Source: Sphagnum magellanicum (taxonomy: Eukaryota > Streptophyta > Sphagnopsida > Sphagnales > Sphagnaceae). From it: a stretch of DNA of 64,000 bases. The position numbers were made by a program, and so were the translations under genes. This document shows, piece by piece, positions 1-64,000 of this stretch; the stretch's first letter is position 1, and the number at the start of each line of letters is the position of its first letter. The notes below the pieces were generated by a model. The model did no database searches. It saw nothing but the letters and a program-made list of their open reading frames with translations, and had not been told where the DNA came from. The DNA is taken from assembly GCA_021904315.1 (NCBI GenBank), contig CM038907.1, forward strand, positions 32,123,223-32,187,222, read 5' to 3'.

Positions 1-2825
1 TTTCCCTGCTCTCACTTGTCCAATTATTATAACTTGTGTGGCTGTGCTGTTGGCCCAAGTATTACCACATGCCCAACTGATTTTTCCTTCCAAAACCTGC
101 GTTTTTGGAATTTATTTGAATTTTCAGCGGCGGAAATCACTTAAAAATCAATATCTCCCACAATCTGAATCGCAGCAGTACTTTTGTAGAGCAATATGTT
201 TGTACTGACTGCATTTAGTTAGTTTCTTTGGCCGATTTAACATTCCAAAAGAGGGGATAGGGGGTGAAAGCAGGCCCAAAAACAGGGTGACTTTATGGAT
301 AATTCTAACAAATGGTTTTTAATCATCTTGTGAGGTCGATCTGTATGTTTTTGTTGCTAATAGCATGTTGATCCACTAGACGCTTGTGGACTCGATGAAA
401 TTGGTAAATAAATACAATGTGAGCATGCTATGGAACTTTGTGTGTCACTAGTTTATTTTGTTAATTTAGTTGGGTCACATTATGGCCTCCTCGAATCTCA
501 AAGACCAAAGCCAACCTAGAAAACAACATTCAACTACCGACATCATGCAAGATATATATCAAAAATGGGAATGGGCAAAGTGGGCAATGAGACCACAAGA
601 GTGCAAGTTGAGAGGTAAAAGAGGGCCATTACTTTTCCATTTAAAAATGTGAGAAGCTTGCATCTTTTGAAGTGTAATTTAAACTCATTGTCTCATGAAC
701 CTAATCAAGGAGGAAGCATCAAAGGTGCCACTAAGATCTTTTAAATTCTATACCTTGAAGGGTGGCAAAACTCATTACAAAAATTGTTACCAAACACAAA
801 ATGAAGAATTGATGATAACATCTTTCTGTAACAGGAATATGGATTGATATTATGATTCCTATCATGTCTATCTATTAAGGAAGGTAGTTTGTTGGCCTTG
901 CCTACCAAGGCAAGGATATTGTGTTTAGATTCATATAGAGTATAGTAGCTTAAGGGACTTTGGCCCCTAGGTAGGTAATAGGTCTACTTTTATATGAGGA
1001 TTTTTGAAACATGATATTTTGGCCTGTGTTGAAACTTGAGATTGGTTATAGAGTTATAGTAGCTTCAAGAATTTTGGTTTAATTTAGAGGATGTTTTGAA
1101 GTTTATATTTTTGCATGGTGAAATATTTGAGTTTTCATAATTCTTCTTTTGCCTTAAGATACTTTTCAATGTAAATGGCAAGGCTACAGTGTGACACACC
1201 CCTTGTTTGTCTTGTATGTTTTCTTTCTTTGTCACTTTGAGATCTCCCAAACCATGATGCCCCTCATTACACTCTTGACACTATTGGAAAGCCCTCTATT
1301 AGTAGGAGTGTGCGGAGATGTATTTGTAATGTTTCTACCTCCATTGCAAGAATTCTTGAATATTGAAAAATTAAGTCAAAGATTTTTTTTTATAAAAAAA
1401 TCAAAATCAAACCTTTTACAATAATTGTGGCCAGCACTTGATATTAATGGACAGCCCTTCATGATTGAGATTTGTTGGTGAATAAATTGTATTTTTTGGA
1501 CTCAAGGTTGAGGAGAAATTGAATTATGAGTAAGTTTTTTTTGTTGGAAAATAATTTTAAGCTTTAAATGATTTATTCAGAATTCAATTTTATTGTCAAA
1601 GATCTTATTCACACTTAGAAATAATTACATATTCATGTTCACTCTCGAGTTGGTGGCACAAACCACACTAGTTAAAATAAAATAGAACAAGTTCCAATTG
1701 TAATGCGATAAAAAAATATCTTTGCACATGAGTTCATTAGCAAAATAATTTGAAATTCCTACACGAACATACAACTGTGTAGCACCCTCTATTGGACTTG
1801 TCCCCCACCCCACTTTCGATTTTGAAACAAAGAGAAAAAAAAATGGGGCAAACCAGCTTTCCTTGGTCAACAAAGGATAAAAATTACCTAAGAATATCCA
1901 GTGTTAACCAAGAACCAAGAATCGACCTTCAACTAAAACTAGCAAAATTGGCCCCAAAACCCTATTTCATTATATCATTCCAATTTTTCATATTTGAAAA
2001 AAATAATTTATAATTTTCTTTCAACTGGGGTTAGACATGTTGTTAGTTGGAGATAAAATTTTCAACCATTCAATTTTTTAAATAATAAATTTGGCAAGAC
2101 CCGTCATGGAACCGGACTAATTGGGTCTAAATTGAGTTAGATCCTGGACTAAAATCAAAGCTTCCTTAGGATCGGATGTTCTCTTGAAAAGTAAAAACCA
2201 AACAACATTGGCGAGTATGTACTTTGGCAGGTAAGAAAGGTTGATTTAGGTTAGAAAGAACCGCATGTGAATAGGGCCTGATTTTCACAACTGGAATTGA
2301 TTTTTGAATCAAAACTTGATTTTTATTTTTATTTTGAAGAATTGAACTTGAAACTGGATTCTGAGTTCTATTTATGTGTGGAAGCAGAGGCAGAACCAAA
2401 TCAATAATTCCAATTGATTTTTCAAAATCAAAAACCCAAGGTTCTTCATAAACATTAAGAATTGCCCAACATTTGGAAAGATCCAATGTTAGTTGGGCCT
2501 CGATCCAACAATTGGACCTAACCATCGATTCTACATGAAACTAGACTTGTTTAACAACTAGACCTGATGTGTCTTAAGGGCTTTTTTTTCTTACAAGGTC
2601 TGGGTCACATAGGTTTAGGTAAGGGTTATGATCCTAAGTTTACATATAGGGTGTGAAGATAGGGTCTTTATCAAATGATAGAAAGGGGTGTGGAGATGGT
2701 GGTATTGTGGCAAGTGTTTTAAGACCACTTTATGGACCAACATCACATTTGCACTTTCAACAAGGGACTTTTCATTTTTTCCTAGTTCATTACAACATTT
2801 ATAGACTGTTGTTAATATCTTGATT
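1..2825. other. AT-rich intergenic DNA, no supported gene
   Basis: Short open frames only, none with a recognisable motif, splice logic or coding-like composition. The longest (minus strand, 2166-2525) lies in low-complexity DNA full of TTGATTTT-like runs. I see no complete mobile element; stretches such as 2100-2560 (GGTCTAAATTG, CTGGACTAA) look like old repeat debris. Confidence 0.6.
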
Positions 2826-3090
2826 TTTCTTTTCTTGTTGTTGTAATTTGAGCCTTCGCATGAACCACCTTGAACCCGTATTTTTCACAATGATCACCCA
2901 TCTTTTTATCCTTTTTTTTCTTCGCTATTACAATTTGAGGCTTTCCATGAACCACCTTGAACCTTGACCCCATTTCTTTCACAACCAACACCCATCTATC
3001 TCATTTTATTTTTCTTTGCTACTAATGTAGTTTAAGCTTTCTCATTAACCATTTAGCACCCATCTTTTTCACAATGAACAAGTCCATCCT
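2826..3090. repeat. Degenerate tandem repeat, unit about 90 bp, three copies plus a partial fourth
   Basis: Units begin near 2826, 2911 and 3005. Each runs from a T-rich start through a segment like CATGAACCACCTTGAACC to a tail like CACAATGA(A/T)CACCCATC. A partial fourth unit starts at about 3089. The copies are quite diverged, so the array is old. No coding frame is kept across the units. Confidence 0.65.
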
Positions 3091-3099
3091 TTTTCAAAA

Positions 3100-5700
3100 A
3101 AACACTTGTTATTGTAAAGCCTTCCCATGTACAACCTTAGATTGAATCCACAACAATAGAAGAATTTACAATTCCACAACATGTTAAATCTATGAATTTG
3201 AAACAAAACCAATTGCTATCGCAAGATGATGACGATTCAAAAACAAAATTCTCTCTCATTTTTCCCATGTTGTTGTTGCAACTTAATTCCCTTGTTGCCT
3301 TTTTTTCCCTTGCTTATACAAGTGATGCAAATGTTCACAATGGCATCCCCGAGTGCTAGTCAACCTCTTCCAACATTTGTAATTGAGGAGGAGGATGACA
3401 TCCAATTTATGTTTCAAATTGATTATTTCGATTTGTAAAAAAAGTCTAATGTTGAGGTAGATGAAGGTTGGGCATTGCCCACTCCACTTTTCTTGGCCAA
3501 CAAAGATGTTTTGGTATCTTGGCATTGCACAATAGGTTATTGGTTTTTGTGGTTGCTAATAATGGTGTTGAAATTAATTCTTTCAACCCACAATTGATGC
3601 ATTATATTGTGTGCCACCCTGTTTGATAAAACAAGATGTTAGGATTCTAGCCCGGTGGAAAAATAAAAGGTTGTAAGATACAATAAAAAAAAATGGTATG
3701 AGTTCCTTGAAAAAGGGGAGTTGCAAAGTAGGGTGGTTCATTTTTGTGTCACAATGTAGTTTTTTACATGCTATATAACATGCCATAAAACCAACAATGT
3801 GCTAAATTTGTGATTATATTTGGATTATTAACTTGAATAAAATGACATGTATATTAAAAAAATTTAACATCTTTGCATTAAATATATAGTAAAGAACATT
3901 CCTTTGATCAAAAGTTGAAAGGATAAAACCATTTGCAAAAAATAAGGAAAAGTATTCAAATCTATTTCATATCAGAGTTGTTGGGCTATTGTTGAAGCCA
4001 TAACAAATTAATTGTTCCTTGTTCTCAAACCTTGTGTTTTATAGTAAAATCAAGGTTATTGGTTGTTGTCAGATGCATTTTTAAAAAAATCATTGTGTTC
4101 CATGAAATATGACGTGGTTAAGATTTAAGTTTTAAATGCACCATTGATTTTTGGTGATTTTTTATTTAGAATTGTAAGAATTCACATTGCAAATGATAGT
4201 GCAAGTGATCAACATATTAATAGTTTTTGGCCAATTTTAACAACATATAATTCAAGCAAAGGTACACAATATTTGTTGATCATGTTCAACCCCCACTTCA
4301 AAAACATGAAAATTATATAAAATTATTTGGGCAATTTTTTCACCATCTAGATTGCTGTAGATTATGACACAAGGATTGTGTGTTTTCTATTATTGCAAGT
4401 TTACTAGGCATAAGCATGATAAAGTAGACAATCTGTGTGCCTTATCATAGAAAATGATAAATAGTCATTATTAACCAACTTCAATATATTGAAAGTATAA
4501 ATATCATTTTATTCAATGATTAATGCTAAAAGATGCAATTATGTCAACCTTGAATAATGATTGCAATCGTTTTACAAAAAAAATTTGTTTTGAATTTTCG
4601 TTATTCTTTAAATGATTTTTTTAGCAAACTAAATTCTTTTGTTGTTGTTATGTGGTGGTAGACCATAAGTGTATGGTGGTAGAATAAAAATTGTTGCTAA
4701 ATTTGTTGTGTGTCAAAAGATCATTTAGGCTACTGTGGTAGATTTGAAGTTATCAACATATATTAATACATGAGAAGTAGAAAATAGGTAATTTAGTTTA
4801 TAGGACGTAGGTACTTTAGTTTGTAAAAATTAGGAAAAAAATGTAAATTTAAAATGGGAAATGTTTAGGTAAATGATGATAGAGAAAACTATGCCAATAT
4901 TCTTGTGAAGAGGATATAATTATTTATTGAATTTATGGTTTAAGGTTTATGAATGATAAAAGCTTAAGGCTACATTTATTATTTATGGAGTCTTCTGTTT
5001 TCAACTCACAAATGATTTTGAAAGTTTCTAAATGATAAAAGCTTGGTGGGTGAAACCATGAATCAATGAACCAACATGTTTACTATTTTTCAAAGGAATG
5101 TAATCCTTTTCCCAAAAGAAAAACCTTTGTCATGGAAAGAAATTTTTTAACAAATTTTTATTTTTTATTTTTTATTTACTATGTTTTCCCCAATATATGA
5201 CTTTTAAGAAGATTATTTTTGAATGAATATGAATTTTTTAAATTGTAAAAATTTCATTTAAAAACTGATCATTTTGTCTTGAAAATTTATCACAGTTTCA
5301 AATCATATCAAAACATGTTAATTAGTTTGAAATTTTGTTTTAGACAAAAATTACATTGCACTACATTTAAATGTCATAAAGGATTCATGAACATCAAATA
5401 GATCCAAAATTCCAATTGTTTTGGAAAAACATCAAGATATTCTTTGTATTTTGAGTGTGTTTTATGTGTGTTTAAGTCCTTTTTTATTACAAAAAATTCA
5501 ACATCAAAAAATTTGTATATTATGAAAATCAAGAACCCTTTTGTGAGACTAATAATGTTTGATGGAACATTTGCTCAACTTTAAAGGTTTTTTGCTCAAA
5601 TCAAAACTCAAAATCGAAAAATTCAATGATTTAGTTTAAATTTTTTAACATCCTTATTAGTCATGAAACACAACTTGAAATGATTGACATGCCATTAAAA
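3100..5700. other. AT-rich intergenic DNA with possible very old transposon debris
   Basis: No gene or intact element is supported. The plus strand at about 4150-4330 gives scattered protein-like stretches broken by stops (for example FNPHFKNMK, faintly like a hAT transposase motif). The similarity is too short to call. Confidence 0.4.
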
Positions 5701-5703
5701 TGG

Positions 5704-6017
5704 CACATCACAAATTTAACACGTGAAGAATTAATAATGAAAAGCATATGAAGTTTGTACATTCATAGATTTGTGCATTTTACACACAAATATTATGTGT
5801 TGAAGATACGTTTGGCACACAAATAAATGTGTTAACAAATGAAATATGAACCTATAAATGATCGAATGTCACAAAAATTTCACATTTTCTATAAATCCAT
5901 TTGTCAAACATGTTTTTAATGCACAATATTACTGTATAAAATGTATGAATTATGAATGAACAAATTTTGCACGCTTTTCATTACTAAGTTGTGAAATGCT
6001 AAATTTGTGATGCACAT
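5704..6017. mobile_element. Foldback (MITE-like) element, copy 1
   Basis: The left arm, starting CACATCACAAATTTAAC, pairs with the right arm, whose reverse complement starts GTGCATCACAAATTTAGC. Pairing continues for about 120 bp through (G/C)TTCATTCATA and CATTTTA(C/T)ACA segments around a short centre. There is no coding capacity. I found no clean target duplication, so the superfamily is open. A close relative lies 130 bp downstream. Confidence 0.65.
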
Positions 6018-6146
6018 CGGCATATAATATTTTTAAAATGTAGTTTTGAACATGATTTGACATGATTTTTGGTTTTGTTGTGTTATGATTTTATTTTGGT
6101 CCAATATTTATGTTGTTTTGTTGACATACAAATTATGTTTAATGCT

Positions 6147-6441
6147 TACATCACAAACTTAACATCTCACGACTTAACAATGAAAATTGTGGAAAATTCG
6201 TTCATTCATAATTCGTACATTTTATGCACTGATATCATGCATTGAAAACACATTTGACACACAAATTTATAAGAGGATGCACAATTTGTGTGACATTCAT
6301 TCATTTATAAGTTTGTAATTCATTTGTGTGTCAAATGTGTTTTCAATGCACGATATTTGTGTGTAAAATGTATGAACTTATGAATGAACAAATTTGACAC
6401 GATTTTGATTATTTATTCATCACATGTTAAATTTGTGATAT
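6147..6441. mobile_element. Foldback (MITE-like) element, copy 2
   Basis: Same family as 5704-6017: the left arm has ACATCACAAACTTAACATC and the right arm ends GTTAAATTTGTGATA. Inner arms pair through CATTTGACACACAAATT and its complement near 6320-6345. The two copies are alike but not identical, so this is either two insertions of one family or an old tandem duplication. Confidence 0.65.
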
Positions 6442-6941
6442 AAATTTTGAATGTTTTAAAAAGAAAGTACACCAAAAAGAAAATTTAATTCAAACTTCAT
6501 TCGTATGGCAAAACTCTTAGTTTAAAATTTAAGTTCAAGTCTAAAATTCAAGTCTAATCTAAATCTAAGTGTAATATCTAAGCCTAATTATGATTTAAAG
6601 TACAAATATAAAAGCAATTGTGTTGTGCTTGGTTTGTTGTTCAATCATGAAATTTGCGTGATTATTTTATAGTTTATAGATTAAACTTTAAATTAGGGTT
6701 GTGGGAGGTACATAGTGTTGGTGTACCTTAAAGTTTGATGCCATAAACATTTCCAATTTTGTAATGAATGACCTTGTGATTAGATATGTTTTTGACGACT
6801 TTGAGGTTAATCATATGTCAATTTTAATTGGTAACCCTAAACCTAGACCCAAACCACCTTCTTTTCAAAAATCCCAATCCATGTCATGTATTGGGGAAAG
6901 AAAAAAAAAACCGTATTTGGAGGTCTTTGGCAAACTGAAAA

Positions 6942-7333
6942 TAATTACAAGTTATTGCAAAATTTGGACCCATTGGACTTAGAATTGTTGGTCAAGAAAA
7001 TTTTACTTAACCTCAAAGTTAACGAGTTTTAAATGGTTTGAAAATATTGTTTAAAAATCAAAAGGTCTTCCATTTAAAAAGAAGACTTTACACTTGGAAC
7101 CGACTATTCTTCCAAAAACCAAGAACTTGCCAACATTGGGAAAAACCTCCCCCAATTCTTTCACGTTTTCCCACTCATAAGGGTGAGGTAGGTGAATGGC
7201 CCATGCTCAACATGCATTTTGTATAGTTGTTGACCTGGTACAGGGAAAGAGCCCCTTTGAGAGATTCCATTTAAATTGGGAAAAACCTCCGCCAATTCTT
7301 CCAGGATTCCCAATTGACAAGGGTGAGGGCAGT
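6942..7333. repeat. Segmental direct repeat, copy 1
   Basis: About 390 bp, from AATTACAAGTTATTGC, matches 7652-8030 closely. Shared landmarks are GGTCTTCCATTT, AAGAAGACTTTACACTTGGA, CAAGAACTTGCCAACATTGG and GTTGTTGACCTGGTAC. The copy is interrupted at 7330 by a small insertion (see 7330-7586); its sequence resumes at about 7587. Confidence 0.75.
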
Positions 7334-7586
7334 GGTTTTTTTGGTGGCGAATTTTCGCCATCGCGACAAAAAAAAAAAGAAGGGCTGGCGAATCTAACAA
7401 AGGAATTTTTGGGAATTTAAAAATAATTCGCCATATTTTGAGGAAAAAAGCCTAAAAGTCGCCAGAATTAGGCAGGATTCCAAAAAAGATCTACTTGTTC
7501 ACTAGGACAGTCGCCATTTACTGCTAATTAATGCTGAGGATCCTAGCCAGTGCACCTACTTGAGGAATTTGAAAAAGAAAACGCTG
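7330..7586. mobile_element. hAT-like non-autonomous element (257 bp)
   Basis: The insertion interrupts the repeat copy 6942-7333. It begins CAGTGGTTTTTTTGG and ends AAAGAAAACGCTG, so the ends are imperfect inverted repeats of the CAG(T/C)G type. Flanking 8-mers GGTGAGGG (7322-7329) and GGTGGGGG (7587-7594) match at 7 of 8 positions, the duplication size typical of hAT elements. Inside are short inverted motifs such as GGCGAATTTTCGCC. There is no coding capacity. Confidence 0.6.
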
Positions 7587-7651
7587 GGTGGGGGAGGTGA
7601 ATTGTGATACTCACACAACACTGGTTGGAACCAACCTTGTGTTAAAATTGA

Positions 7652-8030
7652 AATTACAAGTTATTTCAAAGTTTGGACCCATTGGGTTTAGAATTGTCGG
7701 TCAAGAAAATTCTACACAACCTCAAAGTTAAGGAGTTTGAAAATTGTTTCAAAATATTGTTTAAAAATCAAAAGGTCTTCCATTTTAAAAAGAAGACTTT
7801 ACACTTGGAGCCAACTAAGAACCAAGAACTTGCCAACATTGGGAAAAACCTCCCCTAATTCTTTCGAGTTTTCCCACGGATGAGGGTGGGGTAGGTGAAT
7901 GATCATGCTCAACATGCATTTTGGATAGTTGTTGACCTGGTACTGGGAAAGAGCCCCTTTGAGAGATTCCATCTAGATTGGGAAATACCTCCCCCAACTC
8001 TTCCAGGATTTCCAGTTGACAAGGGGTGGG
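7652..8030. repeat. Segmental direct repeat, copy 2 (uninterrupted)
   Basis: Partner of 6942-7333. It lacks the hAT-like insertion and shows what the pre-insertion sequence looked like: GACAAGGGGTGGGGGAGGTG is continuous here. Confidence 0.75.
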
Positions 8031-8122
8031 GGAGGTGAATTGTGATGCTCTGCATGTATTTTGGATACTTTGTTGACCTGGTAATGGAAAAAAAAAAGCC
8101 CCCTTGAGAGCTTCCATTTAGA
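7839..8122. repeat. Tandem repeat, unit about 140 bp, two copies
   Basis: Units 7839-7977 and 7978-8122 both run TTGGGAAA(A/T)ACCTCCCC ... TTGACCTGGTA(C/A)TGG ... TTCCAT(C/T)TAGA. The same two-unit structure is found in the other large repeat copy from about 7139, where the second unit is split by the hAT-like element. Confidence 0.7.
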
Positions 8123-8616
8123 AGGCTACATTGGGACACCTTTGCAGCTATCTGGAAAAGCCACCCTGCCTTTCAGCCTTAGTTTGAGCCCCCTAAACCT
8201 TGTTTCATCCCCAATTTGAATGTATCTATATAAAGAGTGCCAAATTGAGAACCAAGCAAAATTGAGAACCGTTTCATGAAACTGGATATCAGTTCAGAAG
8301 ATTTGCAAGATCTTGATCTCCTAAGACTTTGATCTAATGAAGAATATGAGACAGCAGTCAAGGCGTAGTAGGTAAGGCAAATTATCCAAAACTGGGGGTG
8401 AAACCCCTGGGACCAATTGATGTGAGAAAGCTAGTTTGGTCCCTTCTTTTACCCTGTGTTGTTGTTGTTTGCATCCTGATTCCTCATTTGGTCCCCAAAC
8501 TTGGGTCCCATACCTCCAGTTTGGGGTAACTTTACTTATTATAACTCTAATAATATTGATTCCTAGTTCCAGCCAAAATTTCACCTCAAAATCCAACACT
8601 AATGCAAAGTCTCTAC

Positions 8617-9101
8617 CAGTGTTGGTCGGTTTTGCTTTATTTTATTTTTTAAAATAACTTTTGGGTAGGTTATTTTCTGAAATTTATTTCTCAGATCACA
8701 CAAATTATCAATTTCAATATCAAATTTTTTTGGGTTACCAGGTAGGTTATCAAAAAAGGTGAGTAATAATCAGTGGTTATGGATAATGGTAGGTTACCAA
8801 ATAACCACTTGATAACCACCTGTTATCTTATCAATTATAGCTGGTTATAAGTTCTTTAACAAATTAAAATTAAAATTTTCAGTTAAATTATTTTTTATAT
8901 TAGTGTTTGAAGCTAAAATTATACCTGGATGATTATTGGCTCATCCAGGTAGGTTATTAAAAACTTGGAATTCATTATTAGGTGATTAGCAATTTAAATT
9001 GGTTATAAATAAAAAATCAAGAATTGGCTGATAAATTATTAATAATTGAGTTGATAACCATGTTGATAACCGAATCAAAACTCAATAACTGGCCACTACG
9101 G
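8617..9101. mobile_element. hAT-like non-autonomous element (485 bp)
   Basis: A perfect 8-bp duplication GTCTCTAC flanks the insert (8609-8616 and 9102-9109). The left end CAGTGTTGGTCGGTTTTG pairs imperfectly with the right end, whose reverse complement starts CCGTAGTGGCCAGTTATTG. The interior is full of GGTTAT and ATAACC motifs in both directions, as expected for subterminal repeats. No transposase is encoded. A similar element may sit at 58253-58545. Confidence 0.75.
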
Positions 9102-9109
9102 GTCTCTAC

Positions 9110-11455
9110 CTTAACATTACATATTCCCATAGTTGTCAATGCAGTGAGTACAAGAATATCACTGCAAAAGTTTTTCCTCGGTTCACCCTTTGCCCCATTT
9201 TTTTCACCATAGCAATTCTAGACATGTTTTGGGCATGTTGCAGGTACCGCCTGCATTAAGGGCAAAGGTAATGTTAGGGAAAGGTAATGTTAGGGGAAGT
9301 CCCTATAGTTGAACATGTGGCTGCCAAAGACTCTGAGTACAAGAAGCCATGCCAGCTCAATTCTTCAGCTTTTTCTAGACTATGTTTTGACAAAACAATG
9401 TCCATTGTAAAATAGAAATAAATGAAAGGTTCGTTCAAAGGTGGTGATGGCCATAGAGATCATGAAGAAGTCTTCCTTTCAGCAATTCCTTGACATGTGC
9501 ATTTCCTCAACATTAATTATTGTGGGGATGAAGAGAGAGTGATAGCCAGAATGTGGTGGTGTTACTAAGAGAATACCGATAACGAGCTTTTTCCTTTCTG
9601 ACTTTGTTGGCTCTCCCTAGAGGAGGGAAGAAGCTTCACATCAGATTAGTAGTATTTTGGGGATAATCCTTTGACTTGCAACTAAGGTATGTGTGGCTGG
9701 ACAGTGGAGCCTGAAGCCTTAGCTGCACTCTTCAGGCCATTTCTAATACTAATCAACAGTATTCAGCATAGGTGCAGATTCTGTGGAGCTGTCACCCATG
9801 GCAGTCCTTGCTGTTCCCACTCCGATTCAAGACCTAACTACTCGACACCAAGGAGAGACAAGTGTTTGGCTTATTGTGATTTCTAAGCCCTGACTAACTC
9901 TGTGCCAGCATCCCTGGTAAGAGGTGGCAAGGTTGGATGCGGGGTGGGGAGAGCCAGTAGTAAAAACACCCCCATTTTGCAACTTGTCTGAAGCAACTGA
10001 AAATGTTTGCTTTTAGTCACCTTGGACAAGTTGCAAAATAAGGTTTTTCTCCTAGCGAGCGAGCCTAGCACAGGTTGGCTGATCTAACTCCTTGTGAGCC
10101 TATATCACAAATTTTCTTAGATAAAATTTCAATATGATTATAATGACTCATTAAATTTTTATTATTTATTATTAATTTTTTCATATTATTGTTTTTATTT
10201 TTCATCTTATTATTATTTTTTTGATAAAGTGTTTGTTAAAAATATATAAACATAGTGAACAATGATTTTGATTTATTAATTTCATGATTATGACAATGAA
10301 AAGAATAATGACTTCTCATTTTATTATAATTTTTATGACACAAATATAAAATTTTATCATTCAAGGAGATTTAAAATTTATATAATTTTTTTAAAAAAAT
10401 TATGTTTATGTTGATACTATGATAATAAAATATTTTTAATATTTTTTGAAATAATTAAAAAATCACATTTGATCCGAATTATATTATGTCCCAATTTTTA
10501 TTTTTTTTACATAATTGTTTTTTCCCAAGAAGTTTGTGATGCTCGAGCAACCCCAGCCTTGGCTTGTTCACAAGTGATTCATTGACAACAATTTCCTCCA
10601 TTTTCATTGCCATAAAAAAATGGGCCCAAGAACCCCTCTTTTATAAAATATAGTTTTTGTTGGTGCCCTACCCATCACCATCACAAAAAGGCTAGGATTT
10701 GGTCCTGAACATGGTGAGGAAGGAGCCAAAATTGCCCAAACCCTACTTGGCCTCTAGTAGAAATTCAGCTATCACTCAAATTTTTAACCATGTTATCTTG
10801 CTCCATTGTTATTCATGATTTTGTTTGAACTTGCCATAAGAGATATGAAAGAAAAAACACTAGAAAAAGGAACACTGTTAGTCCCTCCCTTTATAGACTT
10901 TCAAGGGGTCCGAGTTGTATTTCAAAACATTCTTCTAAATATGCCATTTCCTAAATATGTGAAAAAAATAATTTAAGTTCTCTAAATAAAGAAAGTACTA
11001 GTTATAAACATATTGTTATGCTTTTGTATCCCATATTTTGATTGTTGTCATCTTTTATTTCGGATTCTAACAATATAATACATAATGAAAAACTCCCATA
11101 TACAAAAACTTTACAAAATTCTATAAATGCATCATTTTCTAAATCATAAAACTTACAAACCTGAGTAGTGGTTACAATCAAGGTGACTCTTAAATTCTTA
11201 AAACAAAGAATGCACTCAAAGATATAATGAAAACTACTTTATTTTGTACTTAACCTCTAAACTTCAGGGTGGAGCATTTTGATCCACTTTTCCTCTGAGA
11301 TTTCAACTTTTTGATCTTCAGGGATTCAAATGGAAAATGTTCCATGAAATTCACAAGCATGTCCAGAAACTCACTCCCTAGACTTCCAAATCTTTCTAAA
11401 GGGAGGATATTAAATAATCCTAACAAATTTCACAAGCATCAACACAGCATGGTGT
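9110..11455. other. Intergenic DNA, no supported gene
   Basis: 9110-10080 is of mixed composition with short open frames and no recognisable product. 10100-10560 is very AT-rich simple sequence. 10560-11455 is mixed again. I see no RNA gene or element ends. Confidence 0.5.
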
Positions 11456-11549
11456 GCAATATTGTTTAGTTTTATTGCATGTTGTGACTTTGCAAAACAC
11501 GTGCAATTCTGTTTAGTTCTATTGCATGGTGTGACTTTGCAAAACACAT
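11456..11549. repeat. Tandem duplication, 47-bp unit, two copies
   Basis: Copies 11456-11502 and 11503-11549 both read GCAAT(A/T)(T/C)TGTTTAGTT, then (T/C)TATTGCATG(T/G)TGTGAC, then TTTGCAAAACAC. A degenerate partial third copy (CGTGCTTTGCAAAG) follows. Confidence 0.8.
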
Positions 11550-11559
11550 GTCGTGCTTT

Positions 11560-14130
11560 GCAAAGAAGATACGGGTATAATGCATTCAAGTATCCGTTGT
11601 TGGTTGTGAAATTCGACCCTAGCACGTAGTAAAAATTAGATATCCACAACCAACTTTCAATCACCATATGGTAGTTGTCAACATTTCATTTGATCTACTC
11701 CAGAAGGTGAAATTGTGGTTGATTGGTTTTGCAGTTGAGTATTTAGTTACAATTTTTTTGAAGTTTTGTAAGTTCTCAATCTAGCTTTGTCTGTTGCTAA
11801 ATCTCAGACTTTTGATGCATATCAGACTGAAGGACTCAAATTTTATTACGAATACTCCGCTTCCACTGTATTTCATCCTAGTTAGAATAGCAAATGTACT
11901 GTAGAATTCTCCCAAAAACTGAACTCTCCCGGTTCACTGGTTCAACACAACAGCACTTAGAGAACATTCCTGAAAATGTGAGACCAATTATAAAAACTAA
12001 CATCTGTCCGCAGTCAAGTTCATTTCCTTCCAGATGGCAGCAGAGCCGATAACCAACGGGACTCTACATAGTTTGGGTGATCTAGGTTGTGGGTAGCCTT
12101 CTATTCTTGGGTGACGTTTATTGTCTCATCACTGCCTTCGTCGATCATCGTTGTAGAAGTTGCTAAGTTGGACTTTACTGGCTTTGGGACATGAGCATGA
12201 TGCGCGTGCTCCAACCAGTTTTGGGTGGTTCTTTACTTTTATGAAGAACCCGTTCTTTAAATTAAAACAGTTTGGGTTCTGGTTCCAAACATAATTGGAA
12301 TTGGGAATTGGGTTCTACGTCCAGTTTTTTAAAATAAATAAAGTCTGATTTTGGTTCCGGTTCAGCTTTGGTTTCAGTTTAGTTCCATTCCAGTTCTGGG
12401 TAACCTGGACTGGAATCAACAGTTAATTGTCAATTAATTTTCAATCAGCCCCCATTCTAGTTATATATATATATATTTGGGCTCTGCGCTGCTTTGCACT
12501 ATCAATGGCGATGATTAAATTATTTTTTGTGAAGATAAAATTTTGTGAATTTTATTACATGTCATTTTGTTTCAATAATTTTTTTTTTCATTTTTGATTT
12601 GGTAGGCAAAATGCTAAACAAAAGTTTGATTCATTAGATAAGTCCACAACAAAATAAAAACAAACAAAAAATGATTCTGAATAGGAATTTGATCTATGAT
12701 AAATTATAATGCAAAATGATTCTGAAATTGTTGCAATGACAATCACCAAAATACCCATCCTACATAAACCAATTCCAATGAAACATCATCATTGAAATAT
12801 ATATCTCAAAAAAATTGTCTCTAGTTCTAGTTTTGGTTCAAACTCATAAATGAAATTGAGAATCAAATTCTTCCCCCAACAAAATAATGATTCTGATTAT
12901 GGAATTGGTTTAAAAGATCAGGCCCAGAATTGACAATTCTACCCCTCCCATCTGGGTACTACCCAGTCAACATTGGTCACAACACCCTACCCCTGCCCAA
13001 AAATAAAACAAACAAACAAACAGTCCAAGTCATCTGCCAGAACCTTACCCAAGTTATGTACTAAAACCTTGTCCGTTAATATGAGGAGCACCCTAACTAA
13101 ACTCAGGAAATTATGATGCGAAAAACCTTCAAATTCTTGTTAAATGTTCCTTAAAATGCGCATGTAAGTACTAATTCATTGGAAGGAAACTTTTGAAAAC
13201 AATTTAAGGCACCAACTTGAACAATCTCGTTGGCCACAAATTTTTTCTTTGCACCAATTGACAAGCATAGGAGGCTATTCCAACATCTAAGTGTGAGTTT
13301 CAAACACTTTAAACTCTCATTCTAAACAATCTGATTGATCGTATAAACTTTTTCTTTTCATTCCCAGCTCTTCCATATAAAGACCCTAGTCTATATTTTC
13401 TACACTAATCTTATAACCCAAGTCTTTGTATACAGACAGGGTTAAAAAGGATAATAATAACTATGCACGAGTCCTGAGAGTTTGTTACTTGAACATGTAG
13501 ATGGAAAATTAGAGCTGGCTGAATCTAGAATCCAGAATCTTAAATTAGACACCTCGCGGAATTCATCTAGAATCCGCCGTTGGTTTATTTCGGGGGATGT
13601 TGAATCTCAGGAAATCAGCGGGAATCTTCAATCCGACGGTGTTTTCGTATCTCGCTGAATCTTGAATCTCAGGCTGTAGGGAATGCGTAGGACCCTTGAA
13701 TCCCACGGAATCCATATCGTCGTCTAGTGACGGAATTAGGGATATCGGGGTTGCAATTATTGTGGGGCCGGCACATTCATCAATGTCGCGGGAGGTGGTC
13801 CTAAGAATCTTCTAGCCCACTAGTCAAGCTGGTGCAAGCTAGCAGAGAGTGTTTCACCTCTCCCGGAAACAACCTCGATTTCACTATCATTGACTTCCCA
13901 TGCTCATCATCAACAATAAAAATATGACGACAAACATCCCCGACTGATATCAGGGCAGCGCACTGTGCGGCACCCGTCTGCTTCTACCGCAGAACGGGTG
14001 TTCACATTCGACGTCCTGCAACAAGTTGTTTCACAACTGTCGTCCTGCAAAATGGACAACCCTACTTGTTCTGCTTCTGCCTGCCCTAGAATTCCAACCC
14101 ACTACCAATGCCTTTTTTTGGGGTCAATTT
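11560..14130. other. Intergenic DNA with GGTTC-rich and GAATC-rich old repeats
   Basis: 12216-12420 is dense in GGTTCTGGTTCC-like motifs and starts CAGTTTTGGGTGGTTC, resembling a hAT-type end, but no matching right end or 8-bp duplication was found. 13500-13740 carries many short GAATC(T/C) repeats (CTAGAATCCAGAATC, GAATCTCAGG) and is clearly richer in G+C. No gene is supported. Confidence 0.4.
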
Positions 14131-14132
14131 TG

Positions 14133-14370
14133 TGATGTAGCCAAAATGGCCGTGATCATCCATGGGAATATGTAGCCAGATTTGGCTACAAGCTAAATAT
14201 GAAAATATTTTTTAAGAAAAAACATCCAAGTTCTATATTTTTGGTTACCTACCTGAACCATCTATAAAAATTCTCGCAGTGATTTCTCTTAAATTTTTCA
14301 TGAATTATGGCTATTGAAAATTACAAAAAAAAACTTGTTTTTAGCACTTTTTATTTGTATTTTCTGGCTA
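14133..14370 (+). repeat. Dispersed TAGCCA-type repeat, copy 1
   Basis: The segment starting GTAGCCAAAATGGC matches the reverse complement of 47340-47560. Shared landmarks are ATCATCC, GTAGCCAGATTTGGCTA, CTATATTTTTGG(T/C)TAC and TATGGC(T/A)A(T/C)TGAAAA. It is about 240 bp, non-coding, and of unknown class. Confidence 0.6.
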
Positions 14371-14381
14371 ATATATAAAAG
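14371..14381 (+). promoter_or_regulatory. Possible TATA box
   Basis: ATATATAAAAG at the upstream edge of the GC-richer island. It lies 1.3 kb before the proposed start codon of the unknown gene at 15683, so it would need a 5' leader with an intron. It may be unrelated. Confidence 0.2.
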
Positions 14382-15682
14382 CAGCCGAAAGAAAGCTGCC
14401 AAATGACCTGTGAAGAAACAGGTTGAGCAAGGGCATTACCAGCATCGTAGTTCCAACCAAAGGACACCATGCAATGGCGTTAAATTATTTTACTCTACTT
14501 ATTTACTTGCATGCTTAAATATTCAAACCCTGCGACAGAACTATGCGTGTGCTGAGCAGGATGAGGTACTGACACCCGCAAAGTTGGTTAGGGTGAGGCA
14601 GGCAATCTAGCGGACATCCTGCCAACAAAAGCCTAATATGGCCGCTGCTGCCAGTACTTGCCTCTCTGTGTTTTTTTTTTGTTGCTGTAGGAGGAGTGAC
14701 CAACTGGCGGGGCGGGTAGCCGAGTTGTCAGACTCATGAAATTGGTCTTTAGCTGTTGCTAATCATGACGAGTCGACGGAAACCGCATACAGGAATGTCA
14801 ACCATAAATTAGCTGTAACTCGGGGTCAGTCTCTGATACCACCACACACGTCTTCATTGATCATCAAGATTCAAGCTGCAGCTGTGAGGAAGCTAGGTGT
14901 GAGAAGTTCAGAACCATCCGGCAGGGCTAGTAGTGTCAAAGTCCTTGCAGGTCGCTCATCAACGTAACAGCAGCTTTGATCCTTGCATCGGCAGCAGCTA
15001 CTAGCAAGCTGTTCATTTGCAGTCGCGGCTACCGGATCGATCCCTTCTCAATATAACGTCGTCTTCAGGTGAAGCTGAAGCTCATAATTAATATGAAGTT
15101 CACCACTTACCTCAGGGCTTGCTTAGCGCCTCAACCATCAGTCTCGAGTAGCAAATCTCCTGCACCGCCTGCCTATCTCATCAACGCTATAATCGAGCAT
15201 TCAAGGTGCGGTGCAGAATTAACAGGTTGAGCATCAAAATTATTAAGTACGGGAATTAGATGCTTAGACATGTGCAGTATTTACATATAAGAAGCTGAAA
15301 TGACAATTGTGTGCTGCTTGTTTTATATGCTAGAGCTTGTTGTTTTGTAACTGCAAATCGTATGGAACCTGGAAGTACAGCTACCAGTCTCCAGAACGAC
15401 CGATATTGAGAGAATCCCCAGCTGCAATTATATAGATAATTTGAAGATCCAGATTCTAGCTGGTAGGATCTTGTTAGGCTAGCTGTAGATGCCATAGTAC
15501 TGAGAGAGTTGATGCAATTTATTTTCTTTGGACTAATTATTAATTACTAGGAGCAAGACTAGTGACGACCTCGTACTATTGCTACCGATTGGTGTCCAAT
15601 CTGCAGTCAATTGTCGCAACAGCTTCAGCATCAACCAGAGAAGCCACAAGAATTAGAAGTTGATGCAGCAGGCGGAGAGAAT

Positions 15683-17873
15683 ATGGAAGAAGCTACTGCT
15701 CCTGATCATATAGTAAGTTGTTACGTTGCGCCTGCAAGACTAGAGTTGCCAGACTACTATCAGGAATTGCCCGAGACGCCGACTACGGCGCGAGACTATA
15801 GTTTGGCGATTGACTATACAACCAGCAAGACAGTAGGTGCCGTCATCTCCAAGTGCAAGGACTTCATCGCATTGGGTTCTCAGAGTACCAAGGACTGCGT
15901 CGCCCTTCTCAATTCCCTTGAAACTTTGCTTGACATCCTGGAAAAAGTTCAGGTACTGCACGACCTTATCTCTAGACTCTTTCACTGCAACTTACTCCAT
16001 ATTCCAGACCAATTTTGTACTATAAACTTGAATGTTAAGAGCTTCTTTTGCATGAGTTAGTGATCGAGAGGTTGCAATTACTTAGCAAATCTGTTAGATT
16101 AGAAAAGCTCATGCGCAGTGTAGATCGATCAGCTGCTAAGAGAGAAATCTCGAGACTCGGCAAAATTCTCAGTTATGTTGACGATGGTGATTGTGTTATG
16201 TGGGCACTAGGGTACCTCTGATCTGGACGCCTACCGTATCACGTTGGAAGACACGCTTGTGTTTGCAAGCAAGGCCTTTGCGTTTCTGGAGAAACTTTGT
16301 CATAAAGCCGGATCCGTGTCCAGCTGGTGGTTGCCACATAAAGGGGAGGCACCGTTCAACGTTTTCCAATGTCAATTTGAGCACCTCGCCCTACAGCTTA
16401 ATGAGGACTACGCCGAGGTACTGCAGATCATGAGCTAAAGTCTGCGGACTACTGGTTTCGTGAGTCCTTGTAATGTTCTCTTGGTTCATGTTGCGACAAA
16501 GATTGAATCCAAGCAGCTCTTGAGAATAATATTGAGAATTTCTGATATAGATCTAATTATAATTGGTTCTTCCTTGAACAATGATTCCTGCAGGCTGCAC
16601 GGTATGCCAGCGCCAACCAATTCCAGTTGTGCAGGAGTAGACGGTATGATAGGCCGTCTTTCGGAGTGACGACGTTCATTGTAGCCACACCCAACTGCGA
16701 GAAGTTGCTGTACAGGAAGAAAAGGGCAGTTGTTCCATTGATTCAGGCTGAGGATGGGACTATTAGCTACATGGTGGAGCTTACATACCCTCGAACCTGG
16801 CGTCACAAGGATGTCCCGATCGCCGCAAAGATCGCAAGCGATGAACGTGGTTACCCGCAGACATTGGAAGTATGTCACGTCTAATGCTCAATCGCACAGA
16901 ACTGTTGCATAAACTGGTCAATAGTAGTTCTAGTTCTACCAGCTGGAGCTTGCTTATGTGTTGATCTATTGTATTCTCGGCTGCACAAGATTAGCAAACT
17001 GGAGGAAGTGAAATTTCGCAAGGAGTTTTCGTTCAACTACCTGTGTGTAACGTGGGAAAGCTCTCAGTTATCCCTGTTAGACATCCCTCTTAGAACCAAT
17101 GTCAAAGGAAAAATTCGTTTCCTCCAACATCTAGGTGCTTACAAAACAGGGAAAATTTACCAACTTCCCCTTTGACATTGGCTCATAGTATGCTTCTAGA
17201 TGGCATAATTGAACTTTTCCTGTAAGGTTCCCTGGGAAAGAATGTTGCAAAACTACCTGTGGTGCACAATTCCCTGTTACAAGTGCGCTTTTAGTCTCAG
17301 GTCAAGTTAGACAATCTTCCCACAAGGGAATCATCCAAGAGCTCCTTTGTGTTTATAACGAATGTTGTTGCGATATTGCTGCTGCAGGTGGAACTGTTGA
17401 AAGTGAACAAACGGAGCTGGGGTTGGCAGGAGCAGGACACGGCTCTCATCACCTTTCTGGACCTGGCAGTTGCCACGGTCTCGTCACTCTCCGGTTCTCT
17501 CCTCTCTTTCAACCGCAGTCGGCAGACGAATCACGGTTACAGCAGCCAACCTCGGTTCTCGAATTACAGCGATCACAGCACCCTTAAGCGTAAACACGAG
17601 TACAGAATTAGCGTCGAAATCGTGGGTAGGGCCGGCATCGACCCCGACTTGCGACGGCTCCACGTGGTGGGTATCAAGGATAAAGACTCCGTCTACTACA
17701 AGTGCTTCGCAAACTCGCAATCGGAAGAGGTGGTCGCCGTTTACCGCTTCGACCGCCACCGGTTCCACAAGAGCCACGGAGAATTGCATGTTGTTGGCCG
17801 CGGTAACCAAGCAGGTCTCCGCCACCTCATCGTCTCCGTCTTCTGCTCACTTGGCTTCACCACCACGGTATAA
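15683..17873 (+). CDS. Unrecognised multi-exon gene, all introns phase 0
   Basis: I do not recognise the family. Proposed coding exons are 15683-15952, 16211-16417, 16594-16869 and 17388-17873, giving about 412 residues. Every exon length is a multiple of three and the borders fit plant consensus: TTCAG/GTACTG, GCCGAG/GTACTG, GAA/GTATGT, and acceptors TTCCTGCAG and GCTGCTGCAG; the acceptor at 16209-16210 (GCACTAG) is weak. The ATG at 15683 is the first in a frame open from 15566. The N-terminal part looks all-helical (SLETLLDILEKVQ, AFAFLEKLCHKAG). Exon 3 is basic at its start (CRSRRYDR). The C-terminal part looks strand-rich (EYRISVEIVGR, RRLHVVGIKDKDS). No signal peptide or clear membrane span is seen. 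Composition is much richer in G+C than the flanks. A possible disruption lies at about 16210 (see 16057-16210). An optional last exon at 17935-18051 is in phase across a 64-bp intron. Confidence 0.55.
16057..16210 (+). other. Coding-like open segment abutting exon 2 in a different frame
   Basis: The frame from 16057 (after CATGAG) stays open and helix-like (LVIERLQLLSKS, MRSVDRSAAKREISRLGK) until it reaches GTGGGCACTAGGGTACC. There exon 2 of the unknown gene continues only in the next frame. Either this is intron sequence that happens to be open, with the acceptor at 16210, or it is true exon and one base has been gained or lost near 16208-16212, making this copy broken or the base call wrong. 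Confidence 0.4.
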
Positions 17874-17934
17874 TTAGCTGCTGTTAATCTCGCCACCACT
17901 CTAGTTTTGGCCGCCACCCAAACCTACAATCCAG

Positions 17935-18051
17935 AAACTACATGAGAAATTCATCTGCACTGATCGATTCCGAAATTACCTTCAGCAGTACTCGAATCGC
18001 CACCTGCAGACCAATCTGCACAGATCTGAAGAACCTTCGTGCAGCATGTGA
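17935..18051 (+). other. Possible alternative terminal exon of the unknown gene
   Basis: After acceptor CTACAATCCAG, a phase-0 frame of 38 codons (starting KLHEKFICTDRF) ends in TGA at 18049-18051. It would join a donor ACG/GTATAA at 17870. The intron would be only 64 bp, short for plants, so the stop at 17873 is the simpler reading. Confidence 0.25.
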
Positions 18052-18599
18052 TCAACAGCTGGAGGTTTCCTGCAAGAGAATCGTCCAGCTCGATCTTGCA
18101 GCTATGGCGGGGGGGGCGCAGGTAGAGCATATTACGCGGATTGAAATGACAAAACGTAACAAAAGGAATCAACACTGTCCTTTGATGTCGACAGTGCATG
18201 TGTTATACTGCAACTTGTGAGATTTAAAACCACCCATATTCGCCAGTTGAAAATTGAAGCTCTAGATCCTTAATTCTGGCCACTAGAAAGAAAGAAGCTA
18301 GATCTAGATCCTTTCTTCATGAGACCTTTGGACTGTGCGAAAAAACAGTGGAAAATTTTAGCAAATAGCTTATATATAGTGTGCAGCAATGCAGATCAAA
18401 GTCCGCGGGAACGACGTATCAACTCGGAATCCCTGTATAATCGACGCATGATCTCTGCTGCCGATCGAGGTTGGAACGATTGTATGCTTCCGCGCGCGAT
18501 TACGAATTGGAAAGTTTTTGTTACTTCAATATCCAGATCACAACGAGCCAGCGGGCGGCTGTCCACTGTAAATTACAGACTATTTCCCATTAGCTAGTG

Positions 18600-21500
18600 T
18601 AACAATAATATTATTGGGTCGAATATGCCACTGAACTATGTAGTTTTCATTTGGTCCCACGTAAGTTTGAGGGATGTTCACCAGACCTGTTATTGTGAAC
18701 TGAGAGTCCCATGTTTTGGCAGTCTTCATGGAGCTTTTCGTAGTTTATGTGTTGTTTGAACTCGCTATTAAGGGGTACAGCCTTGGCCCATTAATGTTTA
18801 CTGCTATGAGCCTCTTGCTAATTAGTACTAGCTCATTTAGGATATGTGAGTGGGAATTATAATGATGTTTGTTTTCCTGGGTTTATGATGAACACCAGGT
18901 GTATATAATTTATACAGGAGATTGTGCTAGCTAGCTTGTACATCTTGGTATTGAAGGAGGATGAGCACTGAGCGATTCAGCAGCAGCAACAACTCTGGGA
19001 CTCAGCCTTTCCTAGACAGTAATTAATTGGTGATTAGGATAAGCGGTTTTTTTGGGGGGGGGGGGGGGGGGGGGAGAGGATTCCAGTGTGACTCATACAA
19101 TGGATTTTTGTAAATACAAATATGCCACAACAAAAAAAAATTGGCATTTCCTGTAGGGAAAGACTCGAAGCTTTTACCAAATTGAAGTTTAATTAAAAAA
19201 ACATAGGGAAAACTCTCCACAAGACTTGTTGGATCAATATTTCAATGTTTTATTCTAATTTTCCCACTGTGAAATAGGGGGGTGTTTGTATTTTCCCATT
19301 GTCAAGCAAACCATTTCATGTTTGAATAGGGGAAATTTAAGTTTTTCTTGATGATCCCATGGCAAATCCTAAAAAAGCTTGTTGGAATTTTTTTGAAATC
19401 ACCATATTTGAACAATATGTTCCAGCAGGTCGCAAAAATATAGCAGGATTCTTTAAAAAATTTACTTTCCTCTTTGACTTGTATACAAATTCCTCTTGTG
19501 AATGATTGCAAGTGTGGGTACATCACAAAATTGAAAAAAAAGGAAGTAAAACAAAAAAAACACAAAAGGAAGAACCTGGTCAGGATACAATTTATTGTAA
19601 TTTTAAATGATTAGCGGGGCTATCTTATCAAGGCTGGGGTAAAGCAGCACCTATGTTGGTGAAAAACACCCCCCAACAAAATTAGTTGGCTTCTAAACAT
19701 TATAGATACCATCCTACTTGACTAAATCAGGGGTCTCAGTGTCCCAAATTCTTTCGGGGTTGCTGCTTAACGTTTTGAATATCGTGTCCTAGGGATTTTT
19801 TTCAAATGGAGACCCAAGGGTTTCACGTGAAGGAAATATTTGCAAAAACTAAAAATTGTTCAATTTGGAGCTGGGTCCAAGTTTTAAGATTCTCAATTTC
19901 TTGGGTCAATGGTTTTGCGTTTCATGGCACTTGTCGGTTTCGAGTTCAAGGTGGGGTTGATTTTAGACTTTTATTTGGGATGGTTCTGAGGGATGGTTCA
20001 AGGCCAATTTCAGGTTTTAAAGTATGTGGGTGAAACACCAAAAAGTAGGCGAATCAATTTTTTTTCAAACCACTGCATTGCAAGTTGCAACACCCTCCTT
20101 TGTCCATGATTTCCCTATCTGGAGACAAGTCATGTACAAAGATTTTACAAGAGTGGCCATGAATCACTTTTTTTTGCCTTGTTGCAACCTTTGCAACACA
20201 ACCTTCAAGTTTCGAAAACATAACCCACATATAAATATTCCTACTTTCTTTCACTCAGTGAACTGCCCCATGCTCTTCTAGTCCCATGCAAGAGACATTC
20301 TATGCTCCCATTCAACTATGTGTAAACAAGGATTAATGAAAGAAATGTCAGATCATCACACCACAACTTTGGGGTTGTTTCTTACACTTCATGTCAACTA
20401 GCCTAGGAACTTATAAACCCTAAACCCTATCCAAACTTAGGACCCTAGCCGCTTCCTAAACCTATGACCCATACCTTGAAAAATGGTTTAAGACCCACTA
20501 GGTCCAATTTTAAAGAGAGTTCAAGTCCATGTAAACTCAGCGGGTCTAGTTCTCAAACCCAGACCTGACCAAAAAACCAAACCCAGCCAAAACTGGAATG
20601 TGAGGGGTTACTATCAAGGTAAGTAAGTAGGAAAGGCACTTGGTGACTACTAGGTAGGTAGATATACATGGATAATTCATATAACATAGCTAACCACTGT
20701 GATGATTTGGGACAGGAATACACTGAATGAATGTTTCATATGCATACATCATCTATCCTGCATGATGTGCTGCTGCCTGATGGGGTGCTGGTTTACACTG
20801 CCGCTATTGACAAACTAATTGTCATATCTTCTGTATGACTGTCCAACTCTGTGAGATTTTAGATATTATTGTCAAGAGTTTATTTGAAAGTTGAGAATAG
20901 ACACTTCAAAGTGACTCAAGGTTGTTCTTTGCACTAGTCAATGCACATCCCATGAATTTGTTTTAAGGCAACAACTAAGGGAAGTTCTAAATTTGTATTT
21001 CCAAAAAAAAGGGTAATCATGAAGAAGAATTGCCACTTACGATAGAAAGGTGCACTTACAAGATTTTTAGGATCCATCTTGGAGTCAAAGGTAGTAGCCA
21101 AAATAAGCTTTTTCTGAATGTAGACTAGGAAGGGCTCCTCTACTATCTTTCTTTATTTCTCTGTCTAAATGTTAGTTTAGGGTTCTTGCAAATTTAGTGA
21201 ATGTGCTCAGTGACTTCTCTCTGTGGCAAAGATGGTAGCATTGAGGTCTCTTGTTTATGAATTTTTCTCATATATGTACCATGCATCCCCACATGTGCTC
21301 TATAATTTTATCACATTTGTTTTATCAGATGTTCGTTATCTTGTTCCTAAACATGTATCTTCAAACCTGTTCTCTATAGCTCCATTTGTTATCCCATACT
21401 CCTTGCCAAAACTCTTACCATTTTGGCTTGTATAGGTCAGCCAAATTGAAAAATTACAAATCTTCCAACTTGGAGGTTGGAAGTGTCCAAAGCTTGGGAC

Positions 21501-21881
21501 TTCTTTTTTTAAAGTTGTGCCAGGCCAATCAAATTAAAATATCAACTTTGGAAGTATCCTCAACTAATGAACACATAAATTACAATAACATTTGAAAATA
21601 GTTCTGTCAAAATAAAAACCTCATGCCACTACTACCAATCCTTTAAATTGAAGCATTATTGTATTTCAAAGTAGATCTTTTACTTCATGGCGGTAATTAC
21701 TACTCCTTCAAACCCTAAGGCAATGAGGAATCAATCTTTCATTTTGAAGGATAAGGTCCCTTCAAATAATCAATTTTATATTACCCATGTATAAACTCAG
21801 TGTGATTAAGGTGACCTACATCACATCAAATGTCTTTGTGATTTCCTCACAGAAGGCGTTAACGTTGGTCAAATTTTTCAC
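18600..21881. other. Intergenic DNA with a poly-G tract and a telomere-like motif
   Basis: No gene is supported; frames are short and the region is repeat-like. It holds the poly-G run near 19050 and a two-unit plant telomere-type motif, AAACCCTAAACCCTAT, at 20415-20430. Some text (REGION 20100-20280) stays open in several frames but shows no recognisable product. Confidence 0.5.
19049..19074. repeat. Poly-G mononucleotide tract
   Basis: A run of about 20 or more G follows a run of T (TTTTTTT then G) within 19047-19075. It is an unstable tract, so its length may be an assembly estimate. Confidence 0.85.
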
Positions 21882-22038
21882 TTTTTTTTCTTTTTTTTTA
21901 GCACAAATGAAAAGAATTCATTGCAAAGAAAAACAAGAATAGCAAACCCTCAAAGCAAAAGGAGCACCACCACACACTCAGAACCTTAATTGATGAAGTC
22001 CGTTCAAGGCCCATCATAACACCACCTAACAAAGCTAC

Positions 22039-25000
22039 CTACTTTGACACAAACAACTTGGTGCCTACCCCAACTTTTATCAAACTTTTTGATGTCATAG
22101 GGCTCTTTATAATTAACTTCATACATCTATTCCAAGCCACCCTACCATAATCAAATAGGGCATCCCAAATAATTTTGTGGATTTTAACAACATTCCATCT
22201 TTCATTGTTGAAAACCAAATCATTTCGTTCAATCCACAAAGTCAAAAGTGTGATACCTCTTAGCAAAGACCATATGTTCTCCACACGCTACACTTGCCTT
22301 GGACTTTTGGTAGCAAAAACACATTGTTTCCAATGTAGGGGGGCAACCACCCGTGATGGCTTATTACCATAAGCAAATTCACACACAATGCCACCCATTG
22401 TGCATGGCAACACTCCCAAAATCTATGCAGCATGGATTCTTCTTCATTATTGCATAATGGGCAAGGTTTGATTAATCAAATTATCCACCTTAATTCTCCA
22501 AATGTTAACTACAATTGCCTTATTCCACAAAGCCCAAATGAAGCCCGCCTCTTTCCTAGTCCGCGTCTTGCACCAAATGTTCATCCATCTTAACATGAAA
22601 GAAAAAGGAAGTACCCTTACCCACCTCTTTTCCACCACATTAATTTTTGGTTTAGAATCTCTCAACATTTTCCTCCCTAGTGTAGTTGTGAAAAAGAACG
22701 GAAGTTCCCCACCTTTCCATGAATAGGCACTAAGGTCAAATTTTAATGTGTCTATCTTGCTGGAGCAAATTAAGTAATGCACCTTTTTAGGGCCTCTCAA
22801 TAACTCTGATATTCTTACCACTAATACTCTACTTTCCCAATAATGGTTGTTCACTCCTTTTGACACTCCATCATTAATGAGACTCAAGGTCTTTGACTAA
22901 GAGCCCACAATATATAATTTGATGTCTTGCAAGATGTAGGTGTGGAACATCATTGTTGCATTTAGGTGTAAAGATAGATGGAGCATGACAAACCATAGAT
23001 GAAATGCCTTGTTTTCTTCTAGCAAACCAATCCAATCTACTTCTTTGCAACAATTGTCTCCCCTTTTCATTAAACCCCCTCAACTCTTCCAACTTGATAA
23101 CAATTCTTTCATATCCCAAATCCTCTTCTGGGGATAACACAAATTTTTCACCCATTTCCTCTTTGGATGCAAGTCTTCTTATAGAAGCCACCCACACATC
23201 GAACATTGAAACCCATCCCAACCCATGGAACTCAATTGCTTTGCTCTTCAAAAAGCCAACATCCCAAAGGTGGATGATCATGCTCCACCAAAAGCTTGAT
23301 GCTAAGATTTTGCTAAAGCTTTTTGGACTATTGAATTAAAATTTTTTCACCATCCTAGACCAAGCTCTACCCACCTTGTTCCATAAAGTAAACCCAACAG
23401 CCTTCTTATGGTCAACCTATAAACACCATTTCAAGTTAAGGCTCCCCCCCACCTATGTGGTTGATATTGTCTTAACTAAAACCTAAGGATCTCTTACAAA
23501 TTAGTACTTCCAAGCTCTAAAGCATGCACCACCCATTTAGATAAAAGTGCCTCAGTTGCTTCTATTGGATCAACCAAACTTAAACCTTTGTCTTTTTTTT
23601 TCCCACAACATTGATCCCATGCAATTCAACACCTACAATCATGATTTGATCTTGTCCAAAGGTAGTTTTTTAAAAGGTGGTTAATTTTAAGGATTCCTTT
23701 TTTGGTCCCTCCCTAAACACTCACAAAGTACCAAAAGGAGGAGAGAAGAATATTATTAATAATCTCTTTCCTCCTAGCCAAGGACAATTTTGTTGAAGCC
23801 CAATAGTTCAACTTATGTTGGACCTTTTCTAACAAAAATTTATCTACATCTATCAAACACAAGGACAACCCAAATAGTGTACCAAATAGGTTAGAAATGG
23901 CCTCAGATGAAACCCATGTCCATCTATACTCTTCTATCTGGGTTGGTTTACTTTCCTTTCTACCCCCAATTCAAAAGGCTACAAACTTAGCATGGTTAAT
24001 TTGGAGGCTAGATGCGATACTAAAGAGGTCAAGTAGTTATGTTAACCAGATCATGCCCTTTCGAAATGCTTTCAAAATGTAATTAATGTCATCCGCATAT
24101 TAGGCAATTATTTACCTCCTATTTAGCATGGGCAAATGAATGCCCTTGATTCTACCAAGTCTTTGTTCCTTATAGATTTTAGCATTAAGGGCCTCTCCCA
24201 CAATTAAAAACAAGTAGGGAGTGATTGGGCATCATGGCCACACGACCTTTTTGATCACCAAAGTTTTAAAAGTTGTTCCATTCACTATTACGTTTGCACT
24301 AGCCCCTTGGAAAAGCACTTTCGTCATCTTGACAAACTCAATTGGAATCCCAAGCTTGTCCATATAGTCAAAAAAAAAACTTCAATCTATTTTGTCATAA
24401 GCATTGGAAAAATCCAATTTAAAGAAAACTAAAGGTTGTTTAGATTTTTTAACCCATGCAATGGTTTCATGGGTCAACAAAATGTTGTTCAAAATAAATC
24501 TAAAGGGAAGGAATGTTGATTGATCCTAACTAATGACTTCCATTAGCATTGGTTGCATACGAATCTAAAGTGCCCTTGCAAAAATCTTGTATGTAACATT
24601 AAACAATGTGATGGGCCTTCAATTAGGGAGTTTTTTCTTCTCTCCCCCTTTATGCAAGAGTTTTATCAACCCTCTTGTAAGCCCAAGAGGGAAACTATCA
24701 TTCACGATACAATTTTTGATCATCTTCATGTACTCTTTACCTATGATTGGCCATTTACAGAGGAAAAATTCCACTATTACCCCATCAAGCTCGGGAGCTT
24801 TGCCCTTAACCATAGCCTCTAGAGCAAACCATAACTCCTCTTTTATTATGGGTGTAGTCAGCCTCCTTTTCATCAACACAAAAATTTGGTCTTTCATGTA
24901 ACTCAAGAAAGCCTCCTTGGCTTCTCTATTGTTATCACTAGTAACTTGCTTAGCATATAGTCTAACATAAAAATTTCTACACCACTCATCTATTTTAGTA

Positions 25001-26228
25001 GCTAAAAAGATGTTTTGGCCCTGATCATCTTCCAACTCTGTGATTAATGAATGAAGCCCACATTCCTTAAATGTAACAAAGAATTCTTTAGTGGCTTCAT
25101 GGCTTTTTCTTAGCCATTTCACCCTTGACCTCCTATTGAGGTCATAAATTTTCTTCTCCTCAAACTCCTTTAAATGATCTAATGTTTTATCCACTATTGC
25201 CTTATTTTCCTCACTGTTTGGGTTTGCCTTGCAATTCCCCTTGTGCAATGTCAAACTAAAATTTCATTGAATTTTCCAACATTTTCCTTTCCTTTACTTT
25301 CCTCTTATAAAACATCTTATTGTACCCCACTATCTTGCATAGTTTGGAAAAGAAAGGCAAAGTTTCATTTAACTCATTCCAAAATCTAGTCATTCTGACA
25401 ATGGCTACTAGATTATTCAAATGTTTCTTGTTCATATGAAAAATGTCTCCTTTAACATTGTTTAGTTCCCCCATCCTATAGCAAACGAAAACCGGGCAAT
25501 GATCAAACACCCCATAATCCCCCTTGATCTCAAAACTCACAATGGAGCCATCTTGCGGTGTTCCCATGCTTATAGGTGCATAGAATCTATTTAACCTTGC
25601 CAAAACCCTAATCCCATCTTTATGCCTATTGTACCATGAATACTTCAACTTACCCTTTGAGTCAAAGAAGTTTTCAACCTCAAAATGCTCCTTTAATTAT
25701 TCCCAACCTAATGTCTCTGCTTGCGAAATTAGTTGATTGTAAAAGTTGGATTTGTCCATACTTCGTTCCACCATATTCCAGTCACTAGCCAATATCCACC
25801 TACAACCCCTTAAGAGCTTTTGAATCATCTCCACCCACAAGAAGCACCACTATCTAGGAATGTTGGGTGCATAAATGTTTGCCACACCAAGGTCACCACC
25901 TAGCAATCCTTTCAATATGACCCACAGCACCTTATTTTCCATCAAAGTCCCATTCTCCCCCATTGTTATAACAATACTTCCTTGATTACAGTACATACAC
26001 CTCCCCTTCTTGCTTTGTCCCTCTGATGAGCATACATATCTTGTCGCTTTAGTGAACCAACAACTTTATCTCCTCCATAGTTTGGGCCCTAAGTTTTTAA
26101 TTTTCTCCCCACAGAATTTATGTTCCTACAGTAGAAGGATGTCCAACAAGATGTCTATTCTTTGTAATAAAGCCAAAGTTTTTGTATAGAAGTGGGGTCA
26201 TTCAACCCCCTAACATTATGGGAAATTA
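22039..26228 (-). pseudogene. LINE ORF2: endonuclease and reverse transcriptase, broken
   Basis: Reading on the minus strand from about 26228. The endonuclease start is ISHNVRGLNDPTSIQK, as in plant LINE endonucleases, and a later piece GDYGVFDHCPVFV (about 25500) fits its DHxP motif. The reverse transcriptase follows: KAPELDGVIVEFF (about 24790), RPITLFNVTYKIFARAL (about 24600), FFKLDFSNAYDKIDW (about 24400) and the catalytic YADD at 24088-24099, preceded directly by a stop. The C-terminal part has a zf-RVT-like region (SYSWKGGELPF-type text at 22447-22887) and the tail LLTLWIERNDLVF near 22220. Many internal stops and frame changes show it is inactive, though the catalytic YADD is still present. 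Confidence 0.85.
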
Positions 26229-26582
26229 TTCATAGTTGCATCATCACCTAACAAAAGGAAGGTTTTGTTTGTTTCCTTTGGTTTTCAGTTGTTTAAGCTA
26301 TGGTGTGTGCCTCTTCAGACCTACTTCATTCTCCTTGCCATTTCTTCATGCATCTAATTTAGCTTGGTGGGGAGAGGACTCAATCATACGCTCATGGATC
26401 ACCTTTTCTAACACATCTTTATGTGTGGATAAAGACTATGTCAAGACCCATGCTTCCTATTTTTTATCTTCCATCACCACATTTCTAAGATTCATGTCTA
26501 TTGCCTTAAGTGGTTGCTTTTCATCCACACCCACTGCTAAGAATTCAATTGGATCTTGAATTCTCATGGCTTGCTCTCCACC

Positions 26583-28038
26583 TTAACTCGATCCCAAGTT
26601 GTCAACTTTCACATTACATGGATGGTTCATGGCTATATCTTGCAACTCAATGTTGCCCATTGTGAATCCCTCTAGGCTACCAACACCACTAGTAGGACTA
26701 TCTGCGACCACATGGAAACCACCACCCACAAGTGTTTCCTCACTAACCACTTGCACATCATGACTTAAATCACCAATGTTATTCCCCAAATTATTTGGAA
26801 CATCCAACGTAGAATAATGGATCCTCCAATTGGTTCTTGAGCGTCCCATTCAATAAATGGTTCATGATCTGCAACTCTCTAAGTTCCAAAGGTTTTGCTC
26901 ATGGACCAAATCATCTCCCTATGATTCGGCATTAACTTTCTTTCAACTTGTTGACCTTCTCCGGTGGTAGTAGCAACTTGACCCTCTCCACTTCCCCTTG
27001 AATCCATCTTGGCCGCCTTTCTAGTTGCATACTCCTTCTCAACTCCACTAGCCACAATAGCATGATCTTGAACACTCTCCTTTTATGTTTTCCTTCTAGA
27101 CATGGTGTCATCACTTTGGTGTAGTGCATTTAAGGTAGTCGACATGTTGTTCACTTGGACCTAAATAGGCATGGGCCTATTTTTCCTTAGCTTACTTTTT
27201 GTATTGTTATCTTTCACTCAATGAGATGATTTAAAACAAAATCTACACTCAATGGGTAAGAAATCATAATCAATCAACATTGTAACTGTTTCACCCATGG
27301 CTTCATTTTCCACCACCACTAATGGCTCCCATCCATCTCCAACCTTTGATGCAACACAAAATTGTTGTTTAGCTACTTGAATGGTTGCCTTATCAAACCC
27401 TAACGTGGTGCCTAGCTAGTTGCGATTTCCCCACCTACACTTCAAAATTCCACCAAAAGTTTCTTTAAGGTGATCCAAGTTGGGATTCTCATACCTTTTG
27501 GGTTATTGGCATTGAAACCTAGAACCCATTCTTGAAAAATAACTAATCCACAGCTTGTCTTGAAAGGTGTTAGCATTAACAACTTCTTCACCATGACAAG
27601 TTCGTCTAATTTTACCATGAAAACCCTTTACCAAGAAAACATTTGAACATCACCTTACCCCCCACTTTTTGATTAAGGAAAACAAGCCAAGTATTGAATG
27701 CATTAGGGGAAGGTTTCTCTCCAATAAAGCTTGCAATGATTATGTGGTCATGTAAATATGTTATTTTTGCTTTGACAACATCTTAGTTAACTCGAACCAC
27801 ATGCTTGCTATCCTTTAGAAAGAAGCCAACGTAACTACGAAGTAACCTTGTGGCAAAATCTTTCTAGGTGAAGCCCTTGTACTATTGAATGTGAATTTTC
27901 CAACTCGTTGAACCAAGATGTTGTGCATTCATTCTTCAATTGAATCCCCCATCACAATAAACATTGGTGCATCATTGAAGCCATCCTTGGATTGACACAC
28001 ACAATCAACAAAGGATATACCTCCCACCAAAACTTAGG
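26583..28038 (-). pseudogene. LINE ORF1 (RNA-binding protein), broken and split by insertion
   Basis: Minus-strand frame fragments from 28033 downward include EKPSPNAFNTWLVFLNQKVG (about 27690) and CFLGKGFHGKI, which resemble the DUF4283-type N-terminal domain of plant LINE ORF1 proteins. A remnant of a zinc-knuckle-like region, IECRFCFKSSH, lies near 27240. The tail frame ends at 26583. The first three codons, ATG GCC CAA, now lie at 41547-41539, on the far side of the LTR retrotransposon. Stops interrupt the rest. Confidence 0.65.
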
Positions 28039-28662
28039 TGTTAAAGGGGTAGGATGAGTACATGATTTTGGATGAACAAGGCATTTAAAATAAGGACTGA
28101 TCAAGGAACTTTGTTAATTTGAATTTTGAATTCTTGTTGTTTTCTATCATGGTGATGTGACTTGGGACAATTGAAAAGGAAAGAGTTCTGGAAAACAAGG
28201 GGGGATTATTAAACATAGTTTTGGAAAAAGTAGGAGGATCTATATGTACCTAGTGTAGAAAACCATAGATTATGTTTTGAGACACCATAGATTGTAATTG
28301 TTGTTTTGGGATTTTTTCAACAAAACATGGGATTTTGCTATTTTCTTATTCATATTTTCAATAATATAGAAAAAAACAAACTTCTACAGTGAGTTTTATG
28401 TTCATATTGTTGTGTGAATTATTTGTACTATCAAAATATGCTGAAATGAATTGTGATTTTGTTTTTGGAGTCGTTTTTTCCAATGTATTCTAAAGTGTAA
28501 ATTCTAGTTATATGAAATAACCATGAATCTAGTGTTTTAATGAATGGGAATGTTAAGTATGTTGAGAATTAACTAGGAATCGTGAATGTATGCATGTGAA
28601 ATGCAAATCTATTGTTACAGTAATGTGAAATATTATGTAGGAATTAAATTTCACATCTACCA
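28039..28662 (+). repeat. 5' long terminal repeat
   Basis: 624 bp, starting TGTTAAAGGGGTAGGATGAG and ending near ATCTACCA. It aligns throughout with 40918-41538. Landmarks are GAGTACATGATTTTGGATG, TTGTTAATTTGAATTTTG and GGAATTAAATTTCA. Identity between the LTRs is roughly 85-90% by eye, so the insertion is not recent. Confidence 0.85.
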
Positions 28663-28664
28663 TT

Positions 28665-28682
28665 TGGCGACCATATTTGGGA
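28665..28682 (+). other. Putative primer binding site
   Basis: TGGCGACCATATTTGGGA begins two bases after the 5' LTR. The TGGCG(A/C)C start is like primer sites complementary to a plant tRNA 3' end; the rest has drifted, so I do not name the tRNA. Confidence 0.45.
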
Positions 28683-29029
28683 AATTTCTTTTTTGTTTTC
28701 TCTTTCAATAATGGGAAATTTTTCTACAAATTTTGTTGTATACTATAGATAAGAATGTTCAAATGAGTAATCTTGTTTTTTAAATTTGGAATATTAAGGG
28801 GTATGTTAAAAAGTATTAGAAGTTTAAGTGATTGATGTTGTAAGGACTGCAAAGTGATCTACAGACTCTAAAGACGAAAAATTATGAACAAGATGAATCA
28901 AATGGTGACCCAAAGTTTATAGCAACAATTGAACTTGGAGGCAAATTGGTAAATTATTGAAAAACAAACAAAAGACAATCTTGAAATTGGAAAGGAACAT
29001 GCAGGACTTATAAAAAACCCATATCAAAA

Positions 29030-31230
29030 TATAATGTTGGACAAACAAGTTTTGAAAAAAAAGGTAAGGCATGCGAGGCACCGGTCATTTCTACCACAAA
29101 AAGTGGTACGGTGTGAAATATGGACTGGGGGTCTTTAGAAAAGGCACAATTATAGATGATGATCTCCACAGAAATAAATGCAATCGACCACTCACCCAAA
29201 TGAATGGGTGCAGTATACTTCTCAGTCACAATTTATGGTTTAAAGTCAAAAAATCAAGACAAAGCAAGGACTTTTATAATACCTAATCTATCACAAGAAA
29301 TCTCAAATCCAAAGTCAGTGAATAACTAAAGAAAGGATGTTATAGGAGGTATACAACCTAGATTTGTGTATCAGTCTACATCTTCAGATTATTATGAACT
29401 AATGGAAAACTAAGAGGTGGAAAAAAACACCAATATTGATGTGGTTGAGGAAACTGAGGAAAATTACCTATGATCATCTGAGTATGCAGAGGCACAAGTG
29501 AATGTGTTGGATGAAGTACAACAATCATACTAACATCAAGGGAATCCAAAGTTGGATCAAACAAGGTACATAACTGAAACATAGGATCATGAATATGTGG
29601 ATTCGGAGATGGTCAAATTACTTTCAAAGGTTTGTGCATTATGTGAGGAAAAAGGACATGTAATCATGGATTGTCCTTTTGTGTATTTTCACATCAAAAT
29701 AGGTATTGTTGGACATGTGGAATTATAGAATGTGGCAAGAGCATTAATGGATCAACCACAAGAACAAAAACCAAGAATTCCTATAGTTTAGAATAGATTG
29801 AAAGGCAGGGAGTTGGGAAGCCAATTGGGACCACAAAGTCAACAAATTCATCCATCTATTTAAACCAGGAACAGAAAACCACAGTGGTATTCACATCCAC
29901 ATTATGCACCACAAAAAATACCAATGGGTAACCACAAACTAAAACATCATTGACTTCAAGTCAACACAACTCCACCAATAGTGTCAAAAGCAACAGTTGT
30001 TGAAACCCAAAGATATCATGTTAGAATAGGAGTTACTTAATCACTTGATGTGGGTATAACAACCATAGGAGTAGAAATGGTTGTTGTGCCCAACATAGAT
30101 GTTATTAGAAGGGGAATACTAATCGGATCTACATCAAAATTAGGTAGCGAATAAAATGGAGTCCCGGAAGGAAGGAATTTAGCTATATGTTAAAAGATAC
30201 AACATTGGACTGGTGCCATAATTACATGTAGGAATTTCTTGATTGTACTTTTTCGGAGCTAACACATGCATTTTACAAACGTCATAGGAAGACTCAGAAT
30301 GATGAGCAAAATATACATGGAGCTAAAGAACATGAAGCAGGATGAAACTAAGAGGGTGGAGGTTTACTATAAGTGAATTCAAAAGTTAGTTCATGGTCTA
30401 CAAGTACCAACCATAGACAATTTTCTAACTATTGTGTTTAGAGCAAGTCTATAATCATACCTCAGAATTGCAACTACAAGGATGAAGCAGTCAACATTAC
30501 AACAGAATAAGGAGGCAACAATGTTGTGTGAAAAAGGCATGACTACTATAGAAACAAGGAGTGCATTATCAATACCAAACAAAGTACCAAACAAATAGCA
30601 CCGATAAAAACACAGAGTAATAGAAGAAAGACTAATAAACATTGCACAAATTGTGGGATGATGACCCATAATGTGGAGACATGCAAAAAAAAGGAGTAGA
30701 CCACAATGGCAACCATAGAAGCAACACAACCAAGTCAAAAACCATAGAATAGATCTTCATATGCATGCCACATCTATGGCTTGAATGGACATAAAATGAC
30801 AAATTGTCCAAAGTTTATTTAGATACAAAAACTGTTTCATGGGAAATTTGTGGCAGTAGTAGAGGTTCAACTTGTTGCTAAAACATAAATAGTCACTACG
30901 GATGTGAATGTGGTGGATGTTAATGTTACCACAAGAAGTAAAGTAATTAAAGTACATGTGTTCAAGGATAGAGGGCCAAGAAAAACAAAGAACGATGTTG
31001 AATGGGAGAAAGAAGAACTATTGAAAAAGTCAATGGTGGAGACAATTCAACAAATTCAAAAGACACAAACCTAGACAAAAGGGCCATCCACATCCATGGA
31101 AGGATGGAACACAACATGGTTGAGTTTGCCAAATACTATTCTTGTGGAAACACAAAAATTATAACAAATAATGAATTCACAAAAGAAACCAATAATAGTA
31201 GAAGAATGTTTTTTAGATATTGGTAAACAA
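29030..31230 (+). pseudogene. gag-like region with three zinc-knuckle motifs, broken
   Basis: Three CX2CX4HX4C motifs lie on the plus strand. CALCEEKGHVIMDC (29633-29674) is complete. CTNCGMMTHNVETC (30643-30684) is complete. CHIYGLNGHKMTNC (30766-30807) has its second Cys changed to Tyr. Between them the frame is broken by TAG and TAA codons. Zinc knuckles bind nucleic acid in Gag proteins of LTR elements. The distance of over 1 kb between the first and the other two suggests a rearranged or duplicated gag. Confidence 0.65.
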
Positions 31231-31439
31231 ATGTTTGAAACAAGTTATACTTTGAACTTGGACAATTATTTAAAATAGCTCCTAAGTTAAAAGGATATTT
31301 TTGATAGAAATTAAAACTAGAAAAAATTCAAAATTTAAGTAGAGTAATTATAAATAAACAAATTGGTTCTTTAGTACCAAAAGTAGGGACAGTTGCTATA
31401 ACAATAGATGATCATATGGCAATTATCTAAGTATAGATT

Positions 31440-32168
31440 GGGAAGAATACAATAGAGGATGTGTTGTTGAATAGAGGTTTTAAAATAAATATTATCACAA
31501 AACAATTGAGATTAAAGTTAAGGTTTCCAAAACCTAAACATGCACCATATAATTTTAGGATGGCAGATCAAACAACCACAAAATCGGTGGAGTTGATTAG
31601 AGATCTGAAGATATATGTTCATGGCATTCCTTATATAGTAACATTTACTATACTTCAAAATAATGTGGTAGATTTTAATTATTCCATGTTGTTGGGGAGA
31701 CCATGGTTGAAGGATGTTAAAGTGGCACATGATTGGGGAAGTAACATTGTTACCATACAAAGGAATGGAACAATTAAAACAATCATAGTCACCAAACATT
31801 TGGGAGGTGAAGTAAAAAGACCAGAAGTGTTATTGTGTTATGATTATCAGAATGGCATTACATATGAAGAAGAAGATATCATCCTTACTACAAAGCCAAA
31901 ATTATTCTCCATAGGAACAATTAATTTATCTAAAACAATTCAATCTGTGAAATCCACAAATGTGGAAATCATGGATATAGATGTGAAGACTAGTATTTTT
32001 AAACAAGGATCTGGAGTACATAACACAAAAAAGAAAATACTTGGCAACAAATATGAGCCAAAAGTCGCTTTGGAAGATAAGGTGTATTTGAAAACATACT
32101 ACAGACATCAACCAGGGAGTGTTATAGTGGATGAAACTCAAACAAAAATCAAAGCACATGAATTGTAG
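31440..32168 (+). pseudogene. Retrotransposon aspartic protease region
   Basis: The frame from 31461 is open for 235 codons. A retropepsin-like fold is suggested by LLNRGFKINIITKQLR, where the family has an Asp-containing active site followed by NIIT, then by MADQTT, TFTILQ and the typical closing motif LLGRPWL at about 31690-31715. The catalytic Asp position reads Asn (LNRG), so the enzyme would be inactive. The frame runs on through a linker and stops at 32168, just before the RT region. Confidence 0.7.
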
Positions 32169-32261
32169 ATAGTTGGATGGACGTTAATTTGAAATCAATA
32201 GTTGATGAAACTTAATCTAGGAACTCATGCAAAACCACAAATGGTGAAGATTAATGCATAG

Positions 32262-33600
32262 TTGGAAATAAGCAAGGTGTTGGAAGTGGAGCAACTATTG
32301 AAGGAATTCAAAGATGTTTTTGCATGGACATACAAATATCTAAAAGGAATTCCACCAAAGCTAACACAACATAGAATTGAATTGGACATTACTATACCAC
32401 CAGCACATCAGGCCAGGTATGGATTAAATCCAAATTATGTTACAATGGTTAAACAAGATATTAATTAGTTATTAGCAATTGGATTCATTAAATCTATGGA
32501 AAAAATTATATGGTGTCACCCATAGTAATAATACCAAAGAAAAATGGCAAGCTGAGAATTTATATAGATTTTAGAAAATTAAATGTAACCACAAAAAAGG
32601 ATCCATACCCATTACCTTTCACAGAAGAAATGCTAAACAAAATAGCAGGGTATGAAGCATATTCTTTCTTAGATGGATATTCAAGATATCATCAAATCTT
32701 TATAGCTCTAGAGGACAGATACAAGATTGCATTTGTTACAAACTAGGGAATTTTTATATGGAAGGTGATGTCGTTTGAAGTTTAAAATGGACCTCCAACA
32801 TATCAAAAAACTATTACTAAAGCATTCAGAGAATATTTGGACAATTTTATGAAGATAATTCTGGATGACTTTATAGTGTATAGTGACATGGAGAGTCATC
32901 TATAGAAGTTCAGACTATGTTTTCAAAAGTGCAAAGAATATGGTATTAATTAAAATCCAGAAAAATGTGCATTTATGGTATTTTAAAGGATGATCTTAGG
33001 TTTTATTGTTTCTAAAAAAGGGAAACTACTAGATCCAAAGAAAATATAAACAATAGTAAACATGCCACCACCTAAGAATCTTTAGCAGATTCAAATATTC
33101 AATGGGATGGCACAATTTTAACAATGTTTTATCAAAAAAATTATTACTATCATGGCACCTATCATTAAACTGACTAGAAGGACAAACACTTTTCTTTGGA
33201 CAAAAAAATGTCAGAAGGCCTAGGAATTGATTAAATAAAAGTATATTGAAATACTGATATTGATATCACCAAACTAGCATGTGGAATTTCATGTTCATAC
33301 ATATGCATCCTTGTTAGTTGTGGGGGCTATGCTGTTTCAAAACATAAGAAGGAAAAGTGATCAACTAATAATGTATGCTTCTAGGCTTTTGAATAAAACA
33401 TAATAGAATTATAGCACAATAGAAAAAGAGGCTTTAGCAATGGTTTTTACTTTGCACAAGTTCAGACATTATTTGTTGGGCAATAAATTTGTCTTTTATG
33501 GAGATCATATGGCATTGGTCTATTTGGTCAACAAACCACATGTTTTAGGGAGAATAGTTAGATGGTTGTTATTGGCGACCATTGAAAGTTTGAAACTAAC
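32262..33600 (+). pseudogene. Reverse transcriptase and RNase H region, broken
   Basis: FKDVFAWTYKYLKGIPP begins the RT. Then come VSPIVIIPKKNGKLRIYID (from 32512), FLDGYSRYHQIFIALED, the catalytic ILDDFIVYSD (about 32858-32887), NPEKCAF and LGFIVSKKGKL. RNase H follows with VEFHVHTYASLLVVGAM, where a catalytic Asp of the usual DAS is Tyr, and EKEALAMVFTLHKFRHYLLG (about 33430). At least ten in-frame stops occur, almost all TAG or TAA. After RWLLLAT at about 33575 the family-like sequence ends; integrase is not seen. Confidence 0.8.
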
Positions 33601-35330
33601 CTTGTGATGGTCAATGTCAATAAGTTCAAACCTTAGAAGTACATGCAATTTGAAATTCAAAAACAAAAACAGTCACAATAGATGCCATTATATTGGGAAT
33701 AAAGTGTAGGTAGAGTTCAAGTAGAAAATTTTGATACGAAGGAAGATGATGAAGACTATGAAATACAAAAACCACATATGAAGAAGGTTGAAGATGAAGA
33801 ACAAACTAAAGATCCTGTGGTGAACATAATGTTGATTTTCGATCTGTAAATGAATAATAAATCCATGAGTAATAACTATAGAAGTTAAGGATTTGGGACC
33901 CAGAGGTTTGAAAATGATATGTTAGAAATATTAGCTCAATCGGCAACATTATTTGCCTAGTCATCATGCGCATTCACATAATCGTTAGATTTGTTGCCAT
34001 AGTCAGTAGTAAAATCAATATAGTCAATAGATGTTTTCACAATCAGCAGATGAATTTACAGTCAATAGATAAATGGGCATAGTTAATAGAAGGTGTACAG
34101 GGCATACAAGGTGGAGTTAATATAGTTAATGAAGGGATATTAGAGATCTGGAGTAATCGAAAGATGAAATCTATGACTTCCGTTCATAATGATGAAGTGA
34201 AGTGCTTCCACATGGCTATACAAAAGACACATAAATTTGTAATGATGGGCCATATTAATTTTGAGGATCATACGTTAATCAAAAAATGGCAAGTAGGTAA
34301 AAAATGAATGTGATGAGGGAAAAGCTCTAAAACGAAAAAAATGGGGTAATCGTCAAAAGCAATTTGTGTTTGTTGTTGGAAGTTGTGCATGTTTTCAAAG
34401 TTCTAAAGTTCACAACAACATGAGTATAGAGAACGCCATTGAAAAACTATAAAAAATAGCAAGGGAAAAAAAAACATAAAGGATTGAGCATAGACAAAGG
34501 TAGGAGGAAGTAAAATTGTTGAAAAGAACAAAAGTAGAGAGAGAAAGCATGTTGAATATTCAGCCATTGGCTATAAGGTCGCCATCACATTCGTCATCAT
34601 CTTTGAAATGTGCAGAAAAGAAAGCGTATAATGAGAAAATACAATTTGCGTGAATAATAATTCACAACATAGATACAACTGGAACATTTACAATTGAGTT
34701 TTTGCGAAAAATCTAAAGATGTTGGTGTGCAAGAAAATAGACAGGACTAGGAGCTACATCAATAGATCCAATGTTCATTGAAAAATCGAAGGAGGATGAA
34801 TCTATGGAGCAACATTTTGTGGAAGCACAAATAATGCGAAAGGCCACAAAGGAGGAGAACGTTGTTGAGGTAGAAGAAGAGTTATCCATAGAAGTGCAAA
34901 TGAAAGTGCAGCAAGCCACAAAGGTGCAGGAGATGGCAGAAGCATAGCAAAGGGTGATGGAGATGCAAAGGTGTGAATCGGAAGCTATAGTGAAAAGAAG
35001 ACATGCAATAATAGATAAAGTTACATTTTTTAAGAATGGTATTAAAATTCCAAACCCTAATTGATTCATGTGGACACAAACAAAATTAAATTATGATAAA
35101 CATGTTGAATGAATGGAGAACTAGAAGGATATTGTTGAGCAAGAAAATTGGGCTTCTAAAGCAGGGTTGGTTACTTTATTTATGATGGAGTGGCATGCAC
35201 TAATGCTTGATGTAATGTTGGAATTTCTAAACACACTTTTGATCAAGGGTGCAAATATCTACTTTGGGCATAAAGATAAGGTGTATGTAATTAGCAAATA
35301 ACTAATTGTAAATGTCTTTGGAGTGTGTAC
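33600..35330 (+). other. Post-pol region of the LTR element, 5' part
   Basis: Plus-strand frames are broken. Charged, helix-like text is seen at 34770-34950 (KEENVVEVEEELSIEVQ), and a frame with WHALMLDVMLEFLN runs into the CACTA insertion at 35334. I do not recognise a family. Short repeated phrases such as AGTCAATAGAT and AGTTAATAGA occur at 34000-34140. It sits where integrase would normally be. Confidence 0.45.
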
Positions 35331-35761
35331 GGACACTAGAAGAAAAACATGTATTTTCAACTAGTCTTTGTGACTAAATTTTAATCGCAAGAGACATTTT
35401 GCAACTAAAATCCTTTTAGTCGCCTAAGACAAGTCGCATGTGATAAACTAATCACAAATCATAAAGGGTATTATATGAAAGAAAAAGTCAACAAATACAT
35501 TTCATCCTTTGACTCCATTGTATACGTATTGTCACATGCGACTAAAATGCAATTATTTTGGTCACAATTGAGGGCAAATCATGTGTTGCCACGTGTTTTA
35601 ATATTTGATTATAAAAAATATACATTATAAAATAATGTATATTTTGAAATAATCTAAGACGTTCAATTCAAATATTTGGATGATCTTACATTATGACACG
35701 TGGCCCAATGTAAATATGCCACATGGCATTACAATTTTAATTTAATAAAAAAATTAATATT

Positions 35762-35995
35762 AGGTTGATAGGTACCTAGGTAGGTACATAAATAGGTGCC
35801 TACAATGTTAGGCTACCTACCTACCTACCTACCTACTTAGGTCAAAAAGTAAATAGGTAGGTTCTACCTTCCTAGGTTAAATACCTACTCATATAGGTAC
35901 ATACTTAGGTAGGTAGGTACATAGGCTGACCTAGATGGCTAGGTCAAACTAAGTACCTGCCTAGCTAAATAGATAAATAGGTTAGGGAGGTAAGT
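35762..35995. repeat. Palindromic TAGG/CCTA cluster inside the CACTA element
   Basis: TAGGTACCTAGGTAGGTAC, CTACCTACCTACCTACCTAC and TTAGGTAGGTAGGTACATAG occur on both strands, so the 230-bp stretch can fold on itself in many ways. Confidence 0.75.
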
Positions 35996-36273
35996 ACTTT
36001 AGAATTGTGCATTATTTATTTTTTTGTTTTAGGTTAAGCCTTTTGATTAGCTCATCCCATGTGCACTAATTTCATAATGTGAAATTGGATGGGCACACCC
36101 CTTTGTTTATATAATGTTCATAGGAATGAAGAACAAACAATATGGGATAAGTTTTGAAGTTGCAACTTCCTTACAAACTAAGTTGTAATTCCAAAACTTT
36201 CTTCATGCCTTATTTTTTTAGTTGTCAGATTTTTAAACAATTCAAATATTAGATAATTATTTAATTAATAATG

Positions 36274-36275
<2 letters not shown>

Positions 36276-36305
<30 letters not shown>
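36276..36305. repeat. (AT)n microsatellite
   Basis: About 15 AT dinucleotides in the AT-rich interior of the CACTA element. Confidence 0.9.
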
Positions 36306-36308
<3 letters not shown>

Positions 36309-37164
36309 AATTATACACTACAAATATTCATTATTCATTATCAATTACTTAAATAAGTAATAACTTTTTAATATTTAACAAACTAGCTTTTTGGTTACTC
36401 ACAAATTATTCATACATACCTCATAAATAATTAAATAAATAAAATATTTAAAAATATTTTATTACTTTTTAAAATCTGATTGAAATATATAGAATATAAT
36501 TAATGTAAAATTAATTTAATGACTATAATTTCAAAGTTAAAATTTTAAAATATTTATTTCAAAATCATAAGTAATGAATTAACAATTGTTATTAGAAAGT
36601 ACATTCTTACACGAATTGTTCAAAAACTATTATTCAACTAATTACATTACTTATTGTAAAAATTATTATAGGTCAAATAATTATTTTCTCTTGGTAATTA
36701 TTAACTATAAATACAATAATTTGTCAAACTAAACATTAATTTTCATAATTACTGTAAAATTACTATAAAATATTCATCATAGATGATTAATCATAGAATG
36801 TTTTTAGATAATATTATTTTATAATAATTCATGAAATTACAATCAGTAAAATAATTATTTTAACTACATTGTAATTTTTCCAAATTTTTAACTCAGGTTT
36901 GAAGTTATAAATTAAAAAGTGCGAATAATTATGTTCAATTAGAAAATAATTATGCACATACTAATTAATTCTTATCTGAAATAATTACAATGATTTGAAA
37001 GTAATGTCAAATTATTTACACGAATTAATTTCTTCTAATATAAGAATATAAATTATATAATATACAAATTTATGTTATAACAATAATTAGATTTAATAAA
37101 CATAATCATTTATAATTATTTATAAAAGTGATTTATTATGGATAACACTAGTAGAAAAAACCTT

Positions 37165-38035
37165 TGAAACTCAATCAATAATTTTTTCAATTAGAATATA
37201 AATTTAAGATTCCAAAATATCAATTCGGAATTCAAATATCAATTTTAGATCAAATAATTTTTTTGAAGTTAAATAACAAATTTCAGAATTGAAATATCAA
37301 TTTTCAGATTCAAATAATAATATTCAAAATTAAAATTTCCATTTTAAGACTCAATTAATAATTTTTTGAATTGAAATATTAATTTTGAAAATCCAAAATA
37401 ATAATCTGGAATTAAAATTTCAATTTTCAAGTAAATAATTTCTTAAAATTTAAATTAAAAACTTCAAAATTCAAATATCAAATTTCAAGTTCAAATAAAA
37501 ACATTTAAAATCAAGTTGTCGATTTTAAAACTCAATAAAGTTTTTAAAACTGAAATGATAATTTAGAATTCAAATATCAATTTTTAGATCAAATAAGTTT
37601 TTTGAATTTAAATAAAAATTTTCAAAATTGAAATGTCAGTTTTTAGATTCAAATAACAATATTCAAAATTGAAATGTCCATTTTTAGACTCAAGTACTAA
37701 TTTTCAGACTTGAAGTTTTAATTTTGAAAATAAAAAATAATAATTTGGAATTTAAATTTCAGGTTTGAATCAAATGATTATGTAAAATTTAAATGCAAAA
37801 TTTTCAGAGCTGAAATATAAATTTTCATATTCATATAAAAATATTCAAAATCAAAATGTTTATTTTTTAATCAATTAATAATTTTCTGAATTGATATACT
37901 AATTTTTGGATTCGAAAATATTAATTTAAAATTCAAAATCAATTTTTAGATCAAATAATTTTTTTTGAATTTAAATTGAAAATATCATATTCAGATCAAA
38001 ATTTTCAAATTCAAATATTAATATTGAGATTCATT
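37165..38035. repeat. Tandem array, unit about 175 bp, five degenerate copies
   Basis: The anchor A(C)TCAAT(T/C)AATAATTTT recurs at 37169, 37349, 37530, 37688 and 37870. Each unit continues TGAATTGAAATAT, AATTTGGAATTC and AGATCAAATAATTTTTTGAA. It begins right after a second CACTA-like end at 37146 (CACTAGTAGAAAAAACC). Confidence 0.6.
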
Positions 38036-38380
38036 ATATGAACAATATACATACATATGCATATTATATATATATAATTTGAGTACATACATTAAAATAC
38101 AGCCCTATGTCATTGTAGAATACTTTTAGGATGCAACTAATTTGGTGACTATTGCAACTAATGGGACATGTCAACCTATTAGTGGATGAAAATAAATGTA
38201 AAATTGATGCAACCAATAAGATGAAATTTTTAATAGTTGCATCATAGTTTAAAAAATGACCAAAATAATTGAAAGTTGGTCGTGTAGTTGCAAGATTCCC
38301 AAATCTAGTCGCAAACGACTACAAGTCAAATGTAGTTGTAAATGGAGTGGTTACATTTTGGCTGTTTTCTACTAGTGGGA

Positions 38381-40860
38381 TGGGTATGTAGAAAAACCAA
38401 AAGGACAAGTCAATAAATCATTAACAATTTAGGCCTTATAGAGTTATAGACTTGCACCTACAAATTCTTCTGTAGATTAGTGGAATACAAAGAGTCTGGT
38501 TCTACTATATTCTATCAAATGTCCTACTATTATATTTATCATTTATCAAAGGGAGAAAGTCTAATATTTTAGCAACAAAAATGCCATAACATTGATGAGA
38601 ACAAAAAAGGGGTAGAAGGTAGATTGGGCACAAATTATATTCAATAGTCTATGTAGTGAGCTAGATCGGAGGTATAATTATGTTAAGGAAAATAAAGGAG
38701 ATAAGAAAGAAACTTGTTAGTCTGCATAAATATTGGCAAAGATCTTTTTGTATCTATTTGTGCATCAAAAGGAAAATCCATAGAAACCACCAACCAAGGT
38801 TTTTAAAACTAGGGAGGAGATGCAAATAGCATTGGAGAATAAAAAGAAAGCTACAAAAAACTCTCCAAGAAGTGCTCTTAAGAGGAAGAGCATAATTGAA
38901 AAAGAAAGAGCTTGAGGCTCAAGAGTGAAGAGGGAACAGGAGAACATAAACATGAAGGCACAGAAAATGATGAGGGGCAAAGTGGAACCATATGTAGTGC
39001 CAATAATGGTAAAGGCGATGCCAACAATGGTACAAATAGCCAGATAGACTACAAAGATACCACAAATGACAATTCCACAAGAAACACAACTAAGGGAGCA
39101 GAAGCGAGAGGTACCACAGATAATATGTCCATAGGAGAGACAATTGAGGGAGCAGAGTTAAGGAGTTAAGAAGGAACCTGACACAAGGTTTCCAGAAGGT
39201 GAAGAACATTTGCACTTTGATGCAAATGTGTATGAAGATTATATGGAAACCATCGTAAGTCCATAACATTTGCAGCATTTGGAACAACATTTGCAGTAGC
39301 AACAACAACAAACACAAGAAGGTTTTTAAGCTACTAAACTATAGATGGAGAAAGTGGTGACACAACTTGCTTTTAAAAAATTGAGACCAGTAGAACTACA
39401 AGTAGCACCTAATATACTAAAATCTACAAAGGGATTCCCATTTGAATTTGAACTAGGGAAAAGAATGGTGTAGGAGTTGAGATCATCTGCAGAAGGATCT
39501 GGAGATCCTACAACACAAACAAGTACACCAAAGTCTATGGAAGAGGTAATTACAGAAGTAATGAAAACAAATAAGATCACTGAGTTATTTCAAACCATGG
39601 CAATTGTGAGTTTAAATATGGGGAATTTCACTCTAGAGGTAAACACTCTAAAGCACAAATTGGTTGTAAGGGAGAAGGAGAAGGCAATGTTATAAGAGGA
39701 ATCGGAAAAGAAACAAGACATTCAAAAAGGGTATAAACATAATGTGGAAATCTGGAAGAAGAGTAGGGTAGAAGTTGAGTAGAAGATTAAAATGTTTGTT
39801 AAGAAACTACATGATGAGAATGAGAAGCTCAAGGGTAGCACAACACACCTGAAGTCACAAGAGGAAAAATTGCAGGATTTAAGGCAAAAGGCTGAAATCA
39901 CTAGAAGAAAAACCCCATTTTTCTTCTAGTGAATCTGGGAAACCATAGAAAGAAAATGGACATAACATTGTTTTTTCATAAAAAACAATAGGAGGTTTTG
40001 GATAGTTAGGTGAAAGCACTAACTAAAGAAGGAGAAGGAAAATGTTTTGACAAATTTGGAGTTAATAAATTTGAAGAATGTGTCTTTATTGTAATTTAAA
40101 GAGATTAAAAGAAAGACAACAGAGGCAGAAAAAGAGAAGTTATTGGAAGACAAAAAAAATATTAAAGGAATTTGTAACACCTAAAAGCATAATTGGAGAT
40201 GGCACAAGAATAGAAGAAGGGTTTGGATCCAATTGGTGTCAAAAAAAGACAAGAGGATTATGAACAAATGATGTAGTACTATACTTTGATGAAGATGAAA
40301 AATAAGGTGAAGGATTTTGAAGCAAAATCTAAGGAATGGTGGGAGGTGGTAGATGAATATTTTACAAAGGAGATGGAAAAGAATCTAGCTTAGCACAAAA
40401 CTAATGAAAAGATTTTAAAGTACAAGTTGGAATATTATCAAAAGAATTTTCCAATTTTCATTTTTGGTAGTTCAACAAGTATAGAGGTATTGGGTCAAGA
40501 TGAGGAAAATGAAATAGGGCCCAGTGGAACAACACAAGAGGAGGAAATGCAGATTAAGGAACCACAAAACCTTAAAAATGGAACAATTCAAGAAGAGGGG
40601 GTACAGTTAGAAAAACCATAGGACTTTAAAGGAAGGGTCAAAAAGAAAAAAACCATAAAAAATTCAAGAACAAGAAAAGGTGGAAATTATTTCAACAACA
40701 AAAGTAATGGAAATAGAATCACAGACTGAATTAGTGGGGGAAAAGATTGGAACTACAAAGCTAAAAGTAGATATTGAACCATTAGTTCCTATAAAGGTTG
40801 AAATTACAAAATTGTAGTAAGGGAGACAAATGTTTAGAAAGACATATAATACTTTCATTT
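38381..40860 (+). pseudogene. Post-pol region of the LTR element, 3' part: extra open frames
   Basis: Broken plus-strand frames, strongly charged and partly coiled-coil in look: MSIGETIEGAELRS at about 39140, EEVITEVMKTNKITELFQTM at about 39540, KIKMFVKKLHDENEKLKG at about 39790. No known domain was recognised. Some plant Ty3-like elements carry an additional frame between pol and the 3' LTR; its role is unknown here. It also holds the 33-bp CACTA unit at 39899. Confidence 0.45.
39899..39931. mobile_element. 33-bp minimal CACTA unit (two ends only)
   Basis: CACTAGAAGAAAAA (14 bp), a 5-base centre CCCCA, then the exact reverse complement TTTTTCTTCTAGTG. The 14-bp arm equals the first 14 bases of the CACTA element at 35334. 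The 3-mer AAT stands on both sides (39896-39898 and 39932-39934), as a CACTA target duplication would. Either it is an extreme deletion product of a CACTA element, or ends left by an abortive event. Confidence 0.8.
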
Positions 40861-40907
40861 CATTTTTGTCATTTTACAAAGATTTCAGGGACAAAATCCA
40901 AAGTACA

Positions 40908-40917
40908 TAAGGGGTAA
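40908..40917 (+). other. Polypurine tract
   Basis: TAAGGGGTAA directly before the 3' LTR start TGTTAAGG; the position and purine content fit the plus-strand primer of an LTR element. Confidence 0.6.
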
Positions 40918-41538
40918 TGTTAAGGGGGTAGGATGAGTACATGATTTTGGATGAACAAGGCATTCAAGATAAAGATTGATTAGGGAACTTTGTTAATTTG
41001 AATTTTGAAATCTTGTTGTTTTTTATCATGGTGATGTGATTTGGGACAATTGAAAAGGAGAAAGTTTTAGAAAACAAAGGAGGATTATTGGACACAAAGT
41101 TTTGGGAAGAGTAGGAGTTGTAGGTACTTGGAGTAGAAAACCACAGATTATGTTTTGAAATACCACAAATTTTAACCGTTGTTTTGGGATTTTTTTTAAC
41201 AAAACATGGGATTTTGTTATATTTTTTATTCATGTTTTCAATAATACAAAAAAACATAAAATTTAGAGTTTTATGTTCATATTGTTGTGTGAATTATTTG
41301 TAGTATTAGAATATGATGAAATGAATTGTGAGTTTGTTTTTGGAGTTGTTTTTTCCAATGTATTCCAAAGTGTAGATTTTAGTTATATGAAATAACCATG
41401 AACTTTGTGTTTTAATGAATGGCACTATTAAGTATGTTGAGAATTAAAGCATGAATAATGAATGTATACATGTGAAAATCAAATCTATTGTTATAGTAGT
41501 GTGAAATATTCTGCAGGAATTAAATTTCATGTCTATGA
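40918..41538 (+). repeat. 3' long terminal repeat
   Basis: 621 bp, partner of 28039-28662. It starts TGTTAAGGGGGTAGGATGAG and ends near GTCTATGA. The terminal A before the duplication is kept, but the preceding bases have drifted relative to the 5' LTR. Confidence 0.85.
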
Positions 41539-41944
41539 TTGGGCCATCTGCTATCCAACCTCATTACTAGGCCACTTTTTGGTTCCAAAGCACAACCTCA
41601 CTACTTCGCACTACCAAACAACCACATCCCTACAAAAACCACCCCTTCCTCCGTGCACCACTAGTACCACAACCCTAAACCAAGCACAAAATAAATTTGC
41701 AATAAACATAACCAAAGTAGAACTAAAGGACAGTAAAGCAATGCATATCAAGCAAGATTGCGCTAAACTAAAACTTAGAGACAATTATTAGCTCTTATGC
41801 CATGCTCTAGAAATTGGAAACAAATGCATGAGTCCCTCTTCCATTGCTTCTTGAGCTCCAATGCCCCCCCTTTTCCATATCACACCAAATCCTTCACTTT
41901 GAAAGGCAAGGGTTGACAATAGTACTCCACCTCAAAAATCAACC
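41539..41944 (-). mobile_element. LINE 5' end (5' UTR and first codons), displaced
   Basis: Directly after the 3' LTR the minus strand reads ATGGCCCAA (41547-41539). Leaving out the LTR element, this runs in phase into GTTTTGGTGGGAGG at 28033. An in-frame TAG lies two codons upstream of the ATG, so this is the likely ORF1 start, and the rest is LINE leader. The 5' border at about 41944 is set only by a possible target duplication. Confidence 0.65.
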
Positions 41945-42700
41945 CAACTTTTCACACCTAACTATGTTTTTTTCATTTTTTTATGCAATTAGGGTGGGGA
42001 GAAAACTTAAACAATTTTAGATTGTTCTAAAAATGTGTTTTCAAAAGTCTCTTCAAAGTTACAGTCAATAATACTTATTATTGTAGCTATATTTTCTTTT
42101 TAAATTAATTTATGATTTTTTTTGCAAAAGGTTTTTTGAAATATTTGTGACAAAATATTCCCTTTTTAAAAAGATGTTGCATTTTGGAGAGTTTTCATCC
42201 CAAAAAAAAAGATTGGCACTCAGCATAATTGACAAGTGAATTTTCGATATTTGGATCTCCTGATATTGGACTAATAAATAAATGATGAATATCTGAAAAC
42301 ACTGATATCTGGGTTGAGTTGAAAAATATGAAAATCTAATATCTAACCAAGGTATCTAATTTTTTTTTAAATACTGATAATAATATCCTTATCCAACAGA
42401 TAAAAGAAAGACAAATATTTTTATCTGACGAATATCCCAAAAATGGGATATCCACCCACCACTGGTTCAAACATGAAGACCTTTTGCAGAGCAAGAGAAA
42501 GGAAGCTTTTAATTTCTTCTTTTGTTAAACCCTTCTTGTCTCAGCCATCCTGCAAATTCATCCCCTTTTCGAGGACTAGCTGACATCAATTTTCAATCCT
42601 TGGGCTAAGACTCAGGTAATCACAAACTTTCACAACACAGAAAATACCACACCTGGAGGTCTGTGTGCCTATTCCATCATCACAACCAAGAGAAGGGACT
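41945..42700. other. Intergenic DNA with GATATC-rich repeat debris
   Basis: 42240-42465 is rich in GATAT and ATATC motifs and holds the palindrome-like TATCCCAAAAATGGGATA, ending CCACCCACCACTGG, which resembles a hAT-type right end. No partner left end was found. No gene is supported. Confidence 0.35.
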
Positions 42701-42706
42701 GGACGA

Positions 42707-45700
42707 TCACTGGTAAAAGCCTTTCATCAAGTCGAAAGTAGATGTGTCTGTCGTCCACTTTCCACCACAATGCAAGCAATGAATGCAATCATTAGAGCTC
42801 AAGGCAAATTCAAAACCCCTTACTGCCTTGACTTTTTCTGGTGAACATTTAAGCCCACGTGCACTAATATTCTCTGACTTCAGTGTTCCAAAATGTTGTG
42901 AGATTGGATTGACAAGACTGCTGCACATCCCCCCTATTTCTCCAAGCCTTGATATATGAGCTTCATCTTGAGGATCCACCAATCTGTTGTCTTCACTGAC
43001 AAATCTTCTCCCATTTCACTCTCACCAGAGGTCACGTCATCACCCTCACAAACTTCGTCATCTTGAACACTGAGTACTAAACCTCTTGACTTTGTGGTAC
43101 CTGTCAAGAGAAAAAAGAATCTTAGATCATAAACTGTATTCAACTTATGGTACCATGTGGCTAGACATTATGAAAACATCAAATTTGCAATGTAGCCATA
43201 ATTTATTGATGGACTTAGTTCAATTACATGTTATACTATCATGACATTTTTCACACCTAAAGACACATGGCACGCTATCTTTACATGCAGTTGGCATGAT
43301 TCGTGAAAATGTGTTACCATGCCAAGCCTGGAAATCAAAACAGATTTGGAGATTCCAAGCTTAACACAAGTTTTTGGAGAAGGTGAGTCCAAAAGATAAA
43401 CTCTTTGCGTTAGGTCTAGCCAATTCAATGGCACCAATTTTCTCTCCATTTCTGTGTGCTGCTATGTGGAAAATAACCTGCTTAACCCTTTTCTTTGATG
43501 GGTATTTTGCCCACTTGACAAACTCAGACAGGTGACACTAGACACAAGACTATTGACATATTTCATTGGACAGCATGACTCAAGTTCCATTCCTCTTGAG
43601 TTAAAACAAGCCATTAAACCAAACTCTTAGCCCAAGATTGAGTATTCTTCTTGAGTTCCATACCTTGGTGCAACAATGATCAATTTGTCATCTAGCTTCA
43701 CACCATCCAAATATTGTGGAATAGGGATGATGATGCACCATGTCCACCCTTTCATCATTAGTTTCATTAAGCCCATGAGAGAAGTAGGCTCTCATTTTTT
43801 CCAATCTCTCCTTCAAACCAAGTCTTAAACTATTACAATCAAGGATAGTCATGCAAATCTTGTCATCATGTCAATGAATTCACAATTGTTATATGCAAGT
43901 GTGAAGTAGAACCTACTAATCTTTAAATATTATATTGAGTCATGGACCTCATCCTTGATAAGTTACAACAACTTTTATCACAAATGATAATGCAATTGTT
44001 TTCCAAACTTAGAAACTCAAATTTGTCAACCCTAAAATGAGGATTTATGAAAAATGTTTAGGGGAAAGACATGGTTTCATGTTTGAAATGAGCGGAAGTT
44101 GAGAAAAAACCTTAGTCAAAACATAAACAAATGAAGGTTCATCCATTAGCAAGAAATAATATTCCAAAACAATTTATTTGTTGCCCCACATGCAACTTAG
44201 CTTGACTTGAAAGTTCCCCAAGCCACACCATCCTTTAGGTCAAATTCATGAAGCTCCTTCGTGGCAAATTGGTTTAACTTGTTGGGACCAAGTTGAAAAA
44301 CCAAAGCCTTGGCATGTGACCTTTTTGACCACAAGAAAGCTTCCTCCCAAGTTTTTGATCTATTCTATCATCTCTATTCAATATTATTGTCAATGTACAA
44401 TCTCTTCCTTTGCTCATGTACATCTATCTATTTCTCACTATGTTGTGTCCTTTCATTGAGTGATGTTGCAAAGCATTTCACAGCCTCTTCCCCATATTGA
44501 AGTATTGCATTCATCTCTTCCTTGTCCAAGGGCCGCATATTTGAAGATTGCTTCAAGATAGACTTTCTTTTTCTCACATTATTTATCTTCAAAGTAAGAC
44601 CTCTTTTTCTCCCATGATACAATACAACACGTTCACAATTATAATAAGTTATTTCCATAGAAAATGCACTATTTGTTGAAAACATTTTGTCCCATTTTCT
44701 CATTATTCTATTGCATTTGAGAAGTGACCATGATTAACCATCTTCATAGCACTACCTATACAAAGTTTTGAGTCCAACCGATTCAACACAACAAATGTTA
44801 GCTTCAAGTTGGACATAACAGGTTGTCTTTAGAAGGGACAATTGGAGATTTTGAATACGCATTCTTCATAACAAGACAAAGCTCTCTCCAACCTGCAAAG
44901 TGCTAGTGTGAATTCACATGAACAATAATGCTTCTTCACAAATACATGCACACAACCAAGAAATTCGAAACTATGACTTTTACTTGTAACACATGGTTTT
45001 ATACTTTGGAACTCTGCACAGAAACATAATCATGTCCACATCCACACCTCAACTTTCAAAATAGAGAGGAATAAAAGTGATGGACATAATAGTGATTTTT
45101 CTCCAAAATCTTTGTTTTTAATGTGAGTCAAAGCTTGTGCTTTCAGCTCTCCCAGAGGTGACTTCATCTCTTGTTCCAATTGTTTTGCAAGTACTCCAGA
45201 ATGATTTGCATCCTTTGTTTTTCCCTCTTCAGATGCTGTTACACTCATCTTCATGTAAATGTCATAGAATTGTCTGTGAACAGATGGCTTGTGTTTCAGA
45301 CAGGACCACCCTTGACCTGTACTTCCCAAGGCATTGACTCCAACTCCTCTCTTATAATTCAAAAGTTTTTGAAGCCTCCTCCCAATCTTCAAGCCTATTC
45401 AAATGAAAAGCCTTGCAGATTTTAGAAACATAATCAATATTGTCTAGATACATTTGTTTGTAAAGTTTGTTTCCTTCTCATGCCTAGTGCAACATGTCTT
45501 CAGCATTGCAATAGAACTCATGTTGAGTATGGATTTTCTCAAGCATCATATTATCAATGGATTTTTCTTTGTTGGTGACAAATTACTTGATGTGTTGCTT
45601 TAGAATCTCTATGTCAAACATTGAACCACATGGTTAGGAGGTTATTAAAGATTACAACAATAAGAGCCTCCTCCACCTGTTCCTTAGACTTTGAAGCCCA

Positions 45701-46340
45701 CAAGTACACTGCCATATGGATATGATCCAACACATAACCACAAAATTTTCTTTCTTGTGGTAGAAGTCTTGGAGTGCAATGCAAATATAAAAGCATTTGC
45801 AAAGTCCTTCACACAAAATGCATGGAGATTGGCTGACACAAGGTCAATCCAACCCAATAACCAATGATAAGAATCTTCATAATTTGCAGTAGGCTTTTTT
45901 AACCTTCCACAATCTTTTGGCACCTCTGACTCCCCTACTGCTACCACTAATCTCTTGTCTGCATAGCTATTTGTGCAAGGGTGTAACATGTTCCTGGCAT
46001 ACGACACTGACTTCTGCAGAAAGCTTCTTAAAGTGTTGCCAAAAGGCTTCTTCTAATTGAAACCTTGAATTTGTGTCAAAAAATGTCTTTCCACCAATCT
46101 CAAATTTTTGAAGGTTGTCAAGCTCTTGATCTGGATCCCTGTCACCTAAGACACAACAGATGGAAGCATCATTTCGTCTTTTGAACTTTGCATCAATACT
46201 GGTTTCAGGGAAAATTCATGAGAGTTTAGATAAAGATTCCTGCTCCTGAAAATTTTCACATCTACACCTGATGTTGTTGTGTCTCTCTCCATGTGAAAGT
46301 AGTACATCAAAATTGTCTATACCTCTTTTGCAAGTTGTCT
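42707..46340 (-). pseudogene. Broken multi-exon gene or old element, unidentified
   Basis: The minus strand gives a chain of protein-like pieces in changing frames. From 5' to 3' on that strand they are: CCVLGDRDPDQELDNLQKF and TFFDTNSRFQLEEAFWQHF (about 46180-46050), DSYHWLLGWIDLVSANLHAF (about 45860), KFCGYVLDHIHMAVYLW (about 45740), LLNYKRGVGVNALGSTGQGW (about 45350), NMRPLDKEEMNAILQYGEEA (about 44520), KIGAIELARPNAKSLSFGL (about 43420) and LVDPQDEAHISRLGEIGGM (about 42970). A possible acceptor TTCTCTTGACAG precedes 43100. Frame changes inside single blocks (for example near 46007) argue for a dead copy. I do not recognise the family; it could be a host gene or a transposon. Confidence 0.4.
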
Positions 46341-46427
46341 CCTCCACATTTCAGATCAATGCTCTTCCTTGAGTATGTGTTTTTTTCTTGCCGGGATCAC
46401 CTCAGCTAGTACTAAGGTGCGCATGGG

Positions 46428-47275
46428 GTGGCTGATTCATGGGGAAACTTCCTATATGAACCACATGCTGTTGTAGCCATGAGCCCTTTGAACTCTGAGA
46501 GTAGCATTAAGCTGCTGGATGTTCTTATTATGGATGCAATTTTAATTTATTTTGTTTTGGGGTTTGTGATTGCAGAGGTGATGAAGCTGGTGACAAAGAG
46601 ATCTTTACACAGGACTGAAGGCAGCCAAATTTCAAGCACACTCTCAAGTCTAAGTCTTCAGTGAAGGCCGGCATCAGTTCTTTGAAGATGCTGCCAGCAG
46701 ACTTGGCATCAATGTTGACAAAGCCTTGGAATACAACCTAGAACACATGTGGCTTGCCTCTATGGACAGGAGCCAGCTTTGAAGCATAATAGTGGAAACC
46801 TGACATTCGCAAGCTGAAAATAACAAACAAGGTGGATTTTCTGATTGTTTCAGAAAGAGGCAAGCTCATGACATAAGGCAAGCTCCTTGACACCTTCCAG
46901 AAGAGATAGCTCCAAAAATGTGGCATCATCCTGTTGTTCTATGCATGATTTAGAGCATCTATAGGATTTTCCTTACGAGTTTTTTTCAAATATGAGGTTT
47001 GAAACTGGGTCGCTGATTTGAATGCAGTTTGTGTAATTTTCAGTGGGCCAGAGATATGGATGATATATAATGAGGTCCTCTATTCAAGGAAGCTGATTCT
47101 CGCATCAGTTGATGCAAATTCTGGGGATGGCAGAGTGAATTCTAGTGCTTTAATGCCTGTTGGAGTACCATATGTGCGGTTAAATGGTACAACAAGGCTC
47201 ACCATATATGAGTACACAGATATTAAGGCACTTTCAATTCAGGGCTTTTCATGCCCAGCTTGATTCTACAGGTGA
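46428..47275 (+). pseudogene. Unidentified gene fragments, plus strand
   Basis: Two protein-like pieces are seen. EGRHQFFEDAASRLGINVDK runs from about 46663 to a stop at about 46785. The frame 47018-47263 contains VNSSALMPVGVPYVRLNGTT and follows an acceptor-like TGTAATTTTCAG. Their frames are not joined by clear splice sites, and I do not recognise a family. They may be remnants of a gene or of a captured transcript. Confidence 0.3.
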
Positions 47276-47339
47276 CTTTTTTAGCCTTGAGCTTGATGCA
47301 GAGCCAGATGTACCCTTGTAAGCGGGGGTGAAGTTGAAG

Positions 47340-47560
47340 TTCCAGCCTTTCTTTTATTGGCAAAATTTGGCAAAAAAGAGAAATTAAGAATGAAAATTTT
47401 GGGAATAAAGTGATTTTGGAGGTTTTCAGTTGCCATATTTTTATATTCTGTTTTCACTGTGTAGCCAAAAATATAGGAGAATGATAAAAGTTTTGTATTT
47501 CATAAATGGCTTATAGCCAGATTTGGCTAAATCTTCCTAGGGATGATTGCCACTTTGGCT
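47340..47560 (-). repeat. Dispersed TAGCCA-type repeat, copy 2
   Basis: The reverse complement matches 14133-14370 (TAGCCAAAGTGGCAATCATCC, shortened here to TAGCCAAAGTGGCAATC, and TAGCCAAATCTGGCTATA). Two copies 33 kb apart in opposite orientation support an interspersed family of unknown class. Confidence 0.6.
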
Positions 47561-48049
47561 AAAAGCAAAAACTCTCACAAAAGCCACTGGGGCCCTGGTG
47601 AACATGACTCGAATGAGCACATTGATCAGCAACAGCATTTGGGAGGACTCTTCCAGAAACCACCTGGTGATAAACAGGATGGCATGAATGGAGAGGACTT
47701 GCATCACTTGGAGATCATTGCAAATGATCAGCTGACAGACTAGGAGGAGGGATTATAACCCCTCAGCTTTTCAACAGAGTTCACAACGTTAAATTTTCTC
47801 AGAATCGTCTATGATGTTTGAAAGGCCTCAAGGGAAACCATTTGTCCTGATTTTTCTGGTAGTGCACATATGTTTTAGTGCAAATTAGGGCCATAACATG
47901 ATCCACCGTAGTCACCATGACCCTTGTTATTTAGTTGTCACAGGTAATTGAGGCCCCGTTGAGGCTGGTAATTCTGATACAAGTACTTCGATCACTGAAC
48001 CTTTGAATGTTTGGCATGAAAGTAGTTCTTGAACACTTCACTGCACAAA

Positions 48050-48423
48050 GATGTTTTGTTACGGTTCTTATAAGTGTTGTGCAGCTGTTTGAACTTTAAA
48101 GGAACCACCAGTTCCAGTTCATTAAATATGTCAGAACCAGAGAATCATTGGTTCCAGTCTTTTGAAAAAAATTAAGAATCAAAGAACCATCAATTCAATT
48201 ATTTGAAAAACCTTAAACAATTTAAGGTTTTCATGAAAGAATTGGCAAAGAATAGATGGTTCTCCAGTTGATTCTTTGACATCTTCATATTTTCTAAGAA
48301 CGACAGTTATATACCAAAACTGGTTCTATGAATATTTTGAGAACTGATGGGTAAGTGGGTATATACCTTGGCTGATAATCAATGTGTATTGGTCCTTGAT
48401 TCTAAGAACCACCCAACAATGGT
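48050..48423. repeat. GGTTC-rich repeat, possibly hAT-derived
   Basis: The left edge GATGTTTTGTTACGGTTCTT resembles the reverse complement of the right edge (CATTGTTGGGTGGTTCTTAG). The interior repeats GGTTCCAGTTC, AGAACCA and GGTTCT in both directions, like 12216-12420. No matching 8-bp duplication was found, so this is only a family resemblance. Confidence 0.4.
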
Positions 48424-48780
48424 TGGTATTCTATGAGTATTGTTAGTCATCCTCCATCAACACACCACAACTTGCTGAAGTATAATAAATTAACTCTTTA
48501 ATCAAGGTTGTAATTTATGTGTCTCAAGCTAATTGAGACTTCATTTTGGGTCATTTGATTTAAAAGCACTCAATTACCATTTTGTTCTGGAGACAGGCAA
48601 CACTTCAGCCCATTCATTAGTCTAAAAGTGCTGAGTACCAGACCTACTACTGGTAAATTCGCACTTTCTTGCCAAATATTTATTTATTTCAGAAAACAAG
48701 GTTTGGGGGTCTCAAATTTAATTTTTCAAAATAGTTGAGATGAAGTATGCAAAGTACACATTGCATTTCCATTTGTTACA

Positions 48781-48845
48781 GTAACCCAATGGTTGGGACA
48801 ATGCACTATACTCCCCAAGTTGGGAGTTCAATTTTCAACAAATAT
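48781..48845 (+). repeat. tRNA-like relic, possible SINE head
   Basis: AACCCAATGGTTGGGACAAT resembles an A box and GGGAGTTCAATTTTC resembles a B box (GTTCRAnnC). Their spacing of about 30 bp is that of tRNA-derived SINE promoters. No full cloverleaf can be drawn, and no SINE tail was seen. Confidence 0.35.
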
Positions 48846-49069
48846 CATTTTTCATTTTTCAGCTATACATTTTGCAAATTACTTTGTGCTGAAGATCAGT
48901 CAGAGGTACGATATTCATGATTTTCAAAGCCCATGAAAACCATAGATGGGACCTGCAGGAATCTAAGTCAAAGATCTCTTCTTCATTCACATCCATAGCT
49001 GTGACCACATGAGCTCTGTAGAGCTTGAGCTTGCAACAATTTAAAGCTCAGATGCAACTGTGGAGCAAG

Positions 49070-49340
49070 CTTGACAATATGATACTAAGACAGCTATCAA
49101 GGAACAGCTTGAAGCAAGTAAAATACACTTGAAGCAAGAGAGGGACAACTTCACACATCAAGTAGAAAAAATTTGAGGATGAAGTGTCTTGTTTGTTGTT
49201 GAAGGAATAGCCGTGCAAGAAGCCCTTGGTGAAAAAAAGTTGAAGTCCAATTGTTTCAGAGTTTCCAACTGAATCACCAGCTCCATCATAGCATGTAGTG
49301 GAAAAAGTTGTGGCAAAGCCCTTGACCAAGAAAGGTAGAA
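49070..49340 (+). pseudogene. Coiled-coil-like coding remnant
   Basis: The plus strand reads TKTAIKEQLEASKIHLKQER and FTHQVEKI from about 49085 before a TGA, then further pieces in other frames (KKPLVKK, VVEKVVAKPLTKKGRK). The heptad-like text suggests a long-helix protein remnant. Family unknown. Confidence 0.3.
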
Positions 49341-49417
49341 AAACTTTGGGTGCCTAAAGACTGGGCAATTTTTTCCCTTGTATTTGGAGGTCCCTTGTCA
49401 GGCAGAATGTTTGCAAG

Positions 49418-49470
49418 GCATCTGGCACAGTGGTAGAATTCTTACGGTGTGTAAGGTTCATGCTCTGATT
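49418..49470 (+). pseudogene. tRNA-Gly-like pseudogene or SINE head
   Basis: GCATCTGGCACAGTGG followed by TAGAATTCTTAC closely resembles the acceptor and D-arm region of plant tRNA-Gly, and AAGGTTCATGCTCTG resembles its B box. The anticodon arm is missing and the acceptor stem does not close, so it is not a working tRNA. Confidence 0.5.
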
Positions 49471-49863
49471 TTCTTGGTTACTACGTTTTCTTTCCAATCT
49501 GTTCAGATGAATGAAAAAAATTGCCCATTCATTACACCAGATAATGGCAGCCCTCTCAGCTCTTCTATGTTTCTCAGTCCTAGCACTTGGCCTACCAAAG
49601 TCTCCACTCAAATATTCAGTATGGATACTCTTGAAGAGAGGGAGGGATCTTGAGCCTGTAAGATGCCTTCCTCTTGTAAGGAGCAGACGTAAGAATCCTC
49701 CTCTCCCACTGCCTAGTGATCTACTTATGTTTAGCATCTTATAATGTTCACCTCATGCTTTATGATGAATAAAACCCAGGGGTGGGCTACATTCTCAAAA
49801 TGGTGGAGTCGGGCGGGGCTTCCACCTCTTCTTTTTGGAATGACCCCACCCTAGGGCTTTACC

Positions 49864-50237
49864 CGAAGACGCTAAATCAGCCATCAGTCCTAAATGCATG
49901 TAGTACAAAAGTACTGCTGCATTCCTTTTACCCCTGTCTACCCCATTGCTTGATTAAGTGTCTGGCGAAGCCAAGACAAATCTTGTTGCTGCCCACACAT
50001 TTGGGCCCGCCATAATCCATGTCTTGAGTGTGTAATGTACCCAGGAAGCATCCAAAGAGTATAATGGACTGTTATGCTTCCTGGGATTCATTACACACCC
50101 GAATGTGTCTCTGCAACACCTTTTTTTTTTTTTTGGGAAAAATATGAATCAAGCAAAGGGCAGACAGCGAAAAAAGTAATACTAGAGTAATTTTGTACTG
50201 CCTTCATTTAGGACCATAGGCTGATTTAACGTCTTCT
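49864..50237. repeat. Long imperfect palindrome (374 bp foldback)
   Basis: The left arm CGAAGACGCTAAATCAGCC pairs with the reverse complement of the right arm (AGAAGACGTTAAATCAGCC). Pairing continues inward through GTCCTAAATG, (T/C)AGTACAAAA, CTGTCT(A/G)CCC, TTGCTTGATT and ACACATT(T/C)GGG to the tight hairpin at 50028-50098. The arms are about 160-190 bp. No coding frame. It ends roughly 250 bp upstream of the RING-CH gene's likely transcription start. Confidence 0.75.
50028..50098. repeat. Hairpin core of the palindrome
   Basis: GTGTGTAATG, then CCCAGGAAGCAT, a 22-base loop, ATGCTTCCTGGG, then CATTACACAC. The two paired blocks are perfect and are separated by a small internal bulge (TA against ATT). 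Confidence 0.85.
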
Positions 50238-50344
50238 GACTTGACCCTACATGAAATATCTTATGCTAGCTTGAAAACAAAATAACTTGGGCCCTCATGG
50301 GAAAAAAAAATTGATCCCATTGGTTAAAACGGCAATTCCGTCCG

Positions 50345-50435
50345 TCATTCTGAGCAGAACAGTCGTCCTCTGGCCCCACGCGTGACTGAAAATCCGCCTT
50401 CATTCTGCGCAGAACAGTCGTCTTCTTCGCCCCGC
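50345..50435 (+). promoter_or_regulatory. Direct repeat in the RING-CH gene promoter
   Basis: TCATTCTGAGCAGAACAGTC (50345) and TCATTCTGCGCAGAACAGTC (50400) lie 55 bp apart, each followed by GTC(C/T)TC and a GCCCC block. They sit in a GC-rich, CT-rich stretch just before the presumed transcript start, so they may be paired factor-binding sites. Confidence 0.5.
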
Positions 50436-50479
50436 CCTTCCTCTCTTGCGTTTCTGCGCACTTGCGACTAAAGACTTTT

Positions 50480-52135
50480 AAGGTCTCCAGTTTCCGCTCT
50501 GTCTCTGCCTCTCTCTACACGACCTTTATTCTGTTTGACCCGCTTCACAGAAACTCGTTTGGAGTTGCTTACCGATTCAAGGCTCGCAGTCCCCGTATAT
50601 GCATACATTTTATAAATATTAAGTCCCTAGGATTGTGATAAGTTTCACGTTTTGTGTTCAATCTTTCTGGTTTGTGTAAAGAGCGAAATTTGTTCTTGTA
50701 AGTGCGTGTCTGATCGTCTCCTCGTCCGCCGAAGCTCTCATCCCTTTCCAATTCAACCCCCGACATCAAGACAAATATGTTGAGAAAGCTCTGACACTCC
50801 ACAACACTCAAGCGGCAGAGTTTGGGAGAGGGAGGCTTATATTGAGGTGAGTTCATTTTGCACGCCCTAGTTGCCACCTATCTCAGGCACATCTTGTACG
50901 ATTTCTGTTGCATCTTGTCGGAACCTTCCAGAAGAGAAAATTTAGTGCAGAAGAAAAGGATTATAATTCTTGACAAGACTTTGAAGAGACCAATTTTTTT
51001 TCTTCCCTTCGAGTATTGAGCATGAATTTTGTTGTTTGTCATGCCAATCCTGAGAAGGCAATACTTGATCCCTTTATATAGAACTCTTGATACCGTAGAA
51101 AGGGTTTGTCGTGTAATTCAACATATGCAATTCTTCTCACAGTGGAACTATGGAATCTAGTCCATTTCCTTGGTTGCTGGATTTCAAGTATGTACATATC
51201 AGCTCAAGCCAGGTGTGGGATAAGGCATATGTATCACGTTTGCCTGTTGAGCTACATCTAGGCTACATCAGGACTGAGGCTTCTGAATGCTTCTGGAAAT
51301 GCTTCAAAAAATCAGTACTTAGGTTTTTGTGCAATTGTTTGCCCAAAAAGTTGAATAAGATTATATGATGTTCTTCTATACCAACTATCAAGAGCTGATG
51401 AAGTAAGGGGAGTAACAGTAGCTAGTCACTGCCGTTTGTAATGAAGGTGATGGTCTGATTCTTTGTGAGTGACACTCACAAGTTTGTGACTACGCTCATT
51501 CTTGTTGTATTTGTTTTGGTTTCACTGGAACTAATGCAACAGCTATTGTAAAGTATTGCTGTAGAGTTTTCTTTCCCAAACGTCATATAGATATATGGTT
51601 TTGCCAAAGATCTTTAGTCTATTGACAAACCTAACGACATTCAGCAACCAACAGAGCTAATCTTTTGAGGCAGATTTTTAGGAATGGACCTCAGCTTTGT
51701 TGAATGCATACAGCACGTGGAGGTTCAACATGTCTTCTAGAAGGCTAGCTTTCATACTAAAGGGGTGTGTGCACACAGTACCAAGTTGTTACCTGCCTAT
51801 TGTCATGAAGTTGTTATCTTTGTAACAACTTGAACCAAAAGTGATAAAATTTCTTTAGAATCCAGAACAATCCTTGAAGAGCTTCCAAAGAGCCATATGT
51901 GCACATGAGATTTCTGTCTTGCCCAGGTGTTAGCTTCTGAATGCCAGACTTGGACTGGGGCCAAGAGCCACCAGGTCTGCACAATTGGTGACTGGGTCCA
52001 AGGTAGTGAGAAACTCTGGAAGAGTCATATGGTTTGGACTGTGGAAAGTCTGAAACTTAGGTTGAGCCAGTAGGGCAAACTATTGTAAGTGTTACAGTCA
52101 ATTACTGCGAGATGACACTGAGGTGGATTTTGCAG
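50480..52135 (+). other. Likely 5' UTR exon and leader intron of the RING-CH gene
   Basis: A CT-rich stretch (CTCTGTCTCTGCCTCTCTC at about 50497) leads into a leader that could end at 50846 with the donor ATTGAG/GTGAGT. An acceptor GGATTTTGCAG at 52135 lies four bases before the start codon. The intron would be 1.29 kb. The transcript start is a guess from composition. Confidence 0.45.
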
Positions 52136-52139
52136 ATCA

Positions 52140-55100
52140 ATGAAGGGAGAGGCTTCAGATGTGGTTATGGAGACAAAAGAAACTGTAAGTGGGAATGACC
52201 TTGATACATTTCCACTTTTAAGTCCTCCTGATATTTTTCAAGTGGAGCAAGGCACATCGAAAAGTGAAGAAAGTGAGCTTGAGAAAGGATTGGGGGCATG
52301 CTGCCGGATCTGCCTGGAGTCTGAATCCCTTGCTCCAGGTGTGCACTTCAAATTCTTAAACCCAATATTGTCAGCCTTATGAGGAAATTGAGTGTTTAAG
52401 TTCTTCTCTGAACTACTGAAGACTGCTTATTATGTTCAATGGTATATTTGACTGAACCTTGTGACAAATGTGGCAGGAGATGAATTGATAGCACCATGCA
52501 TGTGCAAAGGTACTCAGCAACTTGTGCATCGTGGATGCCTTGACCATTGGCGATCTGTAAAGGTAAGGATGTTGATTCACTTTCTTTCTATTTCTGACAT
52601 CTTCTACCCTAGTTTTAGTCCAATTTATTCTCAAGCCACTAGCCTCCTGGCAGGGGTTATTGCTGTTTGCAACTGGTTGTTCAAGTATATGCAGTGTAGT
52701 TGGGGGAAATGAGTAATTTGCATATGTGAAGATAGATCCATAGATATATGTACAGAGAAGTCTACACTTCTTCCTATCAGAACATGCCTTTCCATGGCTG
52801 GGCACTTCATCCCTCCATGTGAAAGTTTTGCTAGGGTTGGTACTTGATTGCACATTTCCTTTACTTTTTGGCTTCCATTTTGTATGTCGGTTTATGTCTG
52901 ATATTGGCAACCACCCACTACTGGTAGGTGAAGTCAGTGGAGATCTTACAGTATCTGGTCACTACCATACATGTTGTTGAAGACCACTGAACACTTGTAT
53001 GACTGTTGCTATTGGTCAGATTACTTAGTTTTTCCTGTATATTTTAGCATTGGGGTCAGTTGACTTAGATGTAAGTATAGAGAAGGTCTAAATACTTCTT
53101 AAGACATTGTTGGTTCCCATATACTAAAAAAAGAAAAAGGGTTTGCCCCTTGCATATGAACAATGATGTTGTCCCCCTTTCTGGAGATTATGAAAGGGTA
53201 ATGACATCCCCATCATGTTGAATGAAGTTTATGGATCATCATTCATTGCATATCTGTGATCAAAGGAACTCTGTCAAGAAGTAAAAGGTTGGATGATTTG
53301 TTGATGCAGGAGGGTTTTGCATTTTCACACTGCACCACATGTAAAGCACAATTTCATCTGCGGCCAGAACTTCCTGAAGATCACTCTTGGAGGAAAATCA
53401 AGTTCAAAGTTTTTGTGGCACGGGATGTTTTTCTTGTATTTCTTGCTGTTCAAACTGTATGTTGGAGCCACTCTTACCTTTTCTTTTCTTTCAGATTGGG
53501 ATGGCAAGGGATAGCAGTACCCACTCAAAAGCAACAGTGATAGTCATATTGGATCAACTAGAATCAGCAGGCTTTTTCATTTAGGCTTTTATGCATCATA
53601 GGTGCATGCTAGATTCTACCCAGCTATTTTGGAGTTGGTTAACAGCCATGTAAAGCATGGGAACCTAGAGACTTTGGAGTCCTTTGGGGGAGATTTGGCA
53701 ACCCAAGTTAGCACATTGTGCCATGTGATTCTTTCTCTGTTATAGTTATTTTGGCTTTGGATCTGGTTTCATAAGTATTCAGTTTTTAGGAACTACAGGT
53801 CCAATTTCTCTTCTGATTCCACTATAGATTGCAGAATTAGTTGACACTTTCTACAAGGAAATGAGTGGATGATTCAATAATTTGTATGTGCAGGCTATTT
53901 CGGTTTTAGGGGGGATCACATACCTGCTATATAACGGGCAGCTCAAAGATCCATTCAATGGGAGCTGGAATGAAATTTTCAAAAAGCATCCTATTCCGTT
54001 CTATTACTGTGCTGGTATTTACTGAAACTCTTTGGCCTGCGTTCCATGATTGTTTTTATGCCAATGCTTTCAGCAGATTGCACTCCAGGTGCAATGTCAT
54101 GCGCCTTTGGATATGCATTACCACTGCAATGCATAGAGGGAAGGTCAAATGTTGTTGATTGTATCTTGAAAAGGTTTGCACACAGACAACGCAAAAAGTT
54201 TCTGTTGGTTTGCACAAGGTTACAAATTTCACTAGTGAAGGAGTAGACACTCTCAAATCAAAGAGGTGATTATCGCGCAGGGTAACTGATGCCTCCCAGT
54301 AATGCAGATCCTGTCTTCTAGCTGCATCATCGCATGAGTCCATCAGCAACTCTAGCCTTGTATAGTCTGGTTAAACATTGCGAGAAAATCATCTAATCCT
54401 GTGTCAGAAAATCTGACTTGAACAATCAGGGTTGGTGCAGGCCTACTGTCAAATGTGGGCTTCATATATATCCATCTGTATCCTTTGGCACAGACTGGCA
54501 AAATCAAAAAGTGAATCTGCAGTAGTCCCAAGATGTGGTAATCACACTGCAGCACATCACATAGATAACCAGAACATTGTGTACAACATGGAGAGAGGAC
54601 TGACCTTGATGGCATATGTTGCACAGGTTTATTTCTGTTCTTTTTGATACTGGGTGTGGTTGGTATGGTCATTCATTGCCTGTCAATGGGCCACAATGGT
54701 GGATGTGCTGATGGATGCCGAGACTCCTGTTATGCATGGGGTTGCTTTCCTGCATCCATGGAAGCTTGTGGTGTGTTCCTCATTATCTTTGTCATCCTCT
54801 TTGCAATCTTGGGGGTTATCTATGGTCTGCTAGCTGCAACAATGGCAATCCAGCGAATCTGGCAGCGCCATTACCACATTCTGACAAAGCGTGTCCTCAC
54901 TAAGGTTTGTACCAGGAACTTGATGTGCTATGTAGGTCAGGTTCTCCAGAGCCTAGGGTTTTGGTGCATATGCACCTTGTTTGTGGGTTGTAGATAAGTC
55001 CAGTTAGTTGGAACAATTCTAGAGGTACCCCATTATACAGCCCCCACCCCAATGTATGTCCATGGTTGAATTGTATAACCAGTGAGTTGTTCAGCTACTA

Positions 55101-55281
55101 GAAGTGTGGCCACACTCAAGTGGTTTCCAGGGCTGTGTTACCTCCAGGAAGTTGGTTAGGATCTAACTTGATTCTGGTCTGTGTGCAGGAGTACATTGTG
55201 GAAGATTTGCATGGTCACTATGAGCCACCCACTTTAGATGCAGAGCATGCAGACCGTCTGCGGTCTCTTAACCTACTGTGA
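52140..55281 (+). CDS. RING-CH (RINGv, MARCH-like) membrane E3 ubiquitin ligase
   Basis: Six coding exons: 52140-52338, 52477-52562, 53310-53456, 53894-54014, 54627-54904 and 55189-55281. They join in phase to 307 residues with GT/AG borders throughout. The RING-CH finger binds two zinc ions and recruits an E2 enzyme: C55, C58, C74, C76, H84, C87, C103 and C106 give C-x2-C-x15-C-x-C-x7-H-x2-C-x15-C-x2-C, with the usual Trp after it (W91). Three hydrophobic spans follow, at about 135-157, 185-203 and 230-258. Between the last two is a Cys-rich loop (GGCADGCRDSCYAWGC). The tail EYIVEDLHGHYEPP is hydrophilic. The layout matches plant RINGv proteins related to animal MARCH ligases, which tag membrane proteins with ubiquitin at internal membranes; the substrate cannot be read from sequence. 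The gene appears intact. Confidence 0.9.
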
Positions 55282-55896
55282 AACCATAGCTCCACTTCAT
55301 CACTGCTTGTCAAGTGGTAGAACAAGTCTATTGTGGGAAAATACAATTCTATTATCCACAAAAATAAGAAGGTTGCATAATGCGAGTCATTTCACCACAT
55401 TGTAGCATGCAACTTTTTATTTGTGGATTGTTTCATGGTATGCTATTCTGGTTTGCTTCTTTCAAAAGTTTTATCAGTGCAACCCATGGATCATCAATAG
55501 TTGCAGGATTTTTAGATCTGGACAATTTCATGTTTCTTTGTCTCTCTAGTTGTATACATGAGTAGAGAATGTAATATAAGGTTAGATGTGGTTAAGACAT
55601 GGATTAATTTGACATCAAGATGCATTGAAAGATTTTTTTTTTATCAGAAACATTTGATCTTGGGTGAGTTGATTAGGCATTCTACTGGTCCAAGGCCACA
55701 ATGTACGGTACTGGTATTGCATTTATGACTTCATTAGGAACAGGAAAAGTTTATGAATTCATATGTCCAAATACACTAGAGCAAATCTTGAACCATTGCC
55801 ATATATAGTTGTACAACAATACAACTATGTACAATTTAGTTTTTTATACCATTGGATGGTAATGGAAACAAGTTGATTTTGTTGATGAAGCATGTG

Positions 55897-55996
55897 AACG
55901 GGAAAACTTTTAGTGATCATAACTGTGAGGCTAATATCACATATGTAACGGGAAAACTTTTGGTGATCATAACTGTGAGGCTAATATCACATATGT
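55897..55996. repeat. Tandem duplication, 50-bp unit, two copies
   Basis: 55897-55946 and 55947-55996 differ at one base (CTTTTA against CTTTTG). The near identity points to a recent duplication. It lies between the convergent genes. Confidence 0.95.
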
Positions 55997-56051
55997 ATGT
56001 GCACATGGAGAAATTGTGAAAGATTGGAATTCTTTTGCAATGCAACTGGGA

Positions 56052-56171
56052 GGGAGCTTTGGCAATATATGATTGAAGACCCTAAACCCATGTGCTTGAA
56101 AGAGCAAGGAGTTGGGAGCTTCAGCAATATCATTGAAGGCTACCCCCACATGCTTGAAAGAGCAAGGAGTT
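56052..56171. repeat. Tandem duplication, about 60-bp unit, two copies
   Basis: 56052-56113 and 56114-56171 share GGGAGCTT, GCAATAT, ATTGAAG and the exact end TGCTTGAAAGAGCAAGGAGT. Confidence 0.9.
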
Positions 56172-56216
56172 TCTGGCACTGAACAAAGGGAAGTTGGTGA
56201 TTGGCTGCTGCACTGG

Positions 56217-56370
56217 AGAGAAAATCCTGAGAGTAAAGCGTGGTGATTGCCTGCACACCTAGAGAAAATCCTGATAGTGTATAGAGTGGTGGTTGTGTTT
56301 GCATCCCCCAGAGAAAATCATGAGAGTAAAAAGTGGTGATTGTCTGCACATTCCAGAGAAAAATTTCCTG
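56217..56370. repeat. Minisatellite, 44-49-bp unit, three copies plus a partial
   Basis: AGAGAAAATC(C/A)TGA recurs at 56217, 56261 and 56310, with AGAGAAAAA at 56355. Units share GAGTAAA, GTGGTGATTG and CTGCACA. It abuts the 3' end of the minus-strand gene and probably lies in its 3' UTR. Confidence 0.85.
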
Positions 56371-56441
56371 GTTCGCCTGTAAGATCAGTCTCCCTGAGAG
56401 ATTCAAAGACTTTGATCTGAACTCCTCTGGGCCACTGCCGC

Positions 56442-57476
56442 CTATTGCTCAGCAGCCTCTGTAATCTGGTCGTCATCGATCACAACGGACTGAATCTGAT
56501 ATTCTTCTTCTTCTCCAACAACATTGGTGTTCACAGGGGATTTCATCAGAGTTGAAGCTCTTCCCAGTGTTTTGATGGTGGGCGAGAATTTTTCTGCCCT
56601 GGAAGACTGGAATGGAACGTCTTCTTGTTCATGGGTGGTGGTTGCACAAGGCGAGCTTCCTCTGAGCTCAGCGCAAAAGACTTCATCGGATTGATCTATA
56701 TCTGGAAGGGAGTCATTGTCGTCCTCGTCCTCGTCCTCGTCAAACGATCCCACGTCTTCAACATCTATGCCCACCCACTCAGACAAGAACTTTGTGATGT
56801 CTGGTGAAGAAGAAGAGTCGCAGCTTTGTAATCCGAAGGAGGAGAGCTGTGCTGCACTCGGAACAGTAGCGAGGTGTTGTTTTTTTACCTCTGCTTGAAT
56901 AACAGGTGAAGCTTCACGGAACAGCGGATGTTGCTGCTGTTGCTTTGACCCGGGAGTACTGCCCTCAAGGCTGACCCGATTTCCAGCTTTCGCCATAGCT
57001 GAGGAGGGTGTGAGCGACTCATTTGTCTTGTCTGTCAGAACGGTGCAGCTAGAATTCCTTGAACTCGTCTTCATCCCAGCAGCACTGGCTATCCCAGCTG
57101 CAGATTCAAAGCACAGCAACAAACACTTCAAGCTCCGAGGATTATCAATAATTTCATCACCTCAAGAAATGAAACTAATGCACAAGATCAGTATCGGGAA
57201 AGTTCCAAACAAAAAGGAGCCTCAGTCCGAGAGTAAGAATGCAAGAAAGCATCTGCAAACCACGGTAGATAAAGAAAAAAATTGCTGCAAGAACATTCGC
57301 GAGAATTCTCCCAAATCCTAGCGTCCTAAACACAAAAGAGAGGAGCTCAAATTGGGGCGCTTTCCCAAAACTAAGATCACAAGATACCCACCTTCGTTGT
57401 TAACATCAGCACTGATAGCAGCAGCAGCAGCTTGCTCCTGTTGACTGCGTGTACTGACATAGTTGGTGTTCTCCAT
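56442..57476 (-). CDS. Two-exon gene for an acidic protein of unknown function
   Basis: Minus strand. Exon 1 runs 57476-57392 (MENTNYVSTRSQQEQ...), donor GAAG/GTGGGT; exon 2 runs 57097-56442 after acceptor GAATCTGCAG. Lengths of 85 and 656 nt join in phase to 246 residues and a stop. The protein is low in complexity: AAAAA near residue 18, a basic and serine-rich middle, QQQQ, then ITKFLSEWVGIDVEDVG followed by the acidic run FDEDEDEDDNDS, and an acidic C-terminus. No signal peptide or membrane span. The N-terminal STRSQ and the later TVLTDKTNE faintly recall the N-terminal regions of plant A-type cyclins, but there is no cyclin box, so I do not assign it. It is probably a soluble, largely disordered, perhaps nuclear protein (inference). 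It converges on the RING-CH gene. Confidence 0.6.
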
Positions 57477-57479
57477 ACC

Positions 57480-58252
57480 TCAATCTTCCCGGCTGCAGCA
57501 GTTCCTCCAGCACTACAAAAAACTGTTTTGAAGCCTGAAACAAGTTGTTCCACAAAAGACTCAACTCTCGCAGTGCAACAGGGAGGAAAAAAACAGGCAA
57601 CTTGCAACGGAGTACAAAGCAAGCGCTGAGAGACACCCACGAGCTTATCAACAATCAAAATGCACACATATATACACAGAGGTACATTTTAAATGCAAAA
57701 AGAAGAAATGACAAAACTGTGAAGCGAGATTTGGCTTGAACAAAGTGCGTTTGAGTTAATAATGATGAAGTGCAGTGGGGAAGTTCAAATTTTTCAAACA
57801 GAGAGCCGATAAGACTTCGGAGCTGGAAAGTAGCGAGAAGAAGACAAAAAAGGCTGCAACGGCCCACGAGAGCCGTTACTGTCGCATCAGACTAGTTACT
57901 AGACTGTCGGTCGAGGGGTTTTCGTCAACCTTTTTTCCCCTCCTGCCCCTCCTTTCTGACCCTTGGCACTGTGTCCCAAGGGGATACAGCAGTTCGGTGA
58001 CCCTTCCTTCCTTCGGTGGTTTAATGGACTCGTGGGAACTGGGCAACCGTCCTTGCCCCAAGTGTGTGCACTGGTTGGAAATGATGGAATCAAGGGCCAG
58101 ACTGAAAACCAGCGTGCCATCCACCAGTGCACCATGCAGGCTGGATGATGTGTCGACAGGAAACAATTTTTCAGTGTATTCCTGTCCCTTAGGCTAACCA
58201 CCCATAGCCCCATGTACTACCACACACATGTATGCAGTGTAGTAGTGTGTAC
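57480..58252. other. Upstream region of the acidic-protein gene
   Basis: Likely promoter and 5' UTR of the minus-strand gene. Several overlapping open frames (57775-58213, both strands) stay open because the composition is GC-richer; none shows a motif. A short inverted arrangement of TACTACCACACAC and GTAGTAGTGTGTAC lies at 58215-58255. Confidence 0.4.
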
Positions 58253-58545
58253 TAGTAGTGTGTGGTTACTTGAAATTTTAAAGAATCATCAGTTTTGTTT
58301 TTTTGTTTTTTTTAAAGTGTTTCAGAACAGTTGATCCCAGTGATTTCAAAAATTTAAAAGAACCTGTAATACTCATGAAAGAACTTGCTTTTTTGATCGG
58401 GTATTTGCTTTTTCCCAAGAGATTGAGAATCACGATTCCATACCCAAAATTGAGTCTTTGATTTTCTAGACCCATGGTTATGAATCTTATACGGTCGTGA
58501 TAACCACTGGGAACGTGTTCCATTTCTCATAACTGCCCAACGCTG
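58253..58545. mobile_element. hAT-like non-autonomous element (293 bp), tentative
   Basis: Flanking 8-mers GTGTGTAC (58245-58252) and GTATGTAC (58546-58553) match at 7 of 8. The left end TAGTAGTGTGTGGTTACTTG resembles the reverse complement of the right end, CAGCGTTGGGCAGTTATGAG. The interior carries GGTTATGAATC and GATAACCACTGGG, like the element at 8617-9101. Confidence 0.45.
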
Positions 58546-58796
58546 GTATGTACTACCTAATACCCATAAAGTGTCTCACTTACTTACATGGATACTTAGT
58601 ATGGACTTACATTACTATCTACTTTTCTGTGATACTTACTCTCTTGCATAGCTAGTTTCCTAGAAAGTGCAGAGTGAAAGTAGGATGTTTGACAAAATGG
58701 GGTTCCACCCTTGTAACTTAGTTGTGGATGAACTATAACACTATCCTGTACGCCCTCATACATCTCTCTCACACTACTTATGTAAGTGAGAAAGTA

Positions 58797-59740
58797 TCAA
58801 AATGATGAAACCCTATCAATCATAAATAAATCAAAGCAACCAAAAAAAGGGGGTATACAAGGAACAAAACGGAAGGACCCACGTCCAAGAAGACAAAAAA
58901 ACCACCTAAAAGGGTGAACCACAAAAGGAACATCAAGTTCCCAAACCCCCTCTTGTCTTGTCATGAGAAGCATATCAAATAGCAAAAGGGGAGGACCTCT
59001 AGAAAGGACACCTAGCCTAGAAGAACCCTCGACTATGACAATAGCATGTTTCAAAATAAAAATCACATGTGCACGTTATTATTCCTATCATCCTTTGCTT
59101 ATAAAATGTGCACAAAATTAAAACAAGAGGGCCTCCAATGCCTTTCACTTCACTCCCAATGGCATGTTGGCACATTGATGAAAAAATTTGTCCGTCTATT
59201 GATGTAAACATCCAAAATCTTTCATAGCTAGAGGGAGAAACATGTCCATCGGGAGTTGATCGTAATAAAGACCATCCTTCACTTGAACCATAATTGTCGT
59301 CGCAACCCCACAAGAAAAAGCAACTCGTGAAACCAAATCAACTCGAATGAAATTAGCAATGATAACATTTGTCAATGTGTAGACATCATCAACTAACAAC
59401 ACATTGTCAACTCATTGTTGAAAAAATTGTAGGGCAAGGGGCAAACAGACATGGGTCTATTCTCACAAAACATGAAATCCCACATCTCTCGCCATGGTTG
59501 CAAAAACATCTTTCACAAAATCATGTGAGGTTGTCTTCTCCCCACCATGTGTGCAATGAAGAAGGTGGATCCCTATAGGATCCAAAAGTTGGTTACAAAT
59601 GCAATGTGATACCCCAAAAACTAAAAGATGGAAAAAACCCAACCTAATGTGCAATGTGATGGAAAAACCATCTGAAGACAGGTGAAAAAAAACTTGCACA
59701 CAACCTCAAATGTGCTTAATGCAAATCAAAAGTTCATAGG
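58797..59740 (-). mobile_element. 3' end of a second LINE (ORF2 C-terminal region), broken
   Basis: On the minus strand, 59699-59463 reads DPIGIHLLHCTHGGEKTTSH, preceded by CICN, matching the CxxC...DxxGxHxxxC..GG..xxxxH zinc motif near the C-terminus of some plant LINE-type ORF2 proteins. It continues in other frames with VQVKDGLYYDQLPMDMFLPL, then GSEVKGIGGP, to a last frame IVEGSSRLGVLSRGPP that stops at 58797. Frameshifts separate the pieces and nothing upstream encodes RT in this window, so only a 5'-truncated copy is here. Confidence 0.65.
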
Positions 59741-59745
59741 GAATG
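59662..59745. repeat. 84-bp direct repeat, left copy
   Basis: GAAAAACCATCTGAAGACAG to TTCATAGGGAATG. It matches 60646-60729, which lies 984 bp downstream, at nearly every base. Confidence 0.85.
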
Positions 59746-60645
59746 ACGCACCCCAAGCTCTTTGATGGACTCGGCTACAAGTCCAAAGAAAAAGATAGCA
59801 GAAGGAAAAGGAGTTGGGGCATGCTCCCTGGCTCGCAACACTTTGGGGGTAGAAAGGTGTGCTAGAACTCCTAGATGGGACTAGGAATATTGACAAGTAA
59901 ATCATTTACTCACACAAACCAAACAATAGGTTGGTTAGTGCATAATTAGAACCCTTTGGTGCACGGACATGCCACGAACAAACATGAACTCACAAAATTC
60001 ACCATGGCCCAAACTTGGGGGAAACCACCACCTTCCCCTTTATAGTATACCATATGCCTGGCCATGGGACCAACACCCAAATGTCATCTTGTCCCAGGAC
60101 TCCCAAGTGGGAGTCTTGAAATTCCCAAAGTTGGGACTTTCACGATTTTGAAGGCCCATAACTTTGTGTGAAAACCTCCGATTGAAATGAGGTCTAAAGC
60201 AAAGTTGTAGTCCTCATCAAGAGATTTTCAACGATATGTTGCACACCACCTAAACACAAGGAAATCAAGGCGATTCCCAACTTTTAGTGGTTGGGAGTCA
60301 AATTGCCAATTTGACTCCTGACTTTTCTTTTGGCCATAACTTGTGTTTGAAGTGTCTAAATGGGTCATGCAAACCAATTTTAGACATCTATGTTCCAAAA
60401 TATTTCCAATGATATAAGGAACTTTTCAATCCAATGAATTTTGACCCCTACAATCGCCCTCTAAAGATTTGGGAGTCCATTGGGACTTCAACTCCCAAAG
60501 TGAGATCTCACTTGGGAGTTTGAGGTTTGTCCCCTCAACTTTCTTCCACTCACAAGAGCATGAAATGTGACTCACGAGTTCACTCTTGGCCTGCACCTTC
60601 ACAAGCCCTTACTTTAGTTGCGAGCCCAAAGCTAGGTTTGCGACA
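59746..60645. other. Non-coding segment between the 84-bp repeats
   Basis: It holds phrases such as GGCCATAACTT, TTGGGAGTC and CCAATGATATAAGGAAC, typical of old retrotransposon sequence, and many alternating TTGGGAGT/ACTCCCAA motifs. No open frame of note. It may be the remains of an element whose ends are the 84-bp repeats. Confidence 0.35.
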
Positions 60646-60729
60646 GAAAAACCATTTAAAGATAGGCGAAAAAAAACTTGCACACAACCTCAAATGCGTT
60701 CAATGCAAATCAAAAATTCATAGGGAATG
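60646..60729. repeat. 84-bp direct repeat, right copy
   Basis: Starts GAAAAACCATTTAAAGATAG and ends TTCATAGGGAATG; partner of 59662-59745. Confidence 0.85.
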
Positions 60730-62716
60730 TAAGTGGTTATTATATCAATAAAGAAGTAACCACCTTGGTATACCCTAAAGATACCTTGGTGGCTATTAAG
60801 TCATTAAATGCATGTGAATGGGTAATATATAACTCAACAACGCGGTCAACTATGGGAGAGGAATATAATGCAAAAATGGTTCCACACATATCATCCATCC
60901 TAGATGATGCATTGGTGGGTGCTAGACCACCTGTTCACTTAGCACTTACAAGTGTTGATTTAAACTTGTCAAACTTCTTATTGCAATAAAACAATATAAG
61001 CAAGAAGAAATGGAAAGGGGGAAATGTCAAGCAATTGATAACACACAAATAATTGTGAAAACAAAATTGTGTGGTTAATTAAAGGCTAAGTATATTTTTA
61101 AGGTTTTAGGTGATGTGCATGAATGTTGTGGTTTTAAATCATTTGTGGTATTCAAGACCTTTGGTCATGAATTTTTATGGGTTTGTTGCCAATTGTGGTT
61201 GTTGCTTTAAAGGGTTTTTTTTTTCATACCCTATGAAGGAAGGTGGAATCTTGTTGTTTTAGTTTGCGAAATATTACCAAGGTCAAAACCACCATGGCTT
61301 TATTGACTCACAAATGTGGATGGTGTTCATGGTGGTGATGTTGGGTGGTACAAGATCATATAACTAAAAATACAAGGGCAAGGGTTTGGTTGAGGACATT
61401 AGAATGGATGGGTCACATGAAAACATGTGTGAAAGTGGAGTAAAGTTGTTGAACAAAGAAATTGGTCATGTTGTTTATTTGGTTATAGTTGTTGAAGTTG
61501 CATAACACTACCATGTGAGTACCTACATCAATGTGAGAATGCAATTGTCTTTTGAATGGCTATGGTCAAGTCCATTAAGTCAAAGTATGTAATTGGTTAC
61601 CCAAGATTGTAATTGGATCTAACCAAGAGCATGGGAAGTCTTTTTGAACAAACAATGTTAGAGCAATGTGGTGAAAAATCATGGTGTGTATTGTAGTGAA
61701 AGTTGTAATGGTAACATACATTGGTATTTTGTGGATTCCATTATGTAGTAGTAAAGTCACATCATGTTGAATCACAAGTTGCTAATTAAAATTATTTAAC
61801 CAAGTTTGGAGCATTGATGTGGAAGTTATTTTTAGCAACAAAAATGATTGGAAAGTTGTATCTTACCCATCAATCATGACTAGTATCAAAACTATGGGGA
61901 CTTCAATGCTAAAAATTGGTTAGTATATTTTTGGGTATGAGGTGGATTACATATGTTGATTTCATACTTGTGAAAAGGTATAAAAAGATATGAATGATAT
62001 GCATAAAACGTTAAATGTTTTTGTGTGTGAAATTTGAATGAATTGGGATAATTTGTTTTATTGACCACTATGTACCAACTGTCATATGTATTTGGACCCC
62101 ATGTTTGTCTTGGAAGCTCTTCAAAATTGAATATGTGCCACCCACATTCTTTCTTGGGTTGAAACCAAAATTTTGTACCATCAACTTCATGATATTCCAA
62201 TCAATAGGAGGCAAGTTCATATCTTAAATTATTTTTTAGTTTTACTTTTCATGTTTAGTTTTGCTACCATGGACAATTTGTCTTATGCATATTCCTTTGC
62301 GTCAATAACAATCTCTCACCTCTTAGGCCAATTATCTATGGTTTCACATTCCTTTTCATTGAACACCTTGTCCATTGTCATGCATTACCACATCAACACT
62401 TACAAATATTGTTATTGTGACACATACATCACATAATAAATCAAACTTTGAATAATACGTTATATCCAAAATTGTTTTGAATCTAGTCATCTAATCATAA
62501 CCACTTGACGTAATACATCAAAGGCTAATTGTCATAATTCATATTTTGTTAAATTAACTATTGTTCATTTAAATTATAATTTGTTCAAGAATGGGAAAAA
62601 TATGTTAAAAGTACATTAGCCATGTACCAAACCCAACCTAATGCTTGAACATCAAATTCTCACATTAGAAGGTATCAATTTCCCAAAGAAATCTTCCTTT
62701 TGGGCTTACTTGAACA

Positions 62717-62762
<46 letters not shown>

Positions 62763-64000
62763 TTCAAACCATAGTTATAATATTTTATTTAAGTGATTTT
62801 ATGGTCATTTGTTCTAAAGGTGTAGAATTGTTCCGGTGCTTAGGATCAAAAAAATGCATTTTGAAACATCAATAAATCATATTCCAATGCCCTTGGTTCT
62901 CTCAAAACTTATCATAGGAAAAAGATTGGGCCAACACTTTCAATATTTCATGCTCTAACCTTTCAAAGTTAACATCACACAATGTGGTAGTGCATCTAGT
63001 ATCCAATATATTTCCATAACTTGTAATTATGAAATGCTTGCCAATGCATTGACCTTCCCTTCCGCCATGAAGATCATAGCGACGATTCAACCCTCCTCTC
63101 CCACCAATCAACCACATAAAGTTTTAACTTCAAACACTTGGTAGACTAAAGTTGGTTTACAAATAGAAAGGATGTGGTGGTGAAAGTTGTGTGGAAAAAA
63201 ATGCACACAAAATACAATGGTGGACAGAAAACGATTGATGAACTATCTTCTCACAAATAGCTTTGGGTTCCTAATTTAGGGACAAAGAACACTAATTCAC
63301 TGTTGATTATTGGTCACAAAATTGTCCACACTCATTTGTGTTTCACAATATGAAAATGTCAAAGTTTCAAATTAAATGAAAACACTTACTTAAGGCAATT
63401 TAACAATTGAAAATGGCAAGACAGTTGTCATGGTTGATGTCCAATCTCTAAGTCACTACATGGATTCATCCATCTACCTTTAAGGCTAGACCAACAAACC
63501 ACCGGAAGATGGAAAGAATTTAGGAATACGATATGAGAATTTAAAATTTAGACTACATAGACATACTCCACATAATTTCACACAAAATCATGATTGACAA
63601 GATTTCCATTGACTTACTTGTGAGTTCAAGATAATGGTTTTCCTTGGAAGGTTTACTAGATGGGAATGCTCAACTATTATCCTTCTTGTAGCTCCTAAAA
63701 AGTAATGTGTTGTCAACAACCATATTCAAATTGCCAATAGAGGATTTCAGAGTGAAAGATCTCAGAGAAGATAACCAGCTCATGCAATTGGATAGGTGCC
63801 AAAACAAGAGAAGCTTCTCACTACAATTGCTGATTATCTGAAAACTCTGGTCAAGGAGGAGAGGGTTTAGGGTTTCAGATAAACAGTGATATCTGCAGCT
63901 CAGTTTCACCTTCTGGAGCTCAATTCCATCTTCCATGCATGGCAGATGAAGTGATTTTTACAATGAGTGCAGTCATAAGTCATAACCTTGTGACTGGCCC
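60730..64000. other. AT-rich intergenic DNA, no supported gene
   Basis: Scattered frames of 60-100 codons (plus 60678-60989, minus 61892-62200, 62902-63117 and 63670-63936) show no motif or splice logic that I trust. The frame at 60730-60989 (KEVTTLVYPKDTLVAIKSL, ISSILDDALVGARPPVHLAL) and the minus frame from 62200 (VDGTKFWFQPKKECGWHIF) look somewhat protein-like and may be parts of unknown elements. Confidence 0.45.
62720..62757. repeat. (AT)n microsatellite
   Basis: About 18 uninterrupted AT dinucleotides. Confidence 0.95.

Follow-up and report, generated by a model that had tools for sequence, protein, structure and literature searches.

dSpm-type elements are deletion derivatives of CACTA (En/Spm) transposons in which both ends are kept, and they retain hundreds of bases or more. 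CACTA elements carry subterminal repeats of 10–20 bp bound by the regulatory protein TnpA, as set out in the sections of PMC8195511 that concern them. In bacteria, REPINs are treated, in the relevant part of PMC3116915, as miniature palindromic mobile DNA. A limited literature search found no published 33-bp CACTA unit and no relevant paper on the smallest transposons or MITEs.

Here, we describe a 33-bp unit in a stretch of 64,000 nucleotides of Sphagnum magellanicum DNA (hereafter the window). It resembles the dSpm type in its CACTA termini, inverted ends, 3-bp duplication and internal deletion with the ends kept, but it is only 33 bp long and its subterminal repeats are gone. With a family of ~140-bp CACTA hairpin MITEs from the same genome it shares the ends, the adjacent CCCCA bases, the 3-bp duplication and the arm variants, being however 107 bp shorter and devoid of the long hairpin stem. 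REPINs are likewise small inverted-repeat hairpin units in several copies but belong to a different, bacterial system.

Results

Structure of the unit and its host element

The unit lies inside an LTR retrotransposon that also hosts a larger CACTA element. The features are as follows.

28039..41544, + strand: host LTR retrotransposon, recognized by LTR-like direct repeats and homologous copies (L002–L008)
35334..38377, + strand: separate CACTA element of 3,044 bp in the same host, GGA on both sides, with an empty site in host copy L008
39896..39898, no strand: left copy of the target site duplication, AAT, found once in six of the seven aligned host copies (ATT once in L008)
39899..39912, + strand: left CACTA arm, CACTAGAAGAAAAA, by sequence reading
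39913..39917, + strand: CCCCA spacer, matching the subterminal bases of the ~140-bp hairpin MITE subfamily by comparison with MITE ends
39918..39923, + strand: TTTTTC, putative deletion junction (6-bp microhomology), found at positions 20–25 and 127–132 of 140-bp MITEs such as L022 and L028
39918..39931, − strand: right CACTA arm, TTTTTCTTCTAGTG (inverted CACTAGAAGAAAAA), by sequence reading
39932..39934, no strand: right copy of the target site duplication, AAT, by sequence reading

The unit at 39899–39931 thus reads CACTAGAAGAAAAA-CCCCA-TTTTTCTTCTAGTG. The preliminary description had reported two perfect 14-bp arms around five bases with AAT on both sides, which is confirmed at 39896–39934. 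TA-rich palindromes aside, this is the sole perfect 14-bp inverted pair with at most 30 bp between its arms in the 64-kb window. CACTA stands at both inverted termini, as is the rule in the CACTA superfamily, and there are no 10–20 bp subterminal repeats, the content being two 14-bp arms and 5 bp. As in MITEs, the 33-bp units are short and non-coding, with inverted ends, a duplication and several copies. Folded as single-stranded DNA, the 33-mer forms a 14-bp stem of −12.1 kcal/mol (z −8.3 against shuffles).

The direct repeats of the host (28039–28668 and 40918–41544) are 86% identical, and the unit is placed ~1 kb before the second one. For the 243-aa open frame of the host, no Pfam family was found. 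The earlier account had proposed a comparison with related LTR copies, on the ground that a unit shared by all of them would be part of the host element. In this case, the 33-mer is absent from all seven aligned copies (L002–L008), the triplet being present once in each, and the two sides of the site adjoin with a short overlap in 10 of 10 host copies for which both sides were listed. Because related host copies run straight through the site, the window unit is, as judged from these alignments, a real insertion with a 3-bp duplication and not host sequence.

The CACTA element at 35334 shares its 14-bp end with the left arm of the unit, as had been noted before. However, it continues with CATGTATTTTCAACTAG and not with CCCCA, and no such spacer occurs among the nine sites found with up to 2 mismatches; the link suggested by the identical end therefore stands for the end only, and descent of the unit from this element was rejected. 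Within 35334–38377 there are also a further internal CACTA end at 37146, ~280-bp repeats at 37184–37984 and an inverted low-complexity stretch rich in TACC/TAGG at 35770–35930. An inverted piece of a CACTA element of this type is present in L004 (608–1129), ~400 bases from the place that the 33-mer occupies in the window. The genome contains at least 152 matches to PF02992 (Transposase_21), some in open frames of more than 500 aa, representing a possible transposase source; no CACTAGWAGAAAAA ends were found in the flanks of the two such loci examined.

Nine 33-bp loci in the genome

A search for the 33-mer and for close pairs of its end, with their 3-bp flanks, had been suggested with the first description, and it was carried out in the genome's own assembly (439 Mb, 31 contigs). 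Exact 14-bp arms at most 30 bp apart occur at two loci, the window and C20:79138, and allowing up to 3 mismatches over the 33-mer (one position A or T) gives nine loci of 33 bp, the reversed-pattern control being zero in both searches. Besides the window unit, these are C20:79138 (L010), C20:2070012, C2:25921244, C18:16480476, C8:17442266, C19:14086602, C15:8018565 and C5:17631787. All nine are flanked by a perfect 3-bp duplication; the triplets are AAT, TTA, ACA, CAA, TGG, ACA, TAA, TAT and TAT. At the window composition two trinucleotides match by chance with a probability of 0.021, and nine such matches with ~8e-16. Two copies of the unit are identical and two more are one base apart. The terminal pentamer is changed at one or both ends in four of the eight other units (C20:2070012, C5, C2 and C19).

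The first degenerate pattern matched 136 sites per strand, its reversed control none, and the nine with up to 2 mismatches are eight units with duplication plus L015, which was rejected as it has no matching 3-bp flank. The sites L018–L023 were also rejected, being ordinary element ends that are near-palindromes themselves; a matching flank at 33-bp spacing is found in none of these seven non-unit sites (L015 and L018–L023). Among the places listed, sites with 3 mismatches are mainly ordinary element ends; longer elements contribute many ends to this listing, and a large share of these ends have CACTAGWAGAAAAACCCCATTTTTCRACTTGTC or a near match to it. Four candidates from the relaxed search (C1:25435485, C4:21185341, C5:21111483 and C20:4005232) lack a duplication and resemble ordinary ends, and a 50-bp pair at C6:2420737 differs in its ends and lacks a perfect duplication. 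C4:822390, with 3 mismatches (TACTAG...TTAATG), seemed to have two ends and is not included in the count. In the relaxed exact-pattern pair search, no end-only unit with a duplication was found for other subfamilies.

As for the surroundings of the units, the second exact 33-mer (L010) sits elsewhere in the host retrotransposon family, within an LTR (window ~41385). Similar stretches, aacaatagYaaatgaag, stand on either side of the 33-bp unit in L012, around 1500, and L014 holds ~370 bp (1018–1413) that are extra relative to the window copy of the same repeat, close to a 33-bp unit.

Empty sites

A matching empty site was found for eight of the nine units, the window unit included. All of the best 40 relatives of C20:79138 (out of 563 candidates) continue through the site, and one of these empty sites is provided by the host copy in the window itself. 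At C2:25921244, 37 of the best 40 alignments (of 481) run through; for C18:16480476, C8:17442266 and C19:14086602, one such relative each is present among the best 40 of 481; and for C20:2070012, 35 of the best 40 (of 85) do so. Two run-through alignments exist for C15:8018565 (best 40 of 85), one of them with a gap at the triplet. Junctions were read for C2:25921244, C18:16480476, C8:17442266, C19:14086602, C20:2070012 and C15:8018565, and C5:17631787 (L012) has no relative but itself among the best 40 of 85. The empty-site triplet is one base off in two cases, ATA for ACA at C18:16480476 and TAG for TGG at C20:2070012. Among the relatives listed, none carries a 140-bp insertion at a unit site, although best-40 sets favour uninterrupted alignments and could miss one; the search that gave the ten adjoining host copies of the window unit does display split matches.

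The parent family of hairpin MITEs

Six pairs of CCCCA-type ends enclose elements of 121–140 bp, four of them with perfect 3-bp duplications, and all six of these MITEs fold as end-to-end hairpins, the stem being interrupted in some. Their ends read CACTAG(A/T)AGAAAAACCCCATTTTTCRACTTGTC, and DNA folding of full elements gives −58 kcal/mol for L028 and −69 kcal/mol for L022. The 140-bp parents also carry short repeated motifs, such as ACTAAAAG and GCAACTA. Because the CCCCA bases next to the arms belong to this ~140-bp subfamily, the comparison of ends points to it as the source of the 33-bp unit. Exact arm patterns at 96–156 bp gave 52 elements, 50 of which were listed, and 20 were assigned to the CCCCA family by reading the listing; of these, 15 retain an intact 3-bp duplication.

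A sister family of ~152-bp elements (for example L068–L071) has ends reading CACTAGTAGAAAAATTGTCTTTTGCAACTTGTC, with 3-bp duplications in four of the six looked at; no end-only unit of this family was found with the patterns searched.

A microhomology that predicts 33 bp

In L022 and L028, TTTTTC occurs at positions 20–25 and 127–132, and GAAAAA at 9–14 and 116–121. A deletion between the members of either pair leads to a 33-bp product, and the sequence obtained when the TTTTTC copies of such a MITE are fused is exactly the 33-mer. Considering repeats of at least 6 bp, a 33-bp product is predicted in 18 of the 20 family members, more than for any other size, followed by 96 bp (12/20), 67 bp (7/20) and 64 bp (7/20).

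Shorter members were found once each at 44 (L024), 64 (L029), 79 (L032), 89 (L033), 93 (L030), 97 (L062), 112 (L055), 121 (L018) and 125 bp (L066), with duplications intact in L018, L024, L029, L030, L055 and L066 and not in L032, L033 and L062; the 81-bp L031, from a different subfamily, does not enter the family counts. The size of the 64-bp L029 is the one predicted from a GTTTTT repeat of L028, which makes it plausible that repeat-directed deletion occurs in the CCCCA family. No member of 96 or 67 bp was listed among 50 of the 52 places at 96–156 bp and in the search for shorter members, which means that the sizes are not determined by repeat length alone. Of the small sizes, 33 bp alone was found repeatedly.

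Arm variants

The end has A or T at position 7, and the units are AA in four cases, AT in two and TT in three. In the parents, these types number 6, 7 and 7, which does not differ significantly from the units (Freeman-Halton P 0.88) in a comparison where the parents (n=20) come from exact arm patterns and the units were allowed 3 mismatches. Since this mixture is the same as in the MITEs, the 33-bp units probably arose several times and not from a single clone that spread. Moreover, both arms carry mirrored differences between AA and TT units, which suggests at least two origins, unless one arm was corrected from the other. The unit variants CTCCA (L012) and CACTAATAG (L016) are also present among the parents, these being however common kinds of mutation.

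Discussion

We consider it probable that the nine 33-bp units are recurrent products of the collapse, in place, of inserted hairpin MITEs. At the window site, a ~140-bp CACTA hairpin MITE, almost a perfect inverted repeat, would have inserted into the host retrotransposon and duplicated AAT. Its hairpin stem would bring the TTTTTC repeats close and invite slippage, and a deletion joining those at 20–25 and 127–132 would remove 107 bp, leaving 33 bp made of both ends and CCCCA. The route could be slippage during replication past the extruded hairpin, or end joining at the microhomology once excision had failed; both would give the same product, and the same collapse at other insertions would account for all nine units. 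That collapse came after insertion, and by which repair route, we infer from this arrangement. The preliminary description had left the choice between movement in this form and a deletion product; the deletion product is better supported, by the junction prediction in 18 of 20 family members and by the arm variants, movement being the less probable reading.

Against in-place collapse, no sister locus with a full 140-bp element at a unit site was seen among the relatives listed. Also, duplications are intact in nine of nine units versus 15 of 20 larger members, a contrast that is not what older collapsed insertions would give but is not significant (one-sided P 0.13).

A less likely alternative is that the 33-bp unit is itself mobile: a CACTA transposase acting in trans would have cut and pasted an end-only form that arose by one or a few deletions, at least some of the nine having inserted as 33 bp. 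This would fit nine loci of a single length, each with a perfect duplication, the duplications being no less intact than those of the larger members, and the identical and near-identical copies. It would also fit empty sites at eight of nine loci with no full-length sister among the relatives listed, and a genome where Transposase_21 matches include long open frames; clonal spread would also give 33 bp as the sole recurrent small size. However, the occurrence of both AA and TT arms points to two or more origins, 33 bp is already the commonest predicted deletion product, and the unit is devoid of the subterminal TnpA-binding repeats described for CACTA elements in PMC8195511. Moreover, ordinary duplex DNA is predicted to bring ends only 33 bp apart into contact at a negligible rate: the equation quoted in PMC3687335, for which 33 bp is far outside the usual range, gives a log10 jM of −78 versus −10 for 140 bp. 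As read here, it returns −7.3 at 1,287 bp, which fits the 55 nM stated in that part of the paper.

It is unlikely, in our judgment, that the unit is a complete moving transposon, for which a CACTA transposase would need only two 14-bp ends and 5 bp, the palindrome perhaps extruding as a hairpin that joins the ends. Such a hairpin, or pairing between copies, would escape the looping limit at 33 bp.

It is very improbable that the 33-mer is an excision footprint, that is, filler or rejoined end fragments after a CACTA element left. Repair after excision can make use of microhomology and leave some end sequence behind, but footprints are usually a few variable bases, whereas the window unit keeps both complete 14-bp ends and both copies of the duplication, and the same length recurs at nine loci. 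Microhomology end joining, which bears on this reading, is treated in the pertinent section of PMC4423477. Failed-excision repair that keeps both ends is part of the collapse explanation. Finally, that the 33-mer is a part of the retrotransposon or a chance palindrome is suggested by its position within the host element, but this has practically no likelihood given the empty sites, the seven host copies that lack it, the reversed-pattern controls at zero and the negligible chance of nine flanking duplications.

A mobile 33-bp form would be exceptionally small for a DNA transposon, would set a very low limit on what a CACTA transposase needs and would cast doubt on whether subterminal binding sites are required. 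If the units are remnants, as the preferred explanation of collapse in place holds, a hairpin MITE collapses repeatedly at one 6-bp repeat, which would offer a natural record of how palindromes drive deletion in a eukaryotic genome and would account for end-only transposon fossils that may easily escape annotation.
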